From positions 1 through 41,263 of the forward strand of contig JAFGOW010000101.1 in NCBI GenBank assembly GCA_016926265.1: a DNA stretch of 41,263 nt. Direction: 5' to 3'. A model generated the notes under the pieces. The model had not been told where the DNA came from. It ran no database searches and worked only from the letters and a program-made list of their open reading frames with translations. This DNA is from Deltaproteobacteria bacterium. Its GTDB lineage: Bacteria; Desulfobacterota; Desulfuromonadia; Desulfuromonadales; JAAYDE01. A program made the position numbers and the translations under genes. Position 1 is the first letter of the stretch, and the number at the start of each line of letters is the position of its first letter. This document shows positions 1 to 41,263 of this stretch, in pieces.

Positions 1-350
1 GCAAAAACTCCCTACGGTCAGACAGTTTGCCGCTCTATGAAATCCACCCGAACCGGCGGCGGCATTCCGGCTAAGTCAACAATGGGGTTTTAAAATCTGA
101 AGTTCAAAAGATTTAAAATCCCAGTTTTTCAACAGCCTGCTGGGCTCCCAAAACACAACAAGCCTGGATTTCCGATAAAAACCTTCGGGAATGACAGGTT
201 GCCATTTGTGTTTTGTCATCCCCGAACGGTCCTGTCGGGGATCCATACCAAAAGGTAGGTCGCCGGACAAGGCGAAAACAAAGGCTTCAATTCAGAAACC
301 AGCTGCTATCGGCTGACCGGTGGGGTTTTCAAACCGTTTCTGCACCGGAA
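1..350. other. Gene-free stretch downstream of aguB
   Basis: No convincing coding region was found on either strand. The only structure recognised is the paired inverted repeat at 163-244, listed separately. No clear rho-independent terminator was seen for the minus-strand agmatine genes that end at 351. Confidence 0.6.
163..244. repeat. Dispersed intergenic repeat, inverted pair (copy 1 of 2)
   Basis: Two units lie in opposite orientation. Unit A (163-198), read on the minus strand, begins CCTGTCATTCCCGAAGG and ends in ATCCAGG. Unit B (215-244) reads GTCATCCCCGA, nine variable bases, then TCGGGGATCC. Each unit is itself an imperfect hairpin. The same two units in the same arrangement recur at 18201-18280, with a few mismatches in unit A and identical arms in unit B. 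This resembles REP/BIME-type chromosomal repeats; no associated transposase is visible. Confidence 0.8.
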
Positions 351-1235
351 TCAGTCCCGGAAACGCTTGAGCAGGTCCCCGTAGGCGTCGATGCGGCGGT
401 CGCGCAGAAACGGCCAGATCCTTCTCGTCGCTTCCGCTTTGGCCAAATCCAGCGTCGTCACCAGGATTTCTTCCTCTTCCCCGCCGGCCCTGGCCAGGAA
501 AGCCCCCTGGGCATCGGCCACGAAGCTGTTCCCCCAGAATTCAATTCCGTAGTTCTTTTCCGTCGGATGAGGTTCGAAGCCGACCCGGTTGGCGCTGACG
601 ACGGGAATGCCGTTGGCGACGGCATGGGAGCGTTGGATGGTGAGCCAGGCCTGCAACTGGTTCTGCTGATCCGTCCTCTCCTCCCGGGGGTCATAGCCGA
701 TGGCCGTCGGGTAGATCAGCAGCTCGGCCCCAGCCAGAGCCATCAGCCGCGCCGCTTCGGGAAACCACTGGTCCCAGCAGACCAGAATCCCCAGCGTGCC
801 GAGGGAGGTTTTCACCGGCTGAAAACCGAGGTCCCCTGGAGTGAAATAGAATTTTTCGTAATAGCCGGGGTCGTCGGGGATGTGCATCTTGCGGTAGCAG
901 CCGGCGATGGCGCCGTCCTTGTCGAGGACCACCGCCGTGTTGTGGCAGAGGCCGGCGGTGCGGCGTTCGAAGAGCGAAAGCACCAGGGCGATGCCGAGGC
1001 GGCGGGCGACCGCGGCGAAAAAATCGGTGGAGGGGCCGGGGATCGGCTCCGCCAGATCGAAGCGGCTTACGTCTTCGGTCTGGCAGAAGTAGCGGGAGTT
1101 GTGCAGCTCCGGCAGCACCGCCAGCGTCGCGCCTTTCTTGGCGGCCTCGGCCACGGCTGCGGCGCAGTGTTCGCGGTTGGCCCCCAGATCCTCGGAAAAG
1201 GTGAGCTGGAGGACGGCCACGGTCAGGTTGTTCAT
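351..1235 (-). CDS. aguB: N-carbamoylputrescine amidase
   Basis: A nitrilase-superfamily amidase of 294 residues, the usual length for AguB. It hydrolyses N-carbamoylputrescine to putrescine, CO2 and ammonia in the cytoplasm. The catalytic Glu-Lys-Cys triad is visible: E43 in LPELHNSRYF, K116 in YRKMHIPDDPG and C153 in LVCWDQWFPEAAR. The motif around the cysteine and the YEKFYFTPGD segment are typical of plant/Pseudomonas-type AguB rather than of general omega-amidases. Its ATG overlaps the end of aguA by four bases (ATGA), so the two are translationally coupled. Together they convert agmatine to putrescine; an arginine decarboxylase would be needed elsewhere. Confidence 0.93.
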   Translation of the reverse strand: MNNLTVAVLQLTFSEDLGANREHCAAAVAEAAKKGATLAVLPELHNSRYFCQTEDVSRFDLAEPIPGPSTDFFAAVARRLGIALVLSLFERRTAGLCHNTAVVLDKDGAIAGCYRKMHIPDDPGYYEKFYFTPGDLGFQPVKTSLGTLGILVCWDQWFPEAARLMALAGAELLIYPTAIGYDPREERTDQQNQLQAWLTIQRSHAVANGIPVVSANRVGFEPHPTEKNYGIEFWGNSFVADAQGAFLARAGGEEEEILVTTLDLAKAEATRRIWPFLRDRRIDAYGDLLKRFRD

Positions 1236-2257
1236 GCCAGGACTCCTTTCGGCAGTTGCATGGTGAGGCAGTGCAGCGAGCCTCCCTGGAGGATCGGCTC
1301 CCGGCAGTCGATGCCGATCAGCTCCCGCTCCGGAAAAACTTCTCCCAGCCTGGTTAAGGCGATTTCGTCCCGCGGGTCTTGGTAAACGGGAACCAGCACC
1401 GCGCCGTTGACGATCAGGAAATTGGCGTAGCTTGCGGCCAGACGGCGGCCGTTCTCATCGTGGATGGGGGCGGGAATCGGCAGGGGAATGAGGCGGTACG
1501 GCCTTCCTGCCGGGGTGCGGAAGGCGGCCAGCTCCGTTTCCATCCGCCTCAGCTCCTCACAATGCTCGTCCCGCTCGTCGTCGCAACTGCTGAAGGCGAT
1601 GACTTCCGGGGAGCAGAAGCGGGCCAGGATATCGACGTGGGCGTCGGTGTCGTCGCCGGCCAGGAAGCCGTGGCGCAGCCAGAAAAAGCGCCGGACCCCC
1701 AGCAGTTCCGAAAGCCTGGCTTCCAGCTCGGCGGGGCCGAGATGGGGATTGCGGTTGGGGTTGAGCAGACAGCGCGCCGTGGTGAGCAGGGTTCCCCGGC
1801 CATCGGAATCGAGGCTCCCCCCCTCCAGCACCAGGCCGGGGCGCATTGCCGGATGGCGGCCGAAGAGCCCTTGGCGCCGCAACTTTTCGGTGATGCGGTT
1901 GTCATTTTCGGCGGAGAATTTTCCCCCCCAGCCGTTGAATTCAAAATCGAGCAGCAGCGGTTCCCCCTCGTGGAAAACGGTGATGGGGCCGAAATCCCTG
2001 GCCCAGGTGTCGTCGGTAGGGACTTCGCACAGCAGCAGGCGATCTTCCGAAAGCCCGGCGGCGGCCAATTCGCGGCGTACTTCTTCAGGATCGGGCGCCA
2101 CCACCACGGCCTTCTCATGGCGGAGAATGGCGCGGAGGAGCTCCCGGAAAACGCGGCGGACGGCGGCGAGGCGGGGAGCCCAGTCGCTCCCTGGGTGAGG
2201 CCAGGCCAGCAGCACGGCGTCCTGCTGCTCCCATTCGGCGGGCAGGCGGGTGGTCAT
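1232..2257 (-). CDS. aguA: Agmatine deiminase
   Basis: A peptidylarginine-deiminase-family enzyme of 341 residues. It converts agmatine to N-carbamoylputrescine plus ammonia, the step before AguB. Family features are the N-terminal LPAEWEQQDAVLLAWPH, the WARDFGPI segment, the EGGSLDSDGRG loop and the C-terminal GGSLHCLTMQLP with nucleophile C330. The ATG at 2257 is preceded on the minus strand by GAGGAGAAAAACC, a good ribosome binding site. It is the first gene of a two-gene operon and diverges from the histidine kinase at 2397. Family assignment is secure. Confidence 0.94.
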   Translation of the reverse strand: MTTRLPAEWEQQDAVLLAWPHPGSDWAPRLAAVRRVFRELLRAILRHEKAVVVAPDPEEVRRELAAAGLSEDRLLLCEVPTDDTWARDFGPITVFHEGEPLLLDFEFNGWGGKFSAENDNRITEKLRRQGLFGRHPAMRPGLVLEGGSLDSDGRGTLLTTARCLLNPNRNPHLGPAELEARLSELLGVRRFFWLRHGFLAGDDTDAHVDILARFCSPEVIAFSSCDDERDEHCEELRRMETELAAFRTPAGRPYRLIPLPIPAPIHDENGRRLAASYANFLIVNGAVLVPVYQDPRDEIALTRLGEVFPERELIGIDCREPILQGGSLHCLTMQLPKGVLA

Positions 2258-2287
2258 CGGTTTTTCTCCTCATTTTCCGTTCAAAAA

Positions 2288-2316
2288 ACTCTAGGGGAGT
2301 TTGGCTGGCGATTCAA
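2288..2316 (-). promoter_or_regulatory. Candidate sigma-70 promoter for aguA-aguB
   Basis: On the minus strand TTGAAT (2311-2316) and TAGAGT (2288-2293) are separated by exactly 17 bases. The -10 box lies about 30 bases before the aguA start. Found by pattern only. Confidence 0.45.
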
Positions 2317-2396
2317 CGAATATCTTTGGAACGGCGCCGCCGCCATCCTTTTTCCCATTGTATTATTGAGTATGTATCTTGCATAAGGTGGGAACC

Positions 2397-3956
2397 ATGA
2401 AGGTCGGGATCAAAAATTTTATCAAGCCCCGCTTTGGCTTGCAGACCGAGATTTTCTTCAATCTCGCCGTTCTGGTGAGCGTGGCGCTGCTTTTTTCCTG
2501 CCTGCTCTGGGTCCGTTTTGCCGAAATCGAGCTGATTTCCCAGCGGATCCAGCTCGCCCAGGAGAAGACCAAGCTGCTGCTTCGGGGCGGCGCCTCCGTT
2601 CCTAGATCTGAAACGGGGGGGGAGCGAGCGGTCCTCAACAGCGTCCGTGCGGCTCTTCAAATGTTTCAGAGCAGTGGCGAGCTGTCCGGGTGGGCGCTTT
2701 ACGACGGCAATCTGCTGAAGGTTGCCGATTACAACGGGCTGGCCATGGCGCCCGTTTCGAGGGCCGAACTGGGGAGACGGCTGCTGGCCGGCGAGGTGGG
2801 GGCCGAGGCTGATTATCCGCCTTTTTCCGGTCTGTTTTTTTTCCTGCCTCCTTTTCGGAATCTCGGCCCGCTCCGGATAACCGGGCCCCTGCCTTTTCGG
2901 CGGGGGGTGGCGGTGATCGATTTTTCCCTCCGGGACATTCCGGAGCGGATCGGTTCCGGGCTCCTCGGTTTTCTGGGTTATGCGGTCCCCGCCTCCCTGA
3001 TCGTGATCGGTTCCGGCATTTTCCTGCTGAGGAAAAACGTCGTGCGGCCGCTGAAGCAGCTCGATGCCAGCGCCGGCCGTGTCGCCACCGGCGACCTGGA
3101 GCATCGGGTGGCTACCGATGGACCTGAGGAGATCTTCTCTCTGGCCGAATCCTTTAATGCCATGATCTGCTCTCTTCGTCAAAAGCGGGCCGAGACGGAA
3201 CGCCATGTCCGGGAGTTGGAAGCGGTCAATGCCGATCTCCGGGAAACCCGTCAGGAACTGATCCAGGCGGAAAAGATGGCTTCCATCGGGCAATTGGCGG
3301 CCGGTTTGGCCCACGAACTCGGCAATCCGCTGGGGGCGGTTCAGGGCTATCTGGAGATTTTGCGCGCCGAAGCCGGCGACGATGCCCAGCAGGATATCGC
3401 CCGGCGGGCGCTGCTGGAAATCGAGCGGGTCAACCGGCTGGTTCGGGACCTTCTCGACTACGCCTCCCCACAGCCCCGGCAGGAGATCGCCGAGCCCTTC
3501 GATCCGGTCGTCGCGGTTCGGGAAGCCGTAGGGATCCTGTCGCGGCAGGATACTCCGGCGGCCATCGCCATCGAGGAACGGCTGCCGGAATCGCTGCCGG
3601 CGCTGAGGCTGCCCCGCCATCAACTGGTCCAGGTGATCCTCAACCTGTTGATGAACGCCCGTGATGCCTCGACCGGCATGGCGCCGATCGTCGTCGCAGG
3701 TGGGGAGGGGGCAGGGGAGGTCTGGCTGTCGGTGGCGGATCGGGGGGAAGGGATCCCCAAGGAAAATCTGCCCCGGCTGTTCGACCCCTTTTTCACCACC
3801 AAGGCGACCGGCAAGGGGCGCGGTCTGGGGCTGGCCATCTGCCGTGGCATCGTGACGGCTGCCGGCGGCCGGATCGAGGTCAGTTCCGAGTGCGGCCGGG
3901 GAACGGTGTTCCGGGTGGTTTTCAGGCAAGGGGAGGAGCGGGCGGATGAAATTTGA
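2397..3956 (+). CDS. Membrane sensor histidine kinase, partner of the adjacent sigma-54 activator
   Basis: A 519-residue sensor kinase. An in-frame TTG at 2379 is possible, but the ATG at 2397 follows AAGGTGG and is preferred. Order: N-terminal membrane segment (about residues 20-40), an extracytoplasmic region of about 140 residues, a second membrane segment (VPASLIVIGSGIFLL), HAMP, a short coiled coil, then HisKA with H306 in GLAHELGNPLGAV. The ATPase domain follows, with LLMNARDAS (N box), DRGEGIP (G1), FDPFFTTK (F box) and GRGLGLAIC (G2). All catalytic boxes are intact. The stop overlaps the start of the response regulator by 11 bases, marking them as a pair. Position next to the minor pilin operon suggests pilus control, which is inference. 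The sensed signal is unknown. Confidence 0.9.
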   Translation: MKVGIKNFIKPRFGLQTEIFFNLAVLVSVALLFSCLLWVRFAEIELISQRIQLAQEKTKLLLRGGASVPRSETGGERAVLNSVRAALQMFQSSGELSGWALYDGNLLKVADYNGLAMAPVSRAELGRRLLAGEVGAEADYPPFSGLFFFLPPFRNLGPLRITGPLPFRRGVAVIDFSLRDIPERIGSGLLGFLGYAVPASLIVIGSGIFLLRKNVVRPLKQLDASAGRVATGDLEHRVATDGPEEIFSLAESFNAMICSLRQKRAETERHVRELEAVNADLRETRQELIQAEKMASIGQLAAGLAHELGNPLGAVQGYLEILRAEAGDDAQQDIARRALLEIERVNRLVRDLLDYASPQPRQEIAEPFDPVVAVREAVGILSRQDTPAAIAIEERLPESLPALRLPRHQLVQVILNLLMNARDASTGMAPIVVAGGEGAGEVWLSVADRGEGIPKENLPRLFDPFFTTKATGKGRGLGLAICRGIVTAAGGRIEVSSECGRGTVFRVVFRQGEERADEI

Positions 3957-5292
3957 AACCATTCTGGTTGTCGATGACGAAGCCGCCATGCGGCACATGT
4001 TGCGCCTGGTGCTGGAAAAACGCGGCTACCGGGTGCTGGAGGCCGCGGACGGGGAGGCCGCGCTGGAGGCCGTGTCCTCCCAGAGCCCGGACGCGGTGTT
4101 GTGCGATATCCGCATGCCGGGGCGGGACGGCCTCTCTTTCCTCAATGAAATCCGGCGGCAGCATCCCCATCTGACGGTCATCATGATGAGCGCCTACGGC
4201 ACCATCGACACCGCTGTCGAATGCATGAAGCAGGGGGCCTACGATTTTGTCTCAAAACCGTTCAAGACCGACGAGGTGGTGCTGTGCCTCAAAAAGGCCG
4301 AGGAACGCATCGGCCTCCAGCGGGAAAACCTGCTGCTGAAACGGCGGCTCGAGGACCGTGGCGAAGAGCAGTTTATCGGCGCCAGCCCGGCCGTGAAAGA
4401 AATCCGCGAACTCATCGGTCAGGTGGCCGATTCCGCCCTGCCGGTACTGGTGACGGGCGAAACCGGCACCGGCAAGGAGGTGGCGGCGCGCTGTCTGTAT
4501 CGCGCCGGGCGTTGGCGGGAGGGGCCTTTCGTCTCCGTCAACTGCGGGGCGATCTCCTCCGGACTGATGGAAAGCGAACTGTTCGGCCACGCCAAAGGGG
4601 CCTTCACCGGCGCCGACCGGGCGCGGGAGGGGCTGTTTTCCGCCGCCGACGGCGGCATCCTGTTTCTCGACGAAATCGGGGAACTTCCCCTGGAACTCCA
4701 GCCGAAGTTGCTGCGGGTGCTTCAGGAGGGGGAGGTGAGGCCGGTCGGAGAGACCAGGTCTTCCAAGGTCCAGGTCCGGATCGTCGCCGCCACCGCCCGG
4801 GATCTGCATGCAGAGGTGGAAAAAGGGCGGTTTCGCGACGATCTTTTCTACCGCCTCAATGTGGTCGAGATCCACATCCCTCCCCTGCGGGAGCGTCCCG
4901 AGGACATCCCGCTGCTGGCGGAACATTTCATCCGCCGCGTCGCGCTTCAGGAAGGGCGCCGCCCGCCGCTTCTGAAAGAGGACGCGGCGGCGCGCCTGAA
5001 GAGTTTTTCGTGGCCGGGAAACGTCCGGGAGCTGCTCAACTTCATCGAAAAAACGATGATCTTCTGCCGCGGCGAGGAGATCGACGCGGCATCGCTGGCC
5101 CCGGAGCGACGCGGCGACAGCCGCGAACTCCGCGACGGCTACGACCTCAAAGAGGCGGTGCGCCGCATGGAGAAGGAATATATCCGCAAGGCGCTGGCGG
5201 CTACCTCCGGCAACCGCACCCTGGCGGCCCGCCTGCTGGGGATCAGCCTCCGCGCCCTGCAATACAAACTGGCCGAATACCGGCTGGGCTGA
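3946..5292 (+). CDS. NtrC-family sigma-54-dependent response regulator
   Basis: A 448-residue enhancer-binding protein. The receiver (1-120) has the acidic pair D10-D11, phosphoacceptor D54 in VLCDIRMPG and the conserved lysine in SKPFK. The AAA+ domain carries Walker A GETGTGKE, the sigma-54 contact loop KGAFTGAD, Walker [14 protein letters not shown] and the WPGNVREL sensor segment. A C-terminal Fis-type helix-turn-helix is seen in GNRTLAARLLGISLRALQYKL. It should respond to phosphorylation by the overlapping kinase and activate a sigma-54 promoter. The nearest match to such a promoter is 164 bases downstream at 5456, ahead of the minor pilins, making that operon the likely target. Confidence 0.92.
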   Translation: MKFETILVVDDEAAMRHMLRLVLEKRGYRVLEAADGEAALEAVSSQSPDAVLCDIRMPGRDGLSFLNEIRRQHPHLTVIMMSAYGTIDTAVECMKQGAYDFVSKPFKTDEVVLCLKKAEERIGLQRENLLLKRRLEDRGEEQFIGASPAVKEIRELIGQVADSALPVLVTGETGTGKEVAARCLYRAGRWREGPFVSVNCGAISSGLMESELFGHAKGAFTGADRAREGLFSAADGGILFLDEIGELPLELQPKLLRVLQEGEVRPVGETRSSKVQVRIVAATARDLHAEVEKGRFRDDLFYRLNVVEIHIPPLRERPEDIPLLAEHFIRRVALQEGRRPPLLKEDAAARLKSFSWPGNVRELLNFIEKTMIFCRGEEIDAASLAPERRGDSRELRDGYDLKEAVRRMEKEYIRKALAATSGNRTLAARLLGISLRALQYKLAEYRLG

Positions 5293-5299
5293 CCATGAA

Positions 5300-5327
5300 A
5301 AAATTTGCATGGCGCCGCGCAAAATTT
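5300..5327. promoter_or_regulatory. 28-bp dyad, candidate activator-binding site
   Basis: The arms AAAATTTGC (5300-5308) and GCAAAATTT (5319-5327) are symmetric about 5313.5 with one mismatch, and the central GGCGCC is itself self-complementary. It lies about 143 bases upstream of the -24 GG of the sigma-54 promoter at 5456, the usual distance for an enhancer site bound by an NtrC-type regulator. Binding by the regulator encoded at 3946-5292 is inference. Confidence 0.4.
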
Positions 5328-5455
5328 GTGGAACCGGAACCGGAAAAGGAAACCCCGGCATCCCTTCTCGACCGGCAAAGGGAGTCGGCCGGGATAGCCA
5401 AGTTTCTGTTTTTTCAATGTAAATGATGTCGTTAGAGGTGCTGGGACGGAAATTT

Positions 5456-5471
5456 TGGAACGATCTTTGCT
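5456..5471 (+). promoter_or_regulatory. Sigma-54 (-24/-12) promoter of the minor pilin operon
   Basis: TGGAAC, five bases, then TTGCT matches the consensus TGGCAC-N5-TTGCW at every position except the C at the fourth base. The GG (5457-5458) and GC (5469-5470) are separated by exactly 10 bases. Transcription would start near 5481, about 77 bases before the chosen fimU start. A gene for a sigma-54 activator ends just upstream. Confidence 0.75.
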
Positions 5472-5557
5472 TTTCTTTTTGGCGCCTACTGGAAACGCGT
5501 CTGTCGCGGGGCGTTTTCGGTCGATTTTCAACAACCATCGGAGCGGACGTCCGAAAC

Positions 5558-6106
5558 ATGAAAGCCATTGAGAACCAAGAAGGTTTCACCCTGATCGAGA
5601 TCATCGTCACGGTGGTGATCCTGGGGATTGTGCTCACCATCGCGGGAATCAGCTTCAAGGGTCTGCTGTGGAGCAATCAGGTCAAAGTGGCCGTCAACGA
5701 CTACGTCACCACACTGGGCTTCGCCCGCAGCGAGGCGGTGACGCGGGGGCAGGTGGTGGCCGTGTGCCGCAGCATCAACGCCACGGCTGCCAATGTTCCG
5801 GGGACGCCGGTTCCTTCGTGCAGCACGGCGGCCGGAGCCGGATGGGAGACCGGCTATATCGTTTTCGCCGACGCGGACGCGGACGGCGTGCGTGACGCCA
5901 ACGAAGAGCTGCTGCGGATCGTTCCGGGGCAGAGGGGCGGAGTTACTCTGACGGGCGGCAGCGCCAACGTGACAAATGTCATCCGTTACGCCGGCACCGG
6001 GTTTCTCACCGGCAGTGGCGAGGGCGTGGTAACGGTTTCCAACAATGATCATACCTTCCAGGTACAGATTTCCCCCACGGGGCGTGTCAGGACGCAACGG
6101 CCATGA
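5558..6106 (+). CDS. fimU: Minor pseudopilin, GspH/FimT/FimU type
   Basis: A 182-residue prepilin. The leader MKAIENQEG is followed by FTLIEIIVTVVILGIVLTIA: prepilin peptidase would cut after Gly, leaving N-methyl-Phe1 and Glu5. The GspH-like globular domain follows, with the typical YVTTLGFARSEAVTRGQVV helix. The reading frame extends upstream to an ATG at 5423, but that codon lies before the predicted sigma-54 transcription start and would put a long non-leader tail on the protein. The ATG at 5558 is therefore chosen, although its ribosome site is weak. It is the first gene of the minor pilin operon and overlaps pilV by four bases. FimU is part of the priming/tip complex of type IVa pili. 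Confidence 0.85.
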   Translation: MKAIENQEGFTLIEIIVTVVILGIVLTIAGISFKGLLWSNQVKVAVNDYVTTLGFARSEAVTRGQVVAVCRSINATAANVPGTPVPSCSTAAGAGWETGYIVFADADADGVRDANEELLRIVPGQRGGVTLTGGSANVTNVIRYAGTGFLTGSGEGVVTVSNNDHTFQVQISPTGRVRTQRP

Positions 6107-6579
6107 AAAATTATTTCAGTTACGAATCCCATTCCTCGGTTTCGCAGCGGCAACCCTCCCGAAGAGGGAGACTCCAGGCCGGTTTCACCCTGATCGAGAT
6201 CCTGGTGGCCCTGCTGGTCTTGTCCGTGGGCTTGCTGGGCCTGGCCGGGATGCAGGCGCGGGGGCTGCAGAACAACCAGAATGCTTTTCTGCGCTCGCGG
6301 GCGGTGCAGGGCGGCGCCGACATCCTCGACCGCATGAGGGCCAACCTCGATCCGGCCCTCAACGGGAACTACAATATTGCCAAGGCGGAGGCCCCGGCCG
6401 AGCCCGCCGGCGGCGCGACCATGGCCCAGATCGATCTGTGGCAATGGAAGCGTGGCCTGGCAGCTTCCCTGCCGCTCGGCGACGGCCTGGTTGCTGTGGC
6501 AGCCAACATCGCAACCATCACTGTCTTCTGGACGGAAGGAAACGAAGAACGCATCGTGACATTGGTGACGAGACTATGA
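6103..6579 (+). CDS. pilV: Type IV pilus minor pilin PilV
   Basis: A 158-residue minor prepilin with a long leader of about 27 residues ending in LQAG and then FTLIEILVALLVLSVGLLGLAGMQ, the highly recognisable PilV start with Glu5. The segment AVQGGADILDRMRANL is also typical of PilV. Start and stop codons both overlap neighbours in ATGA junctions (fimU upstream, pilW downstream), indicating tight coupling. In P. aeruginosa PilV bridges FimU/PilE to PilW-PilX in the tip complex. Possible in-frame internal starts would shorten the leader, but the ATG overlap favours 6103. Confidence 0.88.
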   Translation: MKNYFSYESHSSVSQRQPSRRGRLQAGFTLIEILVALLVLSVGLLGLAGMQARGLQNNQNAFLRSRAVQGGADILDRMRANLDPALNGNYNIAKAEAPAEPAGGATMAQIDLWQWKRGLAASLPLGDGLVAVAANIATITVFWTEGNEERIVTLVTRL

Positions 6580-7688
6580 AAAATCTTTTCAAAGAAATGA
6601 AAGCGCGGTTGTGCGGCCAGGCCGGCATCGGGATCGTGGAACTGCTGGTCGCCCTGACCATCGGTCTGATCCTGATGGGAGGCATTTTCCAGGTCTTCGT
6701 GGGAAGCACCACCACCTACTCCTTCACCGAAGACCTCTCCCGGCTCCAGGAAAACGGCCGCTTCGCCCTCCATATCCTGAAGCGCGAGGTGCGGGAAGCG
6801 GGGTTCTTGGGGTGCCTGCAGGATGTCGGCTCCTTCAAGAATACGCTCAATAATCCCGACAATTTCGCCTATGATTTTTCCGAAGCGATCTACGGCCTCG
6901 ATGCCAACGGTGGAAATTGGGCCGATGACGCCGGCGCAGTCGATCCTGCTCTGGCCGGCACCGCCAACATGGGTCTGCCCGCCGACCGGCTCCCGCTGGC
7001 GGGCAGCGATATTTTGGTGCTGCGCGGGGTCCGCGCCGACATCGCCGCTATCGAGGTGGGAATGCCGCCGACCTCCGCCGATCTGAAGATGACCGCCGGC
7101 CTGGCGGCCGCCGGTATTCTGAAAGAAGGGGGCGGGGATATCCTGCTGATCACCGACTGTGAGGGGGCCGCCGTCTTCCAGACTACCCAGTACGTCGATA
7201 ACAACGGAAACGCCAACCACAACACCGGCGTCGGCGTCCCCGGCAACTCGACCAAGGCTCTCAGCGATAAGCCAGGGCACAGTTTCGGGGAAGGTTCCAC
7301 GGTCTATTTCCCGCAGACGGTGACTTTTTACCTCAGCAACAACGACGCCGGGCAGCCCTCCCTCTACCGGCAGATCAACCAGGGAGCGCCTGTCGAACTG
7401 GTGGACGGGGTGGAGAACATGCAGGTGGTTTACGGCGAGGACACCGACGGCGACCGGCTCGCCGATCGTTATGTGGCCGCCACCGCCGTGACCGACTGGG
7501 GAAACGTCGTCAGTGCGCGGGTCGGGTTGCTGATGCGGACCGTCGATGAGATCCTGCGGGGTCCGGTGGACAACAATCGATACGATGTCGATGGGGACGC
7601 GGTCCTGGAATACAACGCGCCCGGCAACGACCGGCGGCTGAGGATGGTCGTCCGAGGCACCATGGGGCTGCGCAACCGTCTGCGCTGA
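6576..7688 (+). CDS. pilW: Type IV pilus minor pilin PilW
   Basis: A 370-residue minor prepilin. The open frame continues far upstream inside pilV, but the ATG at 6576 overlapping the pilV stop gives a proper leader, MKNLFKEMKARLCGQAG, followed by IGIVELLVALTIGLILMGG with Glu at mature position 5. The segment SRLQENGRFALHILKREVREAGFLGC is diagnostic of PilW. The remainder is a large globular domain with many Gly/Asn/Asp loops (for example YGEDTDGDRLADRYVAAT). PilW and PilX connect the pseudopilin tip to PilY1. The length is within the usual PilW range. Confidence 0.88.
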   Translation: MKNLFKEMKARLCGQAGIGIVELLVALTIGLILMGGIFQVFVGSTTTYSFTEDLSRLQENGRFALHILKREVREAGFLGCLQDVGSFKNTLNNPDNFAYDFSEAIYGLDANGGNWADDAGAVDPALAGTANMGLPADRLPLAGSDILVLRGVRADIAAIEVGMPPTSADLKMTAGLAAAGILKEGGGDILLITDCEGAAVFQTTQYVDNNGNANHNTGVGVPGNSTKALSDKPGHSFGEGSTVYFPQTVTFYLSNNDAGQPSLYRQINQGAPVELVDGVENMQVVYGEDTDGDRLADRYVAATAVTDWGNVVSARVGLLMRTVDEILRGPVDNNRYDVDGDAVLEYNAPGNDRRLRMVVRGTMGLRNRLR

Positions 7689-7704
7689 CAGGAGACCGAT
7701 CGTC

Positions 7705-8244
7705 ATGAAACGTATAGCAATTTTGGGGGATGAACGGGGAGCGGTTCTGATCACCGGCCTGGTGATGCTGCTGCTTTTGACCCTGATGGGGGTCGTCTCC
7801 ATGCAGACGACGACGCTGGAGGAGAAGATGGCGGGGAATCTCGAGCAGCAGGATCTGGCCTTCCAGGCCGCCGAGGCCGGCCTGCGCGACGCCGAGGAGT
7901 GGCTCGACAACACCGTGGTGCTGCCCGCCTTCAACGGCGCCGGCGGCCTTTTCCAGGCGGCGGGAATGGGCGAGACCCCGGTCTGGGAAACCGTCAACTG
8001 GAAGGCGGAAGTCAACGGCAACTTCCTCACCTATCGGGATGCCGACCTGGACGAAGTTTTCAAACAAGCCAACCGGCCGCGCTACATCATCGAGTTCATG
8101 ACCGAGGTGGTGCTCGATTCCTCCGATTCGCTGAAAGTGGCGCCCGATCCCGACGACAAGCAGGGCTCCTACCGCATCACCAGCCGCGGCATCAGCCCCA
8201 ACACACGGGGCGAGGTGATCCTGCAGACGACCTTTATCCGCTGA
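7705..8244 (+). CDS. pilX: Type IV pilus assembly protein PilX
   Basis: A 179-residue protein with the PilX N-terminal signature: short basic leader ending in ERG, then AVLITGLVMLLLLTLMGVVSMQTT and EEKMAGNLEQQDLAFQAAEAGLRDAEEWL. Like other PilX proteins it has a prepilin-style hydrophobic helix, but no Glu is visible at mature position 5; the residue there is Thr. It sits 16 bases after pilW. In characterised type IVa systems PilX works with PilV, PilW and PilY1 in the tip complex. The call is firm from the N-terminus; the C-terminal half is less conserved. Confidence 0.85.
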   Translation: MKRIAILGDERGAVLITGLVMLLLLTLMGVVSMQTTTLEEKMAGNLEQQDLAFQAAEAGLRDAEEWLDNTVVLPAFNGAGGLFQAAGMGETPVWETVNWKAEVNGNFLTYRDADLDEVFKQANRPRYIIEFMTEVVLDSSDSLKVAPDPDDKQGSYRITSRGISPNTRGEVILQTTFIR

Positions 8245-8280
8245 TCCTGCATGGCTTTTAACGACAAAACGAGGTGAAAA

Positions 8281-8583
8281 ATGAGGTTATCCGTTCTGTT
8301 TTCGACCCTGTTGGCGACCATCCTGCTGCTGACGGCGCCGGTGGACGCCCGCTTCATCCCTTCCGGAAACGTGACCGCGGTTTACCCCGAGCATCACCGG
8401 GTGACCATCGACCGCCAGACCTGCCGCATCAGCTCCGACACCCTGATCGACAGCGTTTCCCGGCCGGGAGTTGCTTTGAGTATCGGTGATCTGCAAAAGG
8501 GGCAGAAGGTATTTTATGAGTTGTCTCCCAAAAAGGGGCTGGAGCCCGAACTGAAGCGGATCACCATCCGGGATGTGGATTGA
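8281..8583 (+). CDS. Small secreted protein within the minor pilin operon
   Basis: A 100-residue protein whose first 23 or so residues (MRLSVLFSTLLATILLLTAPVDA) form a Sec signal peptide, leaving a mature domain of about 77 residues predicted to be rich in beta strands (GNVTAVYPEHHRVTIDRQTCRI, then KGQKVFYELSPKKG). One cysteine remains. It lies between pilX and pilY1 after a GAGG ribosome site. I do not recognise the family. The size, export and position recall PilY2, a small protein of the P. aeruginosa fimU-pilVWXY1Y2E operon, but gene order differs and I cannot show homology. A periplasmic chaperone or assembly accessory for PilY1 is a reasonable guess only. Confidence 0.72.
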   Translation: MRLSVLFSTLLATILLLTAPVDARFIPSGNVTAVYPEHHRVTIDRQTCRISSDTLIDSVSRPGVALSIGDLQKGQKVFYELSPKKGLEPELKRITIRDVD

Positions 8584-8653
8584 AGAAAAGACAAATTCAT
8601 TTTTTCTCCACTGCGGCTACAGGGAGAAGAGACCTGATTGAAAGGATGCGGCC

Positions 8654-11600
8654 ATGTTGACCAGAAAATTGACCTTCGGGGATAAGTTTAGGGCGTGGCC
8701 TTGGGCTGTCGCCGTGGTTTTCGGGCTGTTGCTCCATTGCTTCCCCGCGGAAAACGCCAACGCCGACATCGCCCAGTCGCCACTGTTCCTGACGGTCGAG
8801 GTGGCGCCCAACATCGTTTTCGTGATCGACGACTCCGGTTCGATGATGTTCGAAACGATTCCGGAAACCATCACCGATACCTTCCAGACGTCGGTTTACT
8901 ACATGTTTCCAAGAACCTACAGCAGCAAAGATGCCAATACCTGGAATATCTACGGCGCCAGCAAAGACTATTGGGCCGGCGGCTCCAGCAGAGCGGTGCC
9001 CAAATTCGACGCGACCAACAAATGGGCCGCCTATTTCCGCTCCTCCCACAACAATCCCATGTATTACAACCCCGCCGTGCGTTACCAGCCCTGGGTGGAT
9101 AAGGACGGCGCTCCCTGGGTCGACGCCGTTCCCAGCGCCGCCTACCACAACCCGGCGATTACGTCGAAGGGAACCCGGAATCTGACGGCCGACAACACAC
9201 AGACCGCCTGCTGGATCAAATCCACCGCGGTCAAGGGGGGCAGCGACATCTGTGAGGACAATTCCAGTTCCAAATCCGTCACCTTTTGGCCGGCTACCTA
9301 TTTCAAATACAACGGAAGCGGTTCGCTGACCGACGCTTCGAGCTACCAGCGCGTCGAAATCCGGGATAACGGCGACAGTTATGCCGGCGGCCCCAACCGC
9401 CTCGACTGTGCCGACCCCAATGCCTGCACCTACGAAGAAGAGATCCAGAACTTCGCCAACTGGTACAGCTACCACCGCTCCAGGGTCTCGACCGCCCGCG
9501 CTGGCATCGGGCGCGCCTTCGCCGACCAGGGGGAAACGATCCGCGTTGGCTTCGGGGCCATCAACGCAGGCTCCAAAACCCTGGATGGCGCCACCAGCCC
9601 CGGTACCCTAATCCGGGGGGTGCGCGATTTTTCCGGCGCCGACCGGGAGGAGTTTTTCAGCCTGCTCTATGGCCTTGAAATCGAGGCGGCTGGCACCCCG
9701 CTGCGGCGCGGCCTCGACGACGTGGGGCAGTATTACCGCCGCACCGGCTCCCAGGGGCCCTGGAGTACCACCCCCGGCGTCAGCGGCGGCGAGGATCTGG
9801 CCTGCCGCAGTTGCTACACCCTGCTCATGACCGATGGCTACTGGAGCCACGATACTTCCAACACCTATACCGCCAGGGATTCGGTCCGGCGGGCCAACGT
9901 GGACAATACCAACGGGCCTGTCATCAACAATCCCGTTCCACTGAGCCCGAACTACCAGTATCTCCGCCCACGGCCCTATCGCGACGACTATTCCAACACC
10001 CTGGCTGACGTGGCCATGTATTACTGGAACCGAGACCTGCGCACCGACATCCCCAACAAGGTGCCGACCTCGGCTGTGGACGAGGCCTTTTGGCAGCACA
10101 TGGTGACCTTCGGCATCGGCTTCGGGGTCATAGGAAGCCTGGATCCGGCGACGGACCTCCCGGATTTGACCTCCGGCGCCAAGAGCTGGCCCAACCCGGT
10201 GAACACCAATTCCGATCCGGCCAAAATCGACGATCTGTGGCATGCCTCCCTCAACAGCCGCGGCGATTTCTTCAGCGCCACCGAGCCGGATCTGTTCGCG
10301 CAGAAGATGGGCGATATGATCGCCGCCCTGGTCGACCGCCGGATCGGTTCGGCGGCGGCCATCGCCACCAACTCGACGCGCCTCGTCGATACCACGCTGA
10401 TCTATCAGGCCCGTTTCGACAGCTCTGACTGGAGCGGGGAGATCATCGCCTATAAGATCAACAGCGACGGCTCAATCGGCGACGTGGGCTGGACCACCAG
10501 TCTGGAGGGGAAGATTCCGGTCCACGGCAGCCGCCAGGTTTTCACCTGGAACGGCGCCGCCGGCGCCGAATTCGCCTGGGCCAATCTGAGCGCCGCCCAG
10601 AAAACCGCGCTGCAGGCCGGCGGCACCGAACAGCAGGGGATCGACCGGCTGAACTGGATCCGCGGCGACCAGAGCAAGGAAAGCAATAAGACCGACGGCT
10701 ATTTGCGCATCCGCACCAAGATCCTCGGCGATATCGTCAACTCCGACCCGGTGGTGATCGGGGCGCCCGATTTCCAGTACGAGAAGCTCCCCGTTGGCAC
10801 CGCCGGGCAGAGCACCTATGACGATTTCCAGACCGGCAACAAAAGCCGGGCCAAGACCCTCTACATCGGCGGCAACGACGGCATGCTCCACGCCTTCGAC
10901 GCCCTGACCGGGGTGGAGAAATTCGCCTACATCCCCTCCCTGGTTTTCAACAACCTCGCCTCTCTGACCAGCCCCGACTATGTGCACCGTTATTTCGTGG
11001 ACGGCTCCGCCTATTTCGGCGATGCCTTTTATGAAGACACCACGGGGGGCACCAGCGCCTGGAAAACGGTCATGGTGGGGACCCTCGGCGGCGGCGGGCG
11101 CGGCGTCTTCGCCCTCGACATCACCAATCCCGACGGCTTTGACGCCGGCAAGGTGCTCTGGGAGTTCACCGACCCCGACCTCGGCTACGTCATGGGGCAA
11201 CCGATGGTGGTCCGGATGCAGAACGGCAAGTGGGCCGCCGTCTTCGGCAACGGCTATGCCAGCGACAACAGCAAGGCTTTCCTCTTCATCGTCGATCTCT
11301 GGACCGGCGCTCTGATCCGCAAGATCGACACCGGCGCCGGCAGCGCGGCCAGCCCCAACGGCCTGGGCGTTCCCGCGCTGCTGGCCAACGCCAATAAAAG
11401 CATCGACTACGCCTATGCCGGGGATCTGCTCGGCAACCTCTGGAAGTTCGATCTCACCAACAGCGATGCCTCCAAATGGACTATCGGTTACAAATCGGGA
11501 AGCACCGGGATTCCTCTCTTCATGGCCAGGAGACCCGCAACGCAGGTTCAGCCGATCACCTCTCCGCTTGAGATCGGGAAACATCCCGAGGGCGGCTACA

Positions 11601-12280
11601 TGATCTATTTCGGGACCGGAAAATATTTCGAAACCGACGACAATCTGGTTTCCGCCACTACGCCGATCCAGTCCTTTTACGGCATCTGGGACAACGAAAA
11701 AACCGCCATCACCGTCACCGACCGCAGCTCCCTCCAACAGCAGACGATCCTTTACGAAGGGCTGTTTTCGGAAGACAGCGAGGATTTGGTGCGGGTGACC
11801 TCCAGCAACACCATCGATTGGAAGACCAAACGAGGCTGGTATATCGATCTGGTGTCGCCGGCTGGAACCATCGAGGGGGAACGGGTGGTGAGCGCGCCGC
11901 TGCTCCGCCATGGGCGCGTCATCTTCACCACGGTCATTCCCTTGAACGATCCCTGCGCGGCGGGGGGGACGAGCTGGCTCATGGAGCTGATGGCCGAATC
12001 GGGATCGCGTCCAACCTATTCCGTCTTTGACATGGACGAGGACGGGAAAATCAACTCCGCCGACATGGTGACGGTCACCATCGGCGGGGAAGAGGTCACG
12101 GTGGCGGTCTCCGGCGACAAATCGGATGTCGGCATCATCAAGACCCCGGCTGTCATCACCGCCGGAGACGGCGTCGAATACAAATATACCGGCGGTTCCG
12201 AAGGCGGTATCGCGGTGATCCGGGAAAAAGGGAGCGACAACGATCAATTCGGGCGCCGTTCCTGGCGGCAGTTGCGCTAA
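8654..12280 (+). CDS. pilY1: Type IV pilus tip adhesin / biogenesis factor PilY1
   Basis: A 1208-residue exported protein. The Sec signal ends near ANA-D (about residue 38). A von Willebrand A-like domain begins with the MIDAS motif DDSGSM (59-64), which binds a divalent metal and ligand. The C-terminal half (from about residue 700) is the PilY1 beta-propeller, with TLYIGGNDGMLHAFDALTG and KWAAVFGNGYASD as PQQ-like blades. Near the C-terminus a complete EF-hand/dockerin-type loop is present (D1126-D1137: DMDEDGKINSAD), which should bind calcium. AAAGG precedes the ATG. PilY1 sits on the pilus tip, antagonises PilT retraction in a calcium-dependent way and in some species acts in adhesion or surface sensing. 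Its length is similar to P. aeruginosa PilY1. Confidence 0.93.
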   Translation: MLTRKLTFGDKFRAWPWAVAVVFGLLLHCFPAENANADIAQSPLFLTVEVAPNIVFVIDDSGSMMFETIPETITDTFQTSVYYMFPRTYSSKDANTWNIYGASKDYWAGGSSRAVPKFDATNKWAAYFRSSHNNPMYYNPAVRYQPWVDKDGAPWVDAVPSAAYHNPAITSKGTRNLTADNTQTACWIKSTAVKGGSDICEDNSSSKSVTFWPATYFKYNGSGSLTDASSYQRVEIRDNGDSYAGGPNRLDCADPNACTYEEEIQNFANWYSYHRSRVSTARAGIGRAFADQGETIRVGFGAINAGSKTLDGATSPGTLIRGVRDFSGADREEFFSLLYGLEIEAAGTPLRRGLDDVGQYYRRTGSQGPWSTTPGVSGGEDLACRSCYTLLMTDGYWSHDTSNTYTARDSVRRANVDNTNGPVINNPVPLSPNYQYLRPRPYRDDYSNTLADVAMYYWNRDLRTDIPNKVPTSAVDEAFWQHMVTFGIGFGVIGSLDPATDLPDLTSGAKSWPNPVNTNSDPAKIDDLWHASLNSRGDFFSATEPDLFAQKMGDMIAALVDRRIGSAAAIATNSTRLVDTTLIYQARFDSSDWSGEIIAYKINSDGSIGDVGWTTSLEGKIPVHGSRQVFTWNGAAGAEFAWANLSAAQKTALQAGGTEQQGIDRLNWIRGDQSKESNKTDGYLRIRTKILGDIVNSDPVVIGAPDFQYEKLPVGTAGQSTYDDFQTGNKSRAKTLYIGGNDGMLHAFDALTGVEKFAYIPSLVFNNLASLTSPDYVHRYFVDGSAYFGDAFYEDTTGGTSAWKTVMVGTLGGGGRGVFALDITNPDGFDAGKVLWEFTDPDLGYVMGQPMVVRMQNGKWAAVFGNGYASDNSKAFLFIVDLWTGALIRKIDTGAGSAASPNGLGVPALLANANKSIDYAYAGDLLGNLWKFDLTNSDASKWTIGYKSGSTGIPLFMARRPATQVQPITSPLEIGKHPEGGYMIYFGTGKYFETDDNLVSATTPIQSFYGIWDNEKTAITVTDRSSLQQQTILYEGLFSEDSEDLVRVTSSNTIDWKTKRGWYIDLVSPAGTIEGERVVSAPLLRHGRVIFTTVIPLNDPCAAGGTSWLMELMAESGSRPTYSVFDMDEDGKINSADMVTVTIGGEEVTVAVSGDKSDVGIIKTPAVITAGDGVEYKYTGGSEGGIAVIREKGSDNDQFGRRSWRQLR

Positions 12281-12314
12281 TATCGGCCATGGACCTGAAA
12301 CCTCTGGAGCGGAT

Positions 12315-12701
12315 ATGAAATCGGAGCAGGGTTTTTCTCTCATTGAATTGCTGATCGTGGTCGCTATCTTCGGCATCCTGGTGGCCATCGCCATACCGTC
12401 CTACACCAGCTACCGGAGAAGCGCCAACCGCTCCGAGGCGCGGACCTCGCTGCTGGAGATTTCCCAGGAACTGGAACGCTATTTCGTGCGGCAAAACACC
12501 TATGTCGATAACGTCAACCAGCATAATTTGCCGAGGGATTCCCCCCATGGGATTTATCGGCTTCGGTTTGCCGCCGGTTTCCCGACCGCGACTACCTATA
12601 CTCTGGAGGCGACCCCCCAGGGGGCGCAACTTGATGATGCGGAATGCGGCACCCTGAGCATCGACCATCTCGGGAACAAACAACCGGCCGGCTGCTGGTG
12701 A
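12315..12701 (+). CDS. pilE: Minor pilin PilE
   Basis: A 128-residue prepilin. The short leader MKSEQG is followed by [24 protein letters not shown], so mature Phe1 and Glu5 are present. The segment RSEARTSLLEISQELERYFVRQNTY and the closing CGTLSIDHLGNKQPAGCW, with two cysteines that would form the D-loop disulfide, are typical of the PilE minor pilins found at the end of fimU-pilVWXY1 operons. It is the last gene of the operon, 34 bases after pilY1, and is followed by a strong terminator. It is distinct from the major pilin at 24833, which lacks a D-loop. Confidence 0.86.
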   Translation: MKSEQGFSLIELLIVVAIFGILVAIAIPSYTSYRRSANRSEARTSLLEISQELERYFVRQNTYVDNVNQHNLPRDSPHGIYRLRFAAGFPTATTYTLEATPQGAQLDDAECGTLSIDHLGNKQPAGCW

Positions 12702-12731
12702 TCCAAACGGCTTGGCTTAGAGGTTAAAGAG

Positions 12732-12795
12732 CCGGCCGCCCTTTCGTGGGCGGCCGGAGGCTGTTTCTTTTCGGGGCGTCCCTTTTGGGCGCCCC
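12732..12795 (+). terminator. Double hairpin terminator after pilE
   Basis: The first hairpin has a perfect 10-bp GC stem (12732-12741 with 12748-12757, loop TTTCGT) followed by a T-rich stretch. The second (12773-12782 with 12787-12795, loop TTTT, one bulged T) is followed by ATTTT. Together they close the minor pilin operon. Confidence 0.78.
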
Positions 12796-12829
12796 ATTTT
12801 GCCGTGTAAAGGGTTGGGCAGCTTTTCCC

Positions 12830-12859
12830 TTGCGGGGGACTCGGGGATGCCGCTATACT
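12830..12859 (+). promoter_or_regulatory. Candidate sigma-70 promoter for the DUF1015 gene
   Basis: TTGCGG (12830-12835) and TATACT (12854-12859) are separated by 18 bases. The -10 box lies 35 bases before the ATG at 12895. It sits immediately downstream of the terminator of the previous operon. Confidence 0.5.
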
Positions 12860-12894
12860 TCTTCCTTATTTGTGGCATTCAAAGAGAGGCGCCC

Positions 12895-14226
12895 ATGGCC
12901 AAGATCGCCCCGTTCCGCGGTTTTCTCTATCAGCAGAGCCGGATCAAAGACCTCAAAAGCGTCATGGCGCCCCCCTATGACTGCATCTCGGCCGCCTTGC
13001 AGGAAGAACTCTACCGCCACAACCCCTGCAATGTCGTCCGCCTGATCCTGGGAAAGACCTTCGACAGCGACGACGATTACAACAACCGCTACACCCGCGC
13101 CGCCGCCTTTTTCCAGGAGTGGCGGCGGGAAGGGGTGCTGGTCCGGGACGAGCAGCCGGCCGTCTATCTCTACGACCAGAAATATCCCAACGAAGAGGGG
13201 GAGGAGATGGTCCGCAAGGGGTTTCTGGCCCTGGTCCGTCTCGAGGATTTTTCCTCGGGGGTGGTAAAACCCCACGAACATACCCTCGAAGGCCCCAAAA
13301 CCGACCGTTTTGAACTGATGAAGGCCTGCGGCGCCAACTTCAGCCCGATCTTTTCCCTCTATTCCGATCCGACCTTCGCCCTGGAATCGGTGATGAGGAA
13401 GAACCGGGAGCGGACCCCGGATCTGTCGGTGCGTTATGACGGCGACGAGCACCATCTGCTGTGGCGGGTCACCGACGAAGGGCAGATCCGCAAGTTTCAG
13501 GAACTGCTCAACGGCAAACCGCTTTTCATCGCCGACGGCCATCACCGCTACGAGACCGCGCTTCGCTACCGGGACTACCTCCGCGACCGGACCGCTAATT
13601 TCACCGGCAAGGAACCCTTCAATTATGCCCTCATGTATTTCTGCAACATGGAGGATCAGGGGCTGATGGTGTTTCCCATCCACCGGCTGATTTTCGGGCT
13701 TCCAGCGCTCGACCCGGCCGCTTTTCTGGAGGCCGCCGCCCAAAATTTCGTGGTGGAGCCCGACGGCTTCGACATCGACGACCCCGTTTCCCGCAAACGG
13801 GTGCGGGCCACCCTGGCCGGTAAAGGGAAATATTGCTTTGCCTGGTATCCGGGCGGCGGCAAGATTTATTTCCTGACCTTGCGAAATGAGGCGGTCATGA
13901 ACGGTTATTTTCCCGCCGAGGCTCCCAAGGCGCTGAAGACCCTCGACGTCTCCATCCTGCACCGGCTGGTGATCGAGGAACTGCTCGGCATTTCGCTGGA
14001 GGATCAGAAAAACCAGAAAAACATCGAATACGTCAAAGGATTCGACGAGGCGTTGCGGGGGGTCCGGGAGGGCAGGGCGCAGATGGCCTTTCTGATGAAT
14101 GCCACCCGGGTCGGAGAGGTTCGGGAAGTGGCCAACATCGGCGGCAAGATGCCTCAGAAATCGACTTATTTTTTTCCCAAACTGTTGAGCGGCATGGTGA
14201 TCAACAAGATCACCGAGGACCCCTGA
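12895..14226 (+). CDS. DUF1015 family protein (COG4198-like)
   Basis: A 443-residue cytoplasmic protein. The frame opens at TTG 12799, but the conserved family N-terminus begins at the ATG at 12895 (MAKIAPFRGFLYQ), which also sits correctly behind the candidate promoter. Signatures are VMAPPYDCIS near residue 25, VVKPHEHTLEGPKTDR near 125 and FIADGHHRYETALRYRD near 210. The His/Asp/Glu-rich middle motif looks like a metal or phosphate site. The biochemical role of the bacterial members is not established to my knowledge; in this bacterial group they often occur near serine biosynthesis genes, but none is seen here. The gene stands alone between two terminator-like structures. Confidence 0.85.
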   Translation: MAKIAPFRGFLYQQSRIKDLKSVMAPPYDCISAALQEELYRHNPCNVVRLILGKTFDSDDDYNNRYTRAAAFFQEWRREGVLVRDEQPAVYLYDQKYPNEEGEEMVRKGFLALVRLEDFSSGVVKPHEHTLEGPKTDRFELMKACGANFSPIFSLYSDPTFALESVMRKNRERTPDLSVRYDGDEHHLLWRVTDEGQIRKFQELLNGKPLFIADGHHRYETALRYRDYLRDRTANFTGKEPFNYALMYFCNMEDQGLMVFPIHRLIFGLPALDPAAFLEAAAQNFVVEPDGFDIDDPVSRKRVRATLAGKGKYCFAWYPGGGKIYFLTLRNEAVMNGYFPAEAPKALKTLDVSILHRLVIEELLGISLEDQKNQKNIEYVKGFDEALRGVREGRAQMAFLMNATRVGEVREVANIGGKMPQKSTYFFPKLLSGMVINKITEDP

Positions 14227-14246
14227 CGGGGCGCCGGGGGAGTCTT

Positions 14247-14308
14247 AAACCGGTTTCAAACGAACAAGGGCGGCGCTAGCGCCGCCCTTGTTCGTTTGAA
14301 ACCGGTTT
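14247..14308 (+). terminator. 62-bp perfect palindrome, probable terminator of the DUF1015 gene
   Basis: Positions 14247-14277 are the exact reverse complement of 14278-14308, centred on GGCGCTAGCGCC, with no mismatch or loop. The right arm runs into TTTTT followed by CCC. It starts 20 bases after the DUF1015 stop. As RNA it would form a stem of nearly 30 bp, much longer than the usual 8-12 bp intrinsic terminator. Confidence 0.7.
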
Positions 14309-14446
14309 TTCCCTCTTCAATATTGAATGTTGTTAATGTAAAAATACCGTTACGTTCTCTCTCCACGGGGTGGCGATGCCGGTCCCGAAGCCGTCAAATT
14401 TTTGTCCTGGCAGGGTTTTTCCCACTCGCTGGAAGGAATCTCGGCC

Positions 14447-15448
14447 ATGAAGATCGTCAGGAACCTGGAAGACCCTCTGCTCCCCCTGAAAAACACCGTG
14501 GTCACCATCGGCAACTTTGACGGCGTCCACCTCGGCCACCGGGAAATCTTCCGGCGGCTGGTCGCCGCCGCCCGCCGCCTCGGCGGCAGTTCGGCGGTGT
14601 TGACCTTCGTCCCCCATCCCATGGAGGTGCTGGCGCCGCATCGGGCGCCGCGCCTCATCAATACCTACGCCGAAAAGGAGGCCCTCATCGAGGCCTCCCA
14701 CATCGATTTCCTGGTCTGCGCCCCTTTCACCGCCGAAACTGCCCGGATGCCGGCGCCGCGCTTCGTGGAAGAAGTCCTGGTGGGGAAACTGGGTCTGACC
14801 CATCTGATCGTCGGCTATGACTACCGTTTCGGGAAGGGGCGGGAAGGGGACATCCCCTATCTGGCCGAAAAAGGGAAGGAGATGGGTTTCGGGGTCGAGA
14901 TTCTGAAGCCGATTTCCAAGGGCGGCCAGATCTACAGCTCCACGTTTATCCGCAAGCTCATCGCCGAGGGCAAGGTGGCGGAGGCGATCCCCTTCCTGGG
15001 GAGGAATTTCAAACTGGAAGGGTGGGTGCGACCCGGTTTCCGGCGCGGGCGCATGATCGGCTATCCCACCGCCAATCTGATCCCCGACCCGAAGATCCTT
15101 CCCGGCCCCGGCGTTTACGCCGTGAAGGTCCGCTGCCGCGGCCAAATCCGGGACGGCGTTCTCAACATCGGCTACAACCCCACCTTCTCCCAGAACGAAC
15201 TGTCGGTGGAGGTTCACATTCTCGATTTCGCGGAGACCATTTACGGCGAAAAGGTACGGCTTTTTTTCGTGGATCGGCTGCGGGACGAAACCCATTTTCC
15301 GTCGAGGGAGGAGCTTCGGGCCGCCATCGGTCAGGATGTCGAGCAGGCCCGCCGGATACTGAAAACCAGCCGGATCATCGAATACCGGGAATATCTGGAA
15401 GCTGGCGACGGCGCCTCCGGGGAAGGGAATTCTCATGAAAGGGATTGA
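14447..15448 (+). CDS. ribF: Bifunctional riboflavin kinase / FMN adenylyltransferase
   Basis: A 333-residue enzyme making FMN and FAD from riboflavin. The N-terminal nucleotidyltransferase domain shows TIGNFDGVHLGHRE with the HxGH-type site, VGYDYRFGKGREGD and the YSSTFIRKLI segment near residue 165. The C-terminal riboflavin kinase domain shows RGRMIGYPTANL, GVYAVKV, GVLNIGYNPTF and VEVHILDF. A TTG at 14402 extends the frame, but GGAAGGA (14431-14437) precedes the ATG at 14447 at a suitable distance. Its 3' end overlaps aroE by 14 bases. No FMN riboswitch was recognised upstream. Confidence 0.94.
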   Translation: MKIVRNLEDPLLPLKNTVVTIGNFDGVHLGHREIFRRLVAAARRLGGSSAVLTFVPHPMEVLAPHRAPRLINTYAEKEALIEASHIDFLVCAPFTAETARMPAPRFVEEVLVGKLGLTHLIVGYDYRFGKGREGDIPYLAEKGKEMGFGVEILKPISKGGQIYSSTFIRKLIAEGKVAEAIPFLGRNFKLEGWVRPGFRRGRMIGYPTANLIPDPKILPGPGVYAVKVRCRGQIRDGVLNIGYNPTFSQNELSVEVHILDFAETIYGEKVRLFFVDRLRDETHFPSREELRAAIGQDVEQARRILKTSRIIEYREYLEAGDGASGEGNSHERD

Positions 15449-16301
15449 CGGCCAGACCAAAGTCTATGGGATTTTCGGCTTTCCGGTGGCGCACACCCTG
15501 TCGCCTTCGATGCAGAACGAGGCTTTCCGGCAGTCGGGGATCAACGCCGTCTATGTCCCTTTCCGGGTTCCGCCCGAACGGCTCGCAGCGGCGGTCGCCG
15601 CCCTGCGCGCCCTGGACATGGGCGGCGTCAACATCACCATTCCCCACAAAGAGAAGGTCTGCGAGCTGCTGGATGAACTCTCCCCCGAGGCGCGTCTGAT
15701 CGGCGCCGTCAACACCATCGTCCATGAGGGGGGAAGGCTGATCGGTCACAATACCGACGCGCCCGGTTTCATGCGCGCCCTGGCCGAGGAACTCGACTTC
15801 GATCCCCAGGGGAAGCGGATTCTGGTGCTGGGGGCGGGTGGTGCCTGCCGCGCCGTGGCGGCGGGACTGGCGCTGGGGGGGGCGTCCTGGATCGGAATCG
15901 CCGATCTGGTCCCCGAGCGGGCGCGGCGGCTCGGGGAGGATTTGGCGGTGACATTTAACGGCACGTTATTTGCTTCGTTTTCTTGTGGTCCAACCTCCCT
16001 TGCGGGGCTGTTGCCGACCATCGACCTGCTGGTCAACGCCACGCCGGTGGGGATGAAGGGGGAAGTTTTCGAAGGATTCGAGTGGCGTCTCCTGCCGGCG
16101 CACGCCTCCGTCTACGATCTGGTCTATGCTCCCACCGGAACTCCGCTGACAAGGGCTTTCCGGGAATTGGGGCGCCGGGCCGCCGATGGATTGGGGATGC
16201 TGGCCGCCCAGGGGGAAGAGGCCTTTTTTCTCTGGACCGGGATACGCCCCCCGGCCGGTTCGATGAAACAAAAGCTGAAAACCCTGATCCGGGGCGGGTG
16301 A
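15435..16301 (+). CDS. aroE: Shikimate dehydrogenase
   Basis: A 288-residue NADP-dependent enzyme reducing 3-dehydroshikimate in the aromatic amino acid pathway. Visible motifs are GFPVAHTLSPSMQNEAFR (substrate binding), NITIPHKEKV with the catalytic lysine, GAVNTI, HNTDAPGF with the catalytic aspartate, the dinucleotide fold LVLGAGGACRAVA and NATPVGM. Its start lies inside the end of ribF. It precedes pilB by 41 bases, and read-through into pilB is possible because no terminator lies between. I recall aroE adjoining pilB in Geobacter genomes as well. Confidence 0.94.
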   Translation: MKGIDGQTKVYGIFGFPVAHTLSPSMQNEAFRQSGINAVYVPFRVPPERLAAAVAALRALDMGGVNITIPHKEKVCELLDELSPEARLIGAVNTIVHEGGRLIGHNTDAPGFMRALAEELDFDPQGKRILVLGAGGACRAVAAGLALGGASWIGIADLVPERARRLGEDLAVTFNGTLFASFSCGPTSLAGLLPTIDLLVNATPVGMKGEVFEGFEWRLLPAHASVYDLVYAPTGTPLTRAFRELGRRAADGLGMLAAQGEEAFFLWTGIRPPAGSMKQKLKTLIRGG

Positions 16302-16342
16302 CCGCCGGGTTTTAGGGATCCGACTTTTCGGGGAATGGCTTC

Positions 16343-18043
16343 ATGACAAATCTCAGGCTTGGTGAACTGCTGGTTCGCAGTCAGCTGATCAACGACGAAC
16401 AGCTCAAGAAAGCGATGGAGGAGCAGAAGAAGAACGGCGGCCGGCTCGGCCCGGCACTGATCAAGCTCGGCTTCATCGACGACAAGAATCTGACTGCGTT
16501 CCTGGCCAAGCAGTACGGGGTGCCCAGCGTCGATCTCGACAACCTGGAGATCGACAGCGCCATCATCAGCCAGGTTCCCGCCGATATCGCCCAGAAATAT
16601 CAGGTGGTTCCCATCGGGCGGGCCGGCAACACCCTCAAGATCGCCATGAGCGATCCCTCCAACCTCTTTGCCATCGACGACATCAAGTTCATGACCGGCT
16701 TCAACATCGAGGTCTCGGTCTGCTCCGAGTCCTCCGTCAAGAAGGCGGTGGACAAACACTACGATCAGAGTTCCTCCTTTGCCGAAGTCATGGGCAATCT
16801 CGGCGACATCGATCTGGAGCTGATGGACGACCACGAGGAGGTCGATCTCCAGGAACTCCAACATGCCAGCGAGGACGCCCCGGTCGTCAAGCTGGTCAAC
16901 CTGATCCTGACCGACGCCATCAAAAAAGGGGCCTCCGACATCCATGTCGAGACCTATGAGAAGTCGTTCCGGGTCCGCTACCGCATCGACGGCACCCTGG
17001 TCGAGATTATGAATCCCCCCATGAAGTTGCGGGCCGCCATCTGCTCCCGTATCAAGATCATGGCGGAGATGGATATCGCCGAACGGCGCCTTCCCCAGGA
17101 CGGCCGCATCAAGATCAAGCTCCCCAACGGCAAGGACATGGACTACCGCGTCAGTTCGCTCCCGACGCTGTTCGGAGAGAAGATCGTGCTCCGGCTTCTG
17201 GACAAGGGGAGCCTCCAGCTCGACATGACCAAGCTGGGCTACGAGACGCAGGCGCTGGCCTGGTTCAAGGAGCAGATCCATAAACCTTTCGGCATGATTC
17301 TGGTCACCGGGCCGACGGGGTCCGGGAAGACGGTCTCTCTCTATTCGGCTCTTTCCGAACTCAACAAGGTCACCGAAAACATCTCCACCGCCGAGGATCC
17401 GGTGGAGTTCAACTTCGCCGGCATCAACCAGGTCCAGGTCCACGAGGATATCGGCCTCACCTTCGCGGCGGCCTTGCGTTCCTTCCTGCGTCAGGACCCC
17501 GACATCATCATGATCGGCGAGATGCGCGACTTCGAGACCGCCGAAATCGGGGTCAAGGCGGCGCTCACCGGCCACCTGGTCCTTTCCACCCTGCATACCA
17601 ACGACGCTCCCAGCACCGTCACCCGTCTTCTCAACATGGGGATCGAGCCGTTTCTGGTCAGCACCGCCGTCAACCTGATCTCCGCCCAGCGGTTGGCCCG
17701 CAGGGTCTGCGCCGAATGCAAGGAGGTGGTGGAGGTGGAAAAGAAAGTCCTGATCCAGGCCGGCGTCAAGGAAGAGGAACTGGACCAGTACACCATCTAT
17801 AAGGGGCGCGGCTGCCCGACCTGCAACAACACCGGTTACAAGGGGCGGGTCGGGGTCTACCAGGTCATGCCGATGTTCGAACCGATCCGCGAAATGGTGC
17901 TGAAGGGCGCCAACGCCACCGAGATCAAACGGGAATCGATGCGGCTCGGCGTCAAGACGATGCGCCAGTCGGCCCTGACCAAGATGAAGGAAGGCCTGCT
18001 CTGTCTCGATGAGGTGTTGCGGGTGACCGTCGGCGACGATTGA
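16343..18043 (+). CDS. pilB: Type IV pilus extension ATPase PilB
   Basis: A 566-residue hexameric motor that powers pilin polymerisation at the inner membrane. The N-terminal 150 residues carry two MshEN-type half-motifs, RLGELLVRSQLINDEQLKKA and RLGPALIKLGFIDD plus LAKQYGVP, the pattern that binds cyclic di-GMP in MshE. The ATPase core has Walker A GPTGSGKT (about 323-330), the Asp box and Walker B-like MIGEMRDFETAEIG, and the His box GHLVLSTLHTNDAPS. Four cysteines (CAECKE and CPTCNNTG, near 455-495) form the zinc site typical of PilB/GspE. A promoter is not obvious; it may be read from aroE. Confidence 0.95.
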   Translation: MTNLRLGELLVRSQLINDEQLKKAMEEQKKNGGRLGPALIKLGFIDDKNLTAFLAKQYGVPSVDLDNLEIDSAIISQVPADIAQKYQVVPIGRAGNTLKIAMSDPSNLFAIDDIKFMTGFNIEVSVCSESSVKKAVDKHYDQSSSFAEVMGNLGDIDLELMDDHEEVDLQELQHASEDAPVVKLVNLILTDAIKKGASDIHVETYEKSFRVRYRIDGTLVEIMNPPMKLRAAICSRIKIMAEMDIAERRLPQDGRIKIKLPNGKDMDYRVSSLPTLFGEKIVLRLLDKGSLQLDMTKLGYETQALAWFKEQIHKPFGMILVTGPTGSGKTVSLYSALSELNKVTENISTAEDPVEFNFAGINQVQVHEDIGLTFAAALRSFLRQDPDIIMIGEMRDFETAEIGVKAALTGHLVLSTLHTNDAPSTVTRLLNMGIEPFLVSTAVNLISAQRLARRVCAECKEVVEVEKKVLIQAGVKEEELDQYTIYKGRGCPTCNNTGYKGRVGVYQVMPMFEPIREMVLKGANATEIKRESMRLGVKTMRQSALTKMKEGLLCLDEVLRVTVGDD

Positions 18044-18101
18044 TAATCCCTGGCGAAACCGGGTTGTCGGAACAGTCTAATGATTCGCCATCGCAGTCCT
18101 C

Positions 18102-18137
18102 TTTTACCGCAAGATCTCAAAGGGCGCAAAGAGGGGA
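18102..18137. repeat. Partial copy of the ACCGCAAAG-type intergenic repeat
   Basis: TTTTACCGCAAGATCTC followed by AAAGGGCGCAAAGAGGGGA matches 22620-22655 with only a few differences (one base gap, three or so substitutions). The rest of the 120-bp unit seen at 22620 onward is absent here. Confidence 0.7.
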
Positions 18138-18200
18138 AAAAAAGGCTGCCACCCCACTTTCATGCTTTGGTGGCCAAGAATGAAAAGAGTGGCAAATCTT

Positions 18201-18280
18201 GGATCCCCGATAGGATGACTCGGGGATGACGGAAAAGAATGGAAGCCTGTCATTCCCGAAGGTTTTCATCGGGGATCCAG
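18201..18280. repeat. Dispersed intergenic repeat, inverted pair (copy 2 of 2)
   Basis: Unit B lies on the minus strand (18201-18230), with 11- and 10-base arms identical to those at 215-244 around nine different middle bases. Unit A (18246-18280) matches the minus strand of 163-198 with about three substitutions over 33 bases. The order and opposed orientation of the two units are the same in both copies. Confidence 0.8.
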
Positions 18281-18433
18281 AGGCCGGGATTTTTAGTGAG
18301 CTCAAAGACGGGCGCCAAAGCCCTTTTGGGATTTGATGGGAAACTGAATAGTTTCCAGTAAGCAGCCAAACAACGGGGTTCCGGGTTGCCGATGCCGGAT
18401 CGCCATTCTCATTTCCATACGGAGTCTCATAAT

Positions 18434-19549
18434 ATGCAAGGTATCCACGAGATGCTGAAAATCACCGTCGACCAGGGGGCCTCGGACCTCCACATCACCA
18501 CCGGCACCCCTCCGCAGATCCGGATCGACGGCGAACTTCGCCCCCTGGAACATCCCCCGTTGCAGTCCGCTGACACCAAACAGCTCTGCTACAGCCTTCT
18601 GACCGAGGCCCAGAAGCACAAGTTCGAGGAGTTGCATGAACTCGATTTCTCTTTCGGCGTCAAGGGGCTGGCCCGCTTTAGGGGCAATATCTTCATGCAG
18701 CGCGGCGCCATGGCGGGGGTATTCCGCCGCATCCCCTACAAGTTTCTCTCCTTCGAGGAATTGGGGTTGCCGCCGGTGGCCCGGGATCTGGCCCGTAAAC
18801 CCCGCGGCCTGGTGCTGGTGACCGGCCCGACGGGCAGCGGCAAATCGACGACCCTGGCTTCCATCATCGACCTCATCAACACCGAACGCTCGGAGCACAT
18901 CGTCACCGTCGAGGATCCCATCGAATACATCCACCACCACAAGAAATGCCTGGTCAACCAGCGGGAGGTCGGCTCCGACACCTATTCCTTCCAGAACGCC
19001 CTGAAATACATCCTGCGCCAGGACCCTGACGTGGTCCTGCTCGGCGAGCTGCGGGACCTGGAAACCATCGAAGCGGCTCTGACCATCGCCGAGACCGGCC
19101 ATCTCTGCTTCGCCACCCTCCACACCAACAGCTGCGCCCAGACCATCAACCGCGTCGTCGATGTCTTCCCCACCAACCAGCAGACCCAGGTGCGGACCCA
19201 GCTCTCCTTCGTCCTGGAGGGGGTGCTCTCCCAGACCCTGATCCCCAAAATGAGCGGGCGGGGACGGGTGCTGGCCCTGGAGATCATGATCCCCAACACG
19301 GCGATCCGGGCCCTGATCCGGGACGACAAGGTACACCAGATCTATTCGCAGATGCAGATGGGACAGGAAAAATTCGGCATGCAGACCATGAACCAGTCCC
19401 TGTTCATGCACTATCACAGGAAAAATATCAGCCGGGATATCGCCATGGCCCGTTCCAGCGACCCCGAGGAACTGGCGCAGATGATCGCCAATCCGAGTGC
19501 GGTGCTGCGGCGCATGCAGCCGGAGGCGTCCCACGGCGCCCGGTCGTAG
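18434..19549 (+). CDS. pilT: Type IV pilus retraction ATPase PilT
   Basis: A 371-residue motor for pilus depolymerisation and twitching. The frame can be opened at TTG 18386, but the ATG at 18434 has GGAG eight bases upstream. N-terminal ASDLHITTGTPPQIRIDG is the PilT PAS-like start; Walker A GPTGSGKST lies at 131-139. The Asp box is in VTVEDPIEYIH, Walker B in VVLLGELRDLETIEAAL and the His box in GHLCFATLHTNS. The C-terminal AIRALIRDDK corresponds to the AIRNLIRE motif needed for retraction, with Ala in place of Asn. No zinc cysteines are present, which separates it from PilB. Confidence 0.94.
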   Translation: MQGIHEMLKITVDQGASDLHITTGTPPQIRIDGELRPLEHPPLQSADTKQLCYSLLTEAQKHKFEELHELDFSFGVKGLARFRGNIFMQRGAMAGVFRRIPYKFLSFEELGLPPVARDLARKPRGLVLVTGPTGSGKSTTLASIIDLINTERSEHIVTVEDPIEYIHHHKKCLVNQREVGSDTYSFQNALKYILRQDPDVVLLGELRDLETIEAALTIAETGHLCFATLHTNSCAQTINRVVDVFPTNQQTQVRTQLSFVLEGVLSQTLIPKMSGRGRVLALEIMIPNTAIRALIRDDKVHQIYSQMQMGQEKFGMQTMNQSLFMHYHRKNISRDIAMARSSDPEELAQMIANPSAVLRRMQPEASHGARS

Positions 19550-19574
19550 TCCACGGAGCAAGGGAGGATAAACA

Positions 19575-20792
19575 ATGCCCAAATTTTCATGGGTGGGAAA
19601 AAATCGCAGCGGACAGATCCAGAAGGGCGAGATGGAGGCCCCGAGCCAGGGGATGGTGCTGGCCCAGCTTCGCAAGGTGGGGGTGACTCCGACCGAGGTG
19701 GTCGAGCGGGGCAAAGGGCTCGACATGCAGCTCAAGATCCCAGGGTTCAAGCCCAAGATCACCACCAGGGACCTGGTGATCTTCACCCGGCAGTTTTCCA
19801 CCATGATCGATGCCGGCCTGCCGCTGGTCCAGTGCCTCGACATCCTGGGGCGCCAGCAGGACAACCGGACCTTCAAGGAGGTGCTCAAGGGGGTTAAGGA
19901 AAGCGTCGAATCGGGGGCCACCTTCGCCGACTCCCTCAAAAAGCATCCCAGGGTCTTCGACGAGCTCTATGTCAACCTGGTGGCGGCCGGCGAGGTCGGC
20001 GGCATCCTCGACACCATCCTCAACCGTCTCGCCGCCTACATCGAGAAGGCCCTCAAGCTGAAGAAAAAGGTCAAAAGCGCCATGACCTATCCGGGGACCA
20101 TCGTCGGCGTCGCCGTTCTGGTCATCGCCGTGATCCTGGTTTTCGTCATCCCCGCTTTCGAGAAGATGTTCGCCGATTTCGGCAGCGCCCTGCCGATGCC
20201 GACCCAGATCGTCATCAACTTGAGCCGTTTCGTCACGGACTATATCTTTGTCATCATCGGCGCGGTGGTGGGTTTGTATTTTCTGATCAAATACCTCTAC
20301 CGAACCAAGAAGGGGCGGGAAAAGTTCGACGCCTGGGCGCTGCGGCTGCCGATTTTCGGCGTCCTGATCCGCAAAGTGGCGGTGGCCAAGTTCAGCCGCA
20401 CCCTCGGCACCATGATCTCCAGCGGCGTGCCGATCCTCGACGGGCTGGAGATCGTCGCCAAGACCGCCGGCAACAAAGTGGTGGAGAAGGCCATCTACAA
20501 CGTGCGGGAGAGCATCAGCCAGGGCAAGACCATCGCCGAGCCGCTGGAGAAATCGGGGGTCTTCCCCCCCATGGTGTGCCAGATGGTGGCGGTCGGGGAA
20601 CAGTCCGGCTCCATCGATGTCATGCTCAACAAGATCGCCGATTTCTACGACGACGAGGTGGACGACGCGGTGGGCAACCTGACCGCCATGATGGAGCCGC
20701 TGCTGATGCTGTTCCTCGGCGTCACCGTCGGCGGCCTCGTCATCGCCATGTACCTGCCGATCTTCAAGATCGCCGGCGCCGTCGCTGGATAA
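19575..20792 (+). CDS. pilC: Type IV pilus inner-membrane platform protein PilC
   Basis: A 405-residue polytopic protein with the two GspF/PilC repeat domains. It starts PKFSWVGKNRSGQIQKGEMEA, typical of PilC. The first cytoplasmic domain contains FTRQFSTMIDAGLPLVQCLDIL and the matching second contains FSRTLGTMISSGVPILDGLEIV. Three membrane segments are visible: near residues 170-195 (VGVAVLVIAVILVFVIPAF), 220-240 and 375-398. PilC couples PilB and PilT to the growing pilus base. It begins 25 bases after pilT with a GGAGG ribosome site, so the two are co-transcribed. Confidence 0.94.
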   Translation: MPKFSWVGKNRSGQIQKGEMEAPSQGMVLAQLRKVGVTPTEVVERGKGLDMQLKIPGFKPKITTRDLVIFTRQFSTMIDAGLPLVQCLDILGRQQDNRTFKEVLKGVKESVESGATFADSLKKHPRVFDELYVNLVAAGEVGGILDTILNRLAAYIEKALKLKKKVKSAMTYPGTIVGVAVLVIAVILVFVIPAFEKMFADFGSALPMPTQIVINLSRFVTDYIFVIIGAVVGLYFLIKYLYRTKKGREKFDAWALRLPIFGVLIRKVAVAKFSRTLGTMISSGVPILDGLEIVAKTAGNKVVEKAIYNVRESISQGKTIAEPLEKSGVFPPMVCQMVAVGEQSGSIDVMLNKIADFYDDEVDDAVGNLTAMMEPLLMLFLGVTVGGLVIAMYLPIFKIAGAVAG

Positions 20793-20834
20793 CGGGGGAT
20801 CGGGGGCGCCCCGCGTCCTTGACATCGATTAGCC

Positions 20835-22538
20835 ATGTCTTTTCAAAGGCAGGAATATTCCTCCAGGCTGCTGGTCTGGTACCTGATTTTCCGGGTGCTG
20901 GCCATCGCGCTCTTTCTGGGGGGGGCGCTCCTCTACCAGTTGCGCGGCGATCCGGAGGCCAACCAGCCGACGGTATTCCGCCTCTACCTGCTGGCCGGTT
21001 GCTGTCTGGTGCAGGCGCTGATATCGTCTTTTTACCTGCCGCGGGTCCGGCTGGTCCGGAAGTTCATCCAGGGGCAGATCGCCTGGGATCTGCTGACCGT
21101 CATCGCCCTGGTTTTTGTGACCGGCGGGGTGCAGAGCCAGTTTTCCTTTCTGTTCATCCTCGTCATCGTCAGTTCCGGGATCTTTCTCAACCGCCGCGAC
21201 ATCCTGATCGTCGCCAGCGCCGCCGCCATTCTCTACTGCAGCATGGTGGATCTCCAGTACTACGGCTACCTGCCGGTCCTGAAAGGCGCCGCAAAGGTAT
21301 GGGGGATCCCCGGTATCGAGGCCTTTCACAAGGTCTTCGTCCATTTCCTGGTCTTTCTCCTGACCGGGTTGCTGACGGCGCTGCTGGTCCAGAGGCTGCG
21401 CAGCAGCGAACAGGCGCTGCAAAAGCGGCTGCTGGATTACCAGGAGCTGGAAAACCTCAACCGCACCATCCTGGCCCACATCACTAGCGGCCTGATGACG
21501 GTCGACAGAAACGGCGCCATCCAGTCCTTCAACCAGAGCGCGGAGCGGATCGCCGATTGCCGGCGGGAAGAGATCCTTCAAAACGATGTCCGCGGCCTGT
21601 TCCCGGCCCTGAAGCTTTTCGAGGGGGAAGCCTTCCGCATCACGGAGCGGGACGACTGCCAGATCCGGACCCGCACCGGCGAGGAAAAAACCGTCGGCTA
21701 TACCACCACGCTGCTCAAGGATGGCGAGGAAACGGTGCTGGGGCTGCTGGTCATCTTCCAGGACGTCACCCACGTCAAGGAGATGGAAAACCGCCTCAAG
21801 CGCTCCGACAAGCTGGCCGCCGTGGGCCGCATGGCCTCGGGCCTGGCCCATGAGATCCGCAACCCGCTGGCTTCCATCAGCGGTTCGGTGCAGCTGCTGA
21901 TGGAGGACGGCAAGTTTTCCACGGAGGAGAAGAATCTGATGCGGATCGTGATCCGCGAGGCCGACCGCCTCAGCCGGCTGCTCACCGATTTCCTCCATTA
22001 CGCCCGCCCGGCCCCGGTCCGGCTAGAGGAGGTCAATGTCTCCCGGATGCTCGACGAACTGGCCGATATGATGAAAACCGACAGCCGCTTCAACCATGTC
22101 ACCCTCCGCAAGGACTACGGTCCGGGGTGCCGGATGCGGCTCGATCGGGGGCAGATCAGCCAGTCTTTGTGGAATCTGATCCTCAACGCCGCCGAGGCGA
22201 TGGCCGAACAAGGGGTGCTGACCCTCGGCGCCCATGGCGAGACGGGGGTTTTGTATGTGGAGGACAACGGCCACGGCATTCCCCCGGACATCCGGCCCCG
22301 CATCTTCGACCCTTTTTTCACCACCAAGGACAAAGGGACCGGGCTCGGACTCGCCACCGTTCACACCATCGTCGAGCAGCACGGCGGCTCCATCGACGTC
22401 TCCGACGGCGACGGCGGCGGCACCCGTTTCGTCATCACCCTCCCCGGCGCGGTCCGCAGGACCGCCGAGGCCCAACAGGGCGAATCCCGCCAGGCGGAGC
22501 GGGGGAGCGGGACGTTGAGGATAGCCCATAACGGATGA
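20835..22538 (+). CDS. pilS: Sensor histidine kinase PilS
   Basis: A 567-residue kinase. The first 190 residues hold about six membrane segments in tight hairpins, as in P. aeruginosa PilS, which senses major pilin levels in the membrane. A short coiled coil (SEQALQKRLLDYQELENL) and a PAS domain (MTVDRNGAIQSFNQSAERI) follow, then HisKA with H339 in GLAHEIRNPLASISGS. The ATPase domain has LILNAAEAMAE, VEDNGHGIPPD, FDPFFTTKDKGTGLGLATV. It begins 42 bases after pilC. Unlike the usual arrangement, pilR does not follow directly; 576 bases of repeats intervene. Confidence 0.92.
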   Translation: MSFQRQEYSSRLLVWYLIFRVLAIALFLGGALLYQLRGDPEANQPTVFRLYLLAGCCLVQALISSFYLPRVRLVRKFIQGQIAWDLLTVIALVFVTGGVQSQFSFLFILVIVSSGIFLNRRDILIVASAAAILYCSMVDLQYYGYLPVLKGAAKVWGIPGIEAFHKVFVHFLVFLLTGLLTALLVQRLRSSEQALQKRLLDYQELENLNRTILAHITSGLMTVDRNGAIQSFNQSAERIADCRREEILQNDVRGLFPALKLFEGEAFRITERDDCQIRTRTGEEKTVGYTTTLLKDGEETVLGLLVIFQDVTHVKEMENRLKRSDKLAAVGRMASGLAHEIRNPLASISGSVQLLMEDGKFSTEEKNLMRIVIREADRLSRLLTDFLHYARPAPVRLEEVNVSRMLDELADMMKTDSRFNHVTLRKDYGPGCRMRLDRGQISQSLWNLILNAAEAMAEQGVLTLGAHGETGVLYVEDNGHGIPPDIRPRIFDPFFTTKDKGTGLGLATVHTIVEQHGGSIDVSDGDGGGTRFVITLPGAVRRTAEAQQGESRQAERGSGTLRIAHNG

Positions 22539-23114
22539 GCTGGTCGCCTCAATGCCGTGCCGGCGGAGGAGTGACGGTTCGGTTTCACCAAAAGAAACTT
22601 ATTGACAAACGGCAAGATCTTTTACCGCAAAGATCGCAAAGGACGCAAAGAGGGGAGAAAAAGGGGATGGTTTCCTTTGCGGCCTTGGCGTCCTTGAGCG
22701 AGTGGCACGAGCGGGCGGTAAAACCGGGTCTTGTCTCACGCGGAGGCACAGAGAACGCGGAGAAAAGCGGAAACCATCAAAAAAGGGTGGTTCCCTTTGC
22801 GGCCTTGGCGGCTTGAGCGAGAGAAACGAGCGGGCGTGAAACCAAAGATCTTGCCTCACGCAAAGACGCCAAGAACGCAAAGAGTGGCCACCATAAACCG
22901 GTTCGATACGATAAACGCGGACGCCCGTAAAAATTGTGAAACGTTACTTTTGTTTTGGGTTTAGCGGTTATCCTTTTCATCCCCTTCATCCCTGTAAATC
23001 AGATTTCAGGGTTGACCGATTTCGGGGGTTGAATTGTTGCTCAGAGGAAAGCGAAGCAGGCCGGTGGCCCCGCAAGGCGGCCGGCGGCACCCATCATTCC
23101 AGGCGAGGTAGAAA
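22539..23114. other. Gene-free pilS-pilR gap filled by repeats
   Basis: The ORFs here are artefacts of repeat sequence. The first 350 bases hold two and a part tandem repeat units (listed separately). The segment 22920-23010 contains a run resembling another common intergenic repeat (TTTTCATCCCCTTCATCCCTGTAAAT in two pieces, 22974-22999). The last 100 bases before pilR contain a GC-rich region (23058-23090) able to fold. It does not match a riboswitch class that I know. No clear promoter was identified. Confidence 0.6.
22620..22890. repeat. Tandem ~120-bp repeat array, ACCGCAAAG / CTCACGCAAAG type
   Basis: Unit 1 (22620-22740) and unit 2 (22741-22860) share CCTTTGCGGCCTTGGCG, then TTGAGCGAG and ACGAGCGGGCG at a spacing of almost exactly 120 bases. 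A third, truncated unit begins TGCCTCACGCAAAGACG near 22853. Each unit is flanked by inverted ends (TTTTACCGC with GCGGTAAAA; CTCACGC with GCGTGAAA), giving large imperfect hairpins. Similar sequences are scattered through many environmental bacterial genomes. A partial copy lies at 18102. Confidence 0.75.
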
Positions 23115-24530
<1,416 letters not shown>

Positions 24531-24533
<3 letters not shown>

Positions 24534-24557
24534 CAGGATAGGGAAAAAGAGCTGACA
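24531..24557. promoter_or_regulatory. Paired TGACA sites, candidate PilR-binding region
   Basis: TGACA occurs at 24531-24535, overlapping the pilR stop codon, and at 24553-24557, 22 bases apart, or two helical turns on the same face. On the other strand these are TGTCA; PilR of P. aeruginosa recognises TGTC-containing repeats. They lie about 125 and 147 bases upstream of the pilA -24 element, the expected enhancer distance. Confidence 0.45.
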
Positions 24558-24564
24558 ATAAATG

Positions 24565-24599
24565 ATCGGGGCGGCCCAAAAAGCCGCCCCGATTTTTTT
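24565..24599 (+). terminator. Rho-independent terminator after pilR
   Basis: A perfect 11-bp stem ATCGGGGCGGC (24565-24575) with GCCGCCCCGAT (24583-24593), loop CCAAAAA, followed by a run of T (the arm's last T plus six more). It separates pilR from the pilA unit. Confidence 0.9.
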
Positions 24600-24676
24600 G
24601 GGGGCGGTTCCGGAACCCATTTTTTTGCCATGAATTCCAAGCAATTATGAGATGGTCCGGTAGAGTTAAAAGAAGC

Positions 24677-24692
24677 TGGCACATGGCTTGCT
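24677..24692 (+). promoter_or_regulatory. Sigma-54 (-24/-12) promoter of pilA
   Basis: TGGCAC, five bases, TTGCT is a perfect match to the consensus TGGCAC-N5-TTGCW; GG (24678-24679) and GC (24690-24691) are 10 bases apart. Transcription would start near 24703, giving a leader of about 130 bases before the pilA ATG. The PilR gene ends immediately upstream. Confidence 0.9.
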
Positions 24693-24832
24693 TGGATTTA
24701 GATAGCAAAGAGAAACCGGAAAGGAGGGATGAGAACGAACGATTCCGGTTCATCACTTCAAACGTCCACTTCCGATTTACGGAAAACGAGCATTGGGCTC
24801 AAAATGTCAACCAATAAAAAAGGAGAACCACC

Positions 24833-25048
24833 ATGTTGAAGAAGTTCAGAAAAGACGAAAAAGGTTTCACCCTGATCGAGCTGCTGATCGTCGTCGCGAT
24901 CATCGGCATCCTGGCCGCCATCGCCATTCCCCAGTTTGCCAAGTATCGGCAGAGGGCTTTCGACGCAGCCTCCCAAAGTGACATGAAAACGGTCAGAACC
25001 GAAATGGAAGGTTATTTCACCGATTGGTTCCATTATCCAAACGGGTAA
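24833..25048 (+). CDS. pilA: Short major pilin PilA (PilA-N, Geobacter e-pilin type)
   Basis: A 71-residue prepilin: leader [11 protein letters not shown], then [24 protein letters not shown]. Cleavage after Gly11 leaves 60 residues, essentially only the N-terminal helix, as in Geobacter sulfurreducens PilA (61). Aromatics fall at mature positions 1, 24, 27, 32, 50, 51, 54, 55 and 57. The six positions 1, 24, 27, 32, 51 and 57 are the ones I recall as aromatic in the G. sulfurreducens protein; Y50, W54 and F55 are extra. AAGGAG precedes the ATG by seven bases. An in-frame TAA at 24815 rules out the longer isoform start described in G. sulfurreducens. The next gene is the likely PilA-C partner. 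Confidence 0.93.
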
Positions 25049-25096
25049 CATCCTAACTTTACTGATGGCATCCTAAACATTTATATGGAGAAAGAT

Positions 25097-25555
25097 ATGA
25101 AAAGACTGATCGAAGTTCTCACCGTAGTGATGGTAGTCGCTTTGAGTTCTAACGCTTTTGCGGTCCTTGATGCCAACACCAATGAAGGCGCCGGCACCGC
25201 TGGCGAATCCATCCGCCTGACCGATGGCAACCGTGAGATGGTTCTCAACTTTTCGCCGAACGTCAACTTCATCTATCACAGCGACACCGCGGATGACGAC
25301 GGAAACAAGCAGTGGTATTCCGCCTCGACCTACCATGCCGGGGGGACCAACTTTTATGCCTCCTCTTCCGATTCCACGGCCATCTATAAGCAATCCCGTG
25401 AAGCAAACAATGTATTCGCGGATGTAACCCTCCCTACCTCCAGGACCATGACTCATGAAGAAGCCGTGGAAAATCCTGGGGAGGGGGAGCCCGCCACCGT
25501 CACGGTCACCCAAACCGCGGAACAGTACTGGCTGGCAAACGACTGGTCCAAATAG
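25097..25555 (+). CDS. Secreted PilA-C-like pilin partner
   Basis: A 152-residue exported protein starting 48 bases after pilA; the ATG at 25097 with GGAGAAAG is preferred over an upstream ATG at 25085. A signal peptide (MKRLIEVLTVVMVVALSSNAFA) precedes a mature domain of 130 residues rich in Ser, Thr, Asn, Asp and aromatics (VNFIYHSDTADDDG, QWYSASTYHAGGTNFYASS, EQYWLANDW), with no cysteine and probable beta structure. In Geobacter the truncated pilin is followed by a gene for PilA-C (also called Spc), which replaces the missing globular domain and is needed for pilin stability. Position and composition suggest the same role; sequence homology could not be tested. Confidence 0.82.
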   Translation: MKRLIEVLTVVMVVALSSNAFAVLDANTNEGAGTAGESIRLTDGNREMVLNFSPNVNFIYHSDTADDDGNKQWYSASTYHAGGTNFYASSSDSTAIYKQSREANNVFADVTLPTSRTMTHEEAVENPGEGEPATVTVTQTAEQYWLANDWSK

Positions 25556-25578
25556 CATCTGTCCACTTCCGACTGATA

Positions 25579-25611
25579 AAAAAAACCTCCCGACCAGGGA
25601 GGTTTTTTTTT
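25579..25611 (+). terminator. Rho-independent terminator after the pilA unit
   Basis: CCTCCC (25586-25591) and GGGAGG (25597-25602) pair around GACCA, flanked by a run of A before and nine T after (25603-25611), so the stem can extend through A-T pairs. It ends the pilA / PilA-C transcript. Confidence 0.9.
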
Positions 25612-26083
25612 GCCAACAACCGAAAAGAGGCCATGATCTTGTTGAAATCTTTGCTATCGTTCTCCTTGCCGGTCGCCTGGTGACCGCCACAGGGCGGCGC
25701 CCCGGTACCGGGGAAATTTTGCCGGGTTTCCAAACGCCCATGCTAAAATATCTCCGTCTCCGAAGGGTAAGGATTCAGGTCCGGAAATTACAGACAAGGG
25801 CCGGCATTTCCGGTAATCTGCGGGCTGCTGCCTTTTGTTTTTTTGACCCGGTTTTTGTACTGTGAGGGCAAAGCGGCCATGCCCCGTTAGGGCGATGCCA
25901 TTTAAAGGATTCCCTCTCACCCCAACTCTTTTTTCCTCTATGGGAGGGGTTGGAGGGCTTAAAATTTCCCTTCCTTGAAATAACCGGCCGGGGGAGGATG
26001 GAACAAGGGCCAACCACGAACTGCGTGCCATCGATCACGAACTGCCCGGCCACGACCTATGAGCTGTTCTTCACGGAGGTTCC
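25612..26083. other. Gene-free stretch between pilA unit and ABC exporter
   Basis: No gene is supported. It holds a perfect 14-bp palindrome CCCCGGTACCGGGG (25700-25713). It also holds an inverted-repeat element whose arms resemble a widespread intergenic repeat (CTCACCCCAACTC at 25917-25929 with GGGAGGGGTTGGAG at 25940-25953), and a short direct repeat CACGAACTG (26015 and 26036). No clear promoter for the ABC operon was found. Confidence 0.55.
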
Positions 26084-27013
26084 ATGTCTGTCGCGGAAAT
26101 TTCCTTGAAAAATGTGTCCAAAACCTTCAGCCCCGGTCTCTTCAAAAAGAAGGTCGAGGCGGTAAGGGATTTAACCCTGGAGGTCGGGAAGGGAGAGGTC
26201 TATGGCCTGATCGGTCCCAACGGGGCGGGGAAAAGCACCACCATCCGCGTGCTGTTGGGCCTGATCCGTCCGACGGGAGGAGAGATCCTGTTCCGCGGCG
26301 AGCCCCCGCGCCACGGGGAGTTTCAGAAGGAGATCGGCTACCTGCCGGAAAACCCCTACCTCTACGATTATCTGACGCTGGAGGAACTGCTCCAGTTCTG
26401 CGGCCGGGTGTCGGGGGTTGGCGGCGAAGAGCGCCGGAAGCGCATCGACGAATTGTCTGGCAAGCTCCAACTCACCGAGGCGCTGCGGCGCCCCTTGCGC
26501 ACCTACTCCAAGGGGATGCTGCAGCGGGCCGGCATCTGTTTCGCCCTGCTCCACGATCCCGCCATCGTGATCCTGGATGAGCCGATGTCAGGCCTGGACC
26601 CCATGGGGCGCAAACTGGTTTTCGATCTTGTTCTGGAATTAAAAGAGCAAGGCAAGACGATCTTTTTTTGCTCCCACATTTTGAGCGATGTGGAGCGGCT
26701 CTGCGATCGCATGGGGGTGCTGGTGCGAGGCAGATTGGCGCGGACCTTCGGAAAAAGCGATTTCGCGGCAGGCTGCGAAGCGGCCGTCCATCTTCTGCTG
26801 CCGCCTGTTGAAGAGAGGTTGCGGCCCGCGTTGGAGGGTCTGCAGGGAGAACTCGTTTCCGTTCCCGACGGCCTGCTGCTGTCGTTTCCGGCGGAGCGCC
26901 TGCCGGAGATTGCGGGCGCTCTGACGAGGCTGGGCATCGGGATTCGGGGCACCCGTTCGAGCCGGGTCTCCCTGGAAGAACTGTTCATCGAAACGGTAGG
27001 GGAGTCGTCATGA
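26084..27013 (+). CDS. ABC transporter ATP-binding protein
   Basis: A 309-residue ABC-2-type ATPase. Walker A GPNGAGKS is at 44-51, the Q-loop region near YLPENPYLYDYLT, the signature in the variant form YSKGMLQRAG, Walker B IVILDEPMSGLDP and the switch histidine in FFCSHILSDVE. About 80 residues follow the ATPase core, as in many exporter ATPases of the NatA/CcmA-like group. GGAGG precedes the ATG. It overlaps the permease gene by four bases. The substrate is not predictable from sequence. I recall a similar ABC pair next to pilA in Geobacter, which hints at a surface or pilus-related role, as inference. Confidence 0.9.
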   Translation: MSVAEISLKNVSKTFSPGLFKKKVEAVRDLTLEVGKGEVYGLIGPNGAGKSTTIRVLLGLIRPTGGEILFRGEPPRHGEFQKEIGYLPENPYLYDYLTLEELLQFCGRVSGVGGEERRKRIDELSGKLQLTEALRRPLRTYSKGMLQRAGICFALLHDPAIVILDEPMSGLDPMGRKLVFDLVLELKEQGKTIFFCSHILSDVERLCDRMGVLVRGRLARTFGKSDFAAGCEAAVHLLLPPVEERLRPALEGLQGELVSVPDGLLLSFPAERLPEIAGALTRLGIGIRGTRSSRVSLEELFIETVGESS

Positions 27014-27819
27014 ACCGTGTCTGGGCTTTGTCGGTGATCACCTACAAGGAGGGGATCCGCAACCGCTCCCTGTTCGGAATCCTCGCTTTCGCTCTGTTTG
27101 TTCTGGGGCTCAATATCTCCGTGGCCGGGTTTTTCATGCGCGAGGTCGGCAAGGTCACGGTGGACATGAATCTGAGCGCCCTGACCTTCTCCGGGCTGCT
27201 GCTGGTTTTTTTCGTCGCCCTGCATCTGATGGCCAAGGATATCGACAAAAAGACCATTCAACTGGTTTTTTCCAAACCGCTGTCCCGGGGGGAATACATT
27301 CTGGGGAAATATCTGGGGATTCTCTTTTTCGTGGTGGTTTCCCTGCTGGCGCTGGCGGTTTTCTCCATTGCCACCGTCTCCCTGGTGCGCGGCCTCTATC
27401 CCAACTATTTTGCCGGGTTTTCCTGGCCGATCTTTTTTACTGCCGGTTGCTTTGTCCTGGTGCAACTGGCGGTTCTGTGCGCCATCCTGATTCTGTTCAG
27501 CACGGTGACCACCAGTTCCTTCGCCAGTCTTATTTTCACTGTTTGCGTTTATCTGGTCGGAGTGACCATCGAGGATGTCCTCTTCTACATCCAATCCGGT
27601 TTCCGGACGGAGGCGATTTCTCCGGTGGTGCAGGAGGTGGTGAAGGTCGTCTCCTACATCCTGCCCAATTTCTCCATGTGGGATTTCAAGCTGGAGGCTG
27701 CCCACGGGCTCGCGATTGGAGCGGAAAGGATTGGGCTCGGTCTCGGTTATGCCGCCGTTTACATCGTCGTCCTGCTGGCGCTGGCCACACTTTTCTTTCA
27801 GCGGCGGGAGTTCAACTGA
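27010..27819 (+). CDS. ABC-2-type transporter permease
   Basis: A 269-residue membrane protein with about six hydrophobic segments, for example LFGILAFALFVLGLNISVAG, LTFSGLLLVFFVALHLM, LGILFFVVVSLLALAVFSIA, LVQLAVLCAILILFS and AAVYIVVLLALATLFF at the C-terminus. The motif DIDKKTIQLVFSKPLSRGEYILGKYLG is characteristic of ABC-2 permeases. The start overlaps the ATPase stop (ATGA) and its stop shares a base with the next start, so three genes are tightly coupled. Export is more likely than import because there is no binding protein gene. Confidence 0.88.
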   Translation: MNRVWALSVITYKEGIRNRSLFGILAFALFVLGLNISVAGFFMREVGKVTVDMNLSALTFSGLLLVFFVALHLMAKDIDKKTIQLVFSKPLSRGEYILGKYLGILFFVVVSLLALAVFSIATVSLVRGLYPNYFAGFSWPIFFTAGCFVLVQLAVLCAILILFSTVTTSSFASLIFTVCVYLVGVTIEDVLFYIQSGFRTEAISPVVQEVVKVVSYILPNFSMWDFKLEAAHGLAIGAERIGLGLGYAAVYIVVLLALATLFFQRREFN

Positions 27820-28682
27820 TGGCCGCGCGAAAGCTGTTCGTTCTGATTCTGATTGTTTTTGTCGGCGCCGGAGTGCATGTTGGTCTGAGCCGCAAGGTCT
27901 GGGAAAATCGCCAGGAGGTGCGCCGCACCACCCAGACAGGCTATGTCTTCCCGAGCCAGTTCGCCCGGATACTGGCACTGGGGCACAAGGGACTCTATGC
28001 CGATTATCTGTTTCTGAATACCCTCACCTTTTTCGGTGAAAGGCAGATGTACCGGGAAAACCTGACCAAGGAGGATTGGGACTATCTGGTGGCCGGGTTG
28101 GACACCGTGACCGATCTCGATCCCTATTTTCTTGATCCCTATGTTCTGGGGGCGAGTTTGTTGACTTGGGATATCAGGCGATTTGATGATGCCAACCGGC
28201 TGCTGGAGAAGGGGACCAGGCACCGCACCTGGGATTGGCGGTTGCCTTACTATCTGGGATTCAACCACTTTTATTTCCTGAAGGACTACAACAAGGGGGC
28301 CGAGTACCTGATGGAGGCCAGCCGCCGGCCCCAAAGTCCGAGTTTCCTGCCCACGCTTGCAGCCCGTCTCAGCTACTACGGCGACCAAGCCAGAACCGGC
28401 ATTCTTTTCCTGATGGCGCTGATCAGCCAGACCAAAGACGAAAGGCTCAGGAATTCACTTCTGATAAGGAAACAGGCTTTGGAGGGGGCCGCTCTGATCG
28501 AGGAGCGCATCGAGCGTTTCCGGAAGGAGCGGGGACGGGCTCCAGGGGATATCAATGAACTGCTCAAGGAAGGCTACATTGAACAACTTCCCGAGGAACC
28601 TTACGGCGGAAAATGGCTGATCCTGCCCACGGGCCGGGTTTTCAGCACCAGCAAATTTGTGGCTCCACCCAAGAAGAAATAA
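27819..28682 (+). CDS. Membrane-anchored helical-repeat (TPR-like) protein
   Basis: A 287-residue protein. The frame is open much further upstream inside the permease gene, but the ATG at 27819 (TGATG junction with the permease stop) gives a sensible N-terminal signal anchor, KLFVLILIVFVGAGVHVGL. The rest is helical, with repeated aromatic-rich helix pairs such as YADYLFLNTLTFFG, LDPYFLDPYVLGASLL and RLPYYLGFNHFYFLKDYNKGAEYLMEAS, suggestive of degenerate TPRs. The C-terminus RGRAPGDINELLKEGYIEQLPEEPYGGKWLI recalls the end of pseudopilin-like proteins (a DP-Y/GG motif). It probably faces the periplasm and works with the exporter. The family is not named with confidence. Confidence 0.8.
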   Translation: MAARKLFVLILIVFVGAGVHVGLSRKVWENRQEVRRTTQTGYVFPSQFARILALGHKGLYADYLFLNTLTFFGERQMYRENLTKEDWDYLVAGLDTVTDLDPYFLDPYVLGASLLTWDIRRFDDANRLLEKGTRHRTWDWRLPYYLGFNHFYFLKDYNKGAEYLMEASRRPQSPSFLPTLAARLSYYGDQARTGILFLMALISQTKDERLRNSLLIRKQALEGAALIEERIERFRKERGRAPGDINELLKEGYIEQLPEEPYGGKWLILPTGRVFSTSKFVAPPKKK

Positions 28683-28695
28683 CGGTCTGCCTGCC

Positions 28696-29067
28696 GTGAC
28701 ATCTGTCGCCCTGATTCTCCTCGCCCACGGCTCCCGCCTTGCCGAGGCCAACGATGCCACCCTCGCCTTGGCCGCGGAGGTCCGGAGCCAGTGCCGTTTC
28801 GAGCGGGTCGAGGCGGCTTTTCTGGAGCATGGTCTCCCCACCCTTTCGGAGGCCATCGATGGCTGCGTGCGCTCCGGCGCCGAGCGCATTCTGATCTTTC
28901 CCCATTTTCTCACCCCCGGCGTCCACCTCCGGCGCGACCTGCCCGAGGCGGTCGCCGAGGCCCGGCGCTGCCATCCCCATACTCCCATCCTCGTCACTCC
29001 GGCGCTTTTTGATTCTTCCGGCCTGCCCCAGGCCATCCTCCAACTGGTCGGGGGGGAAAAGGGATGA
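28696..29067 (+). CDS. cbiX: Short CbiX-type sirohydrochlorin chelatase
   Basis: A 123-residue protein of the short CbiX (CbiX-S) type, which inserts Co2+ (or Fe2+) into sirohydrochlorin and acts as a dimer. Active-site histidines are in LLAHGSR (near residue 10) and in FPHFLTPGVHLRRDLP (near residue 80). FERVEAAFLEHGLPTLSEAID is the usual mid-region. The GTG at 28696 is chosen because the family starts just before the first strand; codons further upstream (28657) would add unrelated residues. The ribosome site is poor. It is 105 bases before CbiET, consistent with cobalamin synthesis; a ferrochelatase role (SirB) for siroheme cannot be excluded. Confidence 0.85.
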   Translation: MTSVALILLAHGSRLAEANDATLALAAEVRSQCRFERVEAAFLEHGLPTLSEAIDGCVRSGAERILIFPHFLTPGVHLRRDLPEAVAEARRCHPHTPILVTPALFDSSGLPQAILQLVGGEKG

Positions 29068-29101
29068 AAGGCGCCAACGGCTTCCTTCTTCGCTCGGGCA
29101 G

Positions 29102-29130
29102 TTGAATTCTCGCGGTTTTCCGTATATTGT
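29102..29130 (+). promoter_or_regulatory. Candidate sigma-70 promoter for cbiET
   Basis: TTGAAT (29102-29107) and TATTGT (29125-29130) with 17 bases between, 42 bases before the ATG at 29173. No cobalamin riboswitch box was recognised. Confidence 0.4.
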
Positions 29131-29172
29131 TAGACATCTTCAATTCTTGCGGGGGACCAAAAAGGGGAACGA

Positions 29173-30384
29173 ATGGCCGGAGTGGTGGTGGTGGGGGCCG
29201 GGGTTCAGGGTCAGGAAGGTTTCAGCCGCAAGGCCCTGGAAGCGGTCGGCCAGGCCGAGGTGCTGGCGGGTAGGCCGCACCATCTGGCGCTGTTCCCGGA
29301 TTTTCCGGGGGAAAAGGTCGTGTTCCACGACGGCCCCGCCGAGATCATGGAATTTCTGCGGACCACGGAGCGGAAGGTGGCGGTGCTGTCATCAGGCGAT
29401 CCGCTTTTCTTCGGTCTCGGTAGCCAACTGCTCCGCAACCTGCCCGAAGAGCTGCTGGAATTCGTTCCCAACGTCAGCTCCGTCCAGTACGCCTTTGCCA
29501 AGATCCGCATCCCCTGGGAGGATGCCGTCTTTGTCTCCCTGATCGGGCGCGATCTGCGGACCGAGATCGACCGCATCGTGGCCGCCGACAAGGTTGCGGT
29601 CCTCACCGACCGGGTCAACACCCCGCAGGCGGTGGCCGCCGAGCTGAGCGCCCTGGGGCGGGAAGGCTACAAGGTCTTTCTGTGCGAGAATCTGGGGTCG
29701 GAGCGGGAGCGCATCGTCGTCACCAATGTCTGCGGGCTCCGCGACATGAAGGCGGCCGACCCCAATCTGGCGATTTTCATCCGGGAATACGATGGCGGCG
29801 GCGAACCCTGCCGGCCGGTGCTGGGGGTTGCCGACGAAGAGTTCCGGCTGCCGCGCCACATCATCACCCCGGAGGAGATCCGGGTGCTGGTCCTGGCCAA
29901 GCTGCGGCTGCGGCAGGGGGACACCCTGTGGGATATCGGCGCTGGTTCCGGTTCCGTCAGCATCGAGGCCGACAACCTGACCCGCAGCGGTCGCATCTTC
30001 GCCATCGAGAAGGATCCGGAGCGGGTCGAGCTGCTCCGGGGCAATCTGCGCCGCCTGCATTGCCGCAAGGTGGTCGTTGTCGCGGGGTCCGCGCCGGACT
30101 GCCTGGAGCAGCTGCCCGACCCGGACCGGGTGTTCGTCGGCGGTTCGGGGGGCCGTCTCCAGGAGGTGCTGGAGGCGGTGGAGGCGCGGCTGCGCCCCGG
30201 CGGCAGGGTGGTGGTCAATGCCGCCGCTCTGGAAACCCTCTTCGTCGCCAGCGAGTTTTTCGAGAAGGCCGGCTGCCGGCTGGAGGTCACGGCGGTCAAC
30301 ATCTCGCGGACCAATCCCGCGACCGATTACAAGGTTTTTGAGCCTCTGCCGCCGGTTCATCTGATCCTGGCGGAAAAGCTCTGA
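29173..30384 (+). CDS. cbiET: Fused precorrin-6Y methyltransferase / decarboxylating methyltransferase CbiET (CobL)
   Basis: A 403-residue fusion. The N-terminal half (about 1-205) is CbiE, a tetrapyrrole methylase adding a methyl at C5: GVVVVGAGVQGQEGF, then SSGDPLFFGLGSQL and VPNVSSVQYAFAKIRIPWEDA. The C-terminal half is CbiT, which methylates C15 and decarboxylates: ITPEEIRVLVLAKLRLRQGDTLWDIG, the SAM loop GAGSGSVSIEA, and VFVGGSGGRLQEVLE. Together they make (cobalt-)precorrin-8, in the same pathway as the upstream CbiX. The usual VGIGPG of CbiE is replaced by VGAGVQG, a small divergence in the first SAM loop. GGGGAACGA precedes the start. Confidence 0.92.
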   Translation: MAGVVVVGAGVQGQEGFSRKALEAVGQAEVLAGRPHHLALFPDFPGEKVVFHDGPAEIMEFLRTTERKVAVLSSGDPLFFGLGSQLLRNLPEELLEFVPNVSSVQYAFAKIRIPWEDAVFVSLIGRDLRTEIDRIVAADKVAVLTDRVNTPQAVAAELSALGREGYKVFLCENLGSERERIVVTNVCGLRDMKAADPNLAIFIREYDGGGEPCRPVLGVADEEFRLPRHIITPEEIRVLVLAKLRLRQGDTLWDIGAGSGSVSIEADNLTRSGRIFAIEKDPERVELLRGNLRRLHCRKVVVVAGSAPDCLEQLPDPDRVFVGGSGGRLQEVLEAVEARLRPGGRVVVNAAALETLFVASEFFEKAGCRLEVTAVNISRTNPATDYKVFEPLPPVHLILAEKL

Positions 30385-30552
30385 AGAGGTCCTTTTTCCT
30401 TGGCATTCATTTTGAATGAAAAGGCTTTGGAACTAAAACCGTGAAGGCTTTGCCGCCGGCCGTGCGTGAAAGCGGTGGGGTTTTTTGCCGCGGCGTCACC
30501 CGCTGGGCGATTTCTTCCACCGGGAATTAATATTTCATTGGGGGGTAGATTT

Positions 30553-31134
30553 ATGTTTATTGAAGGTTTGTCCATGGATGTGGTGATTCTGTATGTGCTC
30601 AACAATTGGCCGGCTCTCTTTCTCCTGCTGGCGCTGCTCCTGATGATTTTCCGGGTCGGCGCCAAAAGCAACCGCCTGGAGCAGGAAGTGGGGATGTTGC
30701 GGGCGCGCCTCAACGAACTGATGATGATGTTCGGGGAAATGCAGAGGATGCCGCTGCCGAGCCGGGCCGAAGCGAAGAGGGAGCCGCGCCCCGAACCCCG
30801 GCCGCCACAGCCCGAGGTCAAGGCGGCCCCGCAGCCGGAGCAGAAAGAACCGCCGCGGCCGGAGCCGGCGCCTCCGATGCCCAAACCCGAGCCGCCCCCT
30901 GTGGAACCATCCAGCGCTCCGATTCAGCAAGAGGCGGCGCCGGATTTTTCCATCGAGGCGCCCCCGGAGGCTGCCGTGCCCGTGCCCCCCGCGGCGCCGG
31001 CGGCGCCCAAGCCCGATGCCGATCGGGCCGTGGTCCCCTGCGCCAACTGCGGCAACAAGCTGGCCTACAAGAAAGAACTCGCGGGCAAGAAAGTGCGCTG
31101 CCCGTCGTGCAAGTCGGTGGTGGCGCTGCCGTGA
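30553..31134 (+). CDS. One-TM protein with proline-rich linker and C-terminal zinc ribbon
   Basis: A 193-residue protein; the ATG at 30553 behind GGGGG is chosen, though the ATG at 30574 is possible and TTG 30466 is unlikely. One membrane segment (WPALFLLLALLLMIF, about residues 19-33) is followed by a short coiled coil (NRLEQEVGMLRARLNELMMM). A 90-residue Pro/Glu/Ala linker follows, then CANCGNKLAYKKELAGKKVRC in which C163, C166, C183 and C186 form a zinc ribbon like those in zinc-ribbon/prepilin-associated and MJ0042-type proteins. Function unknown. It is followed by a terminator shared with fusA. Confidence 0.8.
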   Translation: MFIEGLSMDVVILYVLNNWPALFLLLALLLMIFRVGAKSNRLEQEVGMLRARLNELMMMFGEMQRMPLPSRAEAKREPRPEPRPPQPEVKAAPQPEQKEPPRPEPAPPMPKPEPPPVEPSSAPIQQEAAPDFSIEAPPEAAVPVPPAAPAAPKPDADRAVVPCANCGNKLAYKKELAGKKVRCPSCKSVVALP

Positions 31135-31154
31135 CGGATATTTGAATAAAGACG

Positions 31155-31196
31155 AAAAAAAGCCGGGGCGGTCGGAAAACCGCCCCGGCTTTTTTC
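31155..31196. terminator. Bidirectional terminator between convergent genes
   Basis: GCCGGGGCGGT (31162-31172) pairs perfectly with ACCGCCCCGGC (31179-31189) and is flanked by seven A before and six T after, so it can terminate the zinc-ribbon gene on the plus strand and fusA on the minus strand. Confidence 0.9.
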
Positions 31197-31212
31197 GTTG
31201 CGCGCCGGCTTG

Positions 31213-33276
31213 TCAGAATCCGAACCGCTCCTGATCCTCCTTGGGGGCCGGGCTGAAATGGGAGAACTCCATGGTGAAGGTTCCCCGCCCCTTGGTGGCG
31301 CTGCGCAGCTCTGTCATGTAGCCGAACATCTGGGACAGCGGCACCTCCGCCCGGATCATCTCCGTTTCCCCCCGCGATTCCATCCCTTCGATCCGCCCCC
31401 GTTTCTGCTGCAGCGAGGCCAGCACCTTGCCGGAGAATTCGGAAGGGCTCACGATCTCCAGTGCCATGATCGGTTCCAACAGGGTCGGGGAGGCTTCCCC
31501 CGCCGCCAGCGAAAAACCTCTCTGCGCCGCCGCCCGGATTCCCATCTCGGTGGTGATTCCGGGGACGAAGGGCGCTTCCAGCACCGCGATCTCCAGGTCG
31601 GTGAGGGGATAGCCGCTGCGGATCCCGGTCTGGCAGCTTTTTTCGAGACCGTCCTGCAGGGCGTGCCGCAATTCCGGCGGCAGCTGGATCTTTTCGTTTT
31701 CGGGGACGTTGACCCGGACGCCGGAACCCCGTTTCAACGGGGCGATGCTGAAGCGGATCTCCCCCTTCTGCGACTTTCCTTCGGTGTCGATTTCAAAGAC
31801 CTCATGCCGGGTCACCGCTTTCTGGATGGTTTCCCGGTAGACGACCTGGGGGCGGCCGGTTTTGACCGCGACGCCGAAATCGTCGGCCAGCCGCCGGGCG
31901 ACGACCTCCAGGTGGAGTTCCCCCATGCCGCTCAGGATGGTCTGGCCCGTGTCCCGGTCCTCGCGGACCTTGAAGGTGGGGTCTTCCCACTGGAGTTTTT
32001 CCAGGGAGGGGAGAAGCTTTTCCCGGTCCTCCACGGTGCGGCTTTCCACCGCCAGCGAGACGACCGGCTCGGGGATGTTGAGGCCGGACAGCACCAGCGG
32101 GTGGCCGGGGGCGCAGAGGGTGTCGCCGGTCAGGGCCTCCTTGAGGCCGGAAGCGGTGACGATATCTCCGGCCTGAGCCTCCTCGATCCGGTCCCGTTTG
32201 TGGGAGTGCATCCGGAACAGGCGCGCGACCTTCTCCTGATGGTTGCGGGTGGCGTTGAGAACGGTGTCCCCCACCTTGATTTTCCCCGAGTAGATGCGGA
32301 GATAGGTCAGTTTGCGCCCTTCGTCGGAGAGCACCTTGAAGGCCATGGCGCAGAACGGCCCCTTGGGATCGCAGGCCAGCTCCTCCGTAGCGCCGGTGGC
32401 GGGGTGGGCGGCCATGACCGGAGGCACGTCGAGGGGGGAGGGGAGGTAGCAGCCGACGGCGTCCAGGAGCGGCTGGATTCCCTTGTTGCGAAGCGCGGCG
32501 CCGAGGAACACGGGGCAGATTTTTCCTTCCAGGACCCCTTTTCTCAGGGCTGTCCGCAGCCGTTCGGCGGGTATGGGGTTTCCTTCCAGGAAATCGGCCA
32601 GGATGGTGTCGTCGAAATCGGCGGCGGTTTCCAGGAGCTGTTCGCGGGCTTGGGCCAGTTCCTCCTTGAGAGTCTCCGGGACCGGCTCCGTCACCGGGAA
32701 ATGGCTCTCCTCCGGATCGGGGAAGGAGAGCGCCGTCTCGGTCAGCAGATCGACGACGCCGCGGAACTGGGTTTCGGAGCCGATCGGCAGCTGCATCAGG
32801 ACCGGGCGGGCGCCGAGCCGCGCCCGGATCTGATCGAGGACCGCCCGATGGTCGGCGCCGACGCGATCCATCTTGTTGATGAGGCAGATGCGGGGAACCT
32901 GGTAGCGGTCCGCCTGCCGCCACACCGACTCGCTCTGGGGCTGGACCCCTTCCACGCCGCTGAAGATGGCCACGGCGCCGTCCAGCACCCGCAGGGAACG
33001 CTCCACCTCGATGGTGAAATCGATATGGCCGGGGGTGTCGATCAGATTGATCCAGTAATCGCCCCACTGGCAGGTGGTATTGCTGGCGGTGATGGTGATC
33101 CCCCGCTCCTGTTCCTGCACCATCCAGTCCATGGTCGCGGCCCCTTCATGGACCTCGCCGATCTTGTGGATTTTGCCGCTGTAGAAAAGGATCCGTTCTG
33201 AAACGGTGGTTTTCCCGGCGTCGATATGGGAGATGATGCCGATGTTGCGGAGGCTTTTCAACGGGGGGGAACTCAT
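31213..33276 (-). CDS. fusA: Elongation factor G paralogue
   Basis: A 687-residue translational GTPase. G1 SHIDAGKTT (16-24), switch I with [11 protein letters not shown]3 DTPGHIDF, G4 INKMD and domain IV/V features ([17 protein letters not shown]; near the C-terminus [26 protein letters not shown]) are all present, so it should drive ribosome translocation or, with RRF, recycling. It stands alone, with none of the rpsL-rpsG-tufA genes that usually surround fusA, so it is probably an additional EF-G. The sequence resembles the spdEFG/mitochondrial-like branch (GRIxK-like [18 protein letters not shown]), which is my judgement and not tested. A 667-residue antisense frame is a codon-usage shadow. 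Confidence 0.92.
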
Positions 33277-33367
33277 GGGGTCGTCCTCGCTTGAAATGGA
33301 ATTTTTCGGCCCGCGGACCGAAAGGGCACATCCAGCCGCAAAGCAAGCGGAATTTATTCAGGCTGTC

Positions 33368-33395
33368 AGTATAACGGATTGAAATATCAAGGCAA
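33368..33395 (-). promoter_or_regulatory. Candidate sigma-70 promoter for fusA
   Basis: On the minus strand TTGCCT (33390-33395) and TATACT (33368-33373) are separated by 16 bases. The leader before the ATG would be about 85 bases. Confidence 0.5.
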
Positions 33396-33634
33396 GGAGT
33401 AAACCCATAAGCGTGCCTCGGACGTCTCCGCGGCCGGGAAAATGGGGGGAGAAAAAGAGCGCCTTGGTCCGATTTTTCCGGACCGGGGCGGCAGGAGACA
33501 TAAAATGTCACCCAAAGGCAACGGCTCTGTTGTCGAAGCTAAAAAAATGGTGTAAAGTCCATCGAAGCAGCCAATCAACGGGGTCAATCACCGGGGCGGG
33601 AACCGATACCGTTTCCAGGGAACAGAGGGGGGAG
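33396..33634. other. Divergent gap between fusA and the third activator gene
   Basis: No gene is supported; the frame that extends the activator upstream to 33413 lacks a credible start or domain. A small hairpin GGTCCG with CGGACC (33464-33481) is visible. No sigma-54 promoter with both elements was found for the activator. Confidence 0.5.
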
Positions 33635-35071
33635 ATGTCCTTGCGCACGATTTTGCTGGTGGATGGAAACCGTCATGAAAGAGAGCGGGTTGTGGTGCCG
33701 CTCCGGAAAGAGATCGACTGCGTTGTTCTGGAAGCGGAAAACCCCGAGATTGCCTTGGAAATTCTCGACAAGGAGCGGATTTCCCTGCTTTTGACGGATC
33801 TTTTCCTGCCTCAGAAGGAGGGCTTGGAGCTGATCCGGAAGGTTCAGAAGGTGGACCCCGAGGTGGTTTCCATGGCGGTTGTTCCTCTCAACAACCGGGA
33901 AATGGAAGTGGAGGCTCTGAAACTGGGGGCCTTTTTCTATATCCATACCCCCTACGATTTTTCCGAGGCCGTGATCGGCTCTTCACGGGCCTTGAGTTTT
34001 CATGATCTGCAGCTTCACGGTGAAACGCGGGGGGCTCAAATCCGCAAGCGGGACGGCTTTTTCGGCATCATCGGCCAATCCCCGGCCATGGAAAAACTTT
34101 ACCGGGTCGTGGAACGGGTGGCGGCGGACGGCGAATCGACGGTTCTGCTGTACGGGGAAAGCGGCACCGGCAAGGAACTTTTTGCCCGCGCCATTCATGG
34201 TTTGAGCCCCCGCAAGGGGAAAAACCTGGTTCCCGTCAACTGTGCCGCCATCCCCGATGAGTTGCTGGAGAGCGAACTGTTCGGCTATGTCAAGGGGGCC
34301 TTCACCGGCGCGGTCCAATCAAAGATCGGCCGCATTCAGTACGCCGACGGAGGAACGCTGTTCCTGGATGAAATCGGGGACATGAAACCGAATCTGCAGG
34401 CCAAGCTGCTGCGGGTGCTGCAGGAGCGGGAATTCGAACCGGTGGGCGCCGTCAAGTCGGTCCCCGTCGATGTCCGGGTGGTGGCGGCCACCCACCGGGA
34501 TCTGGAAAAGCTGGTGGAGGATGGGAAGTTCCGCGAGGATCTCTATTACCGCCTCAACGTGGTTCCCCTCACCATCCCGCCGTTGCGGGACCGGGATGAT
34601 GACATCCCCGAACTGGTGGATCAGTTTGTCCGGTGCTTCAGCCGCAACCGCAACCTGGGCGAAACCTGCTTTGAGCCGGAGGTCATCCAATCGTTGCGAG
34701 GATACCGCTGGCCGGGAAATGTGCGGGAACTGAAGAACCTGGTTCAGAGGATGGTGGTTCTGCATGGCGGTGAATCGATCACCCTCGATCTGCTTCCCGA
34801 GAAATACGGCGTTCCGGCCGGGGGCGGCAATGGCCGCGAACTGGAGGAAACGATCGTGGTGGCGCCGCCCCCCCCGAGGGCGGAGGTTTTGGGGCAAGGT
34901 CCCATCGATTTCAATTCCCTGGTGAGTGAGTTCGAGGACCGCCTGATTTTACAGGCCCTGACGCGGACCGGAGGCAATAAGAAGGAGGCCGCGGAACTTC
35001 TGAATCTGAAAAGGACCACTTTGCTGGAAAAGATCAAGAAGAAGGGGATCGACGAGCGCAAGGAAAGCTAA
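33635..35071 (+). CDS. Sigma-54-dependent activator with degenerate receiver (FleQ/FlrA-like)
   Basis: A 478-residue enhancer-binding protein; ATG 33635 follows GGGGGGAG. The receiver-like domain keeps a candidate phosphoacceptor D55 (LLLTDLFLP). It has D10-G11 where an acidic pair is expected, no Thr/Ser at the usual switch position (SMAVVPLNN) and Thr in place of the conserved lysine (YIHTPYDF), so phosphorylation is unlikely. The AAA+ domain is intact: [39 protein letters not shown]. The C-terminal [30 protein letters not shown] resembles FleQ/FlrA flagellar master regulators. It is not paired with a kinase gene. A role in flagellar or motility control fits the nearby chemotaxis genes but is inference. 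Confidence 0.88.
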
Positions 35072-35083
35072 CGGCTGCCGAGG

Positions 35084-35111
35084 AAAGCCCGTCCGAGCGA
35101 CGGGCTTTTTT
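35084..35111 (+). terminator. Rho-independent terminator after the activator gene
   Basis: AAAGCCCGTC (35084-35093) pairs with GACGGGCTTT (35099-35108) around CGAGC, followed by T to 35111. It starts 12 bases after the stop codon. Confidence 0.9.
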
Positions 35112-35188
35112 GTGGCGGGGTTCCGGATGACGCTTTTCAGGGAATCCCTTGCGGACGGCGGCATCCCCGGTGGTTGCCGGCAACGCTG

Positions 35189-36316
35189 TCAGGAAGCCTT
35201 CCGGAACATGTGCTTTTCGGCTTTTTCCTGGATTTCCGCGGTGCTGGCGGGGGTTACCAGAATGTCGCAACTGCCGTATTTGACCGCCTGCAGAACATGG
35301 GCGCGGGTCCATTTGGGGCCGGCGGCAATCAATGGCACCGGATTTGAAGCCGCCGATTTGACCTTGATGGCGGCGGCGAAGCCCTGGTCATCGACCTCCT
35401 TCATGATGAGAAAGATCCCCCGGACCAACCGGGCCTGAAAAATTTCCTTGAATTCTTCTTTGAATCCCTTCAACACGCAGCGATGCCCCCGTGACTCCAG
35501 CGATTCGGCAAAGACCTGAGCTTCTTCCTGAGCATCGGACAGCAGCAGAATAACCTCTTCTTCATCGGCAGCGGCAGCCGGAAGAGCGCTTTCAGGCGCT
35601 TCCGGACCTTCCCCCTTGGCCTCCGGCGGCGGCGCGGTGGGGGCTTCGTCCGGTCCCCGGACTTCGGGGCCGGCGGCGGCTTTCCCGGCAGCGGATGTTT
35701 TCTGGGCGGGCGCTTTCTTCTCTTCGGGTTTGGGAGCGGCCTCGGCGCTTTCGATCCCCAGCAGGGGAGTCGGCAGAATGATGAAAAGGGAACTCAGTTT
35801 CTTGCCGTCCTTTTCCACCGAGAAGGAGGCCATGAACATCTGCTGATCGGGGAAAGGCTGATCGGAGGGGATGTCGATCTTGTTTTTGGCCAGCGTCTCG
35901 AGCCCCGCTTTCGAGAATCGCAGGGCTCCTTCGTACTGGTCGCCGAAGCTTTGGGTCAATGCCCCGGCGATGATGTTGGCGATCTCGCCGAAAGCGTCGT
36001 TTTCCTCGGTGCCAAAGACCTCCTTGCTGATGCGCTGTTCGAGTTCGGTGGCCGGAAGCATGACCAGGGCGCCGGCGAACAGGATGGCATCCTTGATGTC
36101 GGTGAAAAGATAGCACTCCCCCTTGTTGTCCCCCGAGACGGAGAAGCGGGTCATCACCGATTTTTTGGCGAACCTGGAACAGCACTCTTTCTTGGAGATC
36201 AGATTGGTCTCCAGCAGGGTGAGGTGAAGCTGGGCATCGATGAGGAGGCCTACCTCCTCCTCGATCTTTTCCGCCGCCGTTTCAAATACGGAAGTGAGGT
36301 TTTCCAGCTTTTCCAT
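35189..36316 (-). CDS. CheX-like phosphatase domain fused to a pseudo-receiver
   Basis: A 375-residue protein. The N-terminal 185 residues are CheC/CheX/FliN-like, with the phosphatase-type helix ENDAFGEIANIIAGALTQSF containing E-x-x-N. A 55-residue Ala/Pro/Glu/Lys linker follows. The C-terminal 120 residues (VILLLSDAQEEAQVF to ILVTPASTAEIQEKAE) look like a receiver fold. The phosphoacceptor aspartate position is hydrophobic (GIFLIMKE), and the conserved lysine is replaced in ILVTP, so it should not be phosphorylated. It is the last gene of the chemotaxis set, separated from cheX by about 190 bases and a terminator, so it may be transcribed separately. The start has a poor ribosome site. The gap upstream (36385-36450) is unusually AT-rich. 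Confidence 0.82.
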   Translation of the reverse strand: MEKLENLTSVFETAAEKIEEEVGLLIDAQLHLTLLETNLISKKECCSRFAKKSVMTRFSVSGDNKGECYLFTDIKDAILFAGALVMLPATELEQRISKEVFGTEENDAFGEIANIIAGALTQSFGDQYEGALRFSKAGLETLAKNKIDIPSDQPFPDQQMFMASFSVEKDGKKLSSLFIILPTPLLGIESAEAAPKPEEKKAPAQKTSAAGKAAAGPEVRGPDEAPTAPPPEAKGEGPEAPESALPAAAADEEEVILLLSDAQEEAQVFAESLESRGHRCVLKGFKEEFKEIFQARLVRGIFLIMKEVDDQGFAAAIKVKSAASNPVPLIAAGPKWTRAHVLQAVKYGSCDILVTPASTAEIQEKAEKHMFRKAS

Positions 36317-36444
36317 GAGGCTTCAGAAGGAGCAAAAGGGTTGAAGGATAGTCATTCGCTTCCTTGGGCATTTTGCCGGAAGCCATTGGGGTTTTCAATG
36401 AATATTTTTACAAATTATTGAATTTTTTAAAGAAAATAAATAGG

Positions 36445-36471
36445 TAAAATAAAAGGGAGAGCCGGACTCCC
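36445..36471 (-). terminator. Minus-strand terminator after cheX
   Basis: Read on the minus strand, GGGAG and CTCCC pair around seven bases (36455-36471), followed by TTTTATTTTA. It would end the operon coming from cheR. Confidence 0.65.
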
Positions 36472-36507
36472 GCTCCCCCTTTGTCGGCAGTTTGAATGGC
36501 TGGCCTC

Positions 36508-36978
36508 TCATCCGCCGTTCTGTTTTTCGAAATGGAGCTGGATGAGCAACTGGCCCGCTTCGGTCTCGAAGGGAACGATCAGATGGGTTCCCTGGGAGCG
36601 GTTGATGTCGAGGGTATACTTCTCGCCGCTGACCGAGGAAGGGACCGAAAGCTGGATATCCTTGCCGCTGCTGGAGAGCATCGCCTTGATGCTGCCGGCC
36701 AGCATATTGGCCAGTTCTCCGAAGGCGTCGAGGACATCGTCGTTGATTTCGTCCACATCCGTCATCAGGAACTGGGACGTGATTTTCTTGGCCAGGGGGT
36801 AGGGGGCGTGAACCGCCACGATCCCCTTGTAGAGCCCCCCCATCCCGACCATCCCCGAAACCGTTTCCGAAAACGATTCAGGGGGGGTGCCGATCTCGGC
36901 CTGGGGAGCAATCTCCATGGCCAGCATGCTTTGAAACACTTCCTGCGTGGCGTCGGCCAACTGTTGATAGATTTCCAC
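36508..36978 (-). CDS. cheX: Chemotaxis protein CheX
   Basis: A 156-residue CheY-P phosphatase family protein, the usual CheX length. The catalytic helix is DDVLDAFGELANMLAGSIKAML with E and N spaced as E-x-x-N; GLYKGIVAVHAPYPLAKKIT and the last strand GQLLIQLHFEKQ complete the fold. The start codon is GTG with AGGAG and GAGG just upstream. It lies 13 bases downstream of the cheY at 36992, suggesting that this CheY is its substrate. It is the last gene before a terminator. Confidence 0.85.
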   Translation of the reverse strand: MEIYQQLADATQEVFQSMLAMEIAPQAEIGTPPESFSETVSGMVGMGGLYKGIVAVHAPYPLAKKITSQFLMTDVDEINDDVLDAFGELANMLAGSIKAMLSSSGKDIQLSVPSSVSGEKYTLDINRSQGTHLIVPFETEAGQLLIQLHFEKQNGG

Positions 36979-36991
36979 GTCCTCGCTCCTG

Positions 36992-37360
36992 TCAGATGCC
37001 GCCGAGCGTATTCTGAATCTGCTCTGGGGTAAAGGGTTTTTTGATGCTCCCCTTGGCGCCGAGATTGATGGCTTCGTTGATGACGTCGGCTGCCGATTCG
37101 GTGGTGATCATGAACACGGGGATGTTCTTGATCTTATCGTTGGCCTTTTTTTGACGCAGGAATTCGATCCCGTCCATGTTGGGCATGTTGATGTCGCTCA
37201 GGATCACGTCCGGTTTTTCGCTTTCCAGGATTTTCAGGGCCTCCGCGCCGTCCCCCGCTTCCAGGACCTTGTCGTATTCAAGCCCTGCCTGCCGCAGCGA
37301 GCGGCCAATGATTTTTCTCATGGTATTGGAGTCGTCGATGATCAGAATCTGCTTGCCCAT
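36992..37360 (-). CDS. cheY: CheY-like single-domain response regulator (1)
   Basis: A 122-residue receiver. The frame is open further upstream, but the ATG at 37360 follows GGAGAG and starts exactly at the receiver (MGKQILIIDDSNTMRKIIGRSLR). The acidic pair DD, phosphoacceptor in VILSDINMPNMDG, Thr in FMITTES and Lys in SIKKPFTP are intact. The protein has no output domain. Neighbouring cheX genes on each side suggest a CheY/CheX pair. Whether it acts on a flagellar switch or on pili is not shown. Confidence 0.88.
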   Translation of the reverse strand: MGKQILIIDDSNTMRKIIGRSLRQAGLEYDKVLEAGDGAEALKILESEKPDVILSDINMPNMDGIEFLRQKKANDKIKNIPVFMITTESAADVINEAINLGAKGSIKKPFTPEQIQNTLGGI

Positions 37361-37416
37361 GGTTGCTCTCCTGTTGTGTAAAGAATCGAATCCGTTGGGA
37401 TGGCAAAAAGGTTGGC

Positions 37417-37866
37417 TCAGGGGCGATACTCGTCTCCCGCATAGGCCAAATGGAAAAACTGGTCCTGAGATTGAAAATACCAGATTTTTTCCGGAGCGGA
37501 GCGCGCCTGCTCCTCGCGGCGGGGAAGCCCCAGCAGGAAGGTCTGTTCTTCCGAGAGCATTTCTTTCAGGGTCTGCCCGGCGATGGTGTTCAGGAGCTCG
37601 AACAGGGTGTCCTGGAATACCTGGTCGTTGAGCTCTTCCGCCGGAATGGCGTAGACGGTTTCCGCGATGAGGATCAGAAGCGCCTTGGGGAGGCAGAGGC
37701 GGAAATCTCCGTGGAAGGGCTCCAGTACCGCCAGAGAAACCTCCCGGGGATCCGCCAGAAGCTTCTGCTTGTCGTTGGGCTGCTGGCTGAAGACCTCCAT
37801 GAAGGCCATTCCTTCGAAGGTCTCCACCACGGCTTTGCGAATGGCTTTTTCCATGGTATCCGGCAT
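37417..37866 (-). CDS. CheX-family protein (second copy)
   Basis: A 149-residue protein beginning DTMEKAIRKAVVETFEGMAFMEV, a typical CheX/FliN-like N-terminal helix. The second helix QDTLFELLNTIAGQTLKEML carries E-x-x-N, the phosphatase pair of CheC/CheX. The segment EQTFLLGLPRREE and the end QDQFFHLAYAGDE are strands. It differs enough from the CheX at 36508 to be a distinct paralogue. Its ATG is only two bases from the stop of the preceding cheY (37869), so the pair is coupled. The phosphatase activity is inferred from the motif. Confidence 0.78.
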   Translation of the reverse strand: MPDTMEKAIRKAVVETFEGMAFMEVFSQQPNDKQKLLADPREVSLAVLEPFHGDFRLCLPKALLILIAETVYAIPAEELNDQVFQDTLFELLNTIAGQTLKEMLSEEQTFLLGLPRREEQARSAPEKIWYFQSQDQFFHLAYAGDEYRP

Positions 37867-37868
37867 GG

Positions 37869-38252
37869 TCAGATTTCCTCCGTTGACAGCACGGCCTCAA
37901 TGACAGGCGACAAGGTGGCGGGGGAGATCGGTTTGTTCAGGACCGCGGCAGCCCCCTGGGCGACCAGTTCCTTTTCCTTGGCGGGATTGCCGGCGCTGGT
38001 GATGACGACGACCGGGATATCGGTCAACTTGGGGCTGGCCTTGACCCGTTGCAGCAGACTCTGCCCGTCCATGCGGGGCATGTTGAGATCCGTGAGCAGC
38101 AGATCGAAATTCCCTTTTTTCACCTGCTCCAGGGCGTCGGCTCCATCGACCGCCTCCGAGATGGTGACATCTTCGAGGCCGAGGATGTCGAGGCAGCGGC
38201 GGATGAAGAGTCTGGCGGTCTGAGAGTCGTCGGCGATCAAAATGTGGCGCAT
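37869..38252 (-). CDS. cheY: CheY-like single-domain response regulator (2)
   Basis: A 127-residue receiver with DD in LIADDSQTARLFIRR, phosphoacceptor in LLLTDLNMPRMDG, Thr/Ser in VVITSAGNP and Lys in LNKPISPATL. All residues for phosphotransfer are present. It is preceded by AGGAGAATTGACC. It overlaps nothing but has three bases between it and the HDOD gene and two before the second CheX, so it belongs to the same transcript. The two CheY copies are clearly different in sequence, not a recent duplication. Confidence 0.88.
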   Translation of the reverse strand: MRHILIADDSQTARLFIRRCLDILGLEDVTISEAVDGADALEQVKKGNFDLLLTDLNMPRMDGQSLLQRVKASPKLTDIPVVVITSAGNPAKEKELVAQGAAAVLNKPISPATLSPVIEAVLSTEEI

Positions 38253-38255
38253 TGG

Positions 38256-39128
38256 TCAATTCTCCTGTGAATTGTCCAGAGAGGTCAGAGCGGGCCGGAA
38301 CTGGGTTTCCGTGTCGGCGATGATTTTGGTCAGCTCCACGGGGGAGATGACATAGTAGTCTTCATAGGCTCCGTCCAGATGGTACTGGAGGGCATCGCTG
38401 CCGGTGGCATGGCCGCTCATCATGGCCAGGATATCCCCCAGGTGAACGGCATAAACCAGCGGTTTGTAGCATTCCAGGGCCTTCGAGGGCTCATGGTGAT
38501 AGCGGATGACCTCCTGAATTGCCTCCGGGAGCTTCCAGTGCTTGGCCAGTTCGAAGCCGAGTTCCGCGTGGTGGTGGCCGGAAAACTGTACTTCGGCGTT
38601 GAGGTAATCGGAAGCCTCTCCGGAATCGATGACCTTTACCGCCTTTTCGGCCGTGCCTTCCAGATGGCTGGAGATCACGAATTTGCCGATGTCGTGCAGT
38701 AGGCCGGCGGTGAAGGCCAGCTCTTTTTCGAGCTCCTCCTTGGCGTATTTGGCCACCTCGCGGGAGGCAAAGGCGGTGAAGAGATCGTGCCGCCAGAGGT
38801 CGCCGGGATAGCTTTCATAGCCCGGCAGGCCCTTCTGGAAAACCTCACCGGCACTCTCAGCAATGACCATACCAACGATCATCCTTTCCCCCAAAAAAGA
38901 GATCGCCCGGTCGATGGAATTGATCGGCTGCAGCAGGTTGAAGGCCGCGGAGTTGACGATCCGCAGCGTCTTGGCGGTGAGCGCCGCGTCGAATTTGACC
39001 AGCTGGATGATGTCGTTCAGGCTGTGGTCCGGTTTCGAATTGATTTCCAGCAGCCGGCTGGCATTGGGCGAAAGGACCGCGATTTTCGCGATTTCCTGAT
39101 GCAGGGGGTGATCTGTTTTTTCTTTCAT
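38256..39128 (-). CDS. HDOD domain protein
   Basis: A 290-residue protein of the HDOD family, an HD-related output domain found in signalling proteins. Visible are IAVLSPNASRLLEINSKPDHSLNDIIQLVKFDAALTAKT in the N-terminal part, the family segment RIVNSAAFNLLQPINSIDRAISFLG, the HD-like motif GLLHDIGKFV and ELAKHWKLPEAIQEVIRYHHEP. Unlike many HDOD proteins it has no receiver or other domain. HDOD proteins usually lack confirmed enzymatic activity; roles in motility and stress signalling are known in some proteobacteria. It sits between cheD and cheY in the operon, so a role in the chemotaxis pathway is likely but undefined. Confidence 0.88.
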   Translation of the reverse strand: MKEKTDHPLHQEIAKIAVLSPNASRLLEINSKPDHSLNDIIQLVKFDAALTAKTLRIVNSAAFNLLQPINSIDRAISFLGERMIVGMVIAESAGEVFQKGLPGYESYPGDLWRHDLFTAFASREVAKYAKEELEKELAFTAGLLHDIGKFVISSHLEGTAEKAVKVIDSGEASDYLNAEVQFSGHHHAELGFELAKHWKLPEAIQEVIRYHHEPSKALECYKPLVYAVHLGDILAMMSGHATGSDALQYHLDGAYEDYYVISPVELTKIIADTETQFRPALTSLDNSQEN

Positions 39129-39137
39129 GGCGCCACC

Positions 39138-39626
39138 TTACAATGTCCAAGTGCCCCGCGCGGGGGAGAAGATGCGGACCTCGCCGGTGCCGACATGGAT
39201 CGAGACGGTGCGGCTGATGGTGCCGCCGACCTCTTCGGCGACGGCGCCGAGCCCCTGGGCCCACAGCAATTTTTTGATTGCGATGAGATTGCGTTTGCCG
39301 ATGTTGAAGATTTCGTTGTTGTCCATGATGGAGGCTCCCCCTATGAGCTTGATCTTCAACCCTTTGCCCTTTTTATCGCAGCCGATCCGGGCCATGGCGC
39401 CGAACAGCAGGGGAAGGCCGGAATCGGCGAAAAAACCGGGCCGTTCCTTGGCGCGGGTGGGGTTGACCTTCATTTCCGGCAGGGCGATATGAATCATTCC
39501 TGCCGCATGAAGGGCCGGGTTGAAGAGAACCACGGCCACGCAGGAGCCGAGGGCAAAGGTCTTGATGGTGGCGTTGGGATCGTTGGAAACTCCGAAATCC
39601 CCGATCCCGAGGACGATATCACTCAT
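39138..39626 (-). CDS. cheD: Chemoreceptor glutamine deamidase CheD
   Basis: A 162-residue enzyme that deamidates specific glutamines of methyl-accepting chemotaxis proteins. The catalytic C29 is in FALGSCVAVVL, H46 in AGMIHIALP, and the thr/ser-containing VGGTISRTVSI segment is near the C-terminus, with KIKLIGGASIM and IGKRNLIAIKKLL in between. Its start overlaps the cheB stop by four bases. In B. subtilis CheD partners with CheC; here no CheC is present, but CheX paralogues are nearby. Confidence 0.93.
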   Translation of the reverse strand: MSDIVLGIGDFGVSNDPNATIKTFALGSCVAVVLFNPALHAAGMIHIALPEMKVNPTRAKERPGFFADSGLPLLFGAMARIGCDKKGKGLKIKLIGGASIMDNNEIFNIGKRNLIAIKKLLWAQGLGAVAEEVGGTISRTVSIHVGTGEVRIFSPARGTWTL

Positions 39627-40684
39627 TTGCCGAGCTCCGTGAGGAGTTGGAAGGTTACATTGGCAATCTGATCAAGCGGGACCAGGCGTTCGGCCCCCCC
39701 CTTCTCGTAGGCGACTTTGGGCATCCCGAAGACCACGGAACTCTCTTCGTCCTGGGCGATGTTGCGGGCGCCAGCCTTGCGCATCTCCAGCATCCCGTTG
39801 GCACCGTCCCCCCCCATTCCGGTCAGCATGATGCCGACGGCGTTGGGGCCCACCTCCCTGGCCACCGATTCCATCATGACATCGACGGAGGGGCAATGGC
39901 CGTTGACCTTTTCCCCTTCCTGGCAGAGGACCTGGTAGGTGCCGCCGCTCCGTTTCACCCGCAGGTGTTTGCCCCCCGGCGCCACCAGAATCAGCCCCTG
40001 GCGGACCCGGTCGCCCGTTTCGGCTTCCTTGACCTCCATGGCGCAGAGCTGGTTGAGGCGTTCGGCGAACATGCGGGTGAAGCCCGACGGCATGTGCTGG
40101 ACGATGACCACCCCCGGCATGTCGGCGGGGTAGAGGGTGATGACCTTCTTGATCGCTTCGGTGCCGCCGGTGGAGGCGCCGATGGCGATCACCTTGTCGG
40201 TGGAGTTGGCGAGGAACTCCCGCTTGGCGGCCGGGATCTCTTTTTTGATGGTTTCCCGGTCTTTTTTCCAGCGCGAGACGTTGGCCCGCGAGGCGATTTT
40301 GACTTTTTCGCACAGGGCCAGGATCATGGTCGAAAGGCTTTGGGCGACGTTGGAGGTCGGTTTGGTCACGAAATCGACGGCGCCGGCATCCAGGGCGTCG
40401 AGGGTGATCTGCTTTCCCTTCTGGGTCAGGGAGCTGACCATGACCACCGGCAGCGGATACTGGGGCATCAGCCGGCGCAGGAACTCGATGCCGTCCATCT
40501 TCGGCATTTCCACGTCGAGGGTCAGCACGTCCGGTTTCAGTTGCAGGATCTTGTCCCTGGCGATATAGGGATCGGCCGCGGAGCCGACCACCTCGATGGC
40601 CGGATCCATGTTCAGTCCCTGGGTCAGGATCTGCCGGACCAGCGCCGAATCGTCGATGACCAGGACGCGGATTTTATTCGTCAT
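39623..40684 (-). CDS. cheB: Protein-glutamate methylesterase CheB
   Basis: A 353-residue protein. The receiver has D11-D12, phosphoacceptor D57 in VLTLDVEMPKMDG and the lysine in FVTKPTSN. The linker leads to the methylesterase domain with the catalytic serine in IGASTGGTEAI, histidine in VIVQHMPSGFT and aspartate in LTGMGGDGANG. It removes methyl groups from receptor glutamates and can deamidate glutamines. It overlaps cheR upstream and cheD downstream by four bases each. Length is normal for CheB. Confidence 0.95.
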   Translation of the reverse strand: MTNKIRVLVIDDSALVRQILTQGLNMDPAIEVVGSAADPYIARDKILQLKPDVLTLDVEMPKMDGIEFLRRLMPQYPLPVVMVSSLTQKGKQITLDALDAGAVDFVTKPTSNVAQSLSTMILALCEKVKIASRANVSRWKKDRETIKKEIPAAKREFLANSTDKVIAIGASTGGTEAIKKVITLYPADMPGVVIVQHMPSGFTRMFAERLNQLCAMEVKEAETGDRVRQGLILVAPGGKHLRVKRSGGTYQVLCQEGEKVNGHCPSVDVMMESVAREVGPNAVGIMLTGMGGDGANGMLEMRKAGARNIAQDEESSVVFGMPKVAYEKGGAERLVPLDQIANVTFQLLTELGK

Positions 40685-41263
40685 GCGGCCTCGCTTTTTT
40701 GGTAGATGGCGGGCTTGATGTACTGGTAGAGACCCCCTTTGCGGCCCAGGGTCTCCGAGTGACCGATGAAGAGGAAACCCTCGGGTTCCGTCAAACCGTG
40801 AAATTTTTCCACCACCCGTTTCTTGTCCTGTTCGTCGAAATAGATCATCACGTTGCGGCAGAAAATGATATGGAAAGGTTTTTTGAAGGGGTAGACCGCG
40901 TTCATCAAATTGAAACGGCGGAAGGTGATCTCGGCGCGCAACCGGTCGTTCATCCGCCAGGAGCCGTCGGCAAGCCGGGTGACATATCTTTTGCGGAGAT
41001 GGTCCGGCAGCGAGGCGATTCTCTCCTCAGAGTAAATACCATTTCGGGCCACGGTCAAGACCCGGTCTGAAATATCGGTGGCCAGAAGGCCGGCATTCCA
41101 ACTGGAGTAGTCTTTGCCCAGGCACTCCATCATCAGCATCATCAACATGTAGGCTTCTTCGCCGCTGGAGCAGCCGGCGCACCAGACGCGGAGATCCTTT
41201 TCCCCCCGCGAGCGGAGCCGCTCGACCGTCTCCGGCAGGGCGCGGTCGAGGAAAAAATCGAAA
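40681..41263 (-). CDS. cheR: Chemotaxis protein methyltransferase CheR (partial, N-terminus outside window)
   Basis: The C-terminal 193 or so residues are visible; the frame runs off the right edge and no start is in the window, so the ATG at 41148 is internal. The SAM-binding motif RVWCAGCSSGEEAYML lies just inside the edge, followed by ATDISDRVLTVARNGIYSEE, NLMNAVYPFKKPFHIIFCRNVMIYFDE and the end GFLFIGHSETLG, all standard for CheR. It methylates glutamates of chemoreceptors in opposition to CheB. It is the first visible gene of the operon; cheA, cheW or receptors may lie beyond the edge. Confidence 0.93.
   Translation of the reverse strand, partial: FDFFLDRALPETVERLRSRGEKDLRVWCAGCSSGEEAYMLMMLMMECLGKDYSSWNAGLLATDISDRVLTVARNGIYSEERIASLPDHLRKRYVTRLADGSWRMNDRLRAEITFRRFNLMNAVYPFKKPFHIIFCRNVMIYFDEQDKKRVVEKFHGLTEPEGFLFIGHSETLGRKGGLYQYIKPAIYQKSEAA

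Follow-up and report, generated by a model that had tools for sequence, protein, structure and literature searches.

The fusion gene and the chemotaxis genes around it

The window, that is, the whole stretch of 41,263 nucleotides that was analysed, belongs to contig C186 of a draft genome of 258 contigs (84.65% complete), and its minus strand carries, at 35189–36316, a gene that joins a CheX-type phosphatase domain to a pseudoreceiver. The open reading frame reported there in the preliminary description is confirmed; it encodes 375 amino acids, with an ATG start and the stop codon included in the coordinates, and a full-length orthologue (L032) aligns from Met1. Profile comparisons place a CheC/CheX/FliY-type domain at the N-terminus (residues 1–195; 35732–36316, minus strand), with a single predicted phosphatase active site, the ExxN motif E111-I112-A113-N114 (35975–35986, minus strand). 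Alignment to receivers places the pseudoreceiver at the C-terminus (residues 252–375; 35192–35563, minus strand), and the joint alignment of the tails described below marks a W336-T337-R338 signature in its β4-α4 loop (35303–35311, minus strand). The span between the two profile ends is a linker rich in Ala, Pro and Glu (residues 194–252; 35561–35737, minus strand), with 17 Ala, 12 Pro and 9 Glu among its 59 residues; a low-complexity linker had been described here before, correctly as to its character, but its length had been put at 55. The linker has a median length of 52.5 residues in the window's order (range 30–106, n = 40), 42 in the sister group (25–52, n = 19) and 46.5 in families f39 and f122 (36–65, n = 6).

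The fusion gene comes last in a row of che genes on the minus strand: CheR (40681–41262, cut by the contig end), CheB (39623–40684), CheD (39138–39626), an HDOD-domain protein (38256–39128; 5.6e-46), a CheY-type receiver (37869–38252; Pfam scan), a divergent CheX-type gene (37417–37866; Pfam CheX, 5.1e-6), another single-domain CheY-type receiver with intact catalytic residues (36992–37357; Pfam scan and alignment) and, directly upstream of the fusion gene, a canonical CheX gene (36508–36978; Pfam CheX, 1.3e-21). The HDOD gene stands between cheD and cheY in many other loci of the order as well, and the alpha che cluster of a Geobacter survey includes an HD-domain protein (PMC2577667). Convergent with the fusion gene is an NtrC-type sigma-54 activator (33413–35071, plus strand; Pfam scan), whose true start is probably further in. 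Most loci of the order, and all six loci of families f39 and f122, have an activator of this type past the 3′ terminus of the fusion gene, usually in convergent orientation, though L042, L043, L054, L063, L064 and L065 have it on the same strand; it is perhaps a flagellar regulator. No flagellar neighbour can be seen in the window, because the contig ends within cheR.

A single-sequence search of the PDB with the window protein gave no match at E ≤ 1, its comparison alone with Pfam and NCBIfam gave weak matches only, and a single-protein search of the genome contig collection returned one named relative; a tblastn search of the plasmid collection with the tail alone was negative at E ≤ 1e-5. 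The family was sampled in the order through 40 neighbourhoods from 40 genomes, with 41 distinct proteins (that of the window, L032 and 39 of the 40); L033, which lies on the same contig as L032, was dropped from the family alignments, and L119, a stretch without the target, was left out of the sister-group counts.

The phosphatase domain and its tandem forms

The N-terminal domain of the window protein matches Pfam CheX (PF13690) weakly when taken alone (E 0.0012, under the curated cut-off), and 54 of the 80 CheX copies of the family match the same model at E ≤ 0.01. A profile built from the 80 copies aligns with the canonical CheX proteins of the operons over 77 columns (hhalign probability 95, E 2e-8). 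When this profile was compared with the PDB, the best match was 4hyn (E 3.8e-5), deposited as a CheC/FliN fusion protein, which we take to be FliY, and the values for CheC and CheX were 6.6e-4 and 0.094. Only five columns are invariant across the 80 copies (G66, P88, E111, N114 and G118), and two of them are the defining residues of ExxN. When the set is widened to 92 copies, the Glu of the motif is present in all and the Asn in 90. The earlier recognition of an ExxN-bearing CheX-like domain thus holds, and by both homology and motif the domain can be assigned to the CheX/CheC/FliY phosphatase superfamily. Its chemistry is very probably intact, because ExxN is retained in nearly all copies.

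Both copies that lack the Asn belong to one distant protein, L157 (L157:6653-8560), a tandem orthologue from outside the class in which the pseudoreceiver is retained. In L157 the gene comes directly after cheA, and the cheY and cheX genes that intervene in neighbouring family members are absent. The survival of this protein despite the loss of ExxN in both copies would suit a non-catalytic, structural part of the motor or of the array, in which the CheX fold served as scaffold, and FliY illustrates that CheC-like domains can be parts of the motor. With the motif otherwise complete and both exceptions confined to L157, such a role is very unlikely for the family.

The number of CheX domains varies within the order: of 41 proteins, 19 are single-CheX forms, 21 are tandem forms and the last, L070, is truncated at its N-terminus, with no CheX copy counted for it. 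A quick tree was built from 47 of the 92 copies. In it the second copies cluster with first copies from the same lineage, and the labels must change seven times, with starred branches enforcing three or more of these changes. A single ancient duplication was rejected, given that forcing the second copies together lowers the log-likelihood by 119 (p-AU 6.6e-6). Repeated duplication and gene conversion both fit the tree. Since CheX acts as a homodimer (PMC8235581), the two domains of many orthologues can naturally be read as a CheX dimer made covalent.

The receiver-derived tail and its conserved face

The C-terminal domain of the window protein, taken alone, does not match Response_reg, and neither is it among the 27 of 41 tails that do so at E ≤ 0.1 (best 2.4e-6). 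Pfam iREC (PF22563), the model for inactive receivers, is matched by one of the 41 tails (E 0.0014) and not by that of the window. The profile of the 41 tails, on the other hand, matches many solved receivers of the PDB nearly end to end (Helicobacter pylori CheY, 3h1f, E 1.1e-5), although its top row is a partial match to a Rossmann 2x3 fold protein (E 9.7e-6). Its match to the CheY proteins of the operons is weaker (hhalign probability 72, E 3.4e-5), over 120 columns.

The 41 tails of the order were aligned jointly with 19 tails of the sister group and 41 operon CheYs. At the column of the phosphoacceptor (D57 of E. coli CheY), Asp is found in 0/41 tails of the order, 0/19 of the sister group and 41/41 CheYs; in the window tail the place is taken by I304 (MAFFT) or M305 (HMMER). 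The switch Thr/Ser87 is likewise present in all 41 CheYs and in no tail, being replaced by Gly in 40 and Ala in one of the order (G333 in the window) and by Ala in all 19 of the sister group. Lys109, also present in 41/41 CheYs, is absent from the order (0/41; T355 in the window) and kept in 17/19 of the sister group. The acid pair D12/D13 shows a similar division: in the order the first place is mostly Ser (17) or Ala (15) and the second Glu (13) or Asp (12) among 41 tails, with S-D in the window, while most of the 19 sister-group tails keep it (Glu 14 and Asp 2, then Asp 17 and Glu 2). The switch Tyr is lost too, its Tyr106 column holding Ile (39) or Val (2) in the order and Ile in 19/19 of the sister group. 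The operon CheYs, including that at 36992–37357, are themselves mostly without this Tyr (Val 15, Ser 9, Ala 7, Thr 4 and Asn 3 of 41).

Judged against the receiver family (PF00072), the tail therefore presents homology over the full domain, and the alignment indicates that in the order the phosphoacceptor, the acid pair, Thr/Ser87 and Lys109 are gone. The view that this is a receiver-like domain without phosphoacceptor or conserved lysine is upheld by these results: the profile matches point to a receiver fold, and no acceptor is retained on alignment. Chance can be excluded as the source of the pattern, because it is the same in tails that are 33–62% identical to that of the window. The acceptor was probably lost before the order and the sister group separated, or else in both; decay of the remaining pocket would have come later, in the window's order. 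The sister-group tail may still bind a metal or a ligand, because its acid pair and Lys are kept. One genus of family f24 (g65; G163–G181) matches the tail clearly more weakly than most genera of the sister group do (8.9e-22 to 3.3e-28) and forms a diverged subfamily.

The loss of the site does not mean the loss of constraint, and the term "dead receiver" used in the preliminary description, while right about phosphorylation, undersells a domain that is strongly constrained on another face. Mean pairwise identity was measured per structural element, within the tails of the order and within the operon CheYs. It is low in the tails in two loops of the phosphorylation pocket (β1-α1, 0.17 vs 0.74; β3-α3, 0.45 vs 0.73), comparable in β4 (0.67 vs 0.72) and α5 (0.38 vs 0.32), and higher in α3 (0.50 vs 0.38), the β4-α4 loop (0.77 vs 0.41), α4 (0.71 vs 0.43) and β5 (0.73 vs 0.49). 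Between order and sister group, tail identity is 0.14 and 0.11 in the β1-α1 and β3-α3 loops, as against 0.54 in the β4-α4 loop and 0.63 in α4, and the identity of tails to CheYs in the same four elements is 0.14, 0.10, 0.03 and 0.21. The conserved stretch follows the pattern W-T-R...V..A..YG..DI; its Trp and Thr are present in 41/41 tails of the order and 19/19 of the sister group, the Arg in 58 of these 60, and the Thr is absent from the operon CheYs. On these alignments, the constraint on the tail appears to have moved from the phosphorylation pocket to the β4-α4 loop and α4, unlike that on the operon CheYs, and the conserved surface appears to be family-wide and not that of CheY.

The W-T-R residues presumably correspond to positions 90–92 in E. 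coli CheY numbering, on the face with which CheY contacts FliM and CheA-P2. The position of the conserved residues at the surface is derived from the alignment to CheY, given that the AlphaFold models made for the full protein and for the tail, from the sequences of the window and L032 alone, are unusable (mean pLDDT 37.0 and 40.4, pTM 0.29 and 0.36). The conservation of α4 may be partly structural, with α3 and β4 well kept too, and the β4-α4 loop also borders the old pocket, which limits the argument from the surface. Still, a conserved surface that is not that of CheY is to be expected where a domain binds a partner of its own, not where it mimics the substrate.

This bears directly on two mechanisms offered in the preliminary description, both of which are weakened because they rest on the resemblance of the tail to the substrate. 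The first is autoinhibition: imitating the CheY substrate, the tail would fold back in cis and cover the ExxN helix until a signal released it. CheX-type phosphatases work by inserting a helix into the pocket of CheY, the tail descends from the substrate fold and the tether is long enough. However, the CheY features round the active site are lost, the pocket loops being neither conserved between order and sister group nor CheY-like; the linker varies from 30 to 106 residues within the order, and in the tandem forms two active sites would depend on a single tail. Autoinhibition is thus unlikely. In the second mechanism, a CheY-mimicking tail would act as a titration sink or competitor, drawing off CheX dimers or CheY partners. 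The receiver ancestry of the tail speaks for it, but the identity of the tail to CheY falls to 0.03 and 0.21 in precisely the β4-α4 loop and α4, and the tail is fused to a phosphatase domain with an intact motif, so that a sink is most improbable. Both of these readings fit less well than docking does.

A different possibility is that the pseudoreceiver binds a small molecule and thereby tunes the phosphatase. Pseudoreceivers can bind c-di-GMP, as in ShkA of Caulobacter (PMC7010744), and the conserved Trp, Thr and Arg could make a site; the conservation, however, runs on along α4, as that of an interface would, and ligand sensing is quite improbable.

Distribution and flagellar linkage

In the window's order the fusion protein is matched in 85 of 136 genomes at E ≤ 1e-3; one of these, G135, is matched at 5e-4 only and was left out of the count of target genomes. 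Across the class, the tail profile finds exactly one match in each of 195/277 genomes at E ≤ 1e-18, a threshold used in place of 1e-6, at which the tally of 215/277 probably includes ordinary receivers. A further protein of the window's own genome (L002, G000:C31:1731-2222), which matches residues 205–368 at 2.6e-5, is probably a receiver of the ordinary kind. The survey of the lineage that had been proposed earlier thus finds the architecture to be general and not peculiar to one genome. In a sample of 395 genomes of the phylum, six further members, all tandem, belong to families f39 and f122, outside the class (E 1e-35 to 2e-29); everything at about 1e-13 or weaker was taken en bloc for ordinary receivers, on the strength of the gap between 2e-29 and 1e-13.

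The presence of the protein follows that of FliG. FliG_C is found above the Pfam cut-off in 80 of the 136 genomes of the order, of which 78 hold both genes and two FliG only, while six hold the fusion gene only and 50 neither. In the class, 186 genomes have both, nine the tail only, eight FliG only and 74 neither (17 discordant), and four of the eight FliG-only genomes (G037, G071, G078 and G110) hold part of the fusion gene. Fisher's test gives p values of 7.5e-28 and 2.3e-47 for order and class, shared ancestry being ignored. The two genes also lie close together: in the order they share a contig in 37 genomes and are within 20 kb of each other in 35, the exceptions being G080 (78 kb) and G090 (1.1 Mb), the only same-contig genomes of family f9. 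The genome of the window has fliG on another contig.

The arrangement of these loci differs between the two groups. In the order, the operon's cheA and a TPR gene, the latter followed by flgB, flgC, fliE, fliF and fliG, are transcribed divergently in 6/6 loci (L159–L164, none of them from f9; Pfam names taken from L159). In the sister group, flgB, flgC and fliE lie downstream of the fusion gene on the same strand in 19/19 loci, with fliF in 18 stretches and fliG in 16, the others ending before the gene is reached, and a CheY-CheX pair is directly upstream in 18/19 (not L104). The TPR gene stands between the fusion gene and flgB in 17 of these 19 loci (not L111 or L120), so that in both groups it separates the che genes from flgB; its product (800 residues in L159:4854-7253, 747 in L107:3949-6189; TPR matches from weak to clear) perhaps acts as a scaffold of the flagellum, presumably comparable to PflA.

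The place of the fusion gene in the cheA operon of the order, and directly beside cheA in the distant locus L157, recalls the third mechanism of the preliminary description, docking on the kinase: the protein would be an array-bound phosphatase held specifically by CheA, as CheZ is by CheA-short. Docking as such fits best of the three mechanisms, but CheA is a doubtful dock. A P2/CheY-binding domain was recognised (E ≤ 0.01) in 0/3 CheA proteins scanned, two from the order and one from outside the class; the β4-α4 loop of the tail is not CheY-like, and in the sister group the fusion gene sits with basal-body genes. Docking on CheA in particular is therefore fairly unlikely. In L159 and L163, two Hpt stretches were recognised in the CheA of the flagellar cluster and no P2 domain; the CheA from outside the class has one Hpt stretch.

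Proposed role and known systems

The reading that best accommodates these data, with a probability of roughly 0.55, is that of a flagellar CheY-P phosphatase with a phosphorylation-independent docking tail of the FrzS kind. The N-terminal domain would hydrolyse CheY-P by means of its ExxN helix, as the conserved residues suggest, and the receiver-derived domain would serve as a binding module that needs no phosphorylation. Through its β4-α4 loop and α4, this module would dock the phosphatase, on its flexible tether, to a dedicated flagellar or chemosensory partner, probably at the motor, the pole or the array, and would so limit where CheY-P is destroyed. The domain homologies, the retention of ExxN, the loss of the phosphorylation site, the shift of constraint and the flagellar linkage and co-occurrence are the observations behind this reading; L157, which has lost the Asn of ExxN in both CheX copies and kept the tail, and the distances between fusion gene and fliG in family f9 (78 kb and 1.1 Mb) count against it. 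A broader proposal can be made only tentatively: a flagellar protein, present class-wide in single copy, whose receiver, stripped of phosphorylation, has been re-used as a dedicated W-T-R docking domain, so that CheY-P is hydrolysed at one subcellular site, and whose CheX has been duplicated, repeatedly and independently, into a covalent pair.

If this is true, most flagellated members of the class, probably including relatives of Geobacter and Desulfuromonas, carry an unstudied core signalling protein that matters for the question of the cellular site at which the chemotaxis signal ends. The family would also be a natural test case for the way in which phosphorylation is lost from a receiver while an interface is kept or gained, and the sister group, with acid pair and Lys, could be compared with the order, which has neither, for the steps of the loss. 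CheZ on CheA-short and FliY in the switch are two ways in which a CheY-P phosphatase is localised, and docking through a pseudoreceiver would be a third.

With the CheY-P phosphatases CheX and CheC (PF13690/PF04509) the N-terminal domain shares its sequence family and ExxN; unlike them, it is of about 190 residues, has one ExxN, is divergent and often tandem, and carries a receiver-derived tail. FliY resembles the fusion protein in that a phosphatase domain of the same superfamily is joined to a second module in a flagellar gene context, but there the second module is of the FliN type and here it is a pseudoreceiver. No FliN/SpoA domain was found in the window protein at E ≤ 1 (Pfam), where CheX and an unrelated weak match were the only results.

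A CheX-pseudoreceiver architecture is not described in the accessible parts of the open literature (PMC2577667, PMC8396549, PMC10782961, PMC8789113, PMC8235581, PMC2829493, PMC3543383, PMC5847659, PMC1183210, PMC1974792, PMC12189002, PMC9321776), and an earlier mention is possible. In a comparison of five Desulfuromonas genomes, cheX genes (three) were counted only in the two flagellated strains, with a che cluster (AOP6_0888-0878) that contains cheX and lies beside flagellar genes (PMC8235581). This cluster is very probably of the same operon type as the one described here; the chemotaxis section of that account mentions neither a receiver-like tail nor tandem CheX (PMC8235581). The CheA-CheC/CheX fusions of Leptospirae also join CheC/CheX to a che module, but to the kinase and not to a pseudoreceiver (PMC10782961).

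For the tail, the closest parallels come from other motility proteins. FrzS of Myxococcus xanthus has a receiver-like domain without acceptor, in which Thr87 is replaced by Gly and the output face (the α4-β5-α5 side) is needed for polar localisation (PMC1974792). The tail appears to share with it the acceptor-less receiver homology and the conserved output side; FrzS, which is not a phosphatase, keeps the switch Tyr and Lys (PMC1974792), while the fusion tail has Ile or Val at the Tyr and, in the order, no Lys. FimX, in turn, joins an enzyme-type module to a localising pseudoreceiver, as proposed here, and depends on the latter for its place at the pole, with the differences that the enzyme is a phosphodiesterase, the pseudoreceiver is N-terminal and the system is that of type IV pili (PMC1974792).
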